Positions 1 through 64,000 of a stretch of 64,000 nt of DNA are shown here, piece after piece; positions within the stretch are counted from its first letter, which is position 1, and every line of letters begins with the position of its first letter. The stretch lies in contig NZ_LWLN01000002.1 in the NCBI RefSeq assembly GCF_001953745.1, positions 248,001-312,000 on the forward strand, read 5' to 3'. Source of the stretch: Natrinema saccharevitans. GTDB taxonomy: Archaea > Halobacteriota > Halobacteria > Halobacteriales > Natrialbaceae. Under the pieces are notes generated by a model. The model was not told the origin of the DNA. It did no database searches and was given only the letters and a program-made list of their open reading frames with translations. The position numbers and the translations under genes are program-made.

Positions 1-232
1 GATTCTGTTTCGCCCTCACTCATCGTCGTCAATCAACTAACTGAATTGTCCTATTTCAGCCAGTGTTTATTATTCTTACGAGAAGTAGAATCGCCTATAT
101 CAGATTGGACTAACCATCTGATTAAACGCAGCTGTGAGAGCTACGAGTCTGCCGAAGAAGCGGGAGAATCGATCAAAGAACTTCGCGACGAGACCGACTG
201 GGACTCCGGTGTCATGCGGCGTGAGTAGAGAA
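1..232. other. Window edge, short unassigned ORFs
   Basis: On the minus strand an ATG at 23 opens a reading frame (MSEGETE) that runs off the left edge; it could be the start of a gene outside the window. On the plus strand a 60-codon frame with a TTG start (46-228) ends in a charged, plausible-looking helix (ESAEEAGESIKELRDETD), but I recognise no family. It stops just before the IS element and may be the tail of a gene cut by it. Confidence in either is low. Confidence 0.25.
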
Positions 233-919
233 TGTTTAGTTACGCGAGTTTCACCAGACGGCGAAAGCTTGAAGCCACGATTCAGCGGTTGCTGGTTCAA
301 CGTGACTAAAACTATAGCTAAACGAAGACGTTCGTCGTTTTACTTCTCGAAAGACACGTTCGACAGCATTCCGATTTCCATGACGAACGGATTGAAATCG
401 GAGTCCTGCTCGTTGCAGTGCTGCCGCTAGATGCTGGGCGTGATCGACGAGAAACACAGTGTCGTCGAGGTCGTGTTTCTCACGAAGCTCTTGCAAGAAC
501 TGTTTCGTCAATGCCGTTGTAGTCGTGGTAAACAGCCGAATGTGCAGAAATTTGTTCGTCTCTGGATCGACAGCAGCGTACAGCCAGAACTGCTGGCCGT
601 TGATTCGGATCACCGTTTCATCGAGCGCAATGTGATCCGGACTCACGTCAGTGGCGGGCTGTAGATCGGCTTTGTGTACCCAGTCGTGAACGGCTTTCCG
701 CGACCGTTCGACACCGAGCTTCTCTAATTCTGAAACGGTAGTCGAAAGTGATAGTCCAGCCAAATAGAGCCGAATACCGGTCTCCATCAGTTCGCTCGGT
801 GTCCGCTCTCGCTCCACAAACTCCAAGCCTATCCAGTCGCTACGACCGCTGAGGCGAGGGATTTCAGCCATCAACCAGCCGAAATTCGGCTCGCCTCACT
901 TTTCAGCCTTAACTAAACA
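233..919 (-). mobile_element. IS6-family insertion sequence
   Basis: A roughly 690-bp element bounded by short inverted repeats: TGTTTAGTTA at 233-242 and its complement TAACTAAACA at 910-919. It contains one transposase gene with little extra DNA, as is normal for compact haloarchaeal IS6-family elements. I see no convincing direct repeat of 8 bp at the flanks, so the target duplication is either lost or the element recombined after insertion, which is common for IS6 cointegrates. Element ends are set by the inverted repeats and may be off by a few bases. Confidence 0.8.
251..874 (-). CDS. IS6-family DDE transposase
   Basis: The 207-residue protein catalyses cut-and-copy movement of the surrounding IS. 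The N-terminal third carries a helix-turn-helix (LSTTVSELEKLGVERSRKAV). The catalytic domain shows the three acidic positions: D in HIALDET, D in VFLVDHAQ and E in NRNAVERVFREVKRR. The length fits haloarchaeal IS6 transposases, so it appears intact. The start is the ATG pair at the right end and the stop lies about ten bases inside the left inverted repeat. Function is clear from family motifs; activity is not tested. Confidence 0.9.
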   Translation of the reverse strand: MMAEIPRLSGRSDWIGLEFVERERTPSELMETGIRLYLAGLSLSTTVSELEKLGVERSRKAVHDWVHKADLQPATDVSPDHIALDETVIRINGQQFWLYAAVDPETNKFLHIRLFTTTTTALTKQFLQELREKHDLDDTVFLVDHAQHLAAALQRAGLRFQSVRHGNRNAVERVFREVKRRTSSFSYSFSHVEPATAESWLQAFAVW

Positions 920-1257
920 CGACCAAAATTAGGGCCAATCGATATTTATGCCTCTGTTGATTACAGGCTCAATCGGTAGTTTGCGTAGATGCAAACCCTC
1001 CCAAAGTCTCGGTTGCTCGGTTTACCGAGGAAGCATTTCGATCAGCGCAACGTGCCGTAGCTCGATACTCCTCGAAGTCCTCGAAACAACGCTACACGCT
1101 CCATCAGCACATCGTTTTCCTGTGTCTCAAAGTTCGAAAGGATACGACTCACGGATCGCTCAGTACAAATAAAAGATAGTTGATATCTCGTCCGCGAAAA
1201 ACCGCGGTCGTCAAGAACTAAAGAAAGTTTATAATTCGTCGACAGCAACACAAAGAT
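920..1257. other. Gene-poor stretch
   Basis: No frame here looks coding: the two short ORFs have frequent Cys and Ser and no family resemblance. The right end holds the promoter region for the DUF5518 gene, with an A/T-rich segment (AAAGAAAGTTTATAATTCG) about 40-55 bases before its ATG that could serve as TATA element. Confidence 0.4.
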
Positions 1258-1686
1258 ATGCCTGAGTACAGCATTCAGAATAAGATAGCTGCAGTAACGG
1301 ACAATCCATTTCTCATCGCCGTACTTCTCGGTCTCGTTTCAATTCCGTTCACACTACTCGTCTCACGGGAAACAACGGCCTTGGTAAATAGCGCCCCAAT
1401 GATAGCGACCGGACTTCTCGTTGGATATCTGTTCAATGCAAGACCAGCGGATAGTCATCGGGCTGGATTAATTGCTGGTTTCGTAGCGTCCCTTGGGGGA
1501 GTTACAGTGTTTGCTATGGAGGTTGCAGCAAGAATTTCTCCGGATGGAAGTACGAGACTAGAAGTTGTTACAATTCTACTTGTACTCGTTCTACTGGTAA
1601 TCTGTCTTGCTATACTGGTGATGGGCTGTGCTATAGTCGGAAACTGGGTAGCAGAGATGACAACTCGTTCTCAGTCCGTTCAGTAA
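1258..1686 (+). CDS. DUF5518-type four-helix membrane protein
   Basis: A 142-residue integral membrane protein of a family largely confined to haloarchaea; its function is unknown. Four hydrophobic segments are visible at about residues 17-35, 43-60, 70-90 and 103-130, separated by short loops, with a short basic and polar tail. The loop between the second and third segments (NARPADSHRAGLIAG) resembles the conserved loop of DUF5518. The ATG at 1258 gives the usual short cytoplasmic N-terminus. It stands alone between an IS and a broken transporter gene, so context gives no clue. Confidence 0.7.
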   Translation: MPEYSIQNKIAAVTDNPFLIAVLLGLVSIPFTLLVSRETTALVNSAPMIATGLLVGYLFNARPADSHRAGLIAGFVASLGGVTVFAMEVAARISPDGSTRLEVVTILLVLVLLVICLAILVMGCAIVGNWVAEMTTRSQSVQ

Positions 1687-1687
1687 C

Positions 1688-2443
1688 TCAAATAGGGTGG
1701 TACAGCCCCTGCACAGGTCTATGATCCGATGTCCTGTTAACTCCCTCGAGGTCAAGCCCCGAGGGCACTCGGCCTGCTCCGCCTGTAGATTCTACTTGGT
1801 ATAGGGACGTCCTCTCTCCCACACGCTGTCTCCCAACAGTACGGAGACCTACTGAAACAGAAAGCAGCCAGTCCGCTCGTGTGGTATATCGTTGATTCGC
1901 GTGAAAATCGCTAAACAAGAGGATTTCAACAGAGCCGTTTATCCGTTGACTCTCGTTGTGGAGAAACGGTCCGACCCGATTGATGAACTGGTCAACCTCG
2001 TCTTCGTCGAACTGGGTGTAATGGATGAGGTAGTTCGGATCGATCGCGGTGAAGTCAGGGGCGAGTTCGTACAACCGCTCAAGACGGATGTCCCAGTCGT
2101 CCGTTTGGAACTCTTCGATCTCCGTGGGGTCGATCGAGACGGTCTCGAGTTCGTCGTAGAAGTGACTGTGTCCGAACACCGAGTAGTTGCTGTACATCGC
2201 GACGAGCGAATCGAGTTCATCGAGTGCTGCCACGATGTCGACGACGAAACCGAATCGCCCCACGAACGTCTCGGGGACGCTCGAGAACCCGACCTCGCCC
2301 ATCGGCTCCATCGAGACTGTGTGCGTTCCCTCGCCTGTTCCATCGGTTCCTGATGGACTGGAGGTACAGCCTGGGAGCGCACCCGCGACCCCAATCCCAC
2401 CAGCAGTTATCACCTGTCGTCGATTCAGTTCCCCGCCCATCAC
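1688..2443 (-). pseudogene. Iron-siderophore ABC binding protein, C-terminus replaced
   Basis: The first 170 residues look like a FecB/BtuF-type substrate-binding lipoprotein. There is a twin-arginine motif (NRRQVIT), a hydrophobic core, a lipobox ending LPGC, and typical binding-protein text (VPETFVGRFGFVVDIVAALDELDSLVA split over 1-90). After HNESQRIN near base 1935 the sequence no longer resembles the family, and a Ser/Arg-rich tail of about 80 residues follows to the stop. The family is normally 350-400 residues, so this is a truncated or chimeric gene. The foreign tail includes a hairpin (CCCTCGAGG ... CCCCGAGGG region, 1743-1765) and may be IS-derived. No permease or ATPase is nearby. 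Confidence 0.65.
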
Positions 2444-3192
2444 CAGATACGACAGATGCCGTACTAAAAATATCCTGAATTAGATCAATCTGACTTGTGT
2501 TACTGAGGAGACATAACCTAGAGCTCTATTGGACCAGAGAGATGGTCCACAGATCGTCTTGTGTGTCACCCAGATTTCGTGCTGCAGTTGTCAGAGACTC
2601 GTGTTGAACCGGCAAAGCGCGTAGATTGAGAACACCCACCGGCGGAGTGAAATCTTCGAGTGAAAGAGCATCGTACCCGTGCTATAATGAAACAGGCTCA
2701 ATACCACGCTGTTCACGGCGTGGATACGCGCCGTCACTCGGGACGGAGAAACCGTTTGGATGTATACTCCGAGTTACCATGCAGACATTTAAGTTTCAGA
2801 TCGCTCAATCGAATGGTAGGAATTGGTCGGAACGGAGCGGATTCCGAACCGTCCTGGGGAGGGAGCCTGTCCACCTCCGATAACGAGGTCGTTCGGAAAT
2901 CTCCGATTTCCATGATCGCGAGAGACGGAGTCTCTCGGACGACAGTATCCGAAAGAGCAGTCGGTGAACGCCACATCCTCGAAAGGTGTGCCGATGTGCC
3001 GACTGCTTCAAGCACGAGAGACGATACCCCCAGTCCGCTGACTCCTGCTGGCATCCCAGTGGCCAAAACAACACCGGGATGCCGTACACGGTTGAGGATA
3101 GGAATAACGGCCACTCGGTCTGGCCAGCAGTCCACCAGTTCGCCGCTGTGAGACTACCTGTCCCTGAAAGGACTGGTGTTAGACTGCAAACC
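2444..3192. other. Degenerate DNA, probable transposon relics
   Basis: Roughly 750 bases without a gene I can support. Overlapping frames on both strands are all open by chance and show no family features. The stretch leads directly into an IS200/IS605-type end, so it may be the worn-down body of a tnpB element, but I could not recognise TnpB motifs. Confidence 0.35.
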
Positions 3193-3246
3193 TGAAACTC
3201 CCACCGCTCGGGATTCCTCCGCGTTTACGCGAAGGAGGATATCAAG
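3193..3246 (+). mobile_element. IS200/IS605-type right-end remnant
   Basis: A hairpin (TCCTCCGCG at 3215-3223 with CGCGAAGGAGGA at 3228-3239, one bulged base) is followed by ATATCAAG. Haloarchaeal IS200/IS605 elements carry subterminal hairpins with a GGAGGAT-type 3' arm close to the cut site. No intact tnpA or tnpB accompanies it. The assignment rests on resemblance to such ends. Confidence 0.4.
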
Positions 3247-3276
3247 TAATCAGGACTGGCTTTCGAGAGAGTACGA

Positions 3277-3351
3277 ATGCCAGAATGCCACAGCTGCGGC
3301 GCATTCGTCACCGCTGATTTTGTTCGTGTCTTCAGTGTCGATGGTGAACGT
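3277..3351 (+). pseudogene. Fragment resembling a small haloarchaeal zinc-finger protein
   Basis: The frame begins MPECHSCGAFVTADFVRVFS, which matches the style of a roughly 50-residue haloarchaeal zinc-finger family (CxxC, then FV..FVRVF, later a second CxxC). After about 25 residues the second cysteine pair is missing and the sequence becomes Arg-rich, suggesting a frameshift or truncation. The match is from memory of the family and is tentative. Confidence 0.3.
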
Positions 3352-3465
3352 CGTACTCGACGAGGTTGCCAGGTCGACTACCAAGCCCTCTCGAGCGTTC
3401 ACAGTCGCCGGTCTCGCGATAGAATAAGAACACGGTGCAGGCAAGAGCGGTTGCTTCAGGGTTCT

Positions 3466-3551
3466 CTATAGTAGCCGCTGAAACGATTCACACACTGATC
3501 GCAGCGCCGTCGTGCGATCAGGTGTGCAATGACGTTCAGCGGCTACTATAG
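3466..3551. repeat. 86-bp palindromic repeat, copy 1
   Basis: The sequence begins CTATAGTAGCCGCTGAA and ends with its near-perfect complement TTCAGCGGCTACTATAG. The two arms of about 41 bases pair almost throughout. Two other copies of the same length lie at 6494-6579 and 9871-9956; copy 1 is in the opposite orientation to both, since its arms are swapped. It has no coding capacity. It is probably a MITE-like non-autonomous element or a foldback repeat. No clear target duplication is seen. Confidence 0.85.
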
Positions 3552-4095
3552 TACAGAAACGCCGGCCAGAAGCCGACGTCGAAGCCCCCAATCCCCTAGG
3601 GATGGTCACAGGTGGGTTCGGTGTGGGTGCAAGGGGACTTGAAATCGGTGGACAACATGGCTATTGGTTTGACCGATCTCAGTCTTGGCGAGAGTGCTTG
3701 GATGTCTCGGGTCGGATTCAACAGTAGCGGTGGAATCCGTATCTGCTCTCGCCGATAGCAACTTGGCAGCAACCCTATATTAAACTATTGGCTAGCTAAT
3801 CGAAGTATAACTGTATTTGATTTCGTTTATAGATAGGGCCCCGAACTCAATTCAGAGATGGTTACTGTTCTGGGCATACAGTCGGGAGAGCGGAACAAGT
3901 GATCAATTCGAAGACATAGTTGCCGCGACCAGTGGTCTGAGAAGGAGAACAAAATCGGATAGGTGACTGTGAACCAGCGGTACGTACGGGGTCCAATGAG
4001 CAGATGAGCAGTCTCTATTTCAGTTCTTTCGGAAGTCCATCTACACCACATACCTGCAGCACTTGGCGAACGTGGAAATCCTTTTCTGCTGGATC
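3552..4095. other. Gene-free stretch left of origin
   Basis: No supported gene. Short frames on both strands look random. Composition becomes A/T-richer from about 3770 to 3960. The right end runs into the decayed orc1 copy. Confidence 0.4.
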
Positions 4096-4357
4096 ATCCG
4101 TCTGCAACGCAACCTCCCCACACCTCTCGAAAGTCCTCGAGCCACTGACCCACGGTATCGCTCCCAACGACGCACGGGCCTCCAGGTGCAGGCAAGACGT
4201 GTGCGGTGACGTGTGTGACTGACGAGTTACCCGCCACCGAGACGGTATTCATCAACTGTCTTGGCAGTCAGTCCTCAATCGCGTCCTCGAGGGGATTGGC
4301 GACGGACCGGCAGCGACCCGCCAATCAGTCTCAACAGTTGACCGTCCTGTACGTTAG
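4096..4357 (+). pseudogene. Decayed orc1/cdc6 fragment
   Basis: Three frames spliced by eye give an Orc1/Cdc6 AAA+ core. HLSKVLEPLTHGIAPNDA (from 4121) matches the segment before Walker A. A +1 shift then gives GPPGAGKT (4176-4199), a perfect Walker A, followed by TDELPATETVFINCLGSQSS. A second shift at about 4277 gives NRVLEGIGDGPAATRQ and stops at 4355-4357. This is the usual order in haloarchaeal Cdc6 proteins. The Walker B, sensor and winged-helix parts are gone. It lies beside the origin on the same strand as the intact orc1 and ends 50 bases before the first ORB box, so it is probably the relic of an older initiator gene. Confidence 0.8.
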
Positions 4358-4407
4358 ACACTCAGAAATGTTGGTGACTCACTCCATGAAGGAGATGGGA
4401 ACACCCA

Positions 4408-5053
4408 CACCCCGTGTGCGAGATGAAATCGAGAATAAGGTAGGGAGGGGGGAGCAACGAGTTAGACCAAGAAACCGCTGAATACACGATTTCGTGAAAA
4501 AGACGGCCTGAAGAGACCGAAACGACGAAGGACATCTAGTAGGAGAAGTTTTATGTGGATACTCTATAAACGGGAACCGTACTGGAGCTATAGCTAGCCT
4601 ATTACAATATTGATTGATTTAGTAGTCAGACCGTAGATCTCTTGCTCCGTTCTTCCGTATACTTTCTCTATATCGCCTCTCCCGTCTATTTTCAGCTGAC
4701 TTCCGTATTTTCTCTGAGTTGATCGCTCCGACCGATTCATCAAATTCATCTCGCACACGGGGTGAGGGGGTATCCATTATCGAATTCCACAGAACTACTG
4801 TCGGTCCATAGCCCCCTGACGGTAGTTGACCAGATCACCAGCCCCTCAACACGCGTTTCATTTCGCACACGGTGTGTCTTCTTCAGTCGTCCTGAGTTGA
4901 ACCACTTTTCTAACTCGAGCTGGATTTCATTTCGCACACGGGGTCTAGTCGACCAATTGACTTCGCCCGCGGTTATCCGTGCTTTTACTTTCCCATCCTG
5001 AATAGCCTTCTAACCCACAAATATGGCGTATTTAATCTCGCACGCGGTCCCCC
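4408..5053. repeat. ORB-like origin boxes, left cluster (5)
   Basis: Boxes resembling TTCATCTCGCACACGGGGT are at 4408-4427 (minus strand), 4745-4764, 4857-4876, 4926-4945 and a weaker one at 5031-5053 (all plus). Several are followed by a G-run (GGGGTGAGGGGG). Origin recognition boxes with a G-string are bound by archaeal Orc1/Cdc6. The first box faces away from the second across an A/T-rich gap, the usual layout of two inverted ORBs around an unwinding element. The 5031 box overlaps the promoter of the intact orc1 gene, so autoregulation is likely. Confidence 0.85.
4530..4740. other. Candidate DNA unwinding element
   Basis: This A/T-rich stretch (for example TTTTATGTGG, ATTACAATATTGATTGATTT, ATACTTTCTCTATAT) lies between the minus-strand ORB at 4408 and the plus-strand ORB at 4745. 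It is the most A/T-rich segment between the oppositely oriented boxes and has no coding frame. Its role is inferred from position and composition. Confidence 0.6.
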
Positions 5054-5088
5054 ATATTTATTTATAGCACGGACGACATTCCGCGAGT

Positions 5089-6435
5089 ATGGCTGATGGC
5101 GACGATCAACAGTCTCTCTCACAGTCTATCAAAGGCCGTCTTCAAGAAGGCGTTCAAAATTCTGTGTTCCGTGACAAGGGGCTACTTGATCCTGACGCGG
5201 TCATCGACGAGGATCGCATCGTCGGTCGTGACAACCAATTGGACGATATCATAACGTATCTCCGACCGGCGCTGCAGGGAAACCGCCCTCCTAATATGCT
5301 CCTCTATGGCCCATCTGGCACTGGAAAGTCGCTCATCATCAACGCGGTCTGCCAGCAGGTTCTCGAACTTGCGAACTCACAAAGCGACCGTTTCGGGGTC
5401 ATCGAAATCAACTGTCAGACAATCAAGTCTCACGACCGTGCGGTCTATCGTCTGGCTAAGAATGCAGCTGACGAGGCTGGCGTCGATGTCGGTATTCCTC
5501 AGAGCGGAATCTCGACAGACCAGAAACTCAACCGCTTCTACGAGGTTCTGAGCAACAACTTCGACTCGGTGATCATCATTCTGGACGAGGTCGATCTCCT
5601 GGTCGGCCGACAACGAGATCCAAACGACGAACCGGCTTATTCGAAACTGCTCTATCAACTGTCTCGCGCCTCACAACTCGGTCGGATCGAGGGGCACGTC
5701 TCTGTCGCCGCCCTCACGAATGATCCGCGATTTATGGAGGACCTCGACGGGCGAGCCGAGAGCTCGTTCAACCCGCAAGACGTCGTGTTTCCCGATTACG
5801 ACGCGAATCAACTCCAGTCGATTCTCGAGCGCCGTCGCGACGCGTATCAAGACGATGTCCTCGAGGACGGTATCATCCCACTCAGTTCGGCGTTCGCCGC
5901 ACAGGACCACGGCGACGCCCGGAAAGCGATTGACTTGTTCCGGAAAGCCGGGGAGATCGCGGACCGTGCGGGCGAAGATACGATTCGTGAAGAGCACGTT
6001 CGGGACGCCCAGAAAGAGGCCGAACGCGATCGAACGTTGACGCAGATGCAGGGACTGTCGACACAGAAGAAAATCTCGCTCTATGCAACTGCGGTTGTCC
6101 CCGTTTACTCCAGGCAAAATCTAAATGCTGTCCCGAGTACCGTCGCGTATCGTGTCTATCAGTACCTTACAGACCTGCTCGATGCCGACGAAAAGTCACG
6201 AGACTCTTATTTACGATACATGAGTGAAGCCGAGACCTACAATTTCGTCACGTCTGAGAAACGTGGACGGGGCTACGGGAACGGCGTTCACAAAGAGTAT
6301 ACTTTCGTTGATGATCCAGAAGTGGTCGCCGAGACGCTTCAGTCCGATATCCGTCTTGAAGAGGCAGAACACGAGATGGAACTTATCAAATCAGTTGTTA
6401 ACGCTCAGATAGAGGAGTTCTTCGAAGGGAACTAA
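5089..6435 (+). CDS. orc1: Orc1/Cdc6 replication initiator
   Basis: This 448-residue AAA+ ATPase binds ORB boxes and loads MCM helicase at the origin. Walker A is GPSGTGKS (residues 74-81). Walker B is VIIILDEVD, near residue 165, followed by a sensor-1 region VAALTNDPRF and the helical lid DHGDARKAIDLFRKAG. A winged-helix domain fills the last 120 residues, where the Tyr-rich tail EYTFVDDP sits. Length is at the upper end for the family. The ATG at 5089 lies just after a CATATTTATTTATAG promoter element. ORB clusters flank the gene on both sides, so this is almost certainly the cognate initiator of a local origin. Confidence 0.95.
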   Translation: MADGDDQQSLSQSIKGRLQEGVQNSVFRDKGLLDPDAVIDEDRIVGRDNQLDDIITYLRPALQGNRPPNMLLYGPSGTGKSLIINAVCQQVLELANSQSDRFGVIEINCQTIKSHDRAVYRLAKNAADEAGVDVGIPQSGISTDQKLNRFYEVLSNNFDSVIIILDEVDLLVGRQRDPNDEPAYSKLLYQLSRASQLGRIEGHVSVAALTNDPRFMEDLDGRAESSFNPQDVVFPDYDANQLQSILERRRDAYQDDVLEDGIIPLSSAFAAQDHGDARKAIDLFRKAGEIADRAGEDTIREEHVRDAQKEAERDRTLTQMQGLSTQKKISLYATAVVPVYSRQNLNAVPSTVAYRVYQYLTDLLDADEKSRDSYLRYMSEAETYNFVTSEKRGRGYGNGVHKEYTFVDDPEVVAETLQSDIRLEEAEHEMELIKSVVNAQIEEFFEGN

Positions 6436-6458
6436 CGCGAAGCGTTATCAGCCACAAA

Positions 6459-6808
6459 ATCATCTCGCACACGGGGTGGCCCCCCTCCCCCATCTATAGT
6501 AGCTCTTGAAAGTCAGTGCACACTCGATCGCAGGACAGCGTTGTGATCGGTGTGTGAATCGTTTCAAGAGCTACTATAATCCATCTCTCACACAGGGTGC
6601 CCTCGCTGCCAGATCAGAGAATCATCTCGTACACGGAGGGTGTTCGGTAATGTTCTCCGCTAATTCACTTCGCACACGGGGCGTCCCTACTCAACCCGTC
6701 ACTCAATTCATCTCTCATACGGGGTTCCCTTGCTGCCGGACCAGAAAATCATCTCGCACACGGGGACTCTCTTGACGTTCCCAGCCAATTCACTTCGCAC
6801 ACGGGGTA
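6459..6808 (+). repeat. ORB-like origin boxes, right cluster (7)
   Basis: Seven boxes, all on the plus strand, begin at about 6459, 6579, 6620, 6663, 6706, 6748 and 6788. The best ones read ATCATCTCGCACACGGGG or TTCACTTCGCACACGGGG; weaker ones have TCTCACACAGGG, TCGTACACGGAGG and TCTCATACGGGG. Spacing of the last six is about 41-43 bases, close to four helical turns, so bound initiators would line up on one face. The cluster starts 24 bases after the orc1 stop codon and is interrupted by palindromic repeat copy 2. Confidence 0.85.
6494..6579. repeat. 86-bp palindromic repeat, copy 2
   Basis: Same length and plan as copy 1 but with outer arms AGCTCTTGAA and TTCAAGAGCT. These differ from copies 1 and 3 yet still pair perfectly, so both arms changed together. 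It sits inside the right ORB cluster, between the first and second boxes, and its last base is A instead of G. Confidence 0.85.
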
Positions 6809-6809
6809 T

Positions 6810-6953
6810 CTATTCCGCTGAATTGACTGGTCCCTCGCATTTCGAGGTCACCGTGTCGCCTTCTCGCCACTGCCAGTAGCAGCAGTCGTCAGTGATTTGC
6901 TTGAGTGTGATTGTCGCCTTTGCGTGGACGTCGTCCGGTAGATCGTTGACTCG
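6810..6953 (-). pseudogene. Remnant of a small haloarchaeal protein
   Basis: The frame reads VNDLPDDVHAKATITLKQ, then ITDDCCYWQWREGDTVTS, then KCEGPVNSAE and a TAG stop. The WQWREG...VTSKY-GP pattern is that of short haloarchaeal proteins of unknown function. There is no start codon: an in-frame TAA (6954-6956) lies directly upstream of the open part. It is therefore probably an N-terminally truncated relic rather than a gene. Confidence 0.45.
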
Positions 6954-6980
6954 TTAGTAGGACAGCGGTTGTTGGTTCGT

Positions 6981-7025
6981 ATTAACCAACACACGGCGTC
7001 AATTCATCGTTTTGTTGGTTAAGAC
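6981..7025. promoter_or_regulatory. Paired TTAACCAACA / TTGGTTAA element
   Basis: ATTAACCAACAC (6981-6992) is followed about 20 bases later by TGTTGGTTAAGAC (7013-7025), forming an interrupted inverted repeat. A similar element at 23875-23917 shares ATTAACCAACAC and GGTTAAGAC exactly. A third half-site (TTGGTT) lies at 6972. It is presumably a protein-binding site; the protein is unknown. Confidence 0.5.
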
Positions 7026-7165
7026 GGTGATCCGACTCTTAGCCCTCCAGTCTGGATTCATCCCCGCGCTAAAGTACGCGGCTTTCTCCTTAGATTTCCG
7101 TAACCTCGGGTGTTGAGTGCCTGATGTGGTGGTCTATGCATGCGCGGGCTTTGCGAGATGCGCCA

Positions 7166-7483
7166 TCAGGACTCGCGCCACTTGTGGCCGCACTCGACGC
7201 AGGTGAACAGCCGAACCTCGTAGGAGCCGCCCGGCTTCGGCATCATCTCGGAGTAGGCCTGGTCGCTGTCGCAGTCGTCCGCCGGACAGGGCTCCTGCAT
7301 CGTCTCGGTGGAGCCCTGGATCGCGTCGGCCACGGCGGGTGCCCCGTCGTCCCGCTGTCCATCCTGGGTCGCCATCGCCGCTTCTGCTTGCGAGTCCCGC
7401 GGCTCCTCGTTCTCACAGGCGCGACACACCCACGTGTCGCCCTCCGTGTGCATCATCGAACCACACTCGTCACAGAATTGCAT
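7166..7483 (-). CDS. TFS-like zinc-ribbon protein (RPB9/TFIIS family)
   Basis: This 105-residue protein has two zinc ribbons: N-terminal C4-C7 (CDECG) with CRAC, and C-terminal CPADDC with CVECGHKWRES. That is the architecture of archaeal transcription factor S, which stimulates RNA polymerase transcript cleavage. The cleavage-promoting TFS normally has an acidic Asp-Glu pair on the tip of the second ribbon (about ...SADEPET). Here the same loop reads SEMMPKPGGSYEVRLFTC and the pair is absent. It may therefore be a paralogue that binds polymerase without cleaving, or a remodelled factor. The linker is long and acidic, as in other haloarchaeal members. It is a single gene with no obvious operon. 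Confidence 0.8.
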   Translation of the reverse strand: MQFCDECGSMMHTEGDTWVCRACENEEPRDSQAEAAMATQDGQRDDGAPAVADAIQGSTETMQEPCPADDCDSDQAYSEMMPKPGGSYEVRLFTCVECGHKWRES

Positions 7484-7736
7484 ATAATGAAGGAGTGCAC
7501 GGTTTCGGATATATGTGTTAACTTCTGATCCGCTGTAGATTTCGGCAACTTCCCATGCTGACTGTGCTGAGCTATCGAAGAGACAATCGGTTCACTCTGC
7601 ACTGACCCACCTTTCACCGACGCAAATCAAGCCGAAGCTTGTGCAACGTTCACGCCTTGTATTCAGCACACGATTCCGAATATCCATCAGTCCTCATAGA
7701 CCGTCCAGGGTTCAACGAGCATCTGTAGTTACCGAT

Positions 7737-9581
7737 TCAGGTGTCCCAGTACTGATCTTCCGATCGCGACTCGAGAACACCGGCGTTCTCGAGTTCGTCG
7801 CGGACGATCGCCCGAATTTCGGCCTCGCTGCGCGTGGTCCGTGCGTCGGCTACCTCCTCGTTCATTGCCGCCAGCAGCTCGAAGACGTTCTCGAGTTGGT
7901 CGTGTGCCGACTCATGCTCGCCCTCGAACATCTCGGGGGAGAGAACAGCCGTCTCGGGTTCGACCTCGCTCTCGATCGGGATCGGTGTCAGCCGCCGACT
8001 CCGAGTGACGTTGGCGACGCTCTCGACGTTCTTTGCGAGGTGATTCCCGAGGTGTTCCTGCGCGTAGTCGGGGCCGTGTATCAGGGCGATCGTCTCCGGA
8101 TCGACAGTCCGTGCAAAGTCCAGCAAACCGGGCTGGGCGGCGTGGCCGCTGAGTCCACCGACCATCGACACCCAGTCGCTCGGCATCGTCACGCGAGTCG
8201 TCGGTTCGGCCGCGCCGTCAGGGGAGATCCAGGTCACGTTGTCGGCGGTCGGCCAGTCGGTCCCGAAGGGTTCGGCGTCGGTCGTGAACTGGATCTCCTC
8301 GGCCTCAGCATCGACTTGGTTCTGGATCGTCCGTCCGGTGGTCTGCAGGGCCTGATACCCGGAGAGCATGACCGTTGCGGAGTGAAACTGGGCCACAAGT
8401 TCGACGAGGTAGCGCGGGGAGTTCCCGCCGGTGAGAATCCCCGACGGGGCGATGATCACCGGGACCTTGCCGCCCGCAGCGGGGTCGACGTCCTCGAGGA
8501 TCGCCCGGCGGTCGGCGTCGCTCTCGGGGAACTCGACCTGCGACGGTGAGAACGGCGTTTCGTCGCCGCTTTCCTGCGCGCGGTTGACGACCGACTCGGC
8601 CAGGTAGTCCGTGTCGGTGACGTACTCGTGATAGCGGTCGGTCGCCTCCTGGGCCATCCCGTCGACGACGAGGCGGACCCGCTCGCTGAGATCGCCCGGC
8701 AGCGTGTGGAGACGGTTGGCGAACAGCAACTGCAGCGTCTGGGCCCGACCGACGGCGAAGGTCGGGATCAAGACCGGTTCCCGGTTGTTCAGGGCCCGCT
8801 CGACGGCGTTGTAGATCCTCGTCTGGGCGTCGCTGAACGACGTGTGACTGTGCGTCCCGCCGTAGGTACTCTCGAGAAAGAGGACGTCGGCCTGCGGCGG
8901 GGGTGTGATATCGGGCAGGTGGCTTGCCCGGCCGCCGAGGTCGCCCGAGAACACGACGCGATACCCCTCGGTCTGGAGCATGAGCCACGCCGATCCCAGC
9001 AGGTGGGCCGCGTTGCCGAGCTGGTAGACCAGTGGATCGCGCTCGAGTTCCTCCGCGACGGCCCCGACGCGGCCGCCGCCGTAGTCGACCGGCTCGAAAC
9101 GGTCGAACACCGTCGTCACGTCCTGTTGGGAGAACTGCTGCTGGTCGCCGTGACGGTTCGTCTCCCGGCGATAGATTTTCAGCGAGTCCTCGAGCAGCGT
9201 CTTCGCGAGGTCGATCGTCGGTCGGGTCGCGATAATCGGCGCATCGTCATCGAGATGGCCCCGTGCCTCGAGGACGGGAAGGCCGCCGCAGTGATCGATA
9301 TGCGCATGAGTCAGAAAGACGGCGTCGACTGATTCCGGACCGAGCCCGCGGAAGTCGGGGTAGTCGTCGCCCTCGCTCTGGTTGAGGCCGCAGTCGACGA
9401 GGTAGGTGCCGTGTTCGGTGTCGACTTGATAGCAACTCCGACCGACTTCGCGATCGCCGCCCCGCGGGGTGACGATCATGGGTGTGTCGGGCGATGGGCC
9501 CACTCCCGCATGCTCGAGTGGGTCAAAGTCTTGGTCGGTGTCGGCCGGCAGCCACGGCGTTTCGGGATCGACTCCAGTCAT
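7737..9581 (-). CDS. Beta-CASP metallo-beta-lactamase ribonuclease
   Basis: This 614-residue protein shows metallo-beta-lactamase motifs in order: VDCGLNQ, HAHIDHCGG (zinc-binding HxHxDH), GNAAHLLGSA and SGDLGGR. The beta-CASP insertion follows with FLESTYGG, APSGILTGGNS and GLSGHAAQPG. The family comprises archaeal RNA exo- and endonucleases (aRNase J, aCPSF). The N-terminal KH domains of aCPSF1 are missing, so it is closer to aCPSF2-type or other MBL RNases. The last 90 residues are a charged helical extension (DQLENVFELLAAMNEEV). The ATG at 9581 gives a short leader before the MBL fold. It stands alone, and the role in RNA decay is inferred from family. Confidence 0.85.
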   Translation of the reverse strand: MTGVDPETPWLPADTDQDFDPLEHAGVGPSPDTPMIVTPRGGDREVGRSCYQVDTEHGTYLVDCGLNQSEGDDYPDFRGLGPESVDAVFLTHAHIDHCGGLPVLEARGHLDDDAPIIATRPTIDLAKTLLEDSLKIYRRETNRHGDQQQFSQQDVTTVFDRFEPVDYGGGRVGAVAEELERDPLVYQLGNAAHLLGSAWLMLQTEGYRVVFSGDLGGRASHLPDITPPPQADVLFLESTYGGTHSHTSFSDAQTRIYNAVERALNNREPVLIPTFAVGRAQTLQLLFANRLHTLPGDLSERVRLVVDGMAQEATDRYHEYVTDTDYLAESVVNRAQESGDETPFSPSQVEFPESDADRRAILEDVDPAAGGKVPVIIAPSGILTGGNSPRYLVELVAQFHSATVMLSGYQALQTTGRTIQNQVDAEAEEIQFTTDAEPFGTDWPTADNVTWISPDGAAEPTTRVTMPSDWVSMVGGLSGHAAQPGLLDFARTVDPETIALIHGPDYAQEHLGNHLAKNVESVANVTRSRRLTPIPIESEVEPETAVLSPEMFEGEHESAHDQLENVFELLAAMNEEVADARTTRSEAEIRAIVRDELENAGVLESRSEDQYWDT

Positions 9582-9639
9582 TACTGGGGAATCTCGTGGT
9601 CACTACTTGGTGATTTGGCAAACAGACTGAAAGTGGATC

Positions 9640-9870
9640 TATGAGACGTCGTTCAGAGAGGTCAGCAGCGTCGAAAACTTTCTTTCCGGTTGTTTCTCCG
9701 TCGATAGTCCGATAGAAACAGGAACGATATCCAGTGTGGAAGGCACCTCTTTCCTTTGTAATTCGATATAGGTGGCTATCATTATCACAATCTTCACGGA
9801 TCCCTTGGACCTTCTGACTGTGTCACTTGCACTGCCTTTCTTCCAGAACTGAGCCGCCACATCTCCTGAA
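9640..9870 (-). pseudogene. hisI: hisI fragment (phosphoribosyl-AMP cyclohydrolase)
   Basis: Read in two frames the minus strand gives FWKKGSASDTV, then VQGIREDCDNDSHLYRIT, then GAFHTGYRSCFYRTIDGE and KKVFDAADLSE. These match the C-terminal half of HisI (LWKKGETSG..., DCD.D.LLY, GACHTG..SCFYR). A one-base shift separates the first two pieces. One zinc-ligand cysteine (GACHTG) is Phe here. The N-terminal half is absent, and the fragment ends exactly where palindromic repeat copy 3 begins (9871). It is therefore a dead fragment; the real hisI must be elsewhere. Confidence 0.8.
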
Positions 9871-9956
9871 CTATAGTAGCCACTGAACGTCATTGCACAC
9901 CTGATCGCACGACAGCGCTGCGATCAGTATGTGAATCGTTTCAGCGACTACTATAG
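9871..9956. repeat. 86-bp palindromic repeat, copy 3
   Basis: It begins CTATAGTAGCCACTGAACG and ends TTCAGCGACTACTATAG. It is in the same orientation as copy 2 and inverted relative to copy 1. The outer arms contain two mismatches, unlike the perfect arms of copies 1 and 2. It abuts the hisI fragment on one side and the rRNA promoter region on the other. Confidence 0.85.
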
Positions 9957-10024
9957 ATCGTCTCCGGAGAAACTCATAGATATGTTGCGACCTCCATATG
10001 AGTATGGTACTACCTACCTCTGAA

Positions 10025-10072
10025 GGTAGGGTTCGTAGGTCTTAAATAGGTGTCCCCGATTACAAAGTAATA
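10025..10072 (+). promoter_or_regulatory. rRNA operon promoter
   Basis: A TATA-type element CTTAAATAGG (10041-10050) lies about 205 bases before the 16S 5' end, preceded by GGTTCGTAGG and a small inverted repeat (CTACCT/AGGTAG, about 10013-10028). Haloarchaeal rRNA operons commonly use CTTAAAT-type promoters in the leader. Start of transcription is expected near 10070-10075. More promoters upstream are possible but I see only one good candidate. Confidence 0.55.
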
Positions 10073-10124
10073 CGAAGAAGATGAGGACCCCATCCCTGCG
10101 GTCCGCCGTACAGATGGGATCTGA

Positions 10125-10142
10125 TGTTAGCCTTGGTAGTTC
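10125..10142 (+). other. 16S processing stem, 5' strand
   Basis: TGTTAGCCTTGGTAGTTC is exactly complementary to GAACTACCAAGGCTAACA at 11828-11845, downstream of 16S. The pair loops out the whole 16S gene. Archaeal 16S precursors are cut at a bulge-helix-bulge in such a stem. Confidence 0.8.
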
Positions 10143-10253
10143 GGTGACGCTCGATCGGTCACACGACCGGCGTCAGCGAACGTGGACCCCTGTGTGAGTG
10201 TGTACCAACATTCACCGCCAACAGACCCTCCCCAACTGGGGAGATCAAATAGC

Positions 10254-11725
<1,472 letters not shown>

Positions 11726-11827
11726 ACAGACCGGGACCGAGGCGTCGCCCCGGCCCAAAAGTCGTGGCGCGTAGCGCCACGCAGTCCACGTTCGATCGAC
11801 CCACGTCGTGGCCGATCGGGCACCTTT

Positions 11828-11845
11828 GAACTACCAAGGCTAACA
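11828..11845 (+). other. 16S processing stem, 3' strand
   Basis: GAACTACCAAGGCTAACA pairs over 18 bases with 10125-10142. It lies 103 bases after the 16S 3' end and 33 bases before the tRNA-Ala gene. Confidence 0.8.
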
Positions 11846-11878
11846 CCTACTCCCGCTGTCCGCCTTTGTGGCGGACGT

Positions 11879-11950
11879 GGGCCCATAGCTCAGTGGTAGA
11901 GTGCCTCCTTTGCAAGGAGGATGCCCAGGGTTCGAATCCCTGTGGGTCCA
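11879..11950 (+). tRNA. tRNA-Ala (anticodon TGC)
   Basis: The 72-nt tRNA folds well. The acceptor GGGCCCA pairs with TGGGTCC, the anticodon stem CCTCC/GGAGG encloses TTTGCAA, and the T arm is CAGGGTTCGAATCCCTG. The discriminator is A and CCA is not encoded. It lies between 16S and 23S, its standard place in haloarchaeal rRNA operons. Confidence 0.97.
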
Positions 11951-12095
11951 TGGCTCGGGTTGGATCGAATCGTGCCCCTTAAGTGGGGCAGACGATTTCG
12001 GTCTAATCCGAACGAACCGATGCACCACCCCGCGCAAGCGTGGGTGGGAAGGGTCAATGCAGGCCGGCCGTCTACCGGCGTGCAGATGAGACCGT

Positions 12096-12112
12096 GTGTA
12101 CGTGTAGTCCAG
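12096..12112 (+). other. 23S processing stem, 5' strand
   Basis: GTGTACGTGTAGTCCAG is the exact complement of CTGGACTACACGTACAC at 15147-15163. Further pairing (GGACCCGTTC with GAACGGGTCC) continues inwards. The stem encloses the 23S gene and is the expected site of bulge-helix-bulge cleavage. Confidence 0.85.
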
Positions 12113-12179
12113 GCGTCCACTGGACCCGTTCCCGGGTCACGATGTTGCGACTCTGTCGCAACGCCGATCCGATGAACGT

Positions 12180-15089
<2,910 letters not shown>

Positions 15090-15146
15090 ACACTCATACA
15101 CTACATCGCATTGGATCCGTGACGCGCGAACGGGTCCGGACGCAAA

Positions 15147-15163
15147 CTGGACTACACGTACAC
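15147..15163 (+). other. 23S processing stem, 3' strand
   Basis: CTGGACTACACGTACAC pairs with 12096-12112. It is followed 16 bases later by the first tRNA-like element. Confidence 0.85.
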
Positions 15164-15179
15164 TCGGTCTTGGACAGAC

Positions 15180-15221
15180 ACCGATTAGGGTTTGACGACG
15201 GTTCGAGTCCGTCGGTCGGCG
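15180..15221 (+). other. tRNA-like mini-helix before 5S copy 1
   Basis: A T-arm mimic (GACGG TTCGAGT CCGTC, 15197-15213) is followed by GGTCGGC and one unpaired base, directly before the 5S gene. ACCGATT (15180-15186) can pair with GGTCGGC using wobble pairs. There is no anticodon arm. In Haloferax volcanii the 5S 5' end is reported to be cut by tRNase Z at a tRNA-like element, and this structure fits that role. Confidence 0.65.
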
Positions 15222-15343
15222 TTACGGCGGCCATAGCGGCGAGGTGCCTCCCGTACCCATCCCGAACACGGAAGATAAGCTCGCCTGCGTTTCGGTCAGT
15301 ACTGGAGTGGGCGACCCTCTGGGAACCCCGATTCGCCGCCTCC
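15222..15343 (+). rRNA. 5S ribosomal RNA, copy 1
   Basis: The 122-nt 5S gene has TTACGGCGGCC at its 5' end and GCCGCC near its 3' end forming helix I. The internal conserved block CCCGTACCCATCCCGAACACGG is split here as CCCGTACCC and ATCCCGAACACGG. Standard last gene of the operon. Confidence 0.95.
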
Positions 15344-15362
15344 ATTCATATCGGCCGATACG

Positions 15363-15412
15363 GCCGATCTCCCGACAGTGGTCTGACGGCGGTTCGATTC
15401 CGCCGGTCGGCA
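15363..15412 (+). other. tRNA-like mini-helix before 5S copy 2
   Basis: GCCGATC (15363-15369) pairs with GGTCGGC (15405-15411). The T-arm mimic is GGCGG TTCGATT CCGCC (15388-15404). One unpaired A (15412) precedes the 5S gene. The T stem differs from that of copy 1 at paired positions yet still pairs, so the fold rather than the sequence is kept. Confidence 0.65.
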
Positions 15413-15534
15413 TTACAGCGGCCACAGTGGCGAGGTGCCTCCCGTACCCATCCCGAACACGGAAGATAAGTTCGCCTACGTTTCGGTCAGTACTGGAGTG
15501 GGCGACCCTCTGGGAACCCCGATTCGCCGCTTCC
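15413..15534 (+). rRNA. 5S ribosomal RNA, copy 2
   Basis: The second tandem 5S gene lies 191 bases after the first. It differs from copy 1 at six positions. Two pairs of changes are compensatory (helix I G-C to A-T; helix II C-G to T-A), and one change gives a G-T wobble. The fold is preserved, so the copy is probably functional. Confidence 0.93.
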
Positions 15535-16014
15535 ATTCATACCTTCAATCCATATAGCAACTGCTCCGTGATCTTCTTATCAGAGAGGCGAAGTACCGGC
15601 AAAAACCTACGGTAGTTACAGCGGTAGCGAGGCGAAAGCCTACCGGCTTTAGCCGTGGGAGAATGTCAGAACTGTACACCGAAAATACACTACCGCTGGT
15701 CGCACTCGTCCTCGAGGATCTAGCAAGTATTCCGGTACTGCTCACTGTCTGGAGGATAATTGAGGCACTAAGCCCCCTTCCTCAGCGAGGAGGAAATACA
15801 GCGCCGCCCGTATTTTTTGGGCGTATATCTTGGCGTCGACGGACATCTTCTCTCCGGACATAATGTGGGTACTCTTTTTGACGTTCAATTCGTGTAGTTG
15901 CAAAGACATGCCTTCCACGAACTTCGCACTCATACTTGTCCCACCAGTTCCCTGGTCTCTTGATACTATGGCGCATGGGTAAGAAATATTTGACGTCCCC
16001 TATAGGTATCAGTC
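15535..16014. other. Gene-poor stretch with IS relics
   Basis: No intact gene. An IS200/IS605-like end lies at 15615-15668. Minus-strand frames of 63-64 codons at 15742-15976 have no recognisable motif. The right end contains the promoter of the S66 peptidase (AAGAAATATTTGACG, about 15981-15995), close enough to the GTG start for a very short leader. Confidence 0.4.
15615..15668 (+). mobile_element. IS200/IS605-type right-end remnant
   Basis: The hairpin AAAGCCTACCGGCTTT followed by AGCCGTGGGAGAATGTCA is typical of the 3' end of haloarchaeal IS200/IS605 (IS1341-type) elements, where it also forms the end of the TnpB guide RNA. No tnpB reading frame survives upstream, where the 5S gene lies instead. 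It is a solo end, perhaps left by an imprecise deletion. Confidence 0.5.
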
Positions 16015-17067
16015 GTGCCTGAGTTCCTTACTCCTCCCCCCGTTGAACCCGGCGATCAGGTCGCGGTTGTCGCACCGGCATCAAACGCACCCGAGTCTGC
16101 GCGGTTCATATACGAACTCGGTCTTGAACGCATGCGCGAGGTTTTCGACCTTGATCCGGTTGAGTATCCGACCGCGACCGCCGACCCGGAGTGGCTTGCG
16201 GATAATCCAGAGGCACGCGCCGAAGATGTTATGGACGCCTTCCGCGACTCGAATATTTCGGCCGTGATCGCTAATATTGGAGGCCACGACCAAATCACAA
16301 TCCTCCCGTATCTCGATGGGGACGTACTCCGCAAACACCCGACGCGATTCTACGGTTACTCAGACAACACGAACCTGGCCCTGTTTCTCTGGAATCACGG
16401 GATCGTTTCGTACTACGGTGGATCGACACTGCTTGAATACGCGATGGATGGCGAGATGTTTGACTACACCGAAGAGTACCTACGGCGTGCGCTCTTCGAG
16501 GATTCTGTCGGTGAATGGACCGAAGCAGAGGTTTTCACTGATGAGGCCGGTGACTGGGAAGATCCAGAGTCAGTCAAAACCACGCGCGAAATCGAACGAT
16601 CTGATGGCCGAATCTGGCGTGGTGGTAAAAAGACCGTCTCGGGTCGAATCTGGGGCGGCTGCTATGCAGTCCTCGTCGAGCAGTTCCTCGCCGATCGCTA
16701 CCTGCCCGATCCCGACGCATTGAACGGCACCGTTCTTGCGTTAGAGACAAGCGAACTGATCCCTGACCCGGCTGTCGTCGGTGCGAACCTCCGGGCGCTC
16801 GGCGAACGCGGTCTCCTCGAACGATTCGACGGTGTGCTTGTCGGACGCGCTGCCGCACGCTCACACACTGAACAAAACCCACGAGAATGGCGAGTGGGGT
16901 ATCGAGAGCGCCAGCGTGACACGATTGCTGACGTGTTCGAAACGTACAATCCGAACGCACCCGTTGTCTTCGATTGCGAGTTCGGACACACCTATCCGAC
17001 GTGTCCCATTCCAATCGGCGGTGAGGTCGAAATAGAACCCTCGACCAAATCAATTCACTTTCCGTGA
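16015..17067 (+). CDS. S66-family peptidase (LD-carboxypeptidase/MccF-like)
   Basis: This 350-residue protein matches serine peptidase family S66. The N-terminal domain starts PVEPGDQVAVVAPAS and holds the nucleophile elbow FYGYSDNTNL (Ser near residue 119). The C-terminal domain ends VFDCEFGHTYPTCPIP with the catalytic His. In bacteria the family cuts LD bonds in murein peptides or inactivates microcin C; archaea lack murein, so the haloarchaeal substrate is unknown. The GTG at 16015 is chosen because the family starts about nine residues before GDQVAVVAPAS and a TATA-like element lies 25 bases upstream. It is transcribed alone. Confidence 0.85.
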   Translation: MPEFLTPPPVEPGDQVAVVAPASNAPESARFIYELGLERMREVFDLDPVEYPTATADPEWLADNPEARAEDVMDAFRDSNISAVIANIGGHDQITILPYLDGDVLRKHPTRFYGYSDNTNLALFLWNHGIVSYYGGSTLLEYAMDGEMFDYTEEYLRRALFEDSVGEWTEAEVFTDEAGDWEDPESVKTTREIERSDGRIWRGGKKTVSGRIWGGCYAVLVEQFLADRYLPDPDALNGTVLALETSELIPDPAVVGANLRALGERGLLERFDGVLVGRAAARSHTEQNPREWRVGYRERQRDTIADVFETYNPNAPVVFDCEFGHTYPTCPIPIGGEVEIEPSTKSIHFP

Positions 17068-17227
17068 TTTCACAGCAGGTTAATGTTCGCCGTCCGGTTC
17101 GTCCGGTTGTTCGCTTCGAGACACCGCTAGGTTGCGGTCTTGGATTTCTTGTGGCAAATAGAGAAACAGTGTTAATCGACGGCGACAACAACACATACGC
17201 TGTGGAGTCCCCCACTATAGCCAGATT

Positions 17228-17818
17228 ATGCTCACGCCAACAGTTATCGGGGAATTCGATAGCCAAGCACCGGAAGCCACGAAGACGGCGACGTTCGGTC
17301 TGGGTTGTTTCTGGGGACCCGACGCGGCGTTCGGTGCAGTTGACGGTGTCGTGCGGACTCGAGTCGGCTATGCTGGTGGGACGAAATCCGACCCGTCCTA
17401 TGAGGTTCTCGGCGACCATACGGAAGTCGTGCAGGTCGAATACGATCCCGAGCAGCTCTCGTTCATTGACCTACTCGAGCGAGCGTTTTCAGAACATGAC
17501 CCATATCAGCAGCCCTCGAGGCGGCAGTATCAGAATATCATTTTCACTGAGACGGCTACTCAACACGATCTGCTGCAGACGTTTCTGGACGCCAGTGATT
17601 TCGACAGTACCCGGATCACAACGCGTCTCGAATCACTCGATCGGTTCCATCTCGCAGAAGCCTATCACCAGAAGGTCAACCTCCGTGGAAAACGGTGGAT
17701 CTCCGGTGTATTTACTGACGCGGAGTACGATGACGCGGCGATCAGAGAGTCGCCAGCAGCGGCGAAGCTGAACGCTCACGTTGCTGGCCACGCTGTCAGT
17801 GTTCCGTTTATTAATTAG
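17228..17818 (+). CDS. msrA: Peptide methionine-S-sulfoxide reductase
   Basis: This 196-residue MsrA reduces methionine-S-sulfoxide in proteins. The catalytic motif GCFWG lies at residues 26-30, followed by VRTRVGYAGGTKSDPSYEVLGDHTEVVQV, here split as VGYAGGTKSDPSYE and HTEVVQVEYDP. The usual EQYRS..F segment is replaced by YQQPSRRQYQNIIFTE, a variant of the family. Length is normal. The ATG at 17228 is followed by a short nonconserved leader. It stands alone downstream of the S66 gene with a 160-base gap that has its own TATA-like element. Confidence 0.88.
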   Translation: MLTPTVIGEFDSQAPEATKTATFGLGCFWGPDAAFGAVDGVVRTRVGYAGGTKSDPSYEVLGDHTEVVQVEYDPEQLSFIDLLERAFSEHDPYQQPSRRQYQNIIFTETATQHDLLQTFLDASDFDSTRITTRLESLDRFHLAEAYHQKVNLRGKRWISGVFTDAEYDDAAIRESPAAAKLNAHVAGHAVSVPFIN

Positions 17819-18320
17819 GCGTTCGATTCAGAGTCACAGCACTAACACCTCATCGTTCGAGACGCGAACTCGCCAATCCGACGCAGTAGGCTCGAGTTGT
17901 TTTGCTCGTGTGGTCCGTATTTCGAGAACGAAACCCACACACTCTCCCCACTCTGGTGATCGATATGACGGCATCGATCCACTCACCGAGGCCCGGTGTC
18001 CCGCTGATTGGCTGAGCGAGGACACTAAATTATCTTCGGAATCTCTTCCAAGTGGCCGAAGGTGTAGGCGAGCGCTCGAGTGCGGGCGGTCACCGATTTG
18101 GTTCCGCTCGAGCGATCACCACTGGTGGACGATTACTCAGCGCGATTCTCGGTTCGTCTCCATGTTGCTCCCCACCGTCGAAACAACGGGGGGTCGAGTC
18201 GGTTCAGCGTGGGACAATTCTCTCGAGGTTCAAGCCGAGTCCACGGACACGTCCCTCCCCCAAATAGCCAAAGGCGCTTAGGGTGGGGTAGTTGACGAGA
18301 ATCGCCGCACCGGCCACTAG
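17819..18320. other. Gene-free stretch
   Basis: No supported gene. A minus-strand frame at 17834-18025 (ending WRVRVSNDEVLVL) looks slightly protein-like but has no recognisable family. The stretch ends in the ParA-associated repeat region. Confidence 0.35.
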
Positions 18321-18321
18321 T

Positions 18322-18652
18322 ACAATAGTTGAAATAGGTACAATAGGCGAATTCTACTGGTCGTTATGAGATTTGTTGTGAACTCGGTTCAACAGCCAGC
18401 TACAGTTAACCTCTCTAGGAACGGAAAGTAGGATAGTTTTCCTCACCAGGCATACCATCTACAATAGGTACCTTTCTATTACCATCTGTTTTACCTACCT
18501 CATCTATTATACCTATTTCACCTATTCCATCGATTTCACCTACTGTTGCTACCCAACCGATTTGAGTTGCAATAGGTAGAACTATGCTTCAGGAATGTAG
18601 TACAGTCTCAACAGGCTGAGACGGAACCTTCCGAGACAATAGGTTCCTATTG
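18322..18652. repeat. CAATAGGTA boxes upstream of parA
   Basis: About nine copies of a box close to CAATAGGTA on either strand: 18322, 18332, 18340, 18462, inverted copies around 18510 and 18518, 18570, and a palindrome CAATAGGTTCCTATTG at 18637-18652. The palindrome ends 22 bases before the parA ATG and would overlap its core promoter. The arrangement suggests an operator and centromere-like region for the ParA system. Related boxes recur at 22988-23064 and 26226-26321. Confidence 0.65.
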
Positions 18653-18674
18653 CGAATCAACAAACCGAACCGAT

Positions 18675-19571
18675 ATGCCAATGAATAAGACAACAGCCAA
18701 GCCACGTGCCGTCAGCGTGGTCATCCTGAAAGGCGGTGTCGGGAAATCAACGACTTCGATGAATCTCGCGCGCCAGCTCTCGGAGCGCGGGGCGACCCTC
18801 TTCGCCGACCTCGATCCGAACGGTCACGCGACGAACGGGCTCGGGTTCGAAGCGGCATACCAGAGCGAGACCAATCTCGGGGACGTCATCCTCGAGGGGT
18901 CGGCGACGCCACACGACCTGATCCGATCGACCGACCACGGCTTCGATCTACTGCCGTCCTCGAACACGCTCGAGGACGTCGAGAAAGATCTCGCCGGCGC
19001 GATGCAGGGCTCGGCACGAATCAAGTCGAAGATCGTCGACCCACTGCTCGGCGACGAATACGAGTACGTGGTCTTCGACTGTCCGGCATACCCGGGGATG
19101 CTCAACAACAACGCCCTCGTCGCGACGGGGAACGTGATGATCCCGATCGAGCCGGGCTCGAGCGCGATCGGCGGCTACAAGCGAACGATGGAGCGACTCA
19201 TCGAACCGGCACGGGAGTACATCGACGTCGACGTGCTGGCGGTCATCCCGAACAAACTCTCGGACCGGATCGACCAACAGACCGAGGATCGAGAACTCCT
19301 CGAGAACCTCAACACTGCCACCTACGAGGTCAACCCCGGACAGCCGCTCCAAGAGGCGGTTCCCGACTTCGCCCGAATCACCGCCGAGGTGTTCGACGCG
19401 ATCGATGCCGGCGAGACGAGTCCGCCGAAGCCGGGGATCCGCCATCGATCGGCCCTGTCGCGATCGCTCCAGCACAACCAACCGCTCCAGGATTACGATC
19501 CGGAGAACGACCAGATCCCCTACTACGAGGAACTGGCCGAGATCGTCGCAACTGGAGGGATCCAGCGATGA
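18675..19571 (+). CDS. ParA-family partition ATPase
   Basis: This 298-residue Walker ATPase has a deviant Walker A KGGVGKST (residues 19-26) and switch text FADLDPNGHATNGLG. Walker B is YVVFDCPAYPGMLNNN. ParA proteins segregate plasmids or chromosomes with a DNA-bound partner. The first ATG (18675) and a second at 18681 are both possible starts. It overlaps the next gene by four bases (ATGA), so the two are coupled. The upstream CAATAGG boxes probably bind the partner or ParA itself. Confidence 0.9.
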   Translation: MPMNKTTAKPRAVSVVILKGGVGKSTTSMNLARQLSERGATLFADLDPNGHATNGLGFEAAYQSETNLGDVILEGSATPHDLIRSTDHGFDLLPSSNTLEDVEKDLAGAMQGSARIKSKIVDPLLGDEYEYVVFDCPAYPGMLNNNALVATGNVMIPIEPGSSAIGGYKRTMERLIEPAREYIDVDVLAVIPNKLSDRIDQQTEDRELLENLNTATYEVNPGQPLQEAVPDFARITAEVFDAIDAGETSPPKPGIRHRSALSRSLQHNQPLQDYDPENDQIPYYEELAEIVATGGIQR

Positions 19572-20053
19572 GTAATCCGTTCGACGATCTCAAGGAAGAC
19601 GACGAAGAGACCGAGACGGCCGACTCGACCACCGAGACCGAAACCGAGGTTGACGCAAAATCGCCGTCGGGAGGAACCGACGAGGGCGCTTCGGAGCCGA
19701 CAGCGTCCGACTCGAGTCCGAACAGGGAGTTGGACCCAGAACCGCCGACCGACACCGAACTCGCCGCTGAAAACGCGACGGGCATGGCCGACGAACCAGA
19801 ATCACCCGCGGAAGCGGGACCGGCGTTCGAATACAGCGAGGTCCAACAGAAGCCGTTCTACGCTCGCTCCGAGACGGTCGACGAGTTCGAGAACGCGATC
19901 CGAACGACGATCGTCCCGACACTCGCCGAAGCGGACGTCATCGACGAAGAAACCCGAGAGATTCACGACGCTGTCCTTCGACTCGCGAACGAAGAACCCG
20001 AACGGATCGCCGAACTCGTCCTCGAGGAACGGCGACAGGCAGGAGACCATTGA
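19568..20053 (+). CDS. Acidic ParA partner protein
   Basis: This 161-residue protein has an unstructured, very acidic N-terminal half (residues 1-90, rich in D, E, T and S). A compact C-terminal domain follows (FEYSEVQQKPFYARSETVDEFENA, split here, then EETREIHDAVLRLANEEPERIAEL). Genes of this kind sit directly behind parA in many haloarchaeal replicons. It is not a canonical ParB: no helix-turn-helix is visible. The four-base overlap with parA argues for a joint role, plausibly as adaptor or DNA-binding partner; this is inference. Confidence 0.75.
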   Translation: MSNPFDDLKEDDEETETADSTTETETEVDAKSPSGGTDEGASEPTASDSSPNRELDPEPPTDTELAAENATGMADEPESPAEAGPAFEYSEVQQKPFYARSETVDEFENAIRTTIVPTLAEADVIDEETREIHDAVLRLANEEPERIAELVLEERRQAGDH

Positions 20054-20201
20054 TCGCGGAAATCGACAGTTGCGTATCGACTGTCTTCGCTTCGGCGACA
20101 TACGGCTGGGACGCCGTGTGAATCGGTCTGTTCACTCTTCGAAAGGCTGTTGTTCGAGCGAACCAGATCCTGTTTAGTTTCGCCTCGAACCGAAGCGGTC
20201 G

Positions 20202-21092
20202 TCAGATCTGGCCGCCACCGGAGCCACCGAGACCCCCTCCAAGGCCGCGCGTGGAGGACGACCGGTCACCACCGAGTTCGCTGAAGTCCATATCGTCGAA
20301 GAATTCCGGCGCGGTACTCTCGGTCGCGTAGACGTAGAGCGCGGTCTTGGCGACGCCGCTGAGGGCTTTTCCGACCAGTAGCCCGAAGAGGAACGCGGAA
20401 CCGCCGATCAGTACCGTTGCCAGCAGTTGAACCGTACCCGTGCCCGCAGTCACGACGAACGTAAGGGCACCAAGTCCGAGGCCGGCGACCGCCAGCAGGA
20501 ACGAGAAGATGTCGATCGCTCCCACCGCACCGATGGATTCGCCCCACGTGTCTTTGAACGTGCGCGCACTCTCCGAGAACATCTCCGTGACCGAGGGGTC
20601 ACGGAAGACGATCACGGGGACGACGAAATAGGTCATCACACTCCACGCGACTGCGAAGAGTCCGGCGACGATCTGAGCGGCGAGGTTCTCTTCGGACTCG
20701 ATGGCCCGGATGATCACGCCGACGATTGCGGCGATAACTGACCAGATCAACAGCGGAACTTTCCGCTGCCAGGCTGTCGCCAGCGCCGCACGGATCGACG
20801 GCTCCTCGCCGTGGAAGGCAGTGTGCGTCGCGGCGACGAGAGCCGCCGTGAAGAACGATGCGATGAACGTTTCGACGAGGTACGCAACGAACAGGGCGGC
20901 GTACACGGTCGGCCCAGGATCTTCGAAAAGCGGTCCCGTGAGGTACAGACTCCCGAACAACGTTGCGATGAACGCGATGCCGGAGAGTCCACCCACGAGC
21001 GGGAACACGAACAGTTTCGGGTGGGCTCTGAGCACGCGGCCGCTCCGCCGCGCCATACCGAACCCAGTCTTGAGGCGGCTAAACACTCCCAT
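20202..21092 (-). CDS. DUF6159-type membrane protein
   Basis: A 296-residue integral membrane protein of unknown function, common in haloarchaea. The N-terminus MGVFSRLKTGFGMARRSGRVLRAHP is typical of the family (shown here in two parts: MGVFSRLKTGFGMARRS and GRVLRAHP). Six hydrophobic segments are visible at about 28-50, 62-85, 108-128, 135-160, 182-205 and 210-235. The tail is Gly/Ser-rich. It converges on the ParA pair and is transcribed alone. Confidence 0.75.
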   Translation of the reverse strand: MGVFSRLKTGFGMARRSGRVLRAHPKLFVFPLVGGLSGIAFIATLFGSLYLTGPLFEDPGPTVYAALFVAYLVETFIASFFTAALVAATHTAFHGEEPSIRAALATAWQRKVPLLIWSVIAAIVGVIIRAIESEENLAAQIVAGLFAVAWSVMTYFVVPVIVFRDPSVTEMFSESARTFKDTWGESIGAVGAIDIFSFLLAVAGLGLGALTFVVTAGTGTVQLLATVLIGGSAFLFGLLVGKALSGVAKTALYVYATESTAPEFFDDMDFSELGGDRSSSTRGLGGGLGGSGGGQI

Positions 21093-21347
21093 AGCACGTC
21101 GGCGTTGATTCTCAGCGCTGGTAAAAGATGTGCAATAAGTTCAGCTACGTATCACGATCTGGATCGGCGGAGATGCATACTATCATGGACGGCTCTCACG
21201 ATCGGAGTTGGCTTTCGTGCTGGTAGGTGCTATCGCGCGGATAGGGTATGCAATTGCGGGTGCAGCGACGCTTCTCTCGCACTGAATCGTGAATTTAGCT
21301 CGTTTCGTGTAGTGTTCGATGCGTAACTGTGGTCAAATCCTGACGCA

Positions 21348-22757
21348 TTAACTCCGACGGCTCCGATTGTCGGGAGTAAGAAGGGTGTCCATCTCAGCGA
21401 GGTCGAAAAGCGACCAGTTGTCGTCGAGTTCGTCGGCGAGTCCGTCGACGAACCCGCTCCTCGAGAAGAGCGCAAATTCCTCGGTTCGCGTGTCCGGTCC
21501 CCATCGAACGCGGGTCGCTTTGTCGCGCAACGAGTCGACGAGCGCGTGGCCGACCGGATCCGATGTCCATTTGCATTCCCCGAGCAACACCCGGTCAGCC
21601 TCCGGCGCGAGACCGACGATGTCGATTTCGTCTTCCCCGTACCACCACCGACCGACCTCCGAGTAGGGCTCGAGTGCGTCGCGACGGATCGCCTCCCACA
21701 CGGCTTCCAGACAGACGTCCTCGAACGTCGACGCGACGTGATCTGGGAGATTCGGTTCGATCGTTCCGTCGTAGACGACGCCGGGGGCCTCTTCGATACC
21801 GGATCGGTTCGGCTCGACGAATCGGAACCAGAACCGAAGGAATTCGTCCGCGACCCGATACCGCGAGCGCTTCGATTGCTTGGCGGAGGCGGTCACCGGG
21901 ACGTCACGATCAATGAGCCGCAGTCGACGTAACGTCTGCAGGTACTTCGATAGCGGTCCCGATCCGATACCCGTCGCACCGGCGATCTCGTTCGGCGTCG
22001 TATGGCCCGTTGCGACGGCTTCGAGAATGCTCATGTACCGGGCGGGGTTTCGCAACTCCGTCCGGAGCAGGAATTCGGGTTCGTTGTACAGGACGGCCGT
22101 CGGCGTCAAAATATGTGACCGGACGTTTTCGGCGAGTGACCGCGTATAATCGAACAACGTGAGGTACATCGGCGTCCCGCCCGTGATCGCATACGAGCGA
22201 ATCGCGTCGTCGATGTCGTATGCGATCGCATCTCGAGCCTGCCGGAAGGAAAACGGCTGGAGATCGATTTGCCCCGTACGGCGACCGTAGAGCGGACTCT
22301 CGTGACCGAGGACTTCCGACTCCATGGTGCTGACGCTCGAACCGCACAGAACGAGCATCGATTCCGTCGTCTGCAGGTGTTCGTCGACGAACGACTGAAC
22401 GTACGACGGGAGCGAGTCGTTCTCCGCGACGAGATAGGGGAACTCGTCGATAACGACGACGAGTCGTTCCGTCGCGAGTTTCTCGGCGAGATAGTCGAAG
22501 GCCTCGTCCCACCCCTCAATGCGCGGAACGCGGTCGTCGAAGTGACCGGCGATTTGCTCGACGAATTTCTCCCGCTGGCGGTGTTCGGCCTCCTGCGACG
22601 CGAGGAAATAGATGTGCGGCCGGTCGGAACAGAACTCCTTGAGGAGTTCGGTCTTCCCGACGCGACGGCGCCCGTAAACGACGTAGAACTCGTGGCCCGG
22701 CGACTCGAGCGCTGTTTCGAGGGCGTCGAGTTCGTCGACCCGGTCGTAGAAGGTCAT
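21348..22757 (-). CDS. Archaeal AAA ATPase with DUF234 domain
   Basis: This 469-residue protein has an N-terminal archaeal-type ATPase (Walker A YGRRRVGKTELL, Walker B VVVIDEFPYL). A winged helix follows (TPNEIAGATGIGSGPLSKYL), then a C-terminal DUF234 nuclease-like fold (EIDIVGLAPEADRVLLGECKW). The E-x-D...E-C-K pattern in the last part is that of PD-(D/E)XK enzymes. Such proteins are abundant in archaea and are often suspected of mobile-element or defence roles, but the function is not established. It is a single gene with its own promoter near 22775. Confidence 0.85.
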   Translation of the reverse strand: MTFYDRVDELDALETALESPGHEFYVVYGRRRVGKTELLKEFCSDRPHIYFLASQEAEHRQREKFVEQIAGHFDDRVPRIEGWDEAFDYLAEKLATERLVVVIDEFPYLVAENDSLPSYVQSFVDEHLQTTESMLVLCGSSVSTMESEVLGHESPLYGRRTGQIDLQPFSFRQARDAIAYDIDDAIRSYAITGGTPMYLTLFDYTRSLAENVRSHILTPTAVLYNEPEFLLRTELRNPARYMSILEAVATGHTTPNEIAGATGIGSGPLSKYLQTLRRLRLIDRDVPVTASAKQSKRSRYRVADEFLRFWFRFVEPNRSGIEEAPGVVYDGTIEPNLPDHVASTFEDVCLEAVWEAIRRDALEPYSEVGRWWYGEDEIDIVGLAPEADRVLLGECKWTSDPVGHALVDSLRDKATRVRWGPDTRTEEFALFSRSGFVDGLADELDDNWSLFDLAEMDTLLTPDNRSRRS

Positions 22758-22987
22758 ACTCTAGATAATGGTTATTGCGATAATGACTTATGTGTTTCGT
22801 CGATCGCAACCCCATTGGAGTACTGGCCGGACCAATCGTCTGGCGGCGCCGATCCGACGACTTCCGCTACGGGGATTAGGTTGTCAAAGCGCTCAGCCAG
22901 TCCAATGAAATCGAACGACGACCGGACCGAGAGATCTGTTCCAGTAGCTTGATCCCATATTCCCGCGTATTACCGCCTCTTGCACAG

Positions 22988-23064
22988 GAATAGGTAAAAT
23001 AGCTACAATATCATGAATAGGTTCAAAATGTAGTCTAGTTACAATAGGTAGCCAAGCTATTCCG
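22988..23064. repeat. CAATAGGTA boxes, second cluster
   Basis: GAATAGGTA, CTACAATAT, GAATAGGTT, ACAATAGGTAG and an inverted AGCTATTCC lie within 77 bases. They match the boxes upstream of parA. No gene starts directly beside them; the nearest is the ATPase gene 230 bases to the left. Confidence 0.55.
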
Positions 23065-23633
23065 ACTGGTCCCCGCTCCGGATGTACTCGAGCAACAAGC
23101 CCCGGGACTCCGAACGATAGGACGCTGAAACTCCTATACGTCTCGAACCGACTCACCGAGATGGCGCTGAACCGACTGCCAGGTACCTGAACGGGCCGAC
23201 GCAGGCTGCGACTCAGTATCGAACTACGTCGAACACATCGATAAGGAGAGTCCTATAAGAAACGGACACGAAACGCGGATCGCGGAACGAGCCGATCAGA
23301 TCGAGTGGCTTGAGATGACTCATGTTCGTGATCTCGAGGCGGTCGTCGGTTGTCTCTGGGTCGGGTTCGCTGACTGCCACGAGTGTATGAACGTTGGCTT
23401 GACCGATATAGCGGAAGGGGGATGGTTCCACCCGTTCCACCCTCTGCTTTCTGGCGGTTTTCGAGTTCCACCCTTGAGTCGACAGCAACGAATAGCTACC
23501 AAAGAGTCGTAAAGGTAGATTCTAGCAACTTGACTTCCTCTAACGTAGATGTTAGATCGCGTCTCAGTCCGAACTCTCCACGAAGTACGTGTCCACTCGC
23601 ACAGTTTAACCGTCCTCCTAACACTTCGAACAC

Positions 23634-23828
23634 ATCGATAGAGGGGTGTCTCTGTCCGCTCAATCAGATCTCCCCTTTCTCGAGCAGTACCCCTTTGAGC
23701 CAAACAGATCGATAGAGGGGTCTCCCGGTGTAACTCGAGTCCTCGTCGATTCGTTCCTGGTCGATCATTCGTTCGGCACCGAGATATCAGTGAACGACTC
23801 CCACTGACACTTCGATAGAGGTGTGTCC
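23634..23828 (+). repeat. Three CGATAGAGGGGTGTC boxes
   Basis: ATCGATAGAGGGGTGTCTC (23634), GATCGATAGAGGGGTCTCCC (23707) and TTCGATAGAGGTGTGTCC (23811) share a 15-base core in the same direction, with 73 and 104 bases between starts. The G-run resembles the G-string of origin boxes, but the core differs from the ORBs at 4.4-6.8 kb. They could be iterons of a second initiator that is not in this window. Confidence 0.55.
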
Positions 23829-23874
23829 GATGGTTTCCTTCCAGTGGCACCGAAAGACGGTTTGGTTCTAGCTG

Positions 23875-23917
23875 ATTAACCAACACTAGTCTTTTCACCC
23901 TTTCTGTCGGTTAAGAC
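23875..23917. promoter_or_regulatory. Paired TTAACCAACA / GGTTAAGAC element
   Basis: ATTAACCAACAC (23875-23886) and GTCGGTTAAGAC (23906-23917) form an interrupted inverted repeat like that at 6981-7025. It lies about 70 bases upstream of the FAD-oxidoreductase gene and just after the CGATAGAGG boxes. Confidence 0.5.
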
Positions 23918-23987
23918 ACTACGTTCGGTAGCTGCCGGTTCGTTCACTCCCGTAGCGTTGAAGATAGGATAGTAGCTACTCAAGCGT

Positions 23988-25358
23988 ATGATCTCTTCTG
24001 GCCACCCACGGTACGACGCCGATCGGGTCTCTCGAGTCGGTGGGCATGCGGTGGTTGTTGGGGCGAGTATGGCGGGTCTGTTAGCCGGTCGTGTACTCGC
24101 GGACGCCTTTCGGACGGTGACGATTATCGATCGCGACCCGTTACCAGACGAGGCCGTCGCGAGACCGAGCGTGCCCCAGGCCGACCACGTACACGTGATG
24201 CTCGAGCCGGGACGCGTGATTCTGGAAGACCTGTTCCCCGGATACGGCGAGGAACTCCTCTCGTCGGGCGGGCTGGGTATCGACAACGCGACCGATCTCG
24301 AATACTATCAGCGGGGTGAGTTCCTCGCCGAGGGACCGAACCGTCTCCCGATGTATTGTGCGAGCCGCCCGCTGTTCGAACGGATCGTTCGCCGACGCCT
24401 CGCCGAACGCGACGACGTCACGCTGCGGGCCGAGTGCCAGTTCACTGCATACGATTTCGACGGCTCCGCCTCTCGGATCGAGGGCGTTCGAATCGCCAAC
24501 AGCGACGGCTGCAATGAAACGCTCGCGGCCGACGTGGTCGTCGATGCGACGGGCCGGACGTCTCGAACACCCGCGTGGCTCGAGCGACATCACTACGCTC
24601 CACCGGTCGAAGAGGAAGTCACGGTCGATCTCGCCTACAGTACGCTCGTCCTCGAGCGTCCGTCCGCGGACCGACACGGGGTGATGATCGTTCCCTCACC
24701 GCCGGACACTCGCGGCGGAACGGCGATCCCCGTCGAGGACGATCGCTGGATCGTGACGCTGTTCGGTCTCCACGGGGACCACCCACCGACGGACGCCGCC
24801 GGCATCGAGCGGTTCGCCCGCCGCTTGCCGACGCCGGAGATCCATCGCCTGCTCGAGACGCACGAGTGGGTGTCCGACGACGTTCGCCAGTACCCCTTCC
24901 CGTCCAGTCGCAGACGGCGATACGAGGATCTCCATCGGTTTCCCGACGGACTGCTCGTTATCGGCGACGCGATCGCGAGTTTCAATCCGATCTACGGACA
25001 GGGGATGTCCGTCGCTGCCCTCGAGGCGATCCAACTTCATCACGCGCTCGCAGATGGCGGACTGGCGGACCTCGCTTCGCGGTTTTTCGATCGCGTCGGG
25101 GACGTCGTCGATACCGTCTGGCGAATGGCTGTCGGTGCCGATTTCGAGTTCGCCGACACGACGGGTCCGAAACCGTTGGGAACGGACCTATTGAATCGCT
25201 ATCTCGCACGCGTTATCGAAACTGCACAGACGGACGCTCACGTGTCGGACCGCTTTGCCAGGGTCCTACGCCTGGAGGAACCGCCGCCGACGCTCTTCGC
25301 CCCGTCCGTTCTCTGGCGGGTACTCGCCCCGACGGAGGTGGGTCGTCGTGTTCGATGA
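23988..25358 (+). CDS. FAD-dependent monooxygenase-like oxidoreductase
   Basis: This 456-residue flavoprotein has a Rossmann motif near the N-terminus (HAVVVGASMAGLLAGRVL) and a second FAD contact (DGLLVIGDAIASFNPIYGQG) around residue 325, as in PHBH/squalene-epoxidase-type monooxygenases. The substrate is unknown. The ATG at 23988 precedes the nucleotide-binding strand by about 18 residues, a little long; GTG starts nearer the motif are possible. It overlaps the next gene, an epoxide-hydrolase-like enzyme, by 11 bases, so the two are translationally coupled. An epoxidation-hydrolysis pair is a reasonable guess. Confidence 0.8.
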   Translation: MISSGHPRYDADRVSRVGGHAVVVGASMAGLLAGRVLADAFRTVTIIDRDPLPDEAVARPSVPQADHVHVMLEPGRVILEDLFPGYGEELLSSGGLGIDNATDLEYYQRGEFLAEGPNRLPMYCASRPLFERIVRRRLAERDDVTLRAECQFTAYDFDGSASRIEGVRIANSDGCNETLAADVVVDATGRTSRTPAWLERHHYAPPVEEEVTVDLAYSTLVLERPSADRHGVMIVPSPPDTRGGTAIPVEDDRWIVTLFGLHGDHPPTDAAGIERFARRLPTPEIHRLLETHEWVSDDVRQYPFPSSRRRRYEDLHRFPDGLLVIGDAIASFNPIYGQGMSVAALEAIQLHHALADGGLADLASRFFDRVGDVVDTVWRMAVGADFEFADTTGPKPLGTDLLNRYLARVIETAQTDAHVSDRFARVLRLEEPPPTLFAPSVLWRVLAPTEVGRRVR

Positions 25359-26223
25359 CCTCCCGGACTCGACCAGTCACGAGATGGTCGAGACCAACGG
25401 GATCCGACTGCATACGGTCACGGCGGGACCGGACGACGGCGAGCCGGTCGTGCTACTCCACGGGTTTCCCGAGTTCTGGTACGGCTGGCGGTCACAGATC
25501 CCGGCGCTTGCCGCGGCCGGCTATCGGGTCATCGTCCCGGATCAGCGGGGATACAATCGGAGCGAGAAACCAGCCGGTATCGATTCCTATACCGTCGATA
25601 CGCTGGCCGCCGACGTGATCGGCCTCCTCGATGCGTTCGGGTACGAACGGGCACAGTTCGTCGGACACGACTGGGGTGCCGGCGTTACGTGGCAGGCGTT
25701 GCTTGCCCATCCCGAACGGATCCGGCGTGCCGTCACGATGAACGTTCCCCACCCGGTAGCGCTCGAGGCGTTTCTTCGGCGGAAGCCGAGCCAACTGCTG
25801 AAGAGCTGGTACATGTTCTTCTTCCAGCTGCCGGCGGTCCCCGAACGGACGTGGCGCGCGGCCGACTGGCGTCTCCTTCGGTGGTTCGTGGATACGTCGA
25901 ATCGGGACGAGACGTGCACCGAGGCTACCCTCGACCGATACCGGGACGCGTGGTCCCGCCCCGGCGCGTTCACCGGGATGCTCAACTGGTACCGGGCGCT
26001 CTTTCGCGGCGACGTGGCGGATCCGCCCACGATGACGGTCGAGCCGCCGACGATGCTGCTCTGGGGTGCCGAGGATCCGTATCTCCATCGCGGGATGGCG
26101 AGACCGAGCATCGAACGGTGTACCTCCGGTCGACTCGAGTTCGTCGACGACGCGACCCACTGGCTCCACCACGAGGTTCCGGACCGCGTGAACGATCTCC
26201 TCCTCGAGTTTCTGGAACGCTGA
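25348..26223 (+). CDS. Epoxide-hydrolase-like alpha/beta hydrolase
   Basis: This protein of about 291 residues has HGFPEFWYGWR (oxyanion hole) and the nucleophile elbow GHDWGAG with Asp, the signature of epoxide hydrolases and haloalkane dehalogenases. It also has the acid region LLWGAEDPYL and the catalytic His in DDATHWLHHE. The GTG at 25348 overlaps the end of the flavoprotein gene; the ATG at 25384 is an alternative that starts at MVETNGIRL. An Asp nucleophile excludes ordinary esterase chemistry. It probably hydrates an epoxide made by the upstream oxygenase; the substrate is unknown. Confidence 0.85.
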   Translation: MFDDLPDSTSHEMVETNGIRLHTVTAGPDDGEPVVLLHGFPEFWYGWRSQIPALAAAGYRVIVPDQRGYNRSEKPAGIDSYTVDTLAADVIGLLDAFGYERAQFVGHDWGAGVTWQALLAHPERIRRAVTMNVPHPVALEAFLRRKPSQLLKSWYMFFFQLPAVPERTWRAADWRLLRWFVDTSNRDETCTEATLDRYRDAWSRPGAFTGMLNWYRALFRGDVADPPTMTVEPPTMLLWGAEDPYLHRGMARPSIERCTSGRLEFVDDATHWLHHEVPDRVNDLLLEFLER

Positions 26224-26225
26224 CG

Positions 26226-26321
26226 CTCTACCTATTGGAGCTATTGAAGCTATTTGGAACACTCTACCTATTGGGGCTATTGAAGCTATTTGAAACACTC
26301 TGCCTATTGGACTATTCTGTA
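26226..26321. repeat. 36-bp tandem repeat with CCTATTG boxes
   Basis: Two full units and a partial third with an exact 36-base period start at 26226, 26262 and 26298. Each unit contains CTACCTATTGG then GCTATTGAAGCTATTTG. The third is partial (CTCTGCCTATTGGACTATTC). CCTATTG is the complement of the CAATAGG box near parA. The array begins two bases after the hydrolase stop codon. Confidence 0.75.
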
Positions 26322-26648
26322 ATCCATTCCGGTCGTTCGGAATCAGCGACGACTAACAAACCGGCTCGAAGCTCACCGCTGCTCCCACACCCGTCAGCGC
26401 CAACTACGGCAACCCCAGTACGATCGCTGTAACTTGGTCGGTCGAGTTCGCCGAGGACTTTCATCGGGCCCCTTCGTCGTCGCCTTTTTTTGCCTTCGGC
26501 TTTCGTCCCGACGGTTGCCAAGCCCGGAGTAGCAAGCGGACCAGTATCGGGACCTCCCTCTTCCCGCGGAGACGCTCGAAAAAGACTTCCCTCGAGTCCG
26601 AACGCCCCGCCTCAGTCCCCCAGCGGCAGGGAACCGAATCCGACTCTT
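26322..26648. other. Intergenic stretch
   Basis: No firm gene. A 50-codon minus-strand frame starting with ATG at 26463 (MKVLGELDRPSYSDRTG) and ending at 26312 is possible but matches nothing I know. A T7 run at 26485-26491 could end transcription on the plus strand. Confidence 0.3.
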
Positions 26649-27452
26649 TCAGGGCAGGCCGTCGCGCAGCGCCTCGACGTCGTCGGGGTCGTGGCCGCAG
26701 TACACGTCGGCGTCGGTCCGGCGCTCGATTTCTTGCACGCGGTGGAGACTCTCTTCCCAGTGGCGCTTGCTCCAGAGCAGTTCCCCGCCCATCGGGTGTT
26801 CCTCGACGTAGTTGGCCCGCGTGTACGCCTGATCGCTGGTGAACACGACGGTCCCGTATCCGTCGATGTCGATACGCGTGCCCATCACACCCGGCGTATG
26901 TCCCGGTAGGTGGAGAAACTCGATGTCCTCGAAGTGGGTCTCGATGTCGCCGTGGACGATCCGCCAGTTGAGGTCGTGATCGAAGTCGTCGGGCACGTAC
27001 GCGCTCGAGCCCTGCTCGGTCTTGGCGGAGTAGTAGGCGTATTTGATCTCTTGTTCGTGGACGAACACCGGGACGTCGGTGCCGGCAAAGCGATGGAGGC
27101 TCCCCGCGTGATCGAGGTGGAGATGTGTCTGGAACACGGCGTCGATATCGTCGACGCTGTACCCGACGTCCTCGAGCGCGTCGGGGAGCGGATGCTCGTC
27201 GGCGTCGTGGTGTTCGAAGGCGGCGTACAGTTCCGCTGGCCAGTAGCCGTCCCCGCACTCGGGGTGGGATCCGGTGTCCCAGAGGATGGTCGCCTCGGGG
27301 TGGTCGATAACCAGGTTATACACCGGCCCCTCGATCATCTCTACGTCCGGATTCGGGTCGACGGCCGATCCCATCGTCTCGTTTTCGATGAGGAAGTTCC
27401 GGTCGGTTCGGATCGATCCCCTATCGACGAGACTGATGGTAGCATCTACCAT
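26649..27452 (-). CDS. AHL-lactonase-like metallo-beta-lactamase
   Basis: This 267-residue protein has the zinc motif HLHLDHAG, the later ligands LPGHTPG and FTSDQAY, and a final His in CGHDPDD. This pattern and length fit the N-acyl-homoserine-lactonase branch of the MBL superfamily. Such enzymes open lactones; in archaea the natural substrate is unknown, and a quorum-quenching role is only a possibility. It is transcribed divergently from the acyl-CoA synthetase, with 146 bases between the starts. Confidence 0.8.
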   Translation of the reverse strand: MVDATISLVDRGSIRTDRNFLIENETMGSAVDPNPDVEMIEGPVYNLVIDHPEATILWDTGSHPECGDGYWPAELYAAFEHHDADEHPLPDALEDVGYSVDDIDAVFQTHLHLDHAGSLHRFAGTDVPVFVHEQEIKYAYYSAKTEQGSSAYVPDDFDHDLNWRIVHGDIETHFEDIEFLHLPGHTPGVMGTRIDIDGYGTVVFTSDQAYTRANYVEEHPMGGELLWSKRHWEESLHRVQEIERRTDADVYCGHDPDDVEALRDGLP

Positions 27453-27598
27453 GATGTATCCTAACTCCTGTTTCGCTGTTAAACCTTTCTCCGATTTTTC
27501 ACCTTACCTTTTTGTTACCGTCCATCTATGTGTCACTCGTTACCTTGCCGAGCGAGTAGATCACCGGAGGAAACGATGCCACGATATCACAGACACCC

Positions 27599-29281
27599 AT
27601 GACACGAGGACGACGCCTGGACGCGTACCACTTCTACGAGGACGACTGGGACAGCTACGAGCAGTTACGGGAGGCGTTCGAGTGGGACGTTCCCGATCGG
27701 TTCAACATGGCGACGTACCTGTGCGACCGGTGGGCCGACGACAAGAGCCGCGTCGCGCTGTTCGCCGAAGATGCGTCGGGCACCGAGGAGACGTACACGT
27801 TCTGGCAGCTGCGAAACGTGACGAATCGGCTGGCGAACTACCTGCGGGCACAGGGCGTCGAGGAGGGCGATCGGGTTGGCGTGAACGCGCCACAACGTCC
27901 AGAGACGGTGTTCGCCCATCTCGCCGCCTGGAAACTCGGGGCGATGTCGGTCCCCCTCTCGACGCTCTTTGGCCCCGACGCCATCGAGTACCGACTCCAC
28001 GATTGCGACGCCGTCGCGGCCGTCGTCGACGAGTCCAATATCGAGAACGTCCGGGAGGCCCGCGAGTCGCTGCCGAACCTCGAGACCACGCTGACCGTCG
28101 GCGACGTAACGCCGGACGGAGCGGCCGGTGAGGCGGCTTTCTGGGACGCCATCGAGGACCACTCACGGGAGTTCGACACCGTCGAGACGGATGCCGAGGA
28201 CGACGCTATCCTCATCTATACGTCCGGAACGACCGGTGATCCGAAAGGCGTGCGCCACGCCCAGCGGCTGATACTCGGCCACCTGCCGCTTTTCGTCACC
28301 ACGTTCGGGAACATGGACCTCCAGGAGGGCGACGTGTTCTGGACGCCCGCCGAGTGGGCCTGGATCGCCTCCCTGTTCGACGTGGTGATGCCCGCGCTCT
28401 ACTACGGGAAACCGGTCGTCGCCTACAACGGCGGGCAGTTCGACCCCGCGGCGGCGTTCCGGCTCATCGAACGGTACGGCGTCTCGAACTTCTTCGCCCC
28501 GCCGACCGCTCTGCGCATGATGATGCAAGTCGATGACACCGATCGGTTCGACGTGGGAACGCTCAGAACCATCGCCAGCGGTGGCGAGTCGCTGGGCCAG
28601 TCCATCGTCGACTGGGCACAGGAAACCTTCGGGGACACCGCCGTCCACGAGGGCTACGGGCAGACCGAGGCGAACATGCTCGTCGGCGACTGCACCGCTC
28701 TGACGGAGTTCCGCGAGGGCTATATCGGCCGCGCCGGCCCCGGTCACGAGGTGGCCATCGTCGATCCCGAGACGGCCGAACCGACCGTCGAGACGGGCGA
28801 GACCGGCGAAATCGCCGTTCGATACGAGGACAACCCCGTCTGTTTCGTGGAGTACTGGAACAAACCGGGGAAGACGTCGGGCAAAGTGCGAAACGGCTGG
28901 CTGCTCACCGAGGACCTCGGGCGGATGGACGAGGACGGCTACGTGGCGTTCGTGGGACGGAAAGACGACGTGATCATCTCCGCGGGCTACCGCATCGGCC
29001 CGGAGGAAGTCGAGGACAGCGTCGCCGGCCACGAGTCCGTCGCCGACGCCGCGGTGATCGGCGTTCCCGACGCCGAGCGCGGAGAGGTGCCGAAGGCGTT
29101 CGTGGTGCTGACCGCCGACGCCGAACCGAGCGACGACCTCCGCGAGTCGATCCGCCAGCACGTCCGCGACCGCCTCGCGAAGTACGAGTACCCGCGCGAA
29201 ATCGAAGTCGTCGACGAACTTCCCAAAACCGCCACCGGCAAAGTCCGGCGAGCCTCGTTGCGAAATCGCGAGGAACGCTGA
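27599..29281 (+). CDS. AMP-forming acyl-CoA synthetase
   Basis: This 560-residue ANL-superfamily ligase activates a carboxylic acid to its CoA thioester through an acyl-adenylate. It shows the P-loop ILIYTSGTTGDPKGV, the adenine motif HEGYGQTEANML, the hinge LLTEDLGRMDEDGY with GRKDDVI, and the catalytic Lys in PKTATGKVRR. Overall similarity is to medium-chain or acetoacetyl/butyryl-type synthetases (EGYIGRAGPGHEVAI). The ATG at 27599 starts with MTRGRRLDAYHFYEDDW, the usual N-terminus of the haloarchaeal version. Substrate is not predictable. Confidence 0.9.
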   Translation: MTRGRRLDAYHFYEDDWDSYEQLREAFEWDVPDRFNMATYLCDRWADDKSRVALFAEDASGTEETYTFWQLRNVTNRLANYLRAQGVEEGDRVGVNAPQRPETVFAHLAAWKLGAMSVPLSTLFGPDAIEYRLHDCDAVAAVVDESNIENVREARESLPNLETTLTVGDVTPDGAAGEAAFWDAIEDHSREFDTVETDAEDDAILIYTSGTTGDPKGVRHAQRLILGHLPLFVTTFGNMDLQEGDVFWTPAEWAWIASLFDVVMPALYYGKPVVAYNGGQFDPAAAFRLIERYGVSNFFAPPTALRMMMQVDDTDRFDVGTLRTIASGGESLGQSIVDWAQETFGDTAVHEGYGQTEANMLVGDCTALTEFREGYIGRAGPGHEVAIVDPETAEPTVETGETGEIAVRYEDNPVCFVEYWNKPGKTSGKVRNGWLLTEDLGRMDEDGYVAFVGRKDDVIISAGYRIGPEEVEDSVAGHESVADAAVIGVPDAERGEVPKAFVVLTADAEPSDDLRESIRQHVRDRLAKYEYPREIEVVDELPKTATGKVRRASLRNREER

Positions 29282-29299
29282 CCGACGCGGGCGAGGACG

Positions 29300-30439
29300 T
29301 CACGAGTCGTGTTCCGAAAACGCGTGGCCGGCGTCTTCGGCCATCTCTTTCGCCTCGATATGCGAGTACGACTGCCGAACCACTTCCTCGCTGTTATCCA
29401 GCAGTCGAGCAGCGGCGGTAAAGCCCCGCTGGCGGACCATGACCTCGCCGGCTCCGCGTCGGCCACCGTGGGGTGCGAGATACCCGTGTTTATCCTCGAG
29501 TCGAATTTCGGCGTCCTCACACAGCCGTCGCATGATCCGTCGAGCGCCGTCCGTATTGATCGAGGGTGGCGTCAGTTCGTGCTCGCGAAGTACGTCGACA
29601 ACGGCTACCTGTCCGGTTAGCTCGTCGACGAACTCCTCGATCTTGGCGTCCGACCAGCCGCCTTCGTCCCGTAACCCGGTCCGAAGCGTCTCGTAGAGCG
29701 TCGGGAGATGAAACGTGGGGAAGACTGGCCAGTCTCCACCAGCGGGATCGAGTAACCTTTTGTATCGCGATATAGGATTTATAGATTGTTCCGTCAGTGA
29801 CCGATCCGACCAGTCCTGCTTTTTCGCGAGGACGGTCATCGTCCGATCCTCGATCGAGACGTCGTCCCACCTGAGGCCGTTTCGACGGTCGTCTTTCGGA
29901 TCCGCGAAGATCTCGCCGCCGCGGACCCCAGAGTAACAGAGGACGTAGACGAGCGCCCGATCGCGGAACTCCCGGATCGCCTCGAGTCCCCTCTCGTCGG
30001 CCGCGTTGTGCGCGCGTTCGTCGACGTAACGCGTGATTCGAGATCGGTGCGTCTCGGTCCAGGCCTGCTGATCGCCCGACCGCCGACCGTCGGTTTCCGG
30101 GAGCGGTTCCGTGGCGACGTTGCGCTGGGCGTAGTTCGCCTCGAGGAGCCCCTCGCGGACGCACCAGCCGATATAGGCACTGACCTGCGCGTAATACGTC
30201 CGAATCGTCCCCGACGCGAGGTCTCGACTCGTGAGCTCGCGCGCGTATCGCCGAAACGTACGCTCGGTGAGGTCGTCGAAGGTTCCGGTCGAGTCGGGAT
30301 CGGCCTCGAGCCACTCGAGGAAGTCCTCGACACAGCGCTCGAGGTTCCGTCGGTAGTTCCCGCTGTCTTCGCCGCCCTTCGATTTCGATCGGAGGAACTC
30401 CTCGAGCGGGTCGGTAACCGACGCTGAGCTGGAATTCAC
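29300..30439 (-). CDS. Tyrosine recombinase/integrase
   Basis: This 379-residue XerC/D-type recombinase has an N-terminal SAM-like core-binding domain (residues 8-110: YRRNLERCVEDFLEWLEAD). The catalytic set is Arg in CYSGVRGGEIF, His-Arg in APHGGRRGAGE, and nucleophile Tyr in VVRQSYSHIEA. It cuts and joins DNA by a 3'-phosphotyrosine. No tRNA or obvious att duplication is next to it. A perfect 11-bp inverted repeat lies 80 bases upstream (30520-30547). It may be left from an integrated element covering part of 18-31 kb. Confidence 0.9.
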   Translation of the reverse strand: MNSSSASVTDPLEEFLRSKSKGGEDSGNYRRNLERCVEDFLEWLEADPDSTGTFDDLTERTFRRYARELTSRDLASGTIRTYYAQVSAYIGWCVREGLLEANYAQRNVATEPLPETDGRRSGDQQAWTETHRSRITRYVDERAHNAADERGLEAIREFRDRALVYVLCYSGVRGGEIFADPKDDRRNGLRWDDVSIEDRTMTVLAKKQDWSDRSLTEQSINPISRYKRLLDPAGGDWPVFPTFHLPTLYETLRTGLRDEGGWSDAKIEEFVDELTGQVAVVDVLREHELTPPSINTDGARRIMRRLCEDAEIRLEDKHGYLAPHGGRRGAGEVMVRQRGFTAAARLLDNSEEVVRQSYSHIEAKEMAEDAGHAFSEHDS

Positions 30440-30519
30440 GCTCGATCACCCTCGAGAACCGGATTCCTGCTGGGTTGCATCGTTCGTGATTCGTCGAGGG
30501 GACGAACTCTCATAAAACT

Positions 30520-30547
30520 ACACTTGATTATTCGACTAATCAAGTGT
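30520..30547. promoter_or_regulatory. Perfect inverted repeat upstream of integrase
   Basis: ACACTTGATTA (30520-30530), TTCGAC, TAATCAAGTGT (30537-30547). The 11-base arms match perfectly and lie 81 bases upstream of the integrase ATG, partly overlapping an A/T-rich promoter-like segment. It could be an operator for autoregulation, or a recombination core with a 6-base spacer, which is a typical crossover length for tyrosine recombinases. Confidence 0.65.
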
Positions 30548-30849
30548 GTTGTGACAGATGGTCGATTCGGGCGAAATCGGCGAATAGACGCCACTGATAC
30601 GGCAACTAGCAATTGCATAAATTACATGATGCTATATAAAATTGCCCTGCGTGGAAGATGAGACTGCAGCGGGTTTAGCGGGTCCGTGATGCGTGAATTT
30701 GACCGGTTCGGTCAACGGAAACTCCCTCAGATGGCTCTCCAAGCGGCTATTCTTATCATACCACCAATCATATGGGCGAATTTTCGAGACGTCCAGCAGT
30801 GTAGCCACTCAGACGGCGCGTCAACCCGAACAGAGTACAGAGCACCTCA
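30548..30849. other. Intergenic stretch
   Basis: No gene supported. An A/T-rich block (ATTGCATAAATTACATGATG, 30613-30632) could be a promoter on either strand. The right end runs into the transposase relic. Confidence 0.35.
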
Positions 30850-31728
30850 CTATCCGCTTCCCGTCTCCTTCTTCAGCAGCGTCAGCGTATCGTCGGCTGT
30901 CACGATTGGCGAACGCTCGTACTCACCAGTCGATTCGACCTGTACGAACAGGTTCACCGCTCGCCGGATAGAGTCAGCAGACAGGCGAACGTAAAGTAGA
31001 AGAAACGGAGTCCGAAGCCTTTGGACATCGTCGCAGCCATGAACCGCTTGATCGACCTGTACCCACTTTCGATTCCCCACCTGTAGCCACACTCAGTGAG
31101 GTGCCTACTCCCCCAATTCGACATGAACACCGAATACTACCGGTGGTCGTCGTGTTCGGAGTTCTCTTTGCGTCGGTAGATGAGCGTCGTCTCGTGCCAC
31201 TCATTCTTTCCGAGGTGGAGCTTCCGGTCGATTTCGCATCTGTCTTGACCCCGTTGGAGCAACCGCTTTGCCTGGGCTTTTTCGCTGGTCTGCATCTGCT
31301 TTGGCACGACGTACGACAGTCCATTGATGAGATCGTCCGTGCAACTGTCTCGGTTGTGCTGCGAAGTTCGGCACTGAACCGTTCGTGCCAACTGCGCCAC
31401 AGCGTCAATTGGTCTGGAACGGTCACCTGATCCAGTTCCTCGCAGAGTGCTGGGCGACACCTGAAATACTCGAAGAGTGCTGTTTCGTGGCGCCACCCGT
31501 GACATTCTTTCAGCACGAACACTTGAAAGAGCGTGTCCATCTGGTGGTGTGCCGAGCCCTCATAGGGTCATGGACGGTGAACCGGAAGTATGCCAAGGGA
31601 AGTGAACAAATGAACTGTGCGACCGATTTGTGGCTATCGTGGCCGAACCACGTCTCTGAGACCGTCCGGACATTGGACTCTAGTCCGGCAACTGGCGTTC
31701 GAGCGTACAGCGGTATCGAATCATACAC
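30850..31728 (-). pseudogene. ISH3-family transposase, deleted and frameshifted
   Basis: Reading from the right, WFGHDSHKSVAQFICSLPL and FRFTVHDP form the N-terminus. After a frameshift, MDTLFQVFVLKECHGWRHE and LWRSWHERFSAELRST continue it. The central catalytic region is missing, and the sequence resumes in another frame as GLSYVVPKQMQTSEKAQAK and HLGKNEWHETTLIYRRKE. It resumes again as GYRWGIESGYRSIKRFMAA near the end. The order matches haloarchaeal ISH3-type transposases of about 390-550 residues. At least three frame changes and an internal deletion make it inactive. Confidence 0.75.
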
Positions 31729-31802
31729 AAGTCACTCAACGTACTGATGTTTGGCGACCCGTCGAAAGACAGTTCGCTGAGACCCGCGATTCCGAACCAC
31801 TC

Positions 31803-32237
31803 TCAGAGGTCCTCTGAAAAGACTCTCACCCCGCCCTCGTTGGTAATCCCGATATCAACCGGCGCCATCAGTTCGTTCTGTTTCGCACACTCTTCGAGCA
31901 CCTCGTAGAGATGTGTATAGAGATCCGGGCGACAGTACGCGATCTTGATGCCAGCCTCGTCTCCGTGTGAGTACACACTGGCGATCAGGTCGTCAAAACT
32001 CGTTCCTGGAGAAACAGAAAACTGAACCGGCGACCGAATCGTCCGGACGAGTTCTAATGTTCGGCGAGCTTTCTCAACGTTCTGTTCAGCCGCCCGTTCG
32101 ATAGCGCTCACGTTCGAGCCTGTCGTGTCGAACTCTTCGGCTACTTCTTGTTGTGTGAATCCTCGCTCTCGGAGTTCGAGCACCTCTATTTGCCGGTCAG
32201 TCAGGCTCGTCGAGTCTGCAGAGACCATATCGGTCAA
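31803..32237 (-). CDS. tfx: Tfx-family transcriptional regulator
   Basis: This 144-residue protein has an N-terminal helix-turn-helix (LTDRQIEVLELRERGFTQQEVAEEFDTTGSNVS, shown as RGFTQQEVAEEFDTTGSN) followed by an arginine-rich helix. The C-terminal domain (MAPVDIGITNEGGVRVFSEDL) is characteristic of the archaeal Tfx family. In Methanothermobacter, Tfx binds DNA at the molybdate-induced fmdECB operon. Here the gene is divergent from a molybdate/tungstate-type ABC operon with only 50 bases between starts. Control of the transporter in response to molybdate or tungstate is therefore very likely. Confidence 0.9.
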   Translation of the reverse strand: MTDMVSADSTSLTDRQIEVLELRERGFTQQEVAEEFDTTGSNVSAIERAAEQNVEKARRTLELVRTIRSPVQFSVSPGTSFDDLIASVYSHGDEAGIKIAYCRPDLYTHLYEVLEECAKQNELMAPVDIGITNEGGVRVFSEDL

Positions 32238-32287
32238 ACAGTAGTGTTTGAGATAAACTTTTTCCCCAACCTCTTCTCTATCAGCAC

Positions 32288-33223
32288 GTGACGAATACGC
32301 GATCTGTTATCACCCGGAGGCAATTCCTCACTACAGTCGGTGCGGCGACCATCTTCGGGATTGCTGGCTGTAGCGGCAGCAACAGTACGGGTAAAATAGA
32401 GTTATTATCAGCGGGAAGTCTATCGATAATTCTCGGGAACAAGGTAGGAGAGTCGTTTGAACAGGAGACGGGGATAACGTTTCACGGGGAATTCCACGGC
32501 TCGAATGCTGTCATGCGGTTCATCACGTCAGGGCAGAAATCGCCAGACGTGGTCGTAAGTGCTGATGCCGGCCTGCTCCGTGACGAACTCCAACCCGACT
32601 ACACGACGTGGGATGTCGTCTTCGCCTCGAACTCCGTGGGTATAACGTACAACCCCGACACGCAGGTCGGACGGAGGATCGAAAACGGGACACCGTGGTA
32701 CAGGGCGTTACGTGAGGCGGATTCGGAGATAGCGATGAGCGACCCCGATCTCGATCCGCTCGGGTATCGAACGGTCCAAATGTTCAAGCTTGCCGAGGAG
32801 TACTATGACGTCGATGGTCTAGCACAGGACCTCATCAACCGACTCGAAATCGATCCACTGGAAGCACATCTGCTGGCAGGAATTGAGACGGGAGACCGGG
32901 CCGCTGCTGTCTGTTATAAGAATATGGCAGTCGACCACCGTCTCTCCTTTGTTTCGCTACCCGACGAACTCAATTTCTCGAACCCAGAGTACGCAGATCA
33001 TTACGCCCAAGCGACGTATACGACTGACGAGGGTACGACTATCGAAGGGACGCCGGTACTGTACAACGCGACCGTCCTCACCAGCGCTGACCATCCCGGG
33101 AACGGACGACGGTTCCTCAGCTCCCTCCTGCAGAACCGGGATATTCTCAGCGAGAACGGCCTCGTAGTCGATGATAGATTCCCCAGAACGGATGGAGATG
33201 TTCCGGAGGGAGTCCTTCCATGA
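32288..33223 (+). CDS. wtpA: Molybdate/tungstate ABC substrate-binding protein
   Basis: This 311-residue lipoprotein has a twin-arginine-like signal (ITRRQFLTTVGAATIFGIAGC) with a lipobox cysteine (parts: RRQFLTTVGA and GIAGC). The mature part resembles WtpA/ModA of archaea: LLSAGSLSIILG, FHGSNAVMRFITSG, DVVVSADAGLL and YKNMAVDH. It would bind the oxyanion outside the cell and pass it to the permease. The GTG at 32288 is the only start that keeps the Tat signal and lies about 25 bases from an A/T-rich element (GATAAACTTTTT), so the mRNA may be almost leaderless. It overlaps the permease gene by four bases. Confidence 0.88.
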   Translation: MTNTRSVITRRQFLTTVGAATIFGIAGCSGSNSTGKIELLSAGSLSIILGNKVGESFEQETGITFHGEFHGSNAVMRFITSGQKSPDVVVSADAGLLRDELQPDYTTWDVVFASNSVGITYNPDTQVGRRIENGTPWYRALREADSEIAMSDPDLDPLGYRTVQMFKLAEEYYDVDGLAQDLINRLEIDPLEAHLLAGIETGDRAAAVCYKNMAVDHRLSFVSLPDELNFSNPEYADHYAQATYTTDEGTTIEGTPVLYNATVLTSADHPGNGRRFLSSLLQNRDILSENGLVVDDRFPRTDGDVPEGVLP

Positions 33224-34047
33224 CTCGGATGCACGAAACCAAAAGTAACCGAACAGGATTCAACTCAGTCTTCGGTGGTGACTACACTTTCTTTGGTCTT
33301 CTCGGGGCAATTCTGGCCGTCTATCTACTCTACCCGTTTGTGACCTTTTTTGCGGGCGCTCAGGGGAACGGAATCTCTGTTGCTGACTTCACACGTCCAG
33401 AGGTCATTTCGGCAGCTAAATATTCGCTCACGACAGCCCCTATTTCGACGGCTGTAGCCACAGCCTTCGGCGTACCTCTGGCCTACTTTCTCTCACGATC
33501 GGAGTTCAGGGGCAAACTTCTCGTTGACTCTCTGGTCATACTTCCACTCGTGCTTCCGCCAGTCGTTGGCGGTGTGCTACTCCTCACGGGCTTCGGTAGC
33601 TTCACACCTGTCGGACAGGTTGCCAACTCGCTGGGACTGACGCTCACCGATTCGTACATTGGTATCATCTCTGCACAGACCTTCGTGGCATCACCATTCG
33701 TCGTCATCACGTCACGTGCAGGTTTCGACTCCGTCGAGGAGTACGAGAGAGCGTCGAGAAGCTTGGGAAAGGGACCTGTTGAAACGTTTTTCCGGGTTTC
33801 GCTGCCGCTCACCAGCGGACACATACTCGCGGGAGTCGCCCTCACATTCGCACGTTCGATCGGCGAGTTTGGTGCAACGATGATGACAGCGTACAACCCC
33901 CATACAATGCCGACGCAGATATGGGTGACCTTCATATCGAGAGGGGTCTACGCCACTCTCCCGATTGTCGCAGTGCTGGTGACTTTCGGATTGGCCGTCG
34001 TCGTCGGAATCCGATATTCCGGAAAGAGCATAGGTGTGAAAGAATGA
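33220..34047 (+). CDS. wtpB: Molybdate/tungstate ABC permease
   Basis: This 275-residue permease has six predicted transmembrane segments, starting at about residues 25, 67, 98, 139, 190 and 245. The coupling-helix motif EYERASRSLGKGPVETFFRVSLPL (parts: ERASRSLGKGP and FFRVSLPL) and ARSIGEFGATMM are typical of ModB/WtpB. It overlaps wtpA by four bases and the ATPase gene by four bases (ATGA), so the three are translated as one unit. Confidence 0.9.
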   Translation: MTRMHETKSNRTGFNSVFGGDYTFFGLLGAILAVYLLYPFVTFFAGAQGNGISVADFTRPEVISAAKYSLTTAPISTAVATAFGVPLAYFLSRSEFRGKLLVDSLVILPLVLPPVVGGVLLLTGFGSFTPVGQVANSLGLTLTDSYIGIISAQTFVASPFVVITSRAGFDSVEEYERASRSLGKGPVETFFRVSLPLTSGHILAGVALTFARSIGEFGATMMTAYNPHTMPTQIWVTFISRGVYATLPIVAVLVTFGLAVVVGIRYSGKSIGVKE

Positions 34048-35126
34048 TCCGTCTCGATGGGGTCACAAAGACATACGGCGGCTTTGGGCTTGATGTTGAC
34101 GTCGAACTCGGAAACGAGATTACTGCGGTCATTGGACCTAGCGGGAGCGGGAAGTCGACACTCCTCGAGATCGTCTCCGGCTTCGAGACTCCCGACTCGG
34201 GTTCCGTTTTTCTCAATGATCGACCGCTCGATGGTGTTTCCCCCGAGCAGAGAAATATCGGGATGGTCTTTCAGCGACCGACGCTCTTTCCCCACCTCCC
34301 CGTGCGTGAGAACATCGAGTACGGGACTGCGATCAGCGACGACGAGATACGCGACCTGTGTGAGCTGCTGGAGATCGATGGATTACTCGACGCTGACAGA
34401 TCGCCAGAGACGCTCTCGGGGGGCGAAAAACGTCGCGTCTCGGTGGCCAGAGCGATCGTTACAGATCCCGACGCATTACTCCTTGACGAGCCCACGACGG
34501 GACTTGACGAACCCATCCGCCGGCGTCTCAAGTACGAACTCCGGTGCGTACTCGCCGACCTCGACATTCCCTGCATCTATGTCACACACGACCAAAACGA
34601 GGCGTCAGTCGTCGCCGACTCGGTCGCCGTGATGCGGGATGGCACTGTACTCCAGCAAGGTAGTTATGAGGAGATACTTGAATCGCCACGGAACGAGTTC
34701 GTCGCCGACTTCGTGGGCATCGAGAATCTCATACGCGGTGAGATACGTGAGACCGACTCCGGCCGAACAGTTGTGGATACCGGTGTCGCGTGGGTTGAGC
34801 CGGAACCCACTGTTCTCGATGACGGTAACGTATCGAAATCCGATGTCTGCGTCGGCATTCTCCCCGAATCCGTAACGGTTACAGAGAACACGAGAGTCGA
34901 CGGTGGTCGCCGTACTCAGACCCGACCACATCGATTTGATGGCATGCCTATCAACAGTATCGACTGTACCGTAGAGCGGGTCATATCCGAGAGAGGATCG
35001 CAGACGGTCTTCCTCGACTGTGGCCTCTCAGAGACGTTCAAAGCAGTCGTCAACTCCGGTGTCACTGTCAACGAAGGGGATGACGTTGCCGTCGAATTCG
35101 ACGGTTCGGACGTTGTAGTCGTATGA
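34044..35126 (+). CDS. wtpC: Molybdate/tungstate ABC ATPase
   Basis: This 360-residue ATPase powers the import. It has Walker A GPSGSGKST (about residue 32), Q-loop FQRPTLFPHL, signature LSGGEKRRVS, Walker B DALLLDEPTTGLD and H-loop YVTHDQNEAS. The last 130 residues form a regulatory TOBE/MOP-like region ending EGDDVAVEFDGSDVVVV, which in ModC/WtpC proteins can bind the oxyanion. The ATG at 34044 overlaps the permease stop; an upstream in-frame start at 33921 would add 41 unrelated residues and is rejected. Confidence 0.92.
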   Translation: MIRLDGVTKTYGGFGLDVDVELGNEITAVIGPSGSGKSTLLEIVSGFETPDSGSVFLNDRPLDGVSPEQRNIGMVFQRPTLFPHLPVRENIEYGTAISDDEIRDLCELLEIDGLLDADRSPETLSGGEKRRVSVARAIVTDPDALLLDEPTTGLDEPIRRRLKYELRCVLADLDIPCIYVTHDQNEASVVADSVAVMRDGTVLQQGSYEEILESPRNEFVADFVGIENLIRGEIRETDSGRTVVDTGVAWVEPEPTVLDDGNVSKSDVCVGILPESVTVTENTRVDGGRRTQTRPHRFDGMPINSIDCTVERVISERGSQTVFLDCGLSETFKAVVNSGVTVNEGDDVAVEFDGSDVVVV

Positions 35127-35272
35127 ACTGTTGCGAGGTCGATACGAGTGACGCATACGAATTCACAGAAGTAGAGATCAGTGAGTTGCGTTTTTATCTC
35201 GATGTTAACCGAGTTGCTCTGCTCGACGAGGCTGTTGAGCGAGTGTTCCGAGAGACGCCCCGAACTCCATAG
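35123..35272 (+). CDS. Small ORF coupled to the molybdate operon
   Basis: A 49-codon frame whose ATG overlaps the ATPase stop (ATGA). The peptide MNCCEVDTSDAYEFTEVEI continues SELRFYLDVNRVALLDEA and ERVFRETPRTP. It has a plausible helical, acidic composition like real haloarchaeal proteins and a vicinal CysCys. I do not recognise the family. The four-base overlap repeats the spacing of the three preceding genes, which supports translation. It might be a truncated version of a longer protein. Confidence 0.45.
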   Translation: MNCCEVDTSDAYEFTEVEISELRFYLDVNRVALLDEAVERVFRETPRTP

Positions 35273-35298
35273 GCAGTGAATTTGGATCGGTGACTATA

Positions 35299-35517
35299 TT
35301 AATGCTCGTGCATTGGGAAATCCAGTCTCGACTCTTGGCCCTGCGTTTGCTCCTTGTGGCGCTTTTCCATCGTGGCGAGCTCTTCGCGTTCGCGTACGAT
35401 CTCAATTCGATCGTGCACCTGCTTGAGTGCCGTTCGCGTTTCGTGGGGTCCCTCGAGTTTGGAGTTCTCCTCCTGTCGCTGTTCGATGTCGACGTTCGCT
35501 TCCTTGAGGTCCCCAAG
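35299..35517 (-). pseudogene. Charged coiled-coil segment behind an in-frame TAG
   Basis: It is in frame with the small zinc protein to its right but separated by one TAG (35518-35520). Seventy-two further codons are open: LGDLKEANVDIEQRQEENS, then ALKQVHDRIEIVREREEL, then EKRHKEQTQGQESRLDF and a TAA. The composition is strongly coiled-coil. No separate start codon is obvious. It is either a formerly fused C-terminal extension or the tail of a lost gene. Confidence 0.4.
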
Positions 35518-35661
35518 CTATTCGAGGGAATTTGCCCGGTTCTGCATTACCCGATTACACTTTGGACAATTACCAGGGTGAGACGTTGAACGTGTGATTT
35601 CACCGCACTGCAAACATTCATACGTCGATTCGGTTTCCGAATCGCCTTGGCTGTCAAACAT
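35518..35661 (-). CDS. Rubrerythrin-like zinc-ribbon small protein
   Basis: A 47-residue protein, short enough to be missed by length-limited gene calls. MFDSQGDSETESTYECLQCG continues with EITRSTSHPGNCPKCN and ends RVMQNRANSLE. It has two CxxC pairs (CLQC, CPKC) and the end NRAxSLE that is typical of the many short rubrerythrin-like domain proteins in haloarchaea. They bind zinc or iron; their roles are unknown. The ATG at 35661 is the only start that keeps the domain. Confidence 0.75.
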   Translation of the reverse strand: MFDSQGDSETESTYECLQCGEITRSTSHPGNCPKCNRVMQNRANSLE

Positions 35662-35730
35662 CACTACGCTCTGCGATACAGACGGATATAATATTTATTG
35701 TGACATGGTATATGATTTCCTAATATGGAA

Positions 35731-36051
35731 CTAGATGTACCGAGTAGTAGGATTCAGATGGCGATCCCCCCACGTAATGCGATCCCACGTCCGTTCGTAG
35801 AGGTAGTACGTTCCAGTCTTCACGAGGTTAGCGACGAGTCCGATATTTACTGCAGCATCCACGTCACCAACGAACAACCACGCAATAGTTACCGTAATTA
35901 GGAGCAGGACCAGCCGATAACAGATTATTTTGACGATCGCCCGCTTTTGAGCCTGAATTGCAGACTGTGGCGTAATAGGTCGTCTCGTGGTAATCCTTCG
36001 AGGAGGAATAGTATAAATAACCGATATAGGTAATAATTTGCCGAGAAACAA
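35731..36051 (-). CDS. DUF2061-type membrane protein
   Basis: A 106-residue protein whose core RAIVKIICYRLVLLLITVTI, then AWLFVGDVDAA and GLVANLVKTGTYYLYERTWDRITWG (parts) is a clear DUF2061 domain with two transmembrane helices. The function is unknown. The first 30 residues are not conserved, so the true start may be internal; no ATG closer to the domain is visible. Single gene. Confidence 0.8.
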   Translation of the reverse strand: MFLGKLLPISVIYTIPPRRITTRRPITPQSAIQAQKRAIVKIICYRLVLLLITVTIAWLFVGDVDAAVNIGLVANLVKTGTYYLYERTWDRITWGDRHLNPTTRYI

Positions 36052-36280
36052 TCTGTATTGATTTCATTAGAACGATATCTTCGGCATGTCGTACTGGTAG
36101 CTGATAGAGTTTTGTCAGATCGTATAATCGAAGCACTGTCTCTCTTCGTCGTTTGGCACACTGTATCTCGTCCACTTAGCGCAACCGCCACTTACGGACA
36201 GACGGACCACTTCATATTCCCAGTCACCCTCGACAGTCGCTCTCCTAGTCTTTTTTGACGACAGCGACAGAGGTCGGATT

Positions 36281-38971
36281 ATGCGCCTCCATAACAGGGG
36301 CGTCCGTCAGGACGTCCGCGAGCTCGGCGCATTGCTCGGTGACATCCTCGAGGACCAGACCTCTCGCAAAGCGTTCGAAGCGGTCGAATCGTCTCGCCGG
36401 TCCTCGATCGAGTACCGGTCCGGTGACCGAGAGTCCCGGAAGCCGCTGATCACGGAACTCGAAGACCTGTCGTCTCATCACCAGCGGATCGTCGCTCGCG
36501 GGGTTACGACCTATTTCGAACTAATCAACCTCGCAGAAGAACGCGAGCGGGTTCGGACGATCCGAACCGAATCTCACGAAGGTATCCTCGACGATAGTCT
36601 CGAGACCGTGGCCGAAGAACTCGGCGAGGCTGATATCAAAACTGTCAGACAGATCCTCAACGACGTGCTGATCGAACCGACGTTCACCGCCCACCCGACC
36701 GAAGCCCGTCGCAAGACGGTCAAGTCCAAACTTCGCGAGATTGCAACGTGTCTCGAGACGCTGGACGAACAGTTGCTAACCGAGAAAGACGAGGGACAGG
36801 TCTGGCGCGATATCGACGCCGAGGTGACACGTCTCTGGCAGACACCGCAGGTCCGCAATCGCCAGCCCGAGCCCGAAGACGAGGCGCGCAACGTCCAGTG
36901 GTACCTCGAGAACACGCTGTTCGATGTCGTCGTCGAGGTTTACGACGAGTTCGACGACGCGATCAATACGGAAGTCTCCGGTCCCCTCGACATTCCGAAG
37001 CTCTTCGAGTTTCGTTCTTGGGCGGGGAGCGACCGCGACGGCAACCCCTACGTCACCCCAGAGGTGACCGCGAACACGCTCGAGCGCCAACGATCGGTCG
37101 TCCTCGAGCGCTACCGGGACCAACTCAAGCGCCTCTCCGGTGTCCTGAGCCAGGACGGCAGCCGGATTGACGCCGGCTCGGTGTTTCAGGCCTCCCTCGG
37201 TCGCGACCGTGAACGGCTTGCCGGATAGCGCACGTATGGCCGCGGAGCGCTACCCCAGCGAACCGTATCGCCAGAACTCCAACTCATGCGCGAGCGGCTC
37301 CGCCGCGTCGGCGATGTCCGATCTGGTGGCTACGACGCCGTCGACGATCTCCTCGAGGATCTGTCAGTCGTCGCGCGGAGTCTGCGCAACAATGGGGCCG
37401 AGAGCGTCGTCGACGCCCACGTCGATCCCATCCGCCGGCAGGTCGCGACGTTCGGCTTCTCGCTGGCCAGTCTCGATCTTCGAGACCACCAGCAGAAACA
37501 CACCGCCGCCATCGCCGAGGCTCTCGAGGCCGAAGGGATCGACTACCACGACCTGTCGGAGAACGAGCGCGTCGAGTTCCTGACCGACGCCGTCCTGCAG
37601 GACGAACCCGTGATCGATCTCGAGGCGACCGTAGACCTCTCGGAAGACTCGGCGCGGGTCCTCGAGTTGTTCGACAACTTCGCGGCGTGGCAGACCGAGT
37701 ACGGCGTCGAGGCGATCGACACCTACTGTATCTCGATGACCGAGGAGCCGAGCTACGTCCTCGAGGTGCTCTTTTTGGCGGACCAGGCCGGCGTCGTCTC
37801 CCTGCCCGAGCATTCGGGGATCGACATCGTCCCGCTCTTGGAGACGGAGTACGCCCTCTCGGGCGCACGTCGGATCATGGGCACGCTGTTCGAGAACGAG
37901 GTCTACGCCCAAGCCCTCGAAGCGCGGGGCCGGACCCAGGAGATCATGCTGGGGTACTCGGATTCGAACAAGGAGAACGGTTTCCTCGCGGCCAACTGGT
38001 TGCTGTACAAGAACCAGCGCCGGCTGGGCGAGATCTGCGACGATCACGACGTGACGATGCGGCTGTTTCACGGCCGCGGCGGCTCGATTTCGCGGGGCGG
38101 CGGCCCGATGAACGAGGCGCTGCTGGCGCTGCCGAACAGCACGGTGACGGGCCAGGTCAAGTTCACCGAGCAGGGCGAGGCCATCGCCGAGAAGTACGCC
38201 ACCCCCCGCATCGCCGAGCGAAACATCGAGCAGATGCTCAACGCCCAACTGCGAGCGCGCAAGCAGGCGATCGACCAGCCCGAAGAGGAGGTCCGCGAGG
38301 AGTGGGTCGAGGCCATGGAGACGATGGCCGACGCCGCCCGCCGGGAGTACCGGGACTTCCTCGAGAGCGACGGGTTCGTCCGCTACTTCGAGCAGGCGAC
38401 GCCGATCACCGTCATCGAGGATCTTGATCTGGGCTCGCGGCCGGCCTCCCGCAGCGGCGAGCGCACGGTCGAGGACCTGCGGGCGATTCCGTGGGTGTTC
38501 TCGTGGACCCAGTCGCGATGTATCCTGCCGGGCTGGTACGCTCTTGCGACGGGAATCGACACGTATCTGCACGACTGCGGGTCGATCGAGACGCTCCAGA
38601 CCATGTACGAGCAGTGGCCGTTCTTCCGAACGACCCTCGACAATGCCGCGCTCTCGTTGTCGCGGACCGACCTCGAAATCGCCGAGTGCTACGCGGAGAT
38701 GGCCGAACCGGCCCTTCGCGATAGGTTTTTCTCACGGCTGGGCGCCGAGTACCAGCGGGCGACCGAACTGACTACCGAGATCGGCCAGCGCGAACGCCTC
38801 CACACTCGCGACTGGCTCAGTGAGAATTTAGAATTCCGAAATCCGTACGTCGACCCACTGAATATACTACAGGTGTATCTACTCGACCAGACTGATCGGA
38901 TGAACATCGAGGAACGGACGTTACGGCTGACGGTCAAAGGAATCGCTGCCGGGATGAAAAATACGGGATAA
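36281..38971 (+). pseudogene. ppc: Phosphoenolpyruvate carboxylase, frame-disrupted
   Basis: Together the frames encode about 896 residues, full length for archaeal/bacterial-type PEP carboxylase, which makes oxaloacetate from PEP and bicarbonate. Key sites are present: TFTAHPTEARRKTV (catalytic His), RSWAGSDRDGNP, MLGYSDSNKENG and LFHGRGGSISRGGGP. The 36281 frame stops at a TAG (37226-37228). The segment PDSARMAAERYPSEPYRQ is in the +1 frame, and the original frame resumes at LQLMRERL. An extra T near 37218 and a missing A near 37276 explain this exactly. The two shifts cancel but the stop remains, so no full-length protein is made unless these are sequencing errors. Confidence 0.9.
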
Positions 38972-39050
38972 ACTATCTGGCGACCGCGATTGTCTGTGGA
39001 TGACCGACCGGAAAACGAGCCCCGTTCAGCGAAACAATTCACTGTCTTTG

Positions 39051-39860
39051 TTATTCACCTTCGACGAGGTACAGCCTCCGATTTATAATGAGGTTAGCGA
39101 TCGTATTACTATCCATAATTTCAGTTCTGCCCTCGTCCGGATCCGTCCCCTCGGGATACCGCTTTACTTCGAAGGAATCGAGTGCGTTCCGGTTTTCGGT
39201 GACCGGTTCGATAACCTCGATCAGTTCATCATCCACTCCGTTGTGGAGCGTGTCTCCGACTTCGAAACCGACGACTGGAACGTCATCGGGCCAGTCCCAC
39301 TGGAAGTTCCGAACGTACTGATCGAACTGCCAGACCAACTGTTCGATACCACTCTCCTCAGTGACGGTGTTTTCGGTCGACTGTTCGAGATGGCGGTCCC
39401 AATAGTCGATAGTACACTCCTTCAAATCAGCTTGGAGGTTATCTTCAACGAGTTTCTCTTCGATCGGATAGCCGATCTCGATCGCGATGATCGCATGCTG
39501 GTCGAGGTGATTGAGACATCGCTGGCACTCCATTTCGAAGATAGAGATATCTACCGAGGTTTCTAGAGTGAGATGAGCGAGCTCCTTGCCACAGTTCGGA
39601 CACCAGAGGAAAAGAACGTCGTTGTCTGCCCGGTACATTTCACTGAGGACCGTGAGCTCGTCGAAAGCTTTGTCTTCGGGCAACTGCTGATCTGCGTTCG
39701 ATGTGCTCTCTTCGGTTTCGACGTCTTGCCCAGCAAACTTGGCTAGTTCCCGGTCTTTCAACAGCGCTTTGATCACCGAATCGTGTGAGGAATGAGACTC
39801 TTCCTCGAGAATCTCTTCGATCTGTTCTTTCGTCCAATCTCGAACCCTGATCGTTGCCAT
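39051..39860 (-). CDS. Unknown protein with zinc-ribbon core
   Basis: A 269-residue protein I do not recognise. The first 45 residues (MATIRVRDWTKEQIEEILEE ... SVIKALLKDRELAKF) resemble a ribbon-helix-helix or short DNA-binding domain. A zinc ribbon with CPNCGKE and CQRCLNH follows at about residues 87-118. The C-terminal half is acidic, with a beta-rich segment (DDVPVVGFEVGDTLHNG) and a final EVKRYPEGTDPDEGRTEIMD-type loop. The ATG at 39860 fits an A/T-rich promoter upstream. It converges on ppc. Confidence 0.6.
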   Translation of the reverse strand: MATIRVRDWTKEQIEEILEEESHSSHDSVIKALLKDRELAKFAGQDVETEESTSNADQQLPEDKAFDELTVLSEMYRADNDVLFLWCPNCGKELAHLTLETSVDISIFEMECQRCLNHLDQHAIIAIEIGYPIEEKLVEDNLQADLKECTIDYWDRHLEQSTENTVTEESGIEQLVWQFDQYVRNFQWDWPDDVPVVGFEVGDTLHNGVDDELIEVIEPVTENRNALDSFEVKRYPEGTDPDEGRTEIMDSNTIANLIINRRLYLVEGE

Positions 39861-40065
39861 TGTGTGTGAACTCTTCCCCTATCCAAATAACGTTTCCTAT
39901 ATATTCGACTATCTATTTAGCAAAATAAATGCTGGAGGCGATACGGTCCTCTCAGCAGAGATATAGACGAGACGATTCACTAGCTCACTTACACGCCTCT
40001 ACTCGCATGGAATGCAACACGACCGACTGTCGGGCCCGCGGCAACGTCCGTCGGGCACTACGGGT

Positions 40066-41145
40066 TTACTGCGGGGTGTCCTGATCGGTCAGAGCGATTC
40101 GTCGCCGTACTTCCTCCGGAGATACGGTGATCTGTTCGGCACCGAGACGCTGTGTGACGAGGTCTATCAGCGCAGTTTCTTTCAGGAGTCGTCGGGCGAG
40201 GTCCTGATTGACGCCCAATTTAGTTTTGACCTCGTGGACTGTGATCGACTCGTTGACGATCGTTGTGAGTTCACTGACGGTCAAGCCCTTGGGAATACCG
40301 TGTCCGTCGGCGATGAGCGAGTCATCGCTACCTTCGCTGTTCGTCTCGGCGAGGAGATCGGCTACGGACGTATCGTCTATCTCGGATGGGGTCGAATCGT
40401 CGATTCCGCCTTCGGGAGCGGTATCACGGCTGCTTTCGCTGGTGCCGTTCCCGTTGGTACTGGTCGGAGCGTCCGAGTTATCGGTTTTAATAGCTGCCTC
40501 TGGAGCGTCGTCTTCAACTGACTCCGCTGACCGATCTTCGTCGAACGATGCGGTAGTCTCAGAGGTAGCCGCGTTCGGCTTATCAGACCCGCTTGTCTCT
40601 CTGGCTTCTTCTCTCGATGGATCTGGCTCACTCCGATTGGGGTTCGTATGGTTTCGCATCTGTTTGGTATCGCTGGGGTCGTGGATGTCGTATTCGACCA
40701 TGTATCGTCGGACCGTCTCCGAAGTGACATCGACACCCAGCGCCTCGGTCATCTCGGGGAAGGTATCGTACCGTTCGTAAACGTTCCGTAACGCATCCGG
40801 GTCTTTGTATGCTGGAACAGTGTTCGAACGAGTCCCGTCCGAAGGCGAGCCGACGCTGGTCGGTGAAGCACTATGGGCTTTCTGAGACCCCTCGACCGAT
40901 AGCGTTATCAAGAGGTCGATGTTCGCGTATCGGTCCTCGAGGTCGATGTTGTCCCCTTGGACCGAGATCCCATCGTGAAACTCGATATCGGCGAGGACAG
41001 GCACCCCGACAGTCAGGTTCGCGGTTATTTCATCACGTTCGTGGATCACCTGTTCACCGATTTCGACGTTCTTGACCTCGGCATCGGTCGTTTCTAGGTA
41101 CTCGAGTACCGCAGTTAGTTCCCCAAATGCGTCACTAACTCCCAT
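40066..41145 (-). CDS. Unknown protein with two helix-turn-helix segments
   Basis: A 359-residue protein of unknown function. Residues 1-85 are beta-rich (VIHERDEITANLTVGVPVLAD). Residues 112-160 look like a helix-turn-helix (MTEALGVDVTSETVRRYMVE). Residues 165-270 are a low-complexity acidic linker. The last 75 residues form a second helix-turn-helix-like domain (VHEVKTKLGVNQDLARRLLKE). The layout suggests a transcription regulator. It is on the same strand as the cofG relic, 130 bases downstream of it. Confidence 0.55.
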   Translation of the reverse strand: MGVSDAFGELTAVLEYLETTDAEVKNVEIGEQVIHERDEITANLTVGVPVLADIEFHDGISVQGDNIDLEDRYANIDLLITLSVEGSQKAHSASPTSVGSPSDGTRSNTVPAYKDPDALRNVYERYDTFPEMTEALGVDVTSETVRRYMVEYDIHDPSDTKQMRNHTNPNRSEPDPSREEARETSGSDKPNAATSETTASFDEDRSAESVEDDAPEAAIKTDNSDAPTSTNGNGTSESSRDTAPEGGIDDSTPSEIDDTSVADLLAETNSEGSDDSLIADGHGIPKGLTVSELTTIVNESITVHEVKTKLGVNQDLARRLLKETALIDLVTQRLGAEQITVSPEEVRRRIALTDQDTPQ

Positions 41146-41275
41146 GTGGTATGGTTCTACATGGCACTATTATTGGGTTCACGTGCCGGATATTATTACC
41201 GGAGAATCTGCGAACTCGCGGTACAGAGAGGGGTGATCGATAAGAAGCAGTGTGCCGAAGTCGAGGAGAGGTGGT

Positions 41276-42422
41276 TCACCTCTGTGAATCAATCGACGAG
41301 GTCAGTCTGGCGAGGTGGTCGTTCGATCGAATGGTCTTTCGGACTCGTTTCGCCACCCACGATCGGTCAAGACGCTGTGGCCCGTGAATCTCTCGCTCTT
41401 GGTCGACATAGCGTTCGTAGACCGAGAGCCGTTCAGTTACACACTTCCCCGCGTCATCTGCTAGCTTCTCGAGTCGCCGCAGTTCTGGCCACGAGAAATT
41501 CGGGTTGATACGGTCTTGCGTGATCGGAGACACGCCGCCGAAATCACCGATGCCGCAGTCGAGGAGGTCATCGACCGAGAAGAGGTTCGGTGGTACTTGG
41601 AGTTCGATCGCATCCGGCAACCCGTATCTCGCCATCGCTGTCACACGGCGCATGGTATCGATCGATGGGGACTCGAACTCGGATCGCTCGTTTGGGACCA
41701 CGTTCTGTACGATCACTTCCTGAATGTGACCGTACCGCTCGTGGAGCGCTTTGATCGCGAGAATACTCTCTGCACGATCGCGCCACGTCTCACCGAGTCC
41801 GACGAGAATACCCGTCGTGAACGGGACGGCGAACTCACCGGCAACCTGAATAGTTCGGAGACGCTGTTCCGGGGTCTTCTGTCGCTTCCCCGCGTGAGCG
41901 TCGACAGTAGCGGTCGTCTCTAACATAACGCCCATGCTCGCATTGACCGATGCGAGATACTCCATCTCATCGTAGGTGAGATCACCGGGATTGCTGTGGG
42001 GGAGGATGCCTTCCTCCAACGCGACTTCGCAAGCCCGGTGGAGAAACTCGTGGACGGATCCGTATCCCCATTCGTCGAGTTGGTGGTGGATCTCGGTTAC
42101 CGATCGTCCGGTTTATCCCGAACGTAAACAGAGCTTCCGTGCAGCCGGCTTGGACGCCCTGACGAAGCACCGTTCGGATCTCATCCATAGACATTAGCGA
42201 GGCTTCGCCCGGTGGATCGAAAAATGAGCAGTACGTACAGGTGTACCGGCATGCCGTCGTCAGAGGCAAAAATACGTTTCTCGCGACGGACAACGTCTCC
42301 GGCGCGGTGACGTCGTCCGCGGAAACAGAGAGCAGTTCCTCGATCTCGTTTGCTCGGATCCGGATTTCATCTTCGCCGAACTGCAGCCTCGACCCCGCGG
42401 AATCGTTCGCAGTGTCCATCAT
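41276..42422 (-). pseudogene. cofG: CofG (FO synthase subunit 1), frame-disrupted
   Basis: CofG, a radical-SAM enzyme, works with CofH to make FO, the precursor of F420. The N-terminal part has CRYTCTYCSF, the CxxxCxxC cluster motif. It then runs to EALFTFG, where the frame breaks. DKPDDR is in a second frame, and TEIHHQLDEWGYGSVHEFL begins a third that continues to the stop. Restoring one G near 42118 and one base near 42097 rebuilds a normal CofG. The likely start is the ATG at 42422 rather than 42473, giving the usual N-terminus length. cofH is intact 8 kb away. Confidence 0.88.
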
Positions 42423-42495
42423 CCCTCGTGTCACTGCGTCCGGACAAAACAGTTGTGACGGAACGAACCGCAATGGTGGGAGACGAAACGGTCAC

Positions 42496-44298
42496 TCAGT
42501 CAGTGATGGCCTGCCTGTTTGTCGCGACCGCCCAATTGCTGGGGTCTATCTCACGGCCCTCGAAAGCCGTGTACTCCGGATATGCGGTGAACACGAGGTA
42601 CTCCGTTCGTTCGTGAAGGTACTCGACTAGAGTATGCAGGTTGTCGTCCGCTAGCCCGCCGAGACCGTCGACGAGCAGAAGCGGCACCGCCTCGTCGACG
42701 TCGAACGATTCGTAGCCTGCGAGCGCTGCGACGAAGCCGATAAGTTCGAGTTCGCCCTCACTGAGGGCATCGAGACTGGCTTCTCGGCCGTCACGAGCGA
42801 CGACCAGATCGAAGTCGGCGGTGAGACGGGCGGTTTCGAACCCCGTTCCAAACCGGGAAAGAATTTCATCCATCGCTTCGTCGAACGCCTCTCGAGCGCG
42901 GTGTTTGATCCTGTCTTTGCGATTCCGGAGTTCTTCGATCTCGGACCGAATTTCTTCGCTCTCGGCCTCGAGCGTCTCGACTTGTTCGGCCCGAGTTTCG
43001 AGTTGGGATAGCTCGTCTCTGACGTCGTTCAGTTCTGCTTCACGATACTTTATTTTGCTTTCAACGTCGGAGATCGCTTCGACGGTCTCGTCGACGGCGT
43101 CTGAGAGCTCTTCGACCTCTTCTTGGGCGTCTCGGTACCGTTCCTCCGCTTCGTCGAGACTCTGACGCCGATCGGCGAGCGTGTCCTCCAGTTCCGTTAT
43201 CTCACTTTCCAGATCACGCTTTCGACGCTCCGCCTGATCGATCTCTTCGCGGCGGGCTTCGAGTTCCTGTACTCTATCGTGATACTGCTCTTTCTGTGCC
43301 CGCAGATCCGTGATTTTGTCACCAAGCTGGTCGAGCCGTTCCTCCATCTCCTCACGCTGGGCCTCGTTCCCGCAGGTCCAACAAACCACGTTGTCTTCCG
43401 TTAATTCGCGCTCGACCTCCGTCAAGAGATCGAGTCGATTTTCCTTTAGAACCATCTCGTTCGCGGAGTACACTGACTGCAGTACCTCGGAGTCCCGTTC
43501 GATTTGTTGCAGTTTGTCTCGGGCAGTTGCAAGTTTCCCCTCGATATCATCGTCCTCTGGAATTTCGAGCGACTCGAGCTCCGATCTGCGCTGCTGGAGA
43601 CGGTCTTCGGTCCGTTCGATGGTCCGTTCCAGTCTATCGATCTGGTTTTCGGCCTGATTCAGTTCCGTCTGGACGTCACTTAACCGTTGCTGTGGTGACG
43701 CGTCCTCGTCTTCGTTAGTTCCCTCCTCAGAGTCGCTGGCGGTGATTTCGTCGCGCTTTTCGCGTAACTCCTCGATCTCTTTCTCGAGTTGGGTGACTTG
43801 TTCCTGTACGCCGGGTAGGCGTTTTTTCGCCTCTCTCGCCTGTGAGAGCTCCGACTGTATCTGTTCGCGTTCGCGTTTCAGATCGGCAATTTGTTCGTCG
43901 ATATTCTGAAAATCGAGCGGGCGCATGAGAACCTCCTCCAAGTTCTCTCCCTGGCGAACGGCACTGCGGACCTCGTTCCGCTCGTCGAGACAGGCGAACA
44001 GCTCCGTTCGAATGACGTCGTACTCGTTTTCGAGGTACGGGGTACCGCTCCGCCGGACGGTTCCGTTCTCGCGGGCGAGAGTGACCGTGATATCACGGTC
44101 GGGTGTCTGGAGCTTCACCCGGCCGCTATCCTTGTTTTCGGTCAGTTCCGTCGACGTTCCGAGTGCAGTCTTGATGGCCTCGATGAAGCTCGATTTTCCC
44201 TGCCAGTTCGAGCCTCTAACAGCGTTCAACCCCGGTTCGATGGTCGTCTTTCCGTCGAGTATTCCAGCGATGTTTTCGATTTCGATATTCCAAGTCAT
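42496..44298 (-). CDS. Archaea-specific SMC-related protein (ASRP)
   Basis: This 600-residue Rad50/SMC-like ATPase has an N-terminal Walker A variant GSNWQGKSSF (about 29-38) and long coiled coils at about 125-300 and 330-500. Between them is a zinc-hook-like CWTCGNEAQREEMEE, which has one CxxC. The C-terminal signature is LSEGELELIGFVAAL with Walker B VPLLLVDGLGGL. Haloarchaea often carry it next to rdfA, as here, where the genes are two bases apart. It probably acts on DNA or chromatin; its exact role is not established. Confidence 0.85.
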   Translation of the reverse strand: MTWNIEIENIAGILDGKTTIEPGLNAVRGSNWQGKSSFIEAIKTALGTSTELTENKDSGRVKLQTPDRDITVTLARENGTVRRSGTPYLENEYDVIRTELFACLDERNEVRSAVRQGENLEEVLMRPLDFQNIDEQIADLKREREQIQSELSQAREAKKRLPGVQEQVTQLEKEIEELREKRDEITASDSEEGTNEDEDASPQQRLSDVQTELNQAENQIDRLERTIERTEDRLQQRRSELESLEIPEDDDIEGKLATARDKLQQIERDSEVLQSVYSANEMVLKENRLDLLTEVERELTEDNVVCWTCGNEAQREEMEERLDQLGDKITDLRAQKEQYHDRVQELEARREEIDQAERRKRDLESEITELEDTLADRRQSLDEAEERYRDAQEEVEELSDAVDETVEAISDVESKIKYREAELNDVRDELSQLETRAEQVETLEAESEEIRSEIEELRNRKDRIKHRAREAFDEAMDEILSRFGTGFETARLTADFDLVVARDGREASLDALSEGELELIGFVAALAGYESFDVDEAVPLLLVDGLGGLADDNLHTLVEYLHERTEYLVFTAYPEYTAFEGREIDPSNWAVATNRQAITD

Positions 44299-44300
44299 GA

Positions 44301-44942
44301 TCAGTGAGAGGTGGCGTGCGTTTTGTCGTGCTTTTCGCAGACGTAGCCCTGCTCAACCGCTACTTCGAACGGGATACGAGTCGGACAGGATTCGCAACTG
44401 AGTTGGATTTGAACCGCAATGGATGACGATTCGACGCCTTCGATCTGCCCTTTCGACTCCAGAGACGATAGTGCACGTTCGGCTTTCTCCCTCGTGACCT
44501 CACGAGCTACTTCGATGCTCTCGCGCTCCCACTCCGTCTCGGCAGTCTGTGGCGATTTGTCCCCGCCGAGACACTCCTGTAGGTGGTTTCTCATCGTCCC
44601 GTACGATACCATGTCCTCGAGAACCTGATCGCCGTCGATTCCGTCTGCCGAGAGGCTCTCGATCATTTCCTCACGGACTAGTTCGCCGTCACTGCGTAGC
44701 GCCTCGTAATCGCTATCGACGCGAGCCCCCAGCGAATCGCGACCGTGCTCATCGTACACCTGTTTGAGGAGGCGTTTGTTGAACCACTCCGTGAGCGATC
44801 GGTACCCCATCGGTGCCCGGTCATCTAGCCCTTTCCACCGGGCGAGGAGTCCCTCATCGATCGATTCGTACCTCGGATCGGCGGATTCCAAACCGTACCG
44901 TTCGACGGCAGCATCCACTTTGCAACCGGGATCAGTTGGCAT
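44301..44942 (-). CDS. rdfA: Rod-determining factor RdfA
   Basis: This 213-residue protein matches RdfA: CKVDAAVERYGL at the N-terminus, LLARWKGLDDRAPMGYRSLTEWFNKRLL (parts: LLARWKG, SLTEWFNKRLL), MVSYGTMRNHLQECLG, and a C-terminal pair of cysteines CESCP with CEKHD. RdfA was identified in Haloferax as needed for rod-shaped cells. It is the first gene of a pair with ASRP. Two direct copies of AGTTAACA-N-TTAGTCYGTTAAT lie 95-170 bases upstream and are likely regulator sites. Confidence 0.85.
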   Translation of the reverse strand: MPTDPGCKVDAAVERYGLESADPRYESIDEGLLARWKGLDDRAPMGYRSLTEWFNKRLLKQVYDEHGRDSLGARVDSDYEALRSDGELVREEMIESLSADGIDGDQVLEDMVSYGTMRNHLQECLGGDKSPQTAETEWERESIEVAREVTREKAERALSSLESKGQIEGVESSSIAVQIQLSCESCPTRIPFEVAVEQGYVCEKHDKTHATSH

Positions 44943-45037
44943 TACATATTCTTACTCGACCACCAGTGATAAATCTTGACGAAGCGTGTACGTGCCGTAC
45001 CTCCTCTGCGCTTACCTGTTTGACTGGTGAGGACTTA

Positions 45038-45113
45038 GTTAACATACTAAGTCTGTTAATGGCTGCTGACGGAGGGTGCGCGGTTAGATAGTTAACAAGA
45101 TTAGTCCGTTAAT
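45038..45113. promoter_or_regulatory. Direct-repeat operator upstream of rdfA
   Basis: Two similar 23-base boxes, GTTAACATACTAAGTCTGTT (about 45038) and GTTAACAAGATTAGTCCGTT (45091), are each followed by AAT. The start-to-start distance is about 52 bases, five helical turns. Each box has half-sites GTTAAC and TTAGT/GTTAAT. They lie in the only promoter region of the rdfA-ASRP pair. Confidence 0.6.
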
Positions 45114-45183
45114 TATAGTTGGTAAAACGTCTTTTATCGGCAGCGAAGAAGTACACCGCTGGCAGATAGTCGGTACTACCAGT

Positions 45184-46482
45184 TCAGAGCCGGTCCCAGA
45201 GTTCGGCGCTCGCCTCACCGACGGACTCCAGTTCAGCCTCGTCGACGCCACTGATTCCCTGGTCTGGACTGTACGCGATTTTTCCATCGATGACGGTCCG
45301 CGTCACGTCAGCTCTGCTTGCGGCACTGACGACGTAATAGGGAGCACTTTCCGGGAGCACAGGGTTCGGACCGAGGTCGAGTGTGACGAAGTCGCCGCGT
45401 TTCCCGACTTCGATGCTACCGATTCGGTCTTCCATTCCGAGAACTTCCGCGCTGCCGATAGTCGCCCACTCGAGGGCTTTCGCCATGTCGAAGCCGCTCG
45501 GGTCGTTCTTCTTCAGTTTGTGGATGCCGACGGCCGACCGCATCGTTTCGAACATGTCGGGATCCCAGCCGTCGTCCCCGATGCCGATCGTCATGTCGAG
45601 TTCTTCCATCGTCTCGACGTCGGCGATGCCGACCGCGTTGTTGATGTTCGAGTACGGGTTGTGCGCGACCTTAACGTCGTTTTCGGCCAGAATCTCGAGT
45701 TCTCGTTCCGTGGAGTGGACGCAGTGGGCGGCGATGACGTCCGCCTCGAAGAACCCCATCGAGTCGAGCGCTGGTACGGGTCGCTCGCCGTACTCCTTGA
45801 TCGACTCGTGGACGTCGACCAGTCCTTCCTCGAGATGGATCTGGATCGGTCGATCGTCCTGAATCGCACGCTCGACGCACTCGTCGACGACGTCCTCCGT
45901 GTTCGTAAACAGGGTGTGGAGGCAGTAGTGGCCGGTGATATCGTCGTACTCGTCCTCCACCTCCTGAATGTACCGCTGGTTCTCGTCGATCCCCTCGAGG
46001 GCTTCCGCTTCGGAGTGCCGCGCGGTCGTCTCGAACGAAATCATGCTGCGGATCGGCGTCTGGGAGACGCCGTCGGCGACGGCGTCGAGCGCGCCGGGAA
46101 GCGTGTTCGGCCCGGAGTAGTTGTCACAGAACGCCGTCACGCCACCTTCGACCATCTCGGCAGCCGAGCCGAGGGCGGAGAATCGGGCGTCACGCATCGT
46201 GAACGCTTCGTCGACTTCCCACCAGATGTCGACGAGCGCTTCGTAGAAACTCTCCGGGGACGCGGTCAGCGGGGCGCCGCGAATCGGAAGCGCGTACATG
46301 TGCGTGTGGCAGTTCACCAGGCCGGGAATAACGACCTCGTCGCGAGCGTCGATCGTCTCTTCGGCGGACTCGTATCCGTCGGCGATGTCGATGATTTCGC
46401 CGTCCTCGACGACGACGTGGACCTCTTCTCTGACCTCGCGCTCATCGTTCATGGTGATGAGCGTGCCTGCGTTCAGTATCAC
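45184..46482 (-). CDS. Amidohydrolase (SsnA/TRZ-ATZ type)
   Basis: This 432-residue amidohydrolase-superfamily protein has the metal motif VIPGLVNCHTHMY, a later ligand IQIHLEEG, then IAAHCVHS and the catalytic Asp region IGIGDDGWD. The family includes deaminases and chlorohydrolases acting on guanine, 8-oxoguanine and triazines, and the poorly known SsnA proteins. The metal set looks complete. It is divergent from a hydantoinase-like gene with about 190 bases between starts. Position at the edge of the heterocycle cluster suggests deamination of a ring substrate; this is inference. Confidence 0.85.
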   Translation of the reverse strand: MILNAGTLITMNDEREVREEVHVVVEDGEIIDIADGYESAEETIDARDEVVIPGLVNCHTHMYALPIRGAPLTASPESFYEALVDIWWEVDEAFTMRDARFSALGSAAEMVEGGVTAFCDNYSGPNTLPGALDAVADGVSQTPIRSMISFETTARHSEAEALEGIDENQRYIQEVEDEYDDITGHYCLHTLFTNTEDVVDECVERAIQDDRPIQIHLEEGLVDVHESIKEYGERPVPALDSMGFFEADVIAAHCVHSTERELEILAENDVKVAHNPYSNINNAVGIADVETMEELDMTIGIGDDGWDPDMFETMRSAVGIHKLKKNDPSGFDMAKALEWATIGSAEVLGMEDRIGSIEVGKRGDFVTLDLGPNPVLPESAPYYVVSAASRADVTRTVIDGKIAYSPDQGISGVDEAELESVGEASAELWDRL

Positions 46483-46675
46483 ACCATGGCAGATACTGTC
46501 GTTCTACAAAAAGGTACCTCTGGTCGATGTCGCCGACGTTTCACAGATGGCGCCACATCGGTGCCACAGGCGAGGTCGCTACGTGGCTGCGTTAGCCGAG
46601 ACGTTACGCCCGAAATATGACAAAATAATTACCGTATCGCTAACTGTTTTGGTCGTTCGCGATACGGTTTTGTTC

Positions 46676-48013
46676 ATGACTGATCGGCTCATCGAAGACG
46701 CGCGTATCGTCAGTGCGACCGGCGTTCGGGAGGGATCTATCGCCATCGACGACGGCCAGATACGGGCAGTCGGCCCGGATGTCGCGAGCGAATACGGCGA
46801 CGCGACTGACGTGATCGACGCCGCGGGAAAGATCGCCCTTCCGGGCGTCGTGGATATCCACAACCATCTGCACGATCCGGACCTGTTTCCGACGGATATC
46901 GACTTCGCGTCACAGACGGCGAGTGCCGCGGCCGGCGGGGTGACGACCGTCGTCGAACTCCCGACACAGAGCCCGATCACATCGCCGGACGCGTTCCGGA
47001 AGAAGAGAGACGAATGCGCCGAACTCGCACATATCGACTTCGGACTGGTCGCGGGGAACGTCGAAGAGGCGGACATCGACGTCGAGGGGATCATGGCGGA
47101 GGGGACGCGCGATTTCAAGACGTTCACTGCCGAGCCGTACCTCGCATCCGACGAGACGATCGTATCCCTGATGGACGCCGTCGGAAACGCCGGCGGGAAA
47201 GTCCGCGTTCACTGCGAAACGCAGGGCATCCTCGACCACGCTCGAGCGTCGATAGACGAAGGCACACCGGACGTGTACATGGAGTCCCGCCCGCTCGAAG
47301 CGGAACTCGACGCCATCAATCGGATGGGTTGGTTCGCCGAGTACGCTGAGTGTCCCCTGCACGTCGTCCACGTCTCTAGCGGGAGCGGGGCGCGCGAAGG
47401 CGGCCGATTCAAATCTCGATCGAACGTGCCGGTGACCCTCGAGACCTGTCCGCATTACCTCGCGTTCTCGGCGGAAGACGTCGACGAGAAGGGACCGTTC
47501 CTGAAGGTCAATCCGAGCCTCAAATCGCCAGAAGAGGTCGATCGGCTCTGGGACGCCGTCCGCGACGGAACGATCGATCTCGTCGCCAGCGAACACTTCC
47601 CGACCAATCGGGAAGACCGAGAGCACGGCTGGGAGAATATCTGGGAGCCTTACGCCGGACTGCCCAGCATCGAAACGATGCTCGAGTTCCTCGTCAGTGC
47701 CGGCGTTCACGAGGACCGTCTCTCTTGGACGCGACTTCACGAACTCGTCTGTTCGCGGCCGGCACGCGAGGCCGGTATCTATCCGCGGAAGGGATCGCTT
47801 CAAGAAGGGGCCGACGCGGACATCGTCCTCGTTCGTGAAGACCAGTACACGGTTTCGGCCGACGACCTACAGTACGTCGGCGGCTGGACGCCGTACGAGG
47901 GTCGCGAGTGGAGTGCACGTGTCGACACGGTCATTGCAAACGGCGACGTTATCGCCAGCGATCACGAGGTCCGATCTTCGCCCGGCCGGGGTGAGTTCCT
48001 CTCACGGCCGTAG
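46676..48013 (+). CDS. Dihydroorotase/allantoinase/hydantoinase family protein
   Basis: This 445-residue cyclic amidohydrolase has LPGVVDIHNHLHDP (metal HxH), the region RDFKTFTA with the Lys that is carboxylated in this family, VRVHCETQG, HVVHVSSGSG and the late Asp region DLVASEHFP, where the usual Asp is replaced by Glu. The final beta-sandwich is intact. The family opens cyclic amides: dihydroorotate, allantoin, hydantoin or dihydropyrimidine. The ATG at 46676 fits the conserved N-terminus; a longer in-frame extension upstream overlaps the divergent gene and is rejected. Substrate is probably a product of the oxidative enzymes nearby. Confidence 0.85.
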   Translation: MTDRLIEDARIVSATGVREGSIAIDDGQIRAVGPDVASEYGDATDVIDAAGKIALPGVVDIHNHLHDPDLFPTDIDFASQTASAAAGGVTTVVELPTQSPITSPDAFRKKRDECAELAHIDFGLVAGNVEEADIDVEGIMAEGTRDFKTFTAEPYLASDETIVSLMDAVGNAGGKVRVHCETQGILDHARASIDEGTPDVYMESRPLEAELDAINRMGWFAEYAECPLHVVHVSSGSGAREGGRFKSRSNVPVTLETCPHYLAFSAEDVDEKGPFLKVNPSLKSPEEVDRLWDAVRDGTIDLVASEHFPTNREDREHGWENIWEPYAGLPSIETMLEFLVSAGVHEDRLSWTRLHELVCSRPAREAGIYPRKGSLQEGADADIVLVREDQYTVSADDLQYVGGWTPYEGREWSARVDTVIANGDVIASDHEVRSSPGRGEFLSRP

Positions 48014-48110
48014 CTCACCGCTTGAACGGGCGAAAATATCAACTGTGTGATGTATACGAAACGAGAGGGGGACGGTAACGCCGCAGGCAGGTATAACGTG
48101 ACGCAGTACG

Positions 48111-49823
48111 TCAGTCTGCGCTGGTCTGTTGCGTAGCTTGCAGTTCCTGTTCGTCGTCGAGATGACTGAGCAGGTCCTCGTGGACCGGTCCGTTCGATCC
48201 GACGAGTTCGTTCCGCGTCTCGTGGGCCGCGATCGGGTCGTACTGCTCCCCGTCCGCGTTCGTGATCGTGGCGCCGGCTTCGCGGGCGATAACTACCCCA
48301 GCAGCGACGTCCCACGGATACGTGTCAAACTCCCACACCGCGTCAGCGCTTCCGGCCGCCAGGAAGCAAAGGTTCAGCGCAGCCGAACCGATACTGCGAA
48401 CACCGCGGGTCTCCTGATAGCAGTGCGAGAGGAACGTCCCGTTCGGATCGTATCCGGAGAGGAGCATACACTCGTCCAGCGACGTTCGATCGGTCGTCGA
48501 AATCGGAAGGCCGTCCAGCGTCGCTCCTTCACCTTCGATCGCGGTGAACATTTCGTCCGTCTCCGGCGCGTAGACGACGCCCATGACGGGTTCCTCGTCC
48601 TCGAGAAGCGCGATGGAGATCGAGTAGTTCGGGTTTCCGTGTGCGAAGTTCCCCGTGCCGTCGAGCGGATCGATCAACCAGGTGTACTCGCTCGTCCCGA
48701 CTTGTTCGTCGCTCTCTTCCGACCGGATCCCGTGGGTAGGGAACTCGTTTTCGATGACGGTCGTGATGATGTTGTCCGCTTTGTAGTCTGCCTCGGTGAC
48801 GATGTCCGATTTATCGGATTTATACTCGACAGACTCCGTCTGTCCGTGGAGTTCTCTGAGCGCCTCACCGGCCGCCTTCGAAGCGTCCTCCGCTACCTGC
48901 TTGGCCCGGCGGACGACGTCTTCCGCTTCTGAGGTCTCGACCGCCCTGTCGGTATCACCGTGATCGTGTCTGTCTTCGCGGACGCTCCAGCCGAGTTTCT
49001 CGGAGATAGACGTGAAGAAATCGTCGTCGTAACTCGTGTTGACGACGAGTGCCGACGTGTCGGCTCCGCTGATCGTGATCGTATCGCCCTCCTCGAGACG
49101 AGTCTGCGCGCGTCCACCGTCCACGAGGAGGTTTGCGGACCCCTCCGAGACGACTTCGATGGTGGTGTCGGCATCGACGATGAGCGGGCGGGTACCCATC
49201 CGATGGGTGTGCAGCGGCACGATCTGTAACGACGAGTTGTTCATCGGGTAGTGGACGGGGCCGCCGGCGGACAGTGAGACGCCCGTCGAACCCGTCGGCG
49301 TCGACACTGCGAGCCCGCTCCCTTCGTACTCACCGACGAACTCGCCGTCCGCGAACACCTCCAGCTCGGTGATCTTCCTGTCGACGGGGTTCTCCGGCGG
49401 CTCGTGTTCGATCATGACGTCGTTGATACCGGTACAGTCGACTCCGTTGCCCTCGACGTGTAACTGCTGGCGGCGATCGACCGTCGCACCGCCCCGAACG
49501 GTTTCGTCGAGAGCGTCCGTGAGGTCGTCCGGGGAGATACTCGCGAGGAACGCGAGGGTTCCGGCGTTGATCCCGAGAATCGGGACCTGCCTCGGACTGA
49601 ATTGCCGGACGCCCTCGAGGTACGTCCCGTCACCGCCGAGAGTGACACCCAAGTACTCGCGTTCTGGGGTGTATACGTCGTCGATGTCGTCGCCTACCTC
49701 GACCGCGTGGACAGGTATCTCGTGATCGGCCGCCCACGTTTCGAGCGTCGATAGTTCGTCCTCGCTGTCCGGGCTGACGAGCGCGATGATCTCCTCTATT
49801 GTCGCCAAGCGTCTTCCGTACAT
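48111..49823 (-). CDS. NAD kinase - inositol-monophosphatase fusion
   Basis: This 570-residue two-domain protein has residues 1-285 as an NAD kinase (LGGDGTYLEG at 62-71, INAGTLAFLA, STPTGSTGVSLSAGGPV). Residues 305-560 are an IMPase-family phosphatase (IVTEADYKADN, HGIRSEES, WLIDPLDGTGNF, YPWDVAAGVVIAREAG). In Methanocaldococcus a fusion of these activities interconverts NAD and NADP, but with the phosphatase first. Here the order is reversed. It may set the NADP level for the F420:NADP oxidoreductase encoded in the same cluster. An A/T box (GCTTTTATACT, 49921-49931) is a candidate promoter. Confidence 0.88.
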   Translation of the reverse strand: MYGRRLATIEEIIALVSPDSEDELSTLETWAADHEIPVHAVEVGDDIDDVYTPEREYLGVTLGGDGTYLEGVRQFSPRQVPILGINAGTLAFLASISPDDLTDALDETVRGGATVDRRQQLHVEGNGVDCTGINDVMIEHEPPENPVDRKITELEVFADGEFVGEYEGSGLAVSTPTGSTGVSLSAGGPVHYPMNNSSLQIVPLHTHRMGTRPLIVDADTTIEVVSEGSANLLVDGGRAQTRLEEGDTITISGADTSALVVNTSYDDDFFTSISEKLGWSVREDRHDHGDTDRAVETSEAEDVVRRAKQVAEDASKAAGEALRELHGQTESVEYKSDKSDIVTEADYKADNIITTVIENEFPTHGIRSEESDEQVGTSEYTWLIDPLDGTGNFAHGNPNYSISIALLEDEEPVMGVVYAPETDEMFTAIEGEGATLDGLPISTTDRTSLDECMLLSGYDPNGTFLSHCYQETRGVRSIGSAALNLCFLAAGSADAVWEFDTYPWDVAAGVVIAREAGATITNADGEQYDPIAAHETRNELVGSNGPVHEDLLSHLDDEQELQATQQTSAD

Positions 49824-49944
49824 GGTTGTAACTCGCTGCTAGCTCTCCGTCTACTCTCATCGGCGTCCGTGCCGACGGTAGTAGACTATGCTAGCGTCCA
49901 CCGAACCATCGATCGATTACAGTATAAAAGCACTGTCGCCACGT

Positions 49945-49994
49945 CGAGTGTGGCATGAGTGTGCCGTCAGTGTGGCTCGTCCGTTCGGTGTGTG
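49945..49994. promoter_or_regulatory. GTGTGGC/GTGTGCC box cluster
   Basis: Four boxes, GTGTGGC, GTGTGCC, GTGTGGC and GTGTGTGGC, lie within 50 bases directly upstream of the TATA-like element of the NAD-kinase fusion gene. Similar boxes occur upstream of other genes of the 46-63 kb cluster (near 51466, 54150-54187, 59180-59270 and 62690-62730). This suggests a shared activator or repressor; the protein is not known. Confidence 0.4.
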
Positions 49995-50037
49995 GCGCCG
50001 GACGCAATAGCCGTATGACGCGAAGATCGTCGAGGAG

Positions 50038-51393
50038 TTACTTGATGAGCGGCGTCCCGTCGGCGGCAGGTCCGAGGCGGGGGCCGATTCGGTCCGACCC
50101 GACGTCGATGCGACGGCGCTGTTCGTAGTCCGACGAGCGTTCGACCGGCGGTCGTCCGATCGCCGAGAGCATGTCGCAGTACTCTTCGAACGAACGGAAC
50201 TGGCCGTAACTGCCACCGGCTCGCTTGGTGATCTCTTCGGAGAGGATCGTTCCCATGAAATCGTTCGCTCCGCAGTTGAGCATTTTCAACCCCTGAGCGT
50301 CGCCGTATTTCACCCACGACGATTGGATGTTCTCGATGTTATCGAGAAACAGGCGCGAGACGGCGATCATGAGTTCGTCCTCGTCGGTGCTGGCACCCGA
50401 CTCGACGACGCCGTGTTCGGCAAGTGGGGTCTGTTCGTGCACGAACGACAACGGCACGAATTCGGTGATGTTCCCTGTCCTGTCCTGTAGGTCTCGAATG
50501 ACGTCGAGATGCTGGACTCGATGCATTTCGTTTTCGACGTGGCCGTACATGATCGTGGCCGTCATCGGGAGACCGACCGTGGCAGCTGCTTCCATCGCTT
50601 CGATCCACTCCTCGGTTCCGATCTTCCCGGGGCAAATCACCTCGCGAACTTCGTCCACGAGGATCTCCGCGGCAGTCCCTGGAACGGAGTCCAGGCCGGC
50701 GTCTCTGAGACGACGATACACCTCCTCGTACTCCCAGTCGGTACCGCGCCGTGCGTGGTAGGCTTCTTCCGGCGTCATCGAATGGACGTGGACGCCGTCG
50801 ACGCTCATCGCCTCCATCTGGTCGCAGTACGTCCCGGGATCATCGGTATATGCGGCGGGGGGCTTGTAATCGAGGTCGTTACGGTCGCACACCTCCAGTC
50901 GTTCCCGGTGTTCATCGTCGAGCGCGAATGCCGGATGAAGACCGCTCACGGAACAGACTTCGTAGATACCTCGCTCGACGGCGTCTCGCACGATCTCACG
51001 AGATTCTTCCGGCGTCTTCGTGAAGCCCCCGTGATCTTCGGTATATTCCGTTTCGAATTTGCTGGCGGTGTCCTTGAAGTTGCAGAATTGACACCCCGTG
51101 TTACACGCCGTCGTCACGTTATTGTTGAGATTGGCCACGAACGTCACCGCCTCACCGACCGTCTCCGCGCGTCGGTAGTCGGCGATCCGGAGCACTTCCT
51201 CCTTGCGCCCCTGGTCGATTTCGGGGCTTTCCGTCCCCGTGGTGAGCAGTTCGACTCCGTCGTCGACGGTCAATCGCTCTCCGTTACGGGCCTTTTCGAG
51301 CGCGTTCTCGAACGATTGCGTCGTGTCTGGACGGTGGCTGTATTCCATTCGACCGGCGGGTCCAGTGACCCCCGCTCGAAACGCGTCGGACAT
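50038..51393 (-). CDS. cofH: CofH (FO synthase subunit 2)
   Basis: This 451-residue radical-SAM enzyme has CNTGCQFCNF (the CxxxCxxC cluster motif), then ICPGKIGTEEWIEAMEAA and MYGHVENEMHRVQHL, all typical of CofH. It joins a tyrosine-derived radical to the pyrimidine intermediate to make FO. The ATG at 51393 is followed by about 30 nonconserved residues before the family starts (SFENALEKARNGERL). It lies among F420-using genes, far from its usual partner cofG, which is disrupted at 41-42 kb. It is divergent from the PLP-enzyme gene. Confidence 0.92.
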   Translation of the reverse strand: MSDAFRAGVTGPAGRMEYSHRPDTTQSFENALEKARNGERLTVDDGVELLTTGTESPEIDQGRKEEVLRIADYRRAETVGEAVTFVANLNNNVTTACNTGCQFCNFKDTASKFETEYTEDHGGFTKTPEESREIVRDAVERGIYEVCSVSGLHPAFALDDEHRERLEVCDRNDLDYKPPAAYTDDPGTYCDQMEAMSVDGVHVHSMTPEEAYHARRGTDWEYEEVYRRLRDAGLDSVPGTAAEILVDEVREVICPGKIGTEEWIEAMEAAATVGLPMTATIMYGHVENEMHRVQHLDVIRDLQDRTGNITEFVPLSFVHEQTPLAEHGVVESGASTDEDELMIAVSRLFLDNIENIQSSWVKYGDAQGLKMLNCGANDFMGTILSEEITKRAGGSYGQFRSFEEYCDMLSAIGRPPVERSSDYEQRRRIDVGSDRIGPRLGPAADGTPLIK

Positions 51394-51602
51394 GAAACGA
51401 AGACGTACAGCCGCAACGATAAATGTGCCCCTAGCCGATTACTAGACGACTCTGCGAGACATTTGTGACGGGTTTGGGAATCGTGTGTCAGCCGGAGACT
51501 GCGATTGCTCTGTTGTGTTTCGAAAACGGGGCACATTGTCAGCGACAGCCGTTTTGAATGGTGTGCGGTGTCTTTTAGTGGGTGCCTTGCTTGACATCTC
51601 GT

Positions 51603-52859
51603 ATGGCAATGGACCATGTCACTACGTTAGAGTGTACGATTTGCGAGAGGGAGTACGATCCCGATCAGATTACTTATACCTGTCCGGAACACGAGGGCGT
51701 CAAAGGCATTCTCGAGGTCAAGTACGATTACGACGTCATCGACGACAACTTCGACGCCGACCTCGACGGAAACATTCAGAGCCAGTGGAAGTACGAGGCA
51801 TTCCTGCCGGTCGACGACGACGCGGAGGTCGTGACACTCAACGAAGGTGGGACGGACCTGTTCGACGCACCGAACCTGAGCGAGGAACTCGGCGTCGAGA
51901 CGCTCGTCAAAGACGACGGGCGCAATCCGACTGGCTGTTTCAAAGACCGCGCCAGTTCCATCGCGGTGACGAAGGCCAAACACGCCGGCCGTGACATCAT
52001 CACGTGTGCGTCGACGGGGAACGCGGCGGCTTCGCTGTCCGGATACGCGGCGCGTGGCGGTCTGGACTGTCGCATCTTCGTTCCGGGGGCCGCGCCCGCC
52101 GGCAAGCTCGCGCAGCCGCTCGTGTACGGCGCCGACGTCCTCGCCGTCAACGGGTCCTACGACGAAGCGTACGACCTGAGCGTCGAGGTCACGGACGAGT
52201 ACGGCTGGTACAACCGCAATGCTGCGATCAACCCCTTCCAGGTGGAAGGGAAACGAACCGTCGGTCACGAACTCGCGGAACAGTCGGTGGTACGCGGGGA
52301 AGTGCCCGATTGGGTGGTCTTTTCGATGGGTGACGGCTGTACGATCGCCGGCGCTTGGAAGGGCTTCAAGGAATTTTACGACCTCGGCTACGTCGACGAC
52401 TACCCGAAGATGCTCGGCGTGCAGGCGGAGGGGGCCTCGGCAATCCACGACGCGTTCCAAGGCCACGAGGACCTCGACGATATCGCAGACACCATCGCCG
52501 ACAGCATTGCCGTCGGCCGGCCGCGCAACACGATCAAGGCCTGCCGCGCTCCTCAGGAGAGCGGCGGGGACACCGTGTTGGTCTCCGACGAGGAGATTCT
52601 CGAGGCCGAGAAACTCCTCGGAAGCGCGGAGGGGATTTATGCCGAACCTGCAGGAGCGACGCCGGTCGCCGGCGTTCAGGAGGCGCTGGAGCAGGGCATC
52701 ATCGAACGGGACGAAACCGTCGTCGTCGTCTCGACGGGCTTCGGCCTGAAGGATACCGAGAGCGCGAAGAAAGCAACGGGCGACGTTAACCGAATCGAAC
52801 CCGAACTTTCCGAAGTGGAAGCACTGTTCGGGGACGCCCAGGCCGCCGCCGACGACTGA
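51603..52859 (+). CDS. Threonine-synthase-like PLP enzyme
   Basis: This 418-residue fold-type II PLP enzyme has an N-terminal zinc-ribbon-like piece (CTICERE ... YTCPEHEG), the PLP lysine in NPTGCFKDRAS, the phosphate loop in STGNAAASLSG, and GDGCTIAGAWKGF. It resembles haloarchaeal threonine synthases, but paralogues of this family also catalyse beta-replacement and ammonia-lyase reactions. Since it sits in a degradation-like cluster away from other threonine genes, a lyase role is possible. The ATG at 51603 is preferred over the ORF start at 51582, because MAMDHVTTLECTICE is the usual N-terminus. Confidence 0.85.
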   Translation: MAMDHVTTLECTICEREYDPDQITYTCPEHEGVKGILEVKYDYDVIDDNFDADLDGNIQSQWKYEAFLPVDDDAEVVTLNEGGTDLFDAPNLSEELGVETLVKDDGRNPTGCFKDRASSIAVTKAKHAGRDIITCASTGNAAASLSGYAARGGLDCRIFVPGAAPAGKLAQPLVYGADVLAVNGSYDEAYDLSVEVTDEYGWYNRNAAINPFQVEGKRTVGHELAEQSVVRGEVPDWVVFSMGDGCTIAGAWKGFKEFYDLGYVDDYPKMLGVQAEGASAIHDAFQGHEDLDDIADTIADSIAVGRPRNTIKACRAPQESGGDTVLVSDEEILEAEKLLGSAEGIYAEPAGATPVAGVQEALEQGIIERDETVVVVSTGFGLKDTESAKKATGDVNRIEPELSEVEALFGDAQAAADD

Positions 52860-52990
52860 TCGTCGTCGGAGCGCCGCTGAAGGTCCGTCTTGATCCGGGA
52901 TGCTATTCTCGAGCGGAAGATGGGAACACGCCGAACAGAACGGATGGTCCTATCGCTCGCCCGAACCGGAAACGAGTGCGTGCCGTATCA

Positions 52991-54028
52991 CTATAAGTAG
53001 CCGTCAGCGAACTCGTCGATCATCAGTTCGCGGTCGTCGCCGAGCGGATAGAGGATCGGGCACTGGCAGCCGCTCTCAGCGTACTCGCGGACTTTTTCCC
53101 GACACTGCTCGGGAGTCCCGCTGGCCGTGAGCTTGTGGACGACGTCGTCCGGAATGAGTTCCATCCCCTGCTTGATGTCTTCCTTGTCCGCCGGCCAGCC
53201 GCCGATCGCGTCACCGACCTCGTCGATGAGGTCTTGACTGACACCACTCGCCTTCATGATGTGGGGCTGCTGGCCCAGATACTGCGTGATGAGTTCGCGT
53301 GCGTTGTCGAGGGCCTTGTCGACGTCGTGGTCCATCGAACAGACGATCAGTTGCGGTCGGTCGATGTCCTCGAGCGAGCGGCCGCCGCGATCTGCCCCGG
53401 TCGCGAGGGCGTCGAGTGCCTTCTCGTTGTACTCGGGACTGACGAGGTAGTTCATCAGGGCGCCGTCGGCGAAGTGACCCGTGAGCTCGAGCATTTTGAA
53501 TCCAGTACCGCCGACGTAGACCGGTACCGTCCGCGGACCGGAGTCGCCGTGGACGACGTCGAGTTCCACGTCGCGCATCTGGACGAACTCGCCGTCGTAG
53601 GTAACGTTCTCCATGGCCAGGAGGTCCTGCGTGACCTCGACGCACTCTCGCATCGCGCGGAGAGCACCGCTTCGGTCGATGCCGACCTTCTCTGCAAGCG
53701 GGTCCCACCAGGCGCCGATTCCACACTGGATGCGGTTCGGGCCGGCGAGTTCCTCCAGCGTGCTCATCGTCTGGGCGATGAGTGCGGTGTTTCGCGTCCA
53801 GTTGTTGATGACGCCGGTCCCGAGCTTGATCTGATCCGTGACGGCGGCGTACGCGCCGAGTGGCGTGATGCCGTCGCGTGCGAGTCGAGACTCCGCCTGC
53901 CAGATCTCGTCGATTCCCTGATCTTCTGCGTATTGGACGAGCTCGAGATTCTCCTGTAACGAATGTTTGTCCTGCAGGTAGATGCCAACACGGTCGCCTC
54001 TATCGAACACTTGTTTGCTACTGCTCAT
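52991..54028 (-). CDS. F420-dependent luciferase-like oxidoreductase
   Basis: This 345-residue LLM-class TIM-barrel enzyme has ELVQYAEDQGIDEIWQAES, IKLGTGVINNWTRN, GPNRIQCGIGAWWDP and VPVYVGGTGFKMLELTG. This is the layout of archaeal F420-dependent dehydrogenases and reductases. The substrate is unknown. The ATG at 54028 is chosen because MSSSKQVFDRGDRVGIYLQ begins the fold; the longer frame to 54175 is unrelated sequence. A TATA-like ACTTATTTAG at about 54060-54069 leaves a very short leader. Neighbours encode CofH and an F420:NADP oxidoreductase. Confidence 0.88.
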   Translation of the reverse strand: MSSSKQVFDRGDRVGIYLQDKHSLQENLELVQYAEDQGIDEIWQAESRLARDGITPLGAYAAVTDQIKLGTGVINNWTRNTALIAQTMSTLEELAGPNRIQCGIGAWWDPLAEKVGIDRSGALRAMRECVEVTQDLLAMENVTYDGEFVQMRDVELDVVHGDSGPRTVPVYVGGTGFKMLELTGHFADGALMNYLVSPEYNEKALDALATGADRGGRSLEDIDRPQLIVCSMDHDVDKALDNARELITQYLGQQPHIMKASGVSQDLIDEVGDAIGGWPADKEDIKQGMELIPDDVVHKLTASGTPEQCREKVREYAESGCQCPILYPLGDDRELMIDEFADGYL

Positions 54029-54190
54029 TGGAATTCCGTTGAGAAATAACCCGAGGTCTACTAAATAAGTATGGGTGATAAACTCAGGCAATACCGAACA
54101 ACCGACTGCAGATCTGTACCGACCGATTGCGCGAGCGGACCAAATCGGTGTGGCTCTGTGTCGGTCGTGTGCCACAGTAGGGTCCGTGTG

Positions 54191-55834
54191 TCACGACTCG
54201 ATGGACGACCTATCGAGTGCCGGTCGGTCGGAGCCACCCCACTCGTCGGTCGAGCGGAGAATCTCACCGTTCCGAACGCCCGTCGGCGACCCGTCCTCGA
54301 CGGCCATCGCGCCGCCGACGAGAATATACTCGAAGCCGTCTGTGAGCTGGAAGGGGTCCTCGTAGGTGGCGTTCTCCGACACGGCGTCGAGATCGAAGGC
54401 GACGAGGTCTGCGACGTATCCCTCCTTCACGTATCCCCGGTCGTCGAGTCCGAGGATGTCGGCGGGGTGGCCGGCCGCCTTGCGTGCCATGAGCGGCAGG
54501 GATAGCACATCGCGCTCACGGACGTATCGTTCGAGGATGCGACCGAACGTCCCGATGGCTCTCGGATGGGGTTTGCCGCCGAAGATGCCGTCCGTACAGA
54601 ACGTTCCTCGGTCGTCCGCGAGGAACCGCTCGATGTCTTCTTCCGACATGACGAAGTCCGCCATCGTCACGTCCAGGTGCTCCTCGGCCAGGAGTTCGCA
54701 CATCGCATCGACCGGGTCGAGGTTTCGCTCGGTCGCGATCTCCTCGACCGTGTCTCCCTGATAGTCGCCGCTCGCAGTCCGCGTAATGAGGATGTTATCC
54801 CACGTGCCCGCCGCGCGAGCCAAGTTTTCCCATTCCCCGGGCGACGAGATGTCCTCGGCGATTCGCTCTCTGACATCCTCCCGTCGCAACCTGTCGAGAA
54901 TGTCCGCCGTTTCGCCCTGTCGTGCCCACGGCGGTAACAGCGCGGTGAGCATCGTCGAGCCCGCCGTATAGGGGTACTGGTCGAACGAAACCCGCTGTCC
55001 CGCTTCGACCGCTTCGTCGAACAGATCGAGGACGTCCGTGGAGTTCCCCCAGTTCTGTCGGCCGCCCACTTTCAGGTGCGAGACGTGTGCGTGACACCCG
55101 CCGCGCCGACAGAGCGCGAGATAGCGGTCGATCGATTCGACGACTCGATCGGTCTCGTTCCACACGTGAGAGATCATAAACGAGTCGCGGGTCGCGAGCG
55201 TCTCGGCGAGCGCCTCGAGTTCCGGGTCCCGCCCGTAGGAACTCGGCGGATAGATCATCCCCGTAGACAGTCCGAACGCGCCACCATCGATAGCCCGTTC
55301 GAGCCTCTCCTGTAGTTCGGTCACCTCTTCCGCCGCGAGTTCGCGGTCCTCGAAGCCGGCGATGTGAGAGCGCAGATTCCCGTGTGGGGCGTAGTGGGCG
55401 GCGTTGACGGCCGGTGCTGCTTCCTCGAGTTCGTCGAGGTACTCGGAGACGGAACTCCAGGGCCACCGCCTGTCGATCGTGCCGTCCAGCGACTGGATGC
55501 GCTTCTCCCACTCGGTCTTCATGTCCTCGGGCACGGGCGCGACGCTGACCCCGTCCTGGCCGAGCACTTCTGTTGTGATACCCTGCGTGATCTTCTCCTC
55601 GGCAGTGGGCTTGGAAATCAGCCGTAGCTCCGAGTGGGCGTGCATGTCCACGAATCCGGGGGCGAGATACGATCCGTCGAGGTCGATCTGCCGGTCAGCG
55701 CCGGCCGACTCGTCGCCGATGCGTTCGATTCGACCGTCGTCGACAAGAACGTGTGCGCGGAAGGCCGGCCCGCCGGTGCCATCGAGAACGCGTGCGTTCC
55801 GGAACTCTACGGACCCCGTGCTAACAGACGACAT
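54191..55834 (-). CDS. N-acyl-D-amino-acid deacylase family amidohydrolase
   Basis: This 547-residue protein matches D-aminoacylase/N-acyl-D-amino-acid amidohydrolases: YLAPGFVDMHAHSEL (metal HxH), TEVLGQDGVSVAP, GAFGLSTGMIYPP, ISHVWNETD and HVSHLKVGG, with the late region FCTDGIFGGKPHPRAIG. These enzymes release D-amino acids from N-acyl or N-carbamoyl forms. The ATG at 55834 (MSSVSTGSVEF) is chosen; upstream in-frame residues are not family-like. It is the third amidohydrolase of the cluster and is divergent from an M20 hydrolase with a 128-base shared promoter region. Confidence 0.85.
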   Translation of the reverse strand: MSSVSTGSVEFRNARVLDGTGGPAFRAHVLVDDGRIERIGDESAGADRQIDLDGSYLAPGFVDMHAHSELRLISKPTAEEKITQGITTEVLGQDGVSVAPVPEDMKTEWEKRIQSLDGTIDRRWPWSSVSEYLDELEEAAPAVNAAHYAPHGNLRSHIAGFEDRELAAEEVTELQERLERAIDGGAFGLSTGMIYPPSSYGRDPELEALAETLATRDSFMISHVWNETDRVVESIDRYLALCRRGGCHAHVSHLKVGGRQNWGNSTDVLDLFDEAVEAGQRVSFDQYPYTAGSTMLTALLPPWARQGETADILDRLRREDVRERIAEDISSPGEWENLARAAGTWDNILITRTASGDYQGDTVEEIATERNLDPVDAMCELLAEEHLDVTMADFVMSEEDIERFLADDRGTFCTDGIFGGKPHPRAIGTFGRILERYVRERDVLSLPLMARKAAGHPADILGLDDRGYVKEGYVADLVAFDLDAVSENATYEDPFQLTDGFEYILVGGAMAVEDGSPTGVRNGEILRSTDEWGGSDRPALDRSSIES

Positions 55835-55962
55835 GTATCGACTCTCGAGGATGGGCCGTTTGGTTCTTTCGGTGAGGTGCGACACGTTTGGCAGTGTTTG
55901 GCCGCCGTTCTACGGCGGATCCCTCCGGAATGTTAAAGTTAGCCCCGCTGGTGCGTTCTCAT

Positions 55963-57195
55963 ATGGCTGAAGTGAGTATCGACGAGCAGCGATTCCGCCG
56001 ACGGTTCGACGAGTTCAGCGAGATCGGGGCGACCGAAAACGGCGGGGTGAACCGCCCGAGCTTGTCCGACGAGAACGAGGAAGCCCGAGACACCGTCGTC
56101 GAGTGGTTTCGCGAGGCCGACCTGACGGTCCGCATCGACGAGATGGGGAACATCTTCGGCCGTCGATCCGGGGCGGATCCGGACGCCGACCCGGTCATGT
56201 TCGGCTCCCACATCGATAGCCAGTACAACGGCGGCCGATACGACGGTGTGATCGGCGTCCTCGGCGGCCTCGAAGTCGTCGAGGCCCTCAACGACGCCGA
56301 CGAGACGACGACTCGTCCCCTCGAGGTCGTCGCGTGGAGTAACGAAGAGGGCGTCCGGTTCCAGCCGGACATGCTCGGAAGCGGCGTCTTCTGTGACATT
56401 TTTGACCTCGACTACGCGTACGAGCGCGAGGACAAAGACGGGCAAACGTTCGGTGAAGAACTCGAACGAATCGGTTACAAAGGCGACGAGCCCTGCGAGC
56501 CCCACGACATCCACTGCTATTTCGAGATGCACGTCGAGCAGGGACCGTTCCTCGAGCAGGAGGGCCTCCCCGTCGCGGCCGTCGAAGGCGTGTTCGGCTT
56601 CTCCTGGATGAACGTCACGTTCGAGGGGCAGGCGAACCACGCCGGCCCGACGCCGATGGACATGCGTCACGACGCCTTCGTCGCGACGGCCGACGTGACC
56701 GACAGCGTCCGGCGGATCACCGCGACCGAAGGCACCGACCTCGTCGGCACCGTCGGCAGCGTCGACGTCTGGCCGAACGCGATCAACGTGATCCCCGAGA
56801 AAGTCGAGTTCACGATCGACTTCCGGTCGTACGACGACGAGGCCGTCGACGCTGCGGTCGAACAGATCCAGCGCGAGATCGCCCACGCGGCCGAACGAGA
56901 GGGCCTCGAGTACGAGTTCGAGGAGATCATGCGCGTCGACGCCGATCCCTTCGACCAGGGCTGTATCGAGACGGTCGTCGACGCCGCCGAAACGGTCGGC
57001 TGCGACTACACGCGCCTCGTCAGCGGTGCCGGCCACGACGCCAACTACCTCAACAAGATCACGCCGACGAGCATGATCTTCGTCCCGAGCGTCGACGGCA
57101 TCAGCCACCGGGAGAACGAGTACACCGAATGGGAAGACATCGTGACCGGAACCGAAGTGCTCCTCGAGGCGGTCCGGTCGAAGGCGTCAGCGTAG
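55963..57195 (+). CDS. M20 Zn-hydrolase (N-carbamoylase/allantoate amidohydrolase type)
   Basis: This 410-residue M20-family enzyme shows VMFGSHIDSQYNGGRYDGVIG (metal His-Asp; parts GSHIDSQYNGGRYDG), AWSNEEGVRFQP (metal Glu pair), EMHVEQGPFLE, the dimerisation domain ANHAGPTPMDMRHD, and the final ligand SGAGHDANYL. This is the signature of N-carbamoyl-L-amino-acid hydrolase, beta-ureidopropionase and allantoate amidohydrolase. Such enzymes act right after a hydantoinase- or allantoinase-type ring opening, like the enzyme at 46676. The ATG at 55963 gives the standard N-terminus. Confidence 0.92.
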   Translation: MAEVSIDEQRFRRRFDEFSEIGATENGGVNRPSLSDENEEARDTVVEWFREADLTVRIDEMGNIFGRRSGADPDADPVMFGSHIDSQYNGGRYDGVIGVLGGLEVVEALNDADETTTRPLEVVAWSNEEGVRFQPDMLGSGVFCDIFDLDYAYEREDKDGQTFGEELERIGYKGDEPCEPHDIHCYFEMHVEQGPFLEQEGLPVAAVEGVFGFSWMNVTFEGQANHAGPTPMDMRHDAFVATADVTDSVRRITATEGTDLVGTVGSVDVWPNAINVIPEKVEFTIDFRSYDDEAVDAAVEQIQREIAHAAEREGLEYEFEEIMRVDADPFDQGCIETVVDAAETVGCDYTRLVSGAGHDANYLNKITPTSMIFVPSVDGISHRENEYTEWEDIVTGTEVLLEAVRSKASA

Positions 57196-57259
57196 GCGGT
57201 GTCCGGGACGGCCTCGTATCATTTCCGTTCGGCGTCGTTGCGACTTCCGACTGCCGAGT

Positions 57260-58133
57260 TTACACCATCCGAGCGCGAAGTCGCGACGCGAGCGCGTCGG
57301 ACAGCACCACGAGCGCGAACACAGCGGCGATCGAAGTGACGAGTTTCTGACACTGTAACCGCTGAATCGAGATGACGAGGTAGTAGCCGATCCCGCCGGC
57401 GCCGACGAAGCCGAGTATCGTCGCCGAGCGGATGGCACACTCCCACCTGTAGAGCGTGTCCGACGCTACCGTCGCCGATACCTGCGGGATCATACCGTGA
57501 CAGACGGCCTGGAACCGCGTCGCCCCGCTCGACGCGACCGCTTCGGTCGTCATCGGATCCGTATCCTCGAGGAAGTCCGCGTACAGTTTGCCGAGCACGT
57601 ATTGTGAACCCCGAGTGCGAGTGCGCCGGCGAACGGTCCCAGTCCCACGGCGGTGACGAAGAGGAACCCTCAGACGAGGCCGGGGACCGATCGGAGAAAG
57701 CTCAACAGAAGTCTGGCACCGCGATGGAGCGCGTATCCGAGCGCGACTCGCGAGGTGGACGCACTGGTATACAACGGCCCCTGATGGGTATCGATGCACT
57801 CGCGAGCGCGAGCGGGATCGCGAAGGCGACGGCGAGGGTGGTGCCGACGATGCTGATCGCGAGCGTTTCGATGACTGCCCACAGCAGTCCTCGGATGGTT
57901 CGACCGAGCAGGAAATCGTGGCCGATGTCCGGCGGATATCCTTCGGTGACGAGCAGCCACATCTGGCCGCGAGCATCCGACGATAGCAGGAGGAACGGAT
58001 CGACGTCGACGATCCACCCGGCCACTACGAGGACTACTGTCGCCGCTAACACGGGCGACAGCGATCGTTTCGAGAGGAGTGTACGACCTCCGTGTAGATC
58101 GGTTCCGGCGTGGCGTTGAGTACTATCGGTCAT
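57260..58133 (-). pseudogene. Phosphonate-type ABC permease (PhnE-like), fragmented
   Basis: The intact N-terminal part starts MTDSTQRHAGTDLHGG and has one signal-like helix, then FLLGRTIRGLLWAVIETLAIS and IPLALASA. After a frame change LLLSFLRSVPGLV appears. After another, GKLYADFLEDTDPMTTEA and LGFVGAGGIGYYLVISIQRL complete the C-terminus. All pieces are in the right order for PhnE, so only frameshifts (at least three) break it. No binding protein or ATPase of the same system is in the window. It lies between M20 hydrolase and NpdG genes and may once have imported a cluster substrate. Confidence 0.8.
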
Positions 58134-58492
58134 GGATGGCGTCTCTGACGAGCGACGATCCCGGAGTCGCGGTCGGAACGGGAAAGCAGAAACCATCCCG
58201 ATGGGATCGGCGGTGATTGCGTCTCCGTTGCCACTCGTACGCGAGAATGTATCAATGTTACCCCGACTCGAACCGGCCCTCGATGACGGACTTTGCTCCA
58301 CCGGTAACTCGTTGTCCCGACGGACGAATGGGGCCTCGAGATTGAGTTCACGCGACTCGTCCCGTCGTTGTGGTGCATCAGGCAGCAAGTCCAACGGCGA
58401 GATTCACAGTTCGACGTTGGTTCGTCGATGAAGCACAGCCGATTTGCGACCGAGTGATCGATGTCAACCGCGATGGAGAACGTCTCCGCTCG
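58134..58492. other. Intergenic stretch
   Basis: Open frames exist on both strands but show no family features. The stretch includes the promoter of the broken permease and the 3' side of npdG. No repeat or RNA gene recognised. Confidence 0.35.
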
Positions 58493-59161
58493 TCACTCGA
58501 ACCGGACGCCGAGGTCGTGCATTCCGTCGTTGTTCATCGCGAGGTTGATCAGAAGCGGCGTCACGCTCTCGACGACGCCGGTGTTCGCGAGCGGACCGCC
58601 GTCGAGTGGCCTGAGACCGTCGATGTCCTCTGCCAGTGCCATGACCGTCTCCTTCGCCTCGCTATCGTCACCAGTAACGACGACGTCGGCCTCGAGATCG
58701 GTCTCGAGGTCGCTGAGCGCGCCCGCAGCGAGGTTCTGGAACGCGCTCACGACCGGTACGTCGTCGGGGGCCGCGCGATCGACTACTTCGGCGACGGATC
58801 CCGCTTCGGGCGGATCGTAGTGAAAGCCGCTCGCGTCACGCGACATCTGAACCGCCGGACTGACAAGGATATCGTCCTCCCCAAGGACGGGAGCGACCGT
58901 TTCGACCGTCTGCGGCGCGTATTCGGGCGGGACGCTGACGACGACGACTTCGGCGGAATCGGCGGCCGTCTCGTTACTATAGCCGGCGATATCGAGAGTG
59001 ACGCCGATCTCTTTCAGCGACGAGTGGTACTCGTTCGCCTTCCGCTCGGCCTTGTCGGCGTCTCGCGATCCGATGACGACCGAGTGGTCGGTGTCCAGCG
59101 CCCAGCGCAGCGCGAGTCCCTGTCCGATGTCACCAGTTCCTCCGAGGAGTGCGATCTCCAT
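58493..59161 (-). CDS. npdG: F420H2:NADP oxidoreductase (NpdG-like)
   Basis: This 222-residue Rossmann enzyme has MEIALLGGTGDIGQGLALRW (GxGxxG-type NADP site), VIGSRDADKAERKANEY, VVVVSVPPEYAPQTV, VSAFQNLAAG and a C-terminal LANTGVVESVTPLLINLA. These are features of archaeal F420-dependent NADP reductase, which passes hydride between F420H2 and NADP. The ATG at 59161 is the natural start; the longer frame upstream is not conserved. It would link the F420 enzyme at 53 kb to the NADP pool, while the NAD-kinase fusion controls NADP supply. Confidence 0.9.
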   Translation of the reverse strand: MEIALLGGTGDIGQGLALRWALDTDHSVVIGSRDADKAERKANEYHSSLKEIGVTLDIAGYSNETAADSAEVVVVSVPPEYAPQTVETVAPVLGEDDILVSPAVQMSRDASGFHYDPPEAGSVAEVVDRAAPDDVPVVSAFQNLAAGALSDLETDLEADVVVTGDDSEAKETVMALAEDIDGLRPLDGGPLANTGVVESVTPLLINLAMNNDGMHDLGVRFE

Positions 59162-59164
59162 ACG

Positions 59165-59464
59165 GTGACAATACAGGGTGTGCTTCAAAACTGTATTCGT
59201 CACACAGCGATCGGACAAACCTGCGACACAGCCGCCACTACCACACGGCTGTGCCAACGGACGAACTGACGGGTGACGAACCCGATCGCGGACGACGCGG
59301 GACGCCACAGTTGCCTAACGAACCTGGCCGGTCGGTCTGCGGAGTCTGGGCCGTCTCGGGCCGGCATTGAGGCAGTCACCCATAGATATATGTGTTGTTG
59401 TCTCGCATCCTACACCACGACGTGCGTGTGCGAGAGCCACACCTACACCAATGGAGGGATTTCC
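59165..59464. promoter_or_regulatory. Divergent promoter region npdG / Mo-hydroxylase
   Basis: Three hundred bases between divergent starts. It contains several GTGTG-type boxes (GGTGTGCTT at about 59175, CACACAGC, GACACAGCC and CACACGGCTGTGCCA between 59200 and 59255, CGTGTGCG at 59429). A TATA-like ATAGATATATGTG (59384-59396) lies about 75 bases before the plus-strand GTG start. GTGGAAATCGAACTAACG begins the small subunit. Confidence 0.4.
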
Positions 59465-60010
59465 GTGGAAATCGAACTAACGATCAACGACGAATCGACG
59501 ACTGTGGCGGTCGAATCGGACGACGACCTGGCGACTGTACTGCGACGGAACGGCTACACGGGCGTGAAGTGTGGCTGTGATAGCGGTGTCTGCGGCGCAT
59601 CGAAAGTGTTCGTCGACGGCGAAGTGAAGATGGCCTGCGGCGTGGATGCCCAGAACGTCGACGATTCGGAGATCGAGACGATCGAGGCACTGGGGACGCA
59701 AGATGATCTCCATCCGATTCAGGAGGCGTTTGTCGATCACTTCGCCGTCCAATGTGGCTTCTGTATTCCCGGCATGATAATCGAGGCCAAATCGCTACTC
59801 GCGAACAATCCTGATCCGACCGAAGCCGAGGTCCGCCAGGCAATCGACGATAACCTCTGCCGGTGTACCGGCTATCAGAAATCCGTCGACGCGATCCTTG
59901 ACGCCGCCGATCGAATGCACGGCGATCGATCGGTCGCGGCCGACGGCGGCTCGCGGATCGACTCATGCCGACCCGGCGACGCTGCTCGCGACGGTGATTC
60001 CGATGAGTGA
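59465..60010 (+). CDS. Mo-hydroxylase [2Fe-2S] subunit 1, altered cluster
   Basis: This 181-residue protein is like the small subunit (CoxS/XdhC-type) of xanthine dehydrogenase-family enzymes. The N-terminal ferredoxin domain has Cys at 38, 43 and 58, but the third ligand position is Ser46 (CGAS instead of CGxC). The C-terminal helical domain keeps CGFCIPG and CRCTG for the second cluster. The GTG at 59465 is chosen because it starts the beta strand VEIELTINDE. It overlaps the large-subunit gene by eight bases. Whether the first cluster still forms with a Ser ligand is open. Confidence 0.88.
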   Translation: MEIELTINDESTTVAVESDDDLATVLRRNGYTGVKCGCDSGVCGASKVFVDGEVKMACGVDAQNVDDSEIETIEALGTQDDLHPIQEAFVDHFAVQCGFCIPGMIIEAKSLLANNPDPTEAEVRQAIDDNLCRCTGYQKSVDAILDAADRMHGDRSVAADGGSRIDSCRPGDAARDGDSDE

Positions 60011-62450
60011 CGACACGAACGACCCACAGCCCGACGGTGGAACCGCGTCGAAGCCGACTTCGGAAGAGCCACCGGAGTTCGAAGAACATCCCCTCGAGTG
60101 GGACGAACCGGAGAACAATAATAAGGCACCAGACGAGCGAAAGAGCGTTTCTCAGCCGGCGGAAAAGTTCGACGACCGAAAACTCGTCACGGGCCAAGCC
60201 AAGTACACTGCAGACTACGAGGAACGGTTCCCGGATCTCGCTCACGCCGCGGTCGTCCGTAGCGAGGTTCCACACGGCCGCGTGACGGCCGTCGACACGA
60301 CCGAGGCCGAGGCACTGGACGGTGTCTACGCCGTTCTCACACCGTGGTCCGACGCCGTACCGGACGCGAAGTACACGAGCGCCGGTCAGTCGTACCCAGA
60401 ACCGAGCCCGTGGGACATGAACGTGCTCAACAAACACGTCCGTTACATCGGCGATCCGATCGCGGCGGTCGCGGCCGAGGACGCGTCCACCGCTGCGGCC
60501 GCGGCCGACGCCATCGAGGTCGAGTACGAGGAGTACGACCACGTCGTCGATCCCGAGGAGGCGTTCGACGGGGACGCGCCGCAACTATTCGCCGACGACG
60601 AGGTCGAGAACAAGATCGTCGGTCACGACTACAGCCGCAACCGGATGTCCAACATCGAGGGCGAGATCGGGGACGTCGAGGCCGCGCTCGAGCGCGAGGA
60701 CGTACACGTCCACGAGACCGAGTGGGAAACCATCCGGCAGTCCCACGCACAGATCGAGAAGCACACGTCGCTCGCCTACACCGACGAGGACGACCGGAAA
60801 GTACTCATCACGAGTACCCAGGTCCCGAACCACACTCGCCGCCAGCTGGCGCACCTGTTCGATATCCCGATCCGGGACATCAGAGTAAAGAAACCTCGCG
60901 TCGGCGGCGGTTTCGGCGGCAAACAGGCGATGGTCGTCGAACCGATTCCGCTCGCCCTGTCGCTCGCGGCGGACCGTCCCGTCATGTACGAGGCCTCTCG
61001 CGACGAAGAGTTCTACGCGATGCGCTCGCGCCACCCGATGAAGGTTCGTGCGCGGACGGCAGTCACCGACGACGGGACGATCGAAGCGATCGATCTCTAC
61101 GCGCTCTCGAACACCGGCGCGTACGGAAGCCACGGGATGACTGTCGCCGGGAACGTCGGCAGCAAGCCGATGCCGCTGTACTCGAAGGTCCCGAACGCTC
61201 GCTTCGAAGCCGACATCATCCACACGAACACGCCACAGACAGGTGCGATGCGAGGGTACGGTGCTCCCCAGGGGACGCTCGCTCTCGAGGGCCACCTGGA
61301 CGAGGTCGCGCGGGATCTCGACTTCGATCCGATCGAATTCCGCCGGCAACACTACATGGAGGTCGGCGATCTGGACGAGATCGCCGGGATGATGGGCGGC
61401 GAGGGTGCTGAGCGGCGCATCCGTTCCTGTGGGCTCGACGAGTGTATCGAGCGTGGCAAGGAAGCCATCGGCTGGGACGACCTCGAGCAGCCCCCGGAGC
61501 CACACCGCCACCGCGGTATTGGCATGGCCCTGTCGGCACAGGGAACCGGCGTCGCGGGCGACGAACTCGGCGCCGCACAGATCATGATGAACGAGGACGG
61601 CTCGTTTCACCTGCAAGTCGGCGGCGTCGACATCGGCACGGGCGCGGACACGGCGTTCATCCAGATCGCCGCCGAGGTACTCGGTTGTGACGAAGACGAC
61701 ATAATCGTCAAATCCTCGGACACCGACAACACCCCGTTCGACTACGGCGCGTACGCCTCCTCGACGACCTACATCAGCGGGATGGCGGTGAAGAAGGCCG
61801 CGGAGGACGCCAAAGAGCGCATCCTCGAATGGGCGTCGCGGATGCTCGACGAACCCGCGGAAAACCTGGAGACCCGCGACGGCGAGGTATACAGCGAGGA
61901 GAGCGGTGAGGCGGTCACGCTCGAGGACGTCGGCTACGAATCGGTGTACGGCCACGACGACCGGGAGCACATCCTCGGCAAGGGAACGCACTCCACGGAA
62001 GAGAGCCCGCCGCCGTTTGCCGCCCAGTTCGTTGATGTCACCGTCGACGAACAGACGGGCGAGTTCGAGGTCAACCAGCTCGTCGTCGCCGTCGACTGTG
62101 GCGTCGCAATCAATCCCGGAATGGCGGAGGGACAGGTCGAGGGTGCCAATCACATGAGCTTCGAGATGGCCGTAAGCGAAGGTATCACCGTCGACGAGCA
62201 GGGCCGCGCGGAGGTCTCGGATTTCGACGAGTACGGACTTCCGTCGGCGACGGAGACGCCGCCGATCGAGAGCCTTCTCGTCGAGACCCACGAGCCGACG
62301 GGTCCGTTCGGCGCAAAATCCGTCGCGGAGGTACCGACCAATACTGTGCCGCCGGCGCTCAGTAACGCGATTCGAGAGGCCGTCGGCGTGCGCATCAACG
62401 AGATGCCGGTCACTGCCGAGAAGATCAAGGCGGCGCTCGACCAGAAGTAA
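60003..62450 (+). CDS. Mo-hydroxylase molybdopterin-binding subunit 1
   Basis: This 815-residue large subunit of the xanthine dehydrogenase/CO dehydrogenase family has KLVTGQAKYTADYEERFPD, VGGGFGGKQAMVVEP (cofactor loop), TGAMRGYGAPQGTLALEG and QVGGVDIGTGADTAF. The base-carrying segment GPFGAKSVAEVPTNTVPPA keeps a Glu at the catalytic place. These enzymes hydroxylate a carbon next to nitrogen in purines, nicotinate or similar rings. The first 50 residues are an acidic, disordered extension. No FAD (CoxM) subunit gene is adjacent, so electrons must leave through the Fe-S subunit to another carrier. Confidence 0.93.
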   Translation: MSDDTNDPQPDGGTASKPTSEEPPEFEEHPLEWDEPENNNKAPDERKSVSQPAEKFDDRKLVTGQAKYTADYEERFPDLAHAAVVRSEVPHGRVTAVDTTEAEALDGVYAVLTPWSDAVPDAKYTSAGQSYPEPSPWDMNVLNKHVRYIGDPIAAVAAEDASTAAAAADAIEVEYEEYDHVVDPEEAFDGDAPQLFADDEVENKIVGHDYSRNRMSNIEGEIGDVEAALEREDVHVHETEWETIRQSHAQIEKHTSLAYTDEDDRKVLITSTQVPNHTRRQLAHLFDIPIRDIRVKKPRVGGGFGGKQAMVVEPIPLALSLAADRPVMYEASRDEEFYAMRSRHPMKVRARTAVTDDGTIEAIDLYALSNTGAYGSHGMTVAGNVGSKPMPLYSKVPNARFEADIIHTNTPQTGAMRGYGAPQGTLALEGHLDEVARDLDFDPIEFRRQHYMEVGDLDEIAGMMGGEGAERRIRSCGLDECIERGKEAIGWDDLEQPPEPHRHRGIGMALSAQGTGVAGDELGAAQIMMNEDGSFHLQVGGVDIGTGADTAFIQIAAEVLGCDEDDIIVKSSDTDNTPFDYGAYASSTTYISGMAVKKAAEDAKERILEWASRMLDEPAENLETRDGEVYSEESGEAVTLEDVGYESVYGHDDREHILGKGTHSTEESPPPFAAQFVDVTVDEQTGEFEVNQLVVAVDCGVAINPGMAEGQVEGANHMSFEMAVSEGITVDEQGRAEVSDFDEYGLPSATETPPIESLLVETHEPTGPFGAKSVAEVPTNTVPPALSNAIREAVGVRINEMPVTAEKIKAALDQK

Positions 62451-62897
62451 ACCGTTCGTCTTCGCTTCGATTTCCTCCGGCGAACTGTCCCCGTGATCGT
62501 CCTGCGGGTGGTTCGCGTGACTTCAGAGCCTCGCTCGAGTTCCGTCAGGTCGGTTCGATCGTCGCTCGGTATGCCGTCTCGGGTTTTCGGCTCAGGATTA
62601 CCGTAGTGGTGTGTCCCGTTCGCATGGAAAATGTGGCGGCGTTTGCCCGCTGTGGGAGGATCAGCTCACGTTCCACGCGATGGTGCGCCCGCGCTGTGTT
62701 TGTGTCTGGCAGTTCAGCACAGTCGATGCGTGTGCCCGTTCGGACGACCAATTCACACGCGAACTGCTATTTTCTCCGAAATCGTCCGTTCGCCGGCGAT
62801 TCGCTCCTTTTCCCCCGGCCGCTATCGTCGCACTCCGGAGTAGCTATTTAGGTTCTCGAGACCGATACTCGGAGGAAGGGAGGGTCTCTCTCCCACG
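62451..62897. other. Intergenic promoter region
   Basis: No gene. It contains GTGTG-type boxes (GTGTGTCCC at 62610, GTTTGTGTCTGGCAG at 62698, GCGTGTGCCCG at 62731) and a TATA-like TAGCTATTTAGG (62841-62852). That element is about 45 bases before the second small-subunit gene. A GGAGG (62871-62875) is present but too far from the ATG to be a normal ribosome site. Confidence 0.4.
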
Positions 62898-63452
62898 ATG
62901 AGACTCATGCAACTCGAACTAGAGCTAAACGGCCAACATCGGACGCTCGAGGCGGAGAAATCGGACGTCCTGCTCGACGTGCTGCGGCGAAACGGCTACA
63001 CCGGCCCGAAACGCGGCTGTGATACGGGCGCGTGCGGGATGTGTACGGTCCAAATCGACGGTGATCCGGCGATGTCCTGTGTTACGCCGGTCGCGAAAGT
63101 CGACGGATCGACGGTGGAAACGATCGAAGGGCTGGGAACACAGAGCGATCTCCACCCGCTCCAGCAGGCGTTCGTGGACAACTCGGCGCTCCAATGTGGG
63201 TTCTGTATCCCGGGCATGATCATGCGTTCGAAGGCGCTGCTGGAATCGAACCCGGATCCGACCGAGACGGAGGTACGGGAAGCGCTTTCGGACAACCTCT
63301 GCCGGTGTACCGGTTACAAGAAGATCGTCGAAGCGGTTCTCGACGCCGCAGATCGGATGGTCGGTGAGCAGCCCGTGGCGGCAGACGGCGGGGGAAGCCG
63401 CTGCGAGGAGTTTTCCTCGCCCTGTCCCCGCGAGGAGGGGCGACCGCAATGA
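62898..63452 (+). CDS. Mo-hydroxylase [2Fe-2S] subunit 2
   Basis: This 184-residue paralogue of the 59465 gene has all four N-terminal cluster cysteines (Cys41, 46, 49, 61: GCDTGACGMCT ... SC) and the C-terminal CGFCIPG and CRCTG. It thus looks like a fully normal CoxS-type electron-transfer subunit. The ATG at 62898 or the in-frame ATG nine bases later could start it. It overlaps the following large-subunit gene by four bases (ATGA). Confidence 0.92.
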   Translation: MRLMQLELELNGQHRTLEAEKSDVLLDVLRRNGYTGPKRGCDTGACGMCTVQIDGDPAMSCVTPVAKVDGSTVETIEGLGTQSDLHPLQQAFVDNSALQCGFCIPGMIMRSKALLESNPDPTETEVREALSDNLCRCTGYKKIVEAVLDAADRMVGEQPVAADGGGSRCEEFSSPCPREEGRPQ

Positions 63453-64000
63453 GCAATCTGGAAGAGACACCGGGACGAAACGAGAGACCCGACGGCGATC
63501 GGGCGGAGGAGGAGGCTACGGAAGCGGACGCGTTTCCGGGGGAGAGCGAGGTGGCCGCGAACGACCGGAAATCCCGGGACGAGCGCGAGCATCTGACCGA
63601 GGACGTCGAGAAAGACGACGCTCGGAAGATAGTCACCGGGGAGGCCCGTTACACGGCCGACTACCGCGATCGCTTCCCCGAACTCGCCGAAGGGAAAGTG
63701 GTCCGGAGCGAAATCGCGCACGGATACGTCCGTGACATCGATACGAGCGAGGCCGAAGCGATGGAGGGCGTGTACGCTGTGATCACGCCGTGGGACGACG
63801 TCGTACCCGACAAAGCGTACTCGAGCTCGGGCCAGTCCTACCCCGAACCGAGCCCCTGGGATCTGCGCGTACTCCGGGAACACGTTCGATACGTCGGCGA
63901 TCCTATCGCGGCGATCGCCGCGACGGACACGGAGACGGCCGACCGCGCCGCGCGGGTGATCGACGTCGAATACGAGGAACTGGAACCCGTCTTCGATCCC
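63449..64000 (+). CDS. Mo-hydroxylase molybdopterin-binding subunit 2 (partial)
   Basis: The first 184 codons of a second large subunit; the gene runs off the window. After an acidic N-terminal extension it reads KIVTGEARYTADYRDRFPEL and YAVITPWDDVVPDKAYSSSG, with SYPEPSPWDLRVLREHVRY and GDPIAAIAA following, nearly parallel to the first large subunit. The pair is therefore a tandem duplication of small plus large subunits. Active-site parts lie outside the window. Confidence 0.9.
   Translation, partial: MSNLEETPGRNERPDGDRAEEEATEADAFPGESEVAANDRKSRDEREHLTEDVEKDDARKIVTGEARYTADYRDRFPELAEGKVVRSEIAHGYVRDIDTSEAEAMEGVYAVITPWDDVVPDKAYSSSGQSYPEPSPWDLRVLREHVRYVGDPIAAIAATDTETADRAARVIDVEYEELEPVFDP

Follow-up and report, generated by a model that had tools for sequence, protein, structure and literature searches.

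A putative ParA-type partition locus of a Natrinema megaplasmid, with an acidic partner family and arrays of 9-bp iterons

In the Sulfolobales, SegAB couples a chromosomally encoded ParA-type ATPase to the small DNA-binding protein SegB, whose sites are dispersed and palindromic. The AspA–ParB–ParA cassette of the archaeal plasmid pNOB8 has a 23-bp palindrome as its site (PMC5120986), while a secondary replicon of Deinococcus radiodurans has the direct-repeat arrays cisII and cisMP ahead of its par genes; their 18-bp and 14-bp iterons are bound by ParB homologues and are also origins (PMC7671480). In the type Ib system delta-omega-parS of pSM19035, a ParA without an N-terminal HTH has the small RHH ParB omega as its partner. 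Its repeats are contiguous, non-palindromic 7-bp heptads (WATCACW) in both orientations, and at least four of them are needed to activate ParA; there are six parS sites, several of which overlap promoters (PMC9499535).

The locus analysed here, from Natrinema saccharevitans, shares with pSM19035 a ParA lacking an N-terminal HTH, a small partner, several candidate centromere sites, and short contiguous non-palindromic repeats that occur in both orientations and overlap the par promoter region. It differs in that the repeat is 9 bp long and of another sequence (ACAATAGGT), the partner is not detectably RHH, its N-terminal tail, which bears an NPFDDL motif, is long and acidic, and the host is a haloarchaeon. 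The short-N-terminus ParA, the downstream partner in the same operon and the short-repeat array over the par promoter region are type Ib ParABS traits of arrangement, whereas the partner matched no ParB in Pfam or NCBIfam, in contrast to the HTH/CTPase ParB of canonical ParABS. As in SegAB, an archaeal ParA-type ATPase stands beside a small partner (here a putative DNA-binding protein), but SegAB is chromosomal, the sites here are 9-bp arrays, and the partner matched no SegB or other PDB chain. With pNOB8 the locus has in common an archaeal plasmid ParA cassette, but whereas pNOB8 has three genes, with those for AspA and ParB upstream of parA, here there are two, with the partner downstream of parA and no ParB-like or AspA-like gene; with D. 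radiodurans it has in common that a secondary replicon bears direct-repeat arrays ahead of par genes.

The window, by which we mean the whole 64,000-nucleotide stretch analysed and to which coordinates refer, covers positions 248,001–312,000 of contig C2 in a 3.98-Mb genome of three contigs, two of them extrachromosomal: C2 (421,898 bp, 422 kb) and C3 (84,960 bp, 85 kb). Among named relatives, the ParA is closest to proteins of Natrinema, at 98% and 97% identity, and the plasmid record nearest to the partner comes from N. thermotolerans and is 987 kb long. On these grounds we regard C2 as a putative megaplasmid. An orc1/cdc6 gene (5164–6306) lies 12 kb upstream of the 9-bp repeats. Between it and the par locus is a complete rRNA operon (10254–15535) with 16S, tRNA, 23S and two tandem 5S genes; a 191-bp tandem duplication at 15189–15541 comprises the 5S rRNA gene and its flank, in copies that are 93% identical. 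The nearest recognised gene upstream of the par locus is msrA (17228–17818), and the order msrA–parA–partner is also found on Haloferax plasmids, with orc1 adjoining. A gene for an ATPase_2/DUF234 protein (21348–22757) follows, as it does after the par locus in several Natrinema. The features of the locus are as follows.

18322..18348, plus strand: array A1, three contiguous iterons ACAATAGTT GAAATAGGT ACAATAGGC, from the array scan
18461..18469, plus strand: single iteron ACAATAGGT, inside the TACAATAGGTACC block, conserved across aligned loci
18493..18546, minus strand: array A2, contiguous iterons at 18493, 18502, 18511, 18520, 18529 (weak) and 18538
18569..18577, plus strand: single iteron GCAATAGGT
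18636..18653, no strand assigned: inverted pair ACAATAGGT/TCCTATTGC, in full ACAATAGGTTCCTATTGC, 22–39 nt upstream of the parA ATG
18675..19571, plus strand: parA, deviant Walker-A ATPase of 298 aa, KGGVGKS at residues 19–25
19568..20053, plus strand: partner, putative centromere-binding protein of 161 aa, its start overlapping the parA stop
22987..23063, plus strand: array B, iterons at 22987, 22996, 23014 and 23041 (plus) and 23055 (minus)
26226..26318, minus strand: array C, iterons at 26230, 26239, 26248, 26266, 26275, 26284, 26302 and 26310

The parA product, which is conserved on many haloarchaeal plasmids, matches Pfam AAA_31 (1.2e-28, from residue 12) and, under that model's cut-off, NCBIfam ParA_partition (3.3e-14); its relatives in the PDB are ParA, Soj and McdA. 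Because KGGVGKS is already reached at residues 19–25, there is no room for an N-terminal HTH, as in type Ib proteins. The partner gene, downstream of parA in the same two-gene operon, sits beside nearly every relative of this parA. On one Halomicrobium urmianum plasmid (unnamed2) it is present without an annotated parA ahead of it; an apparent ParA C-terminal reading frame in the DNA upstream may be a broken parA.

The partner consists of an N-terminal MSNPFDDL motif, an acidic linker whose length is highly variable among relatives, and a C-terminal helical domain of 78 aa that follows a strand-like QQKPFYAR. P4, F5, D7 and L8 are invariant, as are Y98, R130, E131 and H133. For the C-terminal domain, AlphaFold2 gave a pLDDT of 94, with helices at 18–38, 46–59 and 61–76 after the strand-like stretch. 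Eight basic residues fall within the C-terminal 79 aa, which is usual for a halophile and no positive sign of DNA binding. The original prediction of a ParA system with an acidic partner lacking a ParB-like HTH is borne out: the partner is small, conserved and unannotated, and neither a ParB nor an HTH domain was found in it by Pfam or NCBIfam.

Searches of Pfam, NCBIfam, PHROGs and the PDB returned no match to the partner. No SegB-like chain was matched by its profile in the PDB, although a remote relation to SegB is possible, and Foldseek, run against the PDB with the full protein and with the C-terminal domain separately, matched nothing; thus neither sequence nor fold similarity to known centromere-binding proteins was found. 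RHH proteins have the order strand-helix-helix. The partner matched none of the RHH families in Pfam, and its hhalign probability against eight RHH proteins from the same genome and the partner of PhiCh1 was 0.8%, no better than column shuffles, so that RHH membership was unsupported by profile (Pfam, NCBIfam, PHROGs, hhalign) or by fold (Foldseek). A strand followed by helices fits the RHH topology and suggests such a fold, which we keep as a topology-based guess because the profile comparison with true RHH proteins was at noise level. The PhiCh1 cassette (L109:2477–3638) is similar in having a haloarchaeal ParA and a small downstream partner with an N-terminal NPWED motif resembling the NPFDDL type, but the C-terminal domain of that partner is different, resembling an ordinary RHH when judged by eye (NVNMYLPEDLVEEL), and a 9-bp array was not seen upstream in PhiCh1.

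The repeats were originally described as dispersed boxes. They are real and enriched: the window holds 16 matches to CAATAGGTA at up to one mismatch where 3.3 are expected, a number reached in 0 of 100 shuffles, and 12 of the 16 lie within 18322–26321, where they had been placed. Far from being dispersed, they are 9-bp iterons of consensus ACAATAGGT in strict 9-bp register: about 12 copies on both strands over the 330 bp ahead of parA, five at 22987–23063 and eight at 26230–26318. The 36-bp tandem array noted at 26226 was correctly located (26226–26316), but its repeat is itself composed of four 9-bp iterons. A random genome-wide distribution, named at the outset as refuting the prediction, was not what we saw. 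Exact CAATAGGTA occurs seven times in 3.98 Mb, five of them at this locus, and tandem AATAGNNNNAATAG 12 times, nine of them in this 8 kb, as compared with two for the reversed-pattern control. A lone CAATAGGTA at C2:227366, which has no scoring neighbours, and one on C1 are single boxes that we treated as chance.

The matrix used for scanning, 9 bp wide, was derived from the sequences preceding parA at 45 other loci, with this genome and its closest Natrinema relatives excluded. With it we looked for four tandem units over all of C2 and C3. In these 507 kb only the three clusters ahead of parA, at array B and at array C were found, and shuffled sequence never exceeded the threshold; scores in array A2 reached 11.5 bits per iteron, against a shuffle maximum of 1.8. 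The earlier observation that no comparable cluster exists elsewhere in the window thus extends to both contigs.

The arrays are conserved in relatives. Spacings between AATAG boxes on the same strand were predominantly 9 (81 cases), 18 (80), 27 (42) and 36 (38), and no spacing outside the multiples of 9 had more than six cases. When periods of 6–13 were compared, 9 was the best in all 49 clade-A parA loci, from Natrialbaceae and Haladaptatus. In the alignment of upstream regions across genera, few parts are as well conserved as the inverted pair and the TACAATAGGTACC block, and a plus/minus iteron pair stands at the same position in many relatives. In N. thermotolerans and N. mahii, too, array B stands at the same place, upstream of the ATPase gene, and its indels are multiples of 9 bp; the ATPase of N. 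thermotolerans is 97% identical to the protein here. A second array about 3 kb away is also present in Haloterrigena salina and Natronorubrum halalkaliphilum, while no array C was seen in relatives within the flanks examined. The proposal of multiple centromere sites over 8 kb therefore stands in so far as there are several clusters, of which the first is kept in different genera and the second throughout Natrinema; a centromere role for all three is putative.

Paralogous ParA–partner pairs, with ParAs about 40–55% identical, occur on further plasmids, within this haloarchaeal family and in others, among them pNRC200 of Halobacterium, Haloferax plasmids and pNATPE02. Iterons of other clades differ in sequence (for example ACACnGTGT, ACAAAATCT and GCTATTCAT), but the period is still 9, which was the best of periods 6–13 in 48 of 49 other partner-bearing loci; among three ParA loci without this partner it was best in one, and weakly. 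The mean periodicity score was 7.2 over 102 par loci and 1.1 ± 1.2 in low-GC windows of C2, a fair background because coding DNA itself gives some lag-9 signal. The best periods were obtained by period folding, since EM motif discovery, run over both strands, mixed different registers and left the consensuses of some clades blurred. By eye a TACNNNNTG framework shared by every iteron class is attractive, but we do not claim it. Since 9 is divisible by 3, the array ahead of parA at L060 can be read through as an open frame (TLFLFMLFLLFEVFM...), and this may mislead gene finders into annotating long parA N-termini.

Iteron type follows a strand-like motif of the partner. Counting loci, which are not independent events, and leaving out five with wrong reading frames (L009, L011, L044, L051 and L112), the 52 with a [KR]P[FLI]Y[AV]R motif had 3–16 AATAG boxes each, whereas the 30 with K[ST][VI]YVR, HSVYVR or HGFYVR had 0–2. 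Thus [KR]P-x-Y-[AV]-R pairs with AATAG and K[ST][VI]YVR with ACAnTG, and where S replaces K/R, as in the clade of the C3 paralogue (SPLYAR), AATAG is lost. There is at least one exception, L131, with SPIYAR and nine AATAG boxes. The ParAs of clades A and E are only about 50% identical, yet K/R-P and AATAG are common to both. This tracking of the strand-like motif points to the partner as the likely iteron binder.

Two other assignments of the reader of the iterons may be weighed against these data. It is highly unlikely that they are read by ParA itself or by some further host DNA-binding protein encoded at an unlinked site. The partner belongs to no recognisable DNA-binding family and its binding is itself only predicted, which leaves room for such a reader; but ParA has no N-terminal HTH, iteron type follows the partner motif more closely than it follows ParA similarity (as in clades A and E), and a shared host factor is unlikely because each clade has its own iteron sequence. 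We consider it very improbable that the repeats are bound by a replication initiator, as in the origins of iteron plasmids or in Deinococcus secondary replicons, where arrays serve as both ori and parS (PMC7671480). An orc1/cdc6 gene does lie 12 kb upstream, plasmids of Haloferax and Halorussus have orc1 close to their par genes, and the genome is GC-rich while the repeats are AT-rich. Against this, the repeats accompany parA and the partner while orc1 varies in distance or is absent from the flank, and it is the strand motif of the partner that their sequence tracks.

There is an outside chance that the iterons only autoregulate the parA–partner operon and neighbouring genes, the centromere lying elsewhere. 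The main array and the inverted pair are directly ahead of parA, array B is about 230 bp upstream of the ATPase gene, and the single boxes set apart from the arrays may be no more than operators. However, roughly 12 copies within 330 bp, in both orientations, far exceed the needs of an operator, arrays B and C are 4–8 kb away, array C follows a gene end with no obvious promoter after it, and known type Ib systems use the same repeats as operator and centromere (PMC9499535). Neutral simple repeats generated by slippage would account for the regular 36-bp tandem repeat of array C and for array lengths that vary by whole units, but are barely credible given that iterons and inverted pair are kept across genera while spacers have diverged, that both orientations occur, and that the matrix transfers between genera.

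The most probable explanation of the sequence data is that this is an active ParA-type partition system of a 422-kb haloarchaeal megaplasmid, whose partner binds the 9-bp iteron arrays. It is best read as a type-Ib-like system analogous to delta-omega-parS, with a combined operator and centromere and satellite centromeres. The partner would dimerize via its C-terminal domain and bind iterons side by side; by analogy with pSM19035, it would form a coat over contiguous iterons from which its N-terminal tails are offered to ParA. The acidic tail, with its conserved NPFDDL-type motif, would reach nucleoid-bound ParA and trigger ATP hydrolysis, and the plasmid would follow the ParA gradient. Arrays B and C, 4–8 kb downstream, would be additional centromere sites. 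The inverted pair, which the original prediction had placed over the parA promoter, lies 22–39 nt before the ATG, where the TATA element of a leaderless haloarchaeal transcript would be expected, suggesting autorepression; it is a putative operator, and together with the array ahead of parA would act as both operator and centromere. The original interpretation was thus largely right but understated, having missed the 9-bp register, the haloarchaea-wide family and the co-variation of partner and iteron.

Clade-A parA is present in 29 of 61 family genomes, with one full-length copy in each, and several of these genomes also have a clade-B or clade-E system on another contig. In the present genome the systems of C2 and C3 are of different types, and no type-A array is found on C3. 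Single clade-A copies fit incompatibility groups, although vertical inheritance would give single copies too.

Haloarchaeal cells carry several megaplasmids each, and to our knowledge the sharing-out of their large plasmids is unexplained by any known DNA-binding partner. A recent survey reported essentially no ParABS operons in archaea (PMC12704722), and in the open literature, with subscription papers and preprints mostly outside the search, neither a haloarchaeal ParA partner nor a 9-bp iteron centromere was found described. The mechanism proposed is of a known kind; in outline, the comparisons support a new partner family and a new class of iteron centromere conserved across haloarchaea. 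Somewhat less firmly, we favour a haloarchaea-wide partition class in which partners built from an N-terminal motif (NPFDDL, NRFAGL or DPFADL), an acidic linker and a new C-terminal DNA-binding domain would read 9-bp iteron centromeres, here one main and two satellites, and in which iterons and strand residues would have co-diversified into incompatibility groups that let several megaplasmids share one cell. For many haloarchaeal plasmids, including pNRC200, this gives a concrete candidate pair for each class, a likely centromere-binding partner and its DNA site, together with a predicted code from partner motif to iteron. It may thereby offer a route to defining haloarchaeal plasmid incompatibility groups and to building stable vectors.
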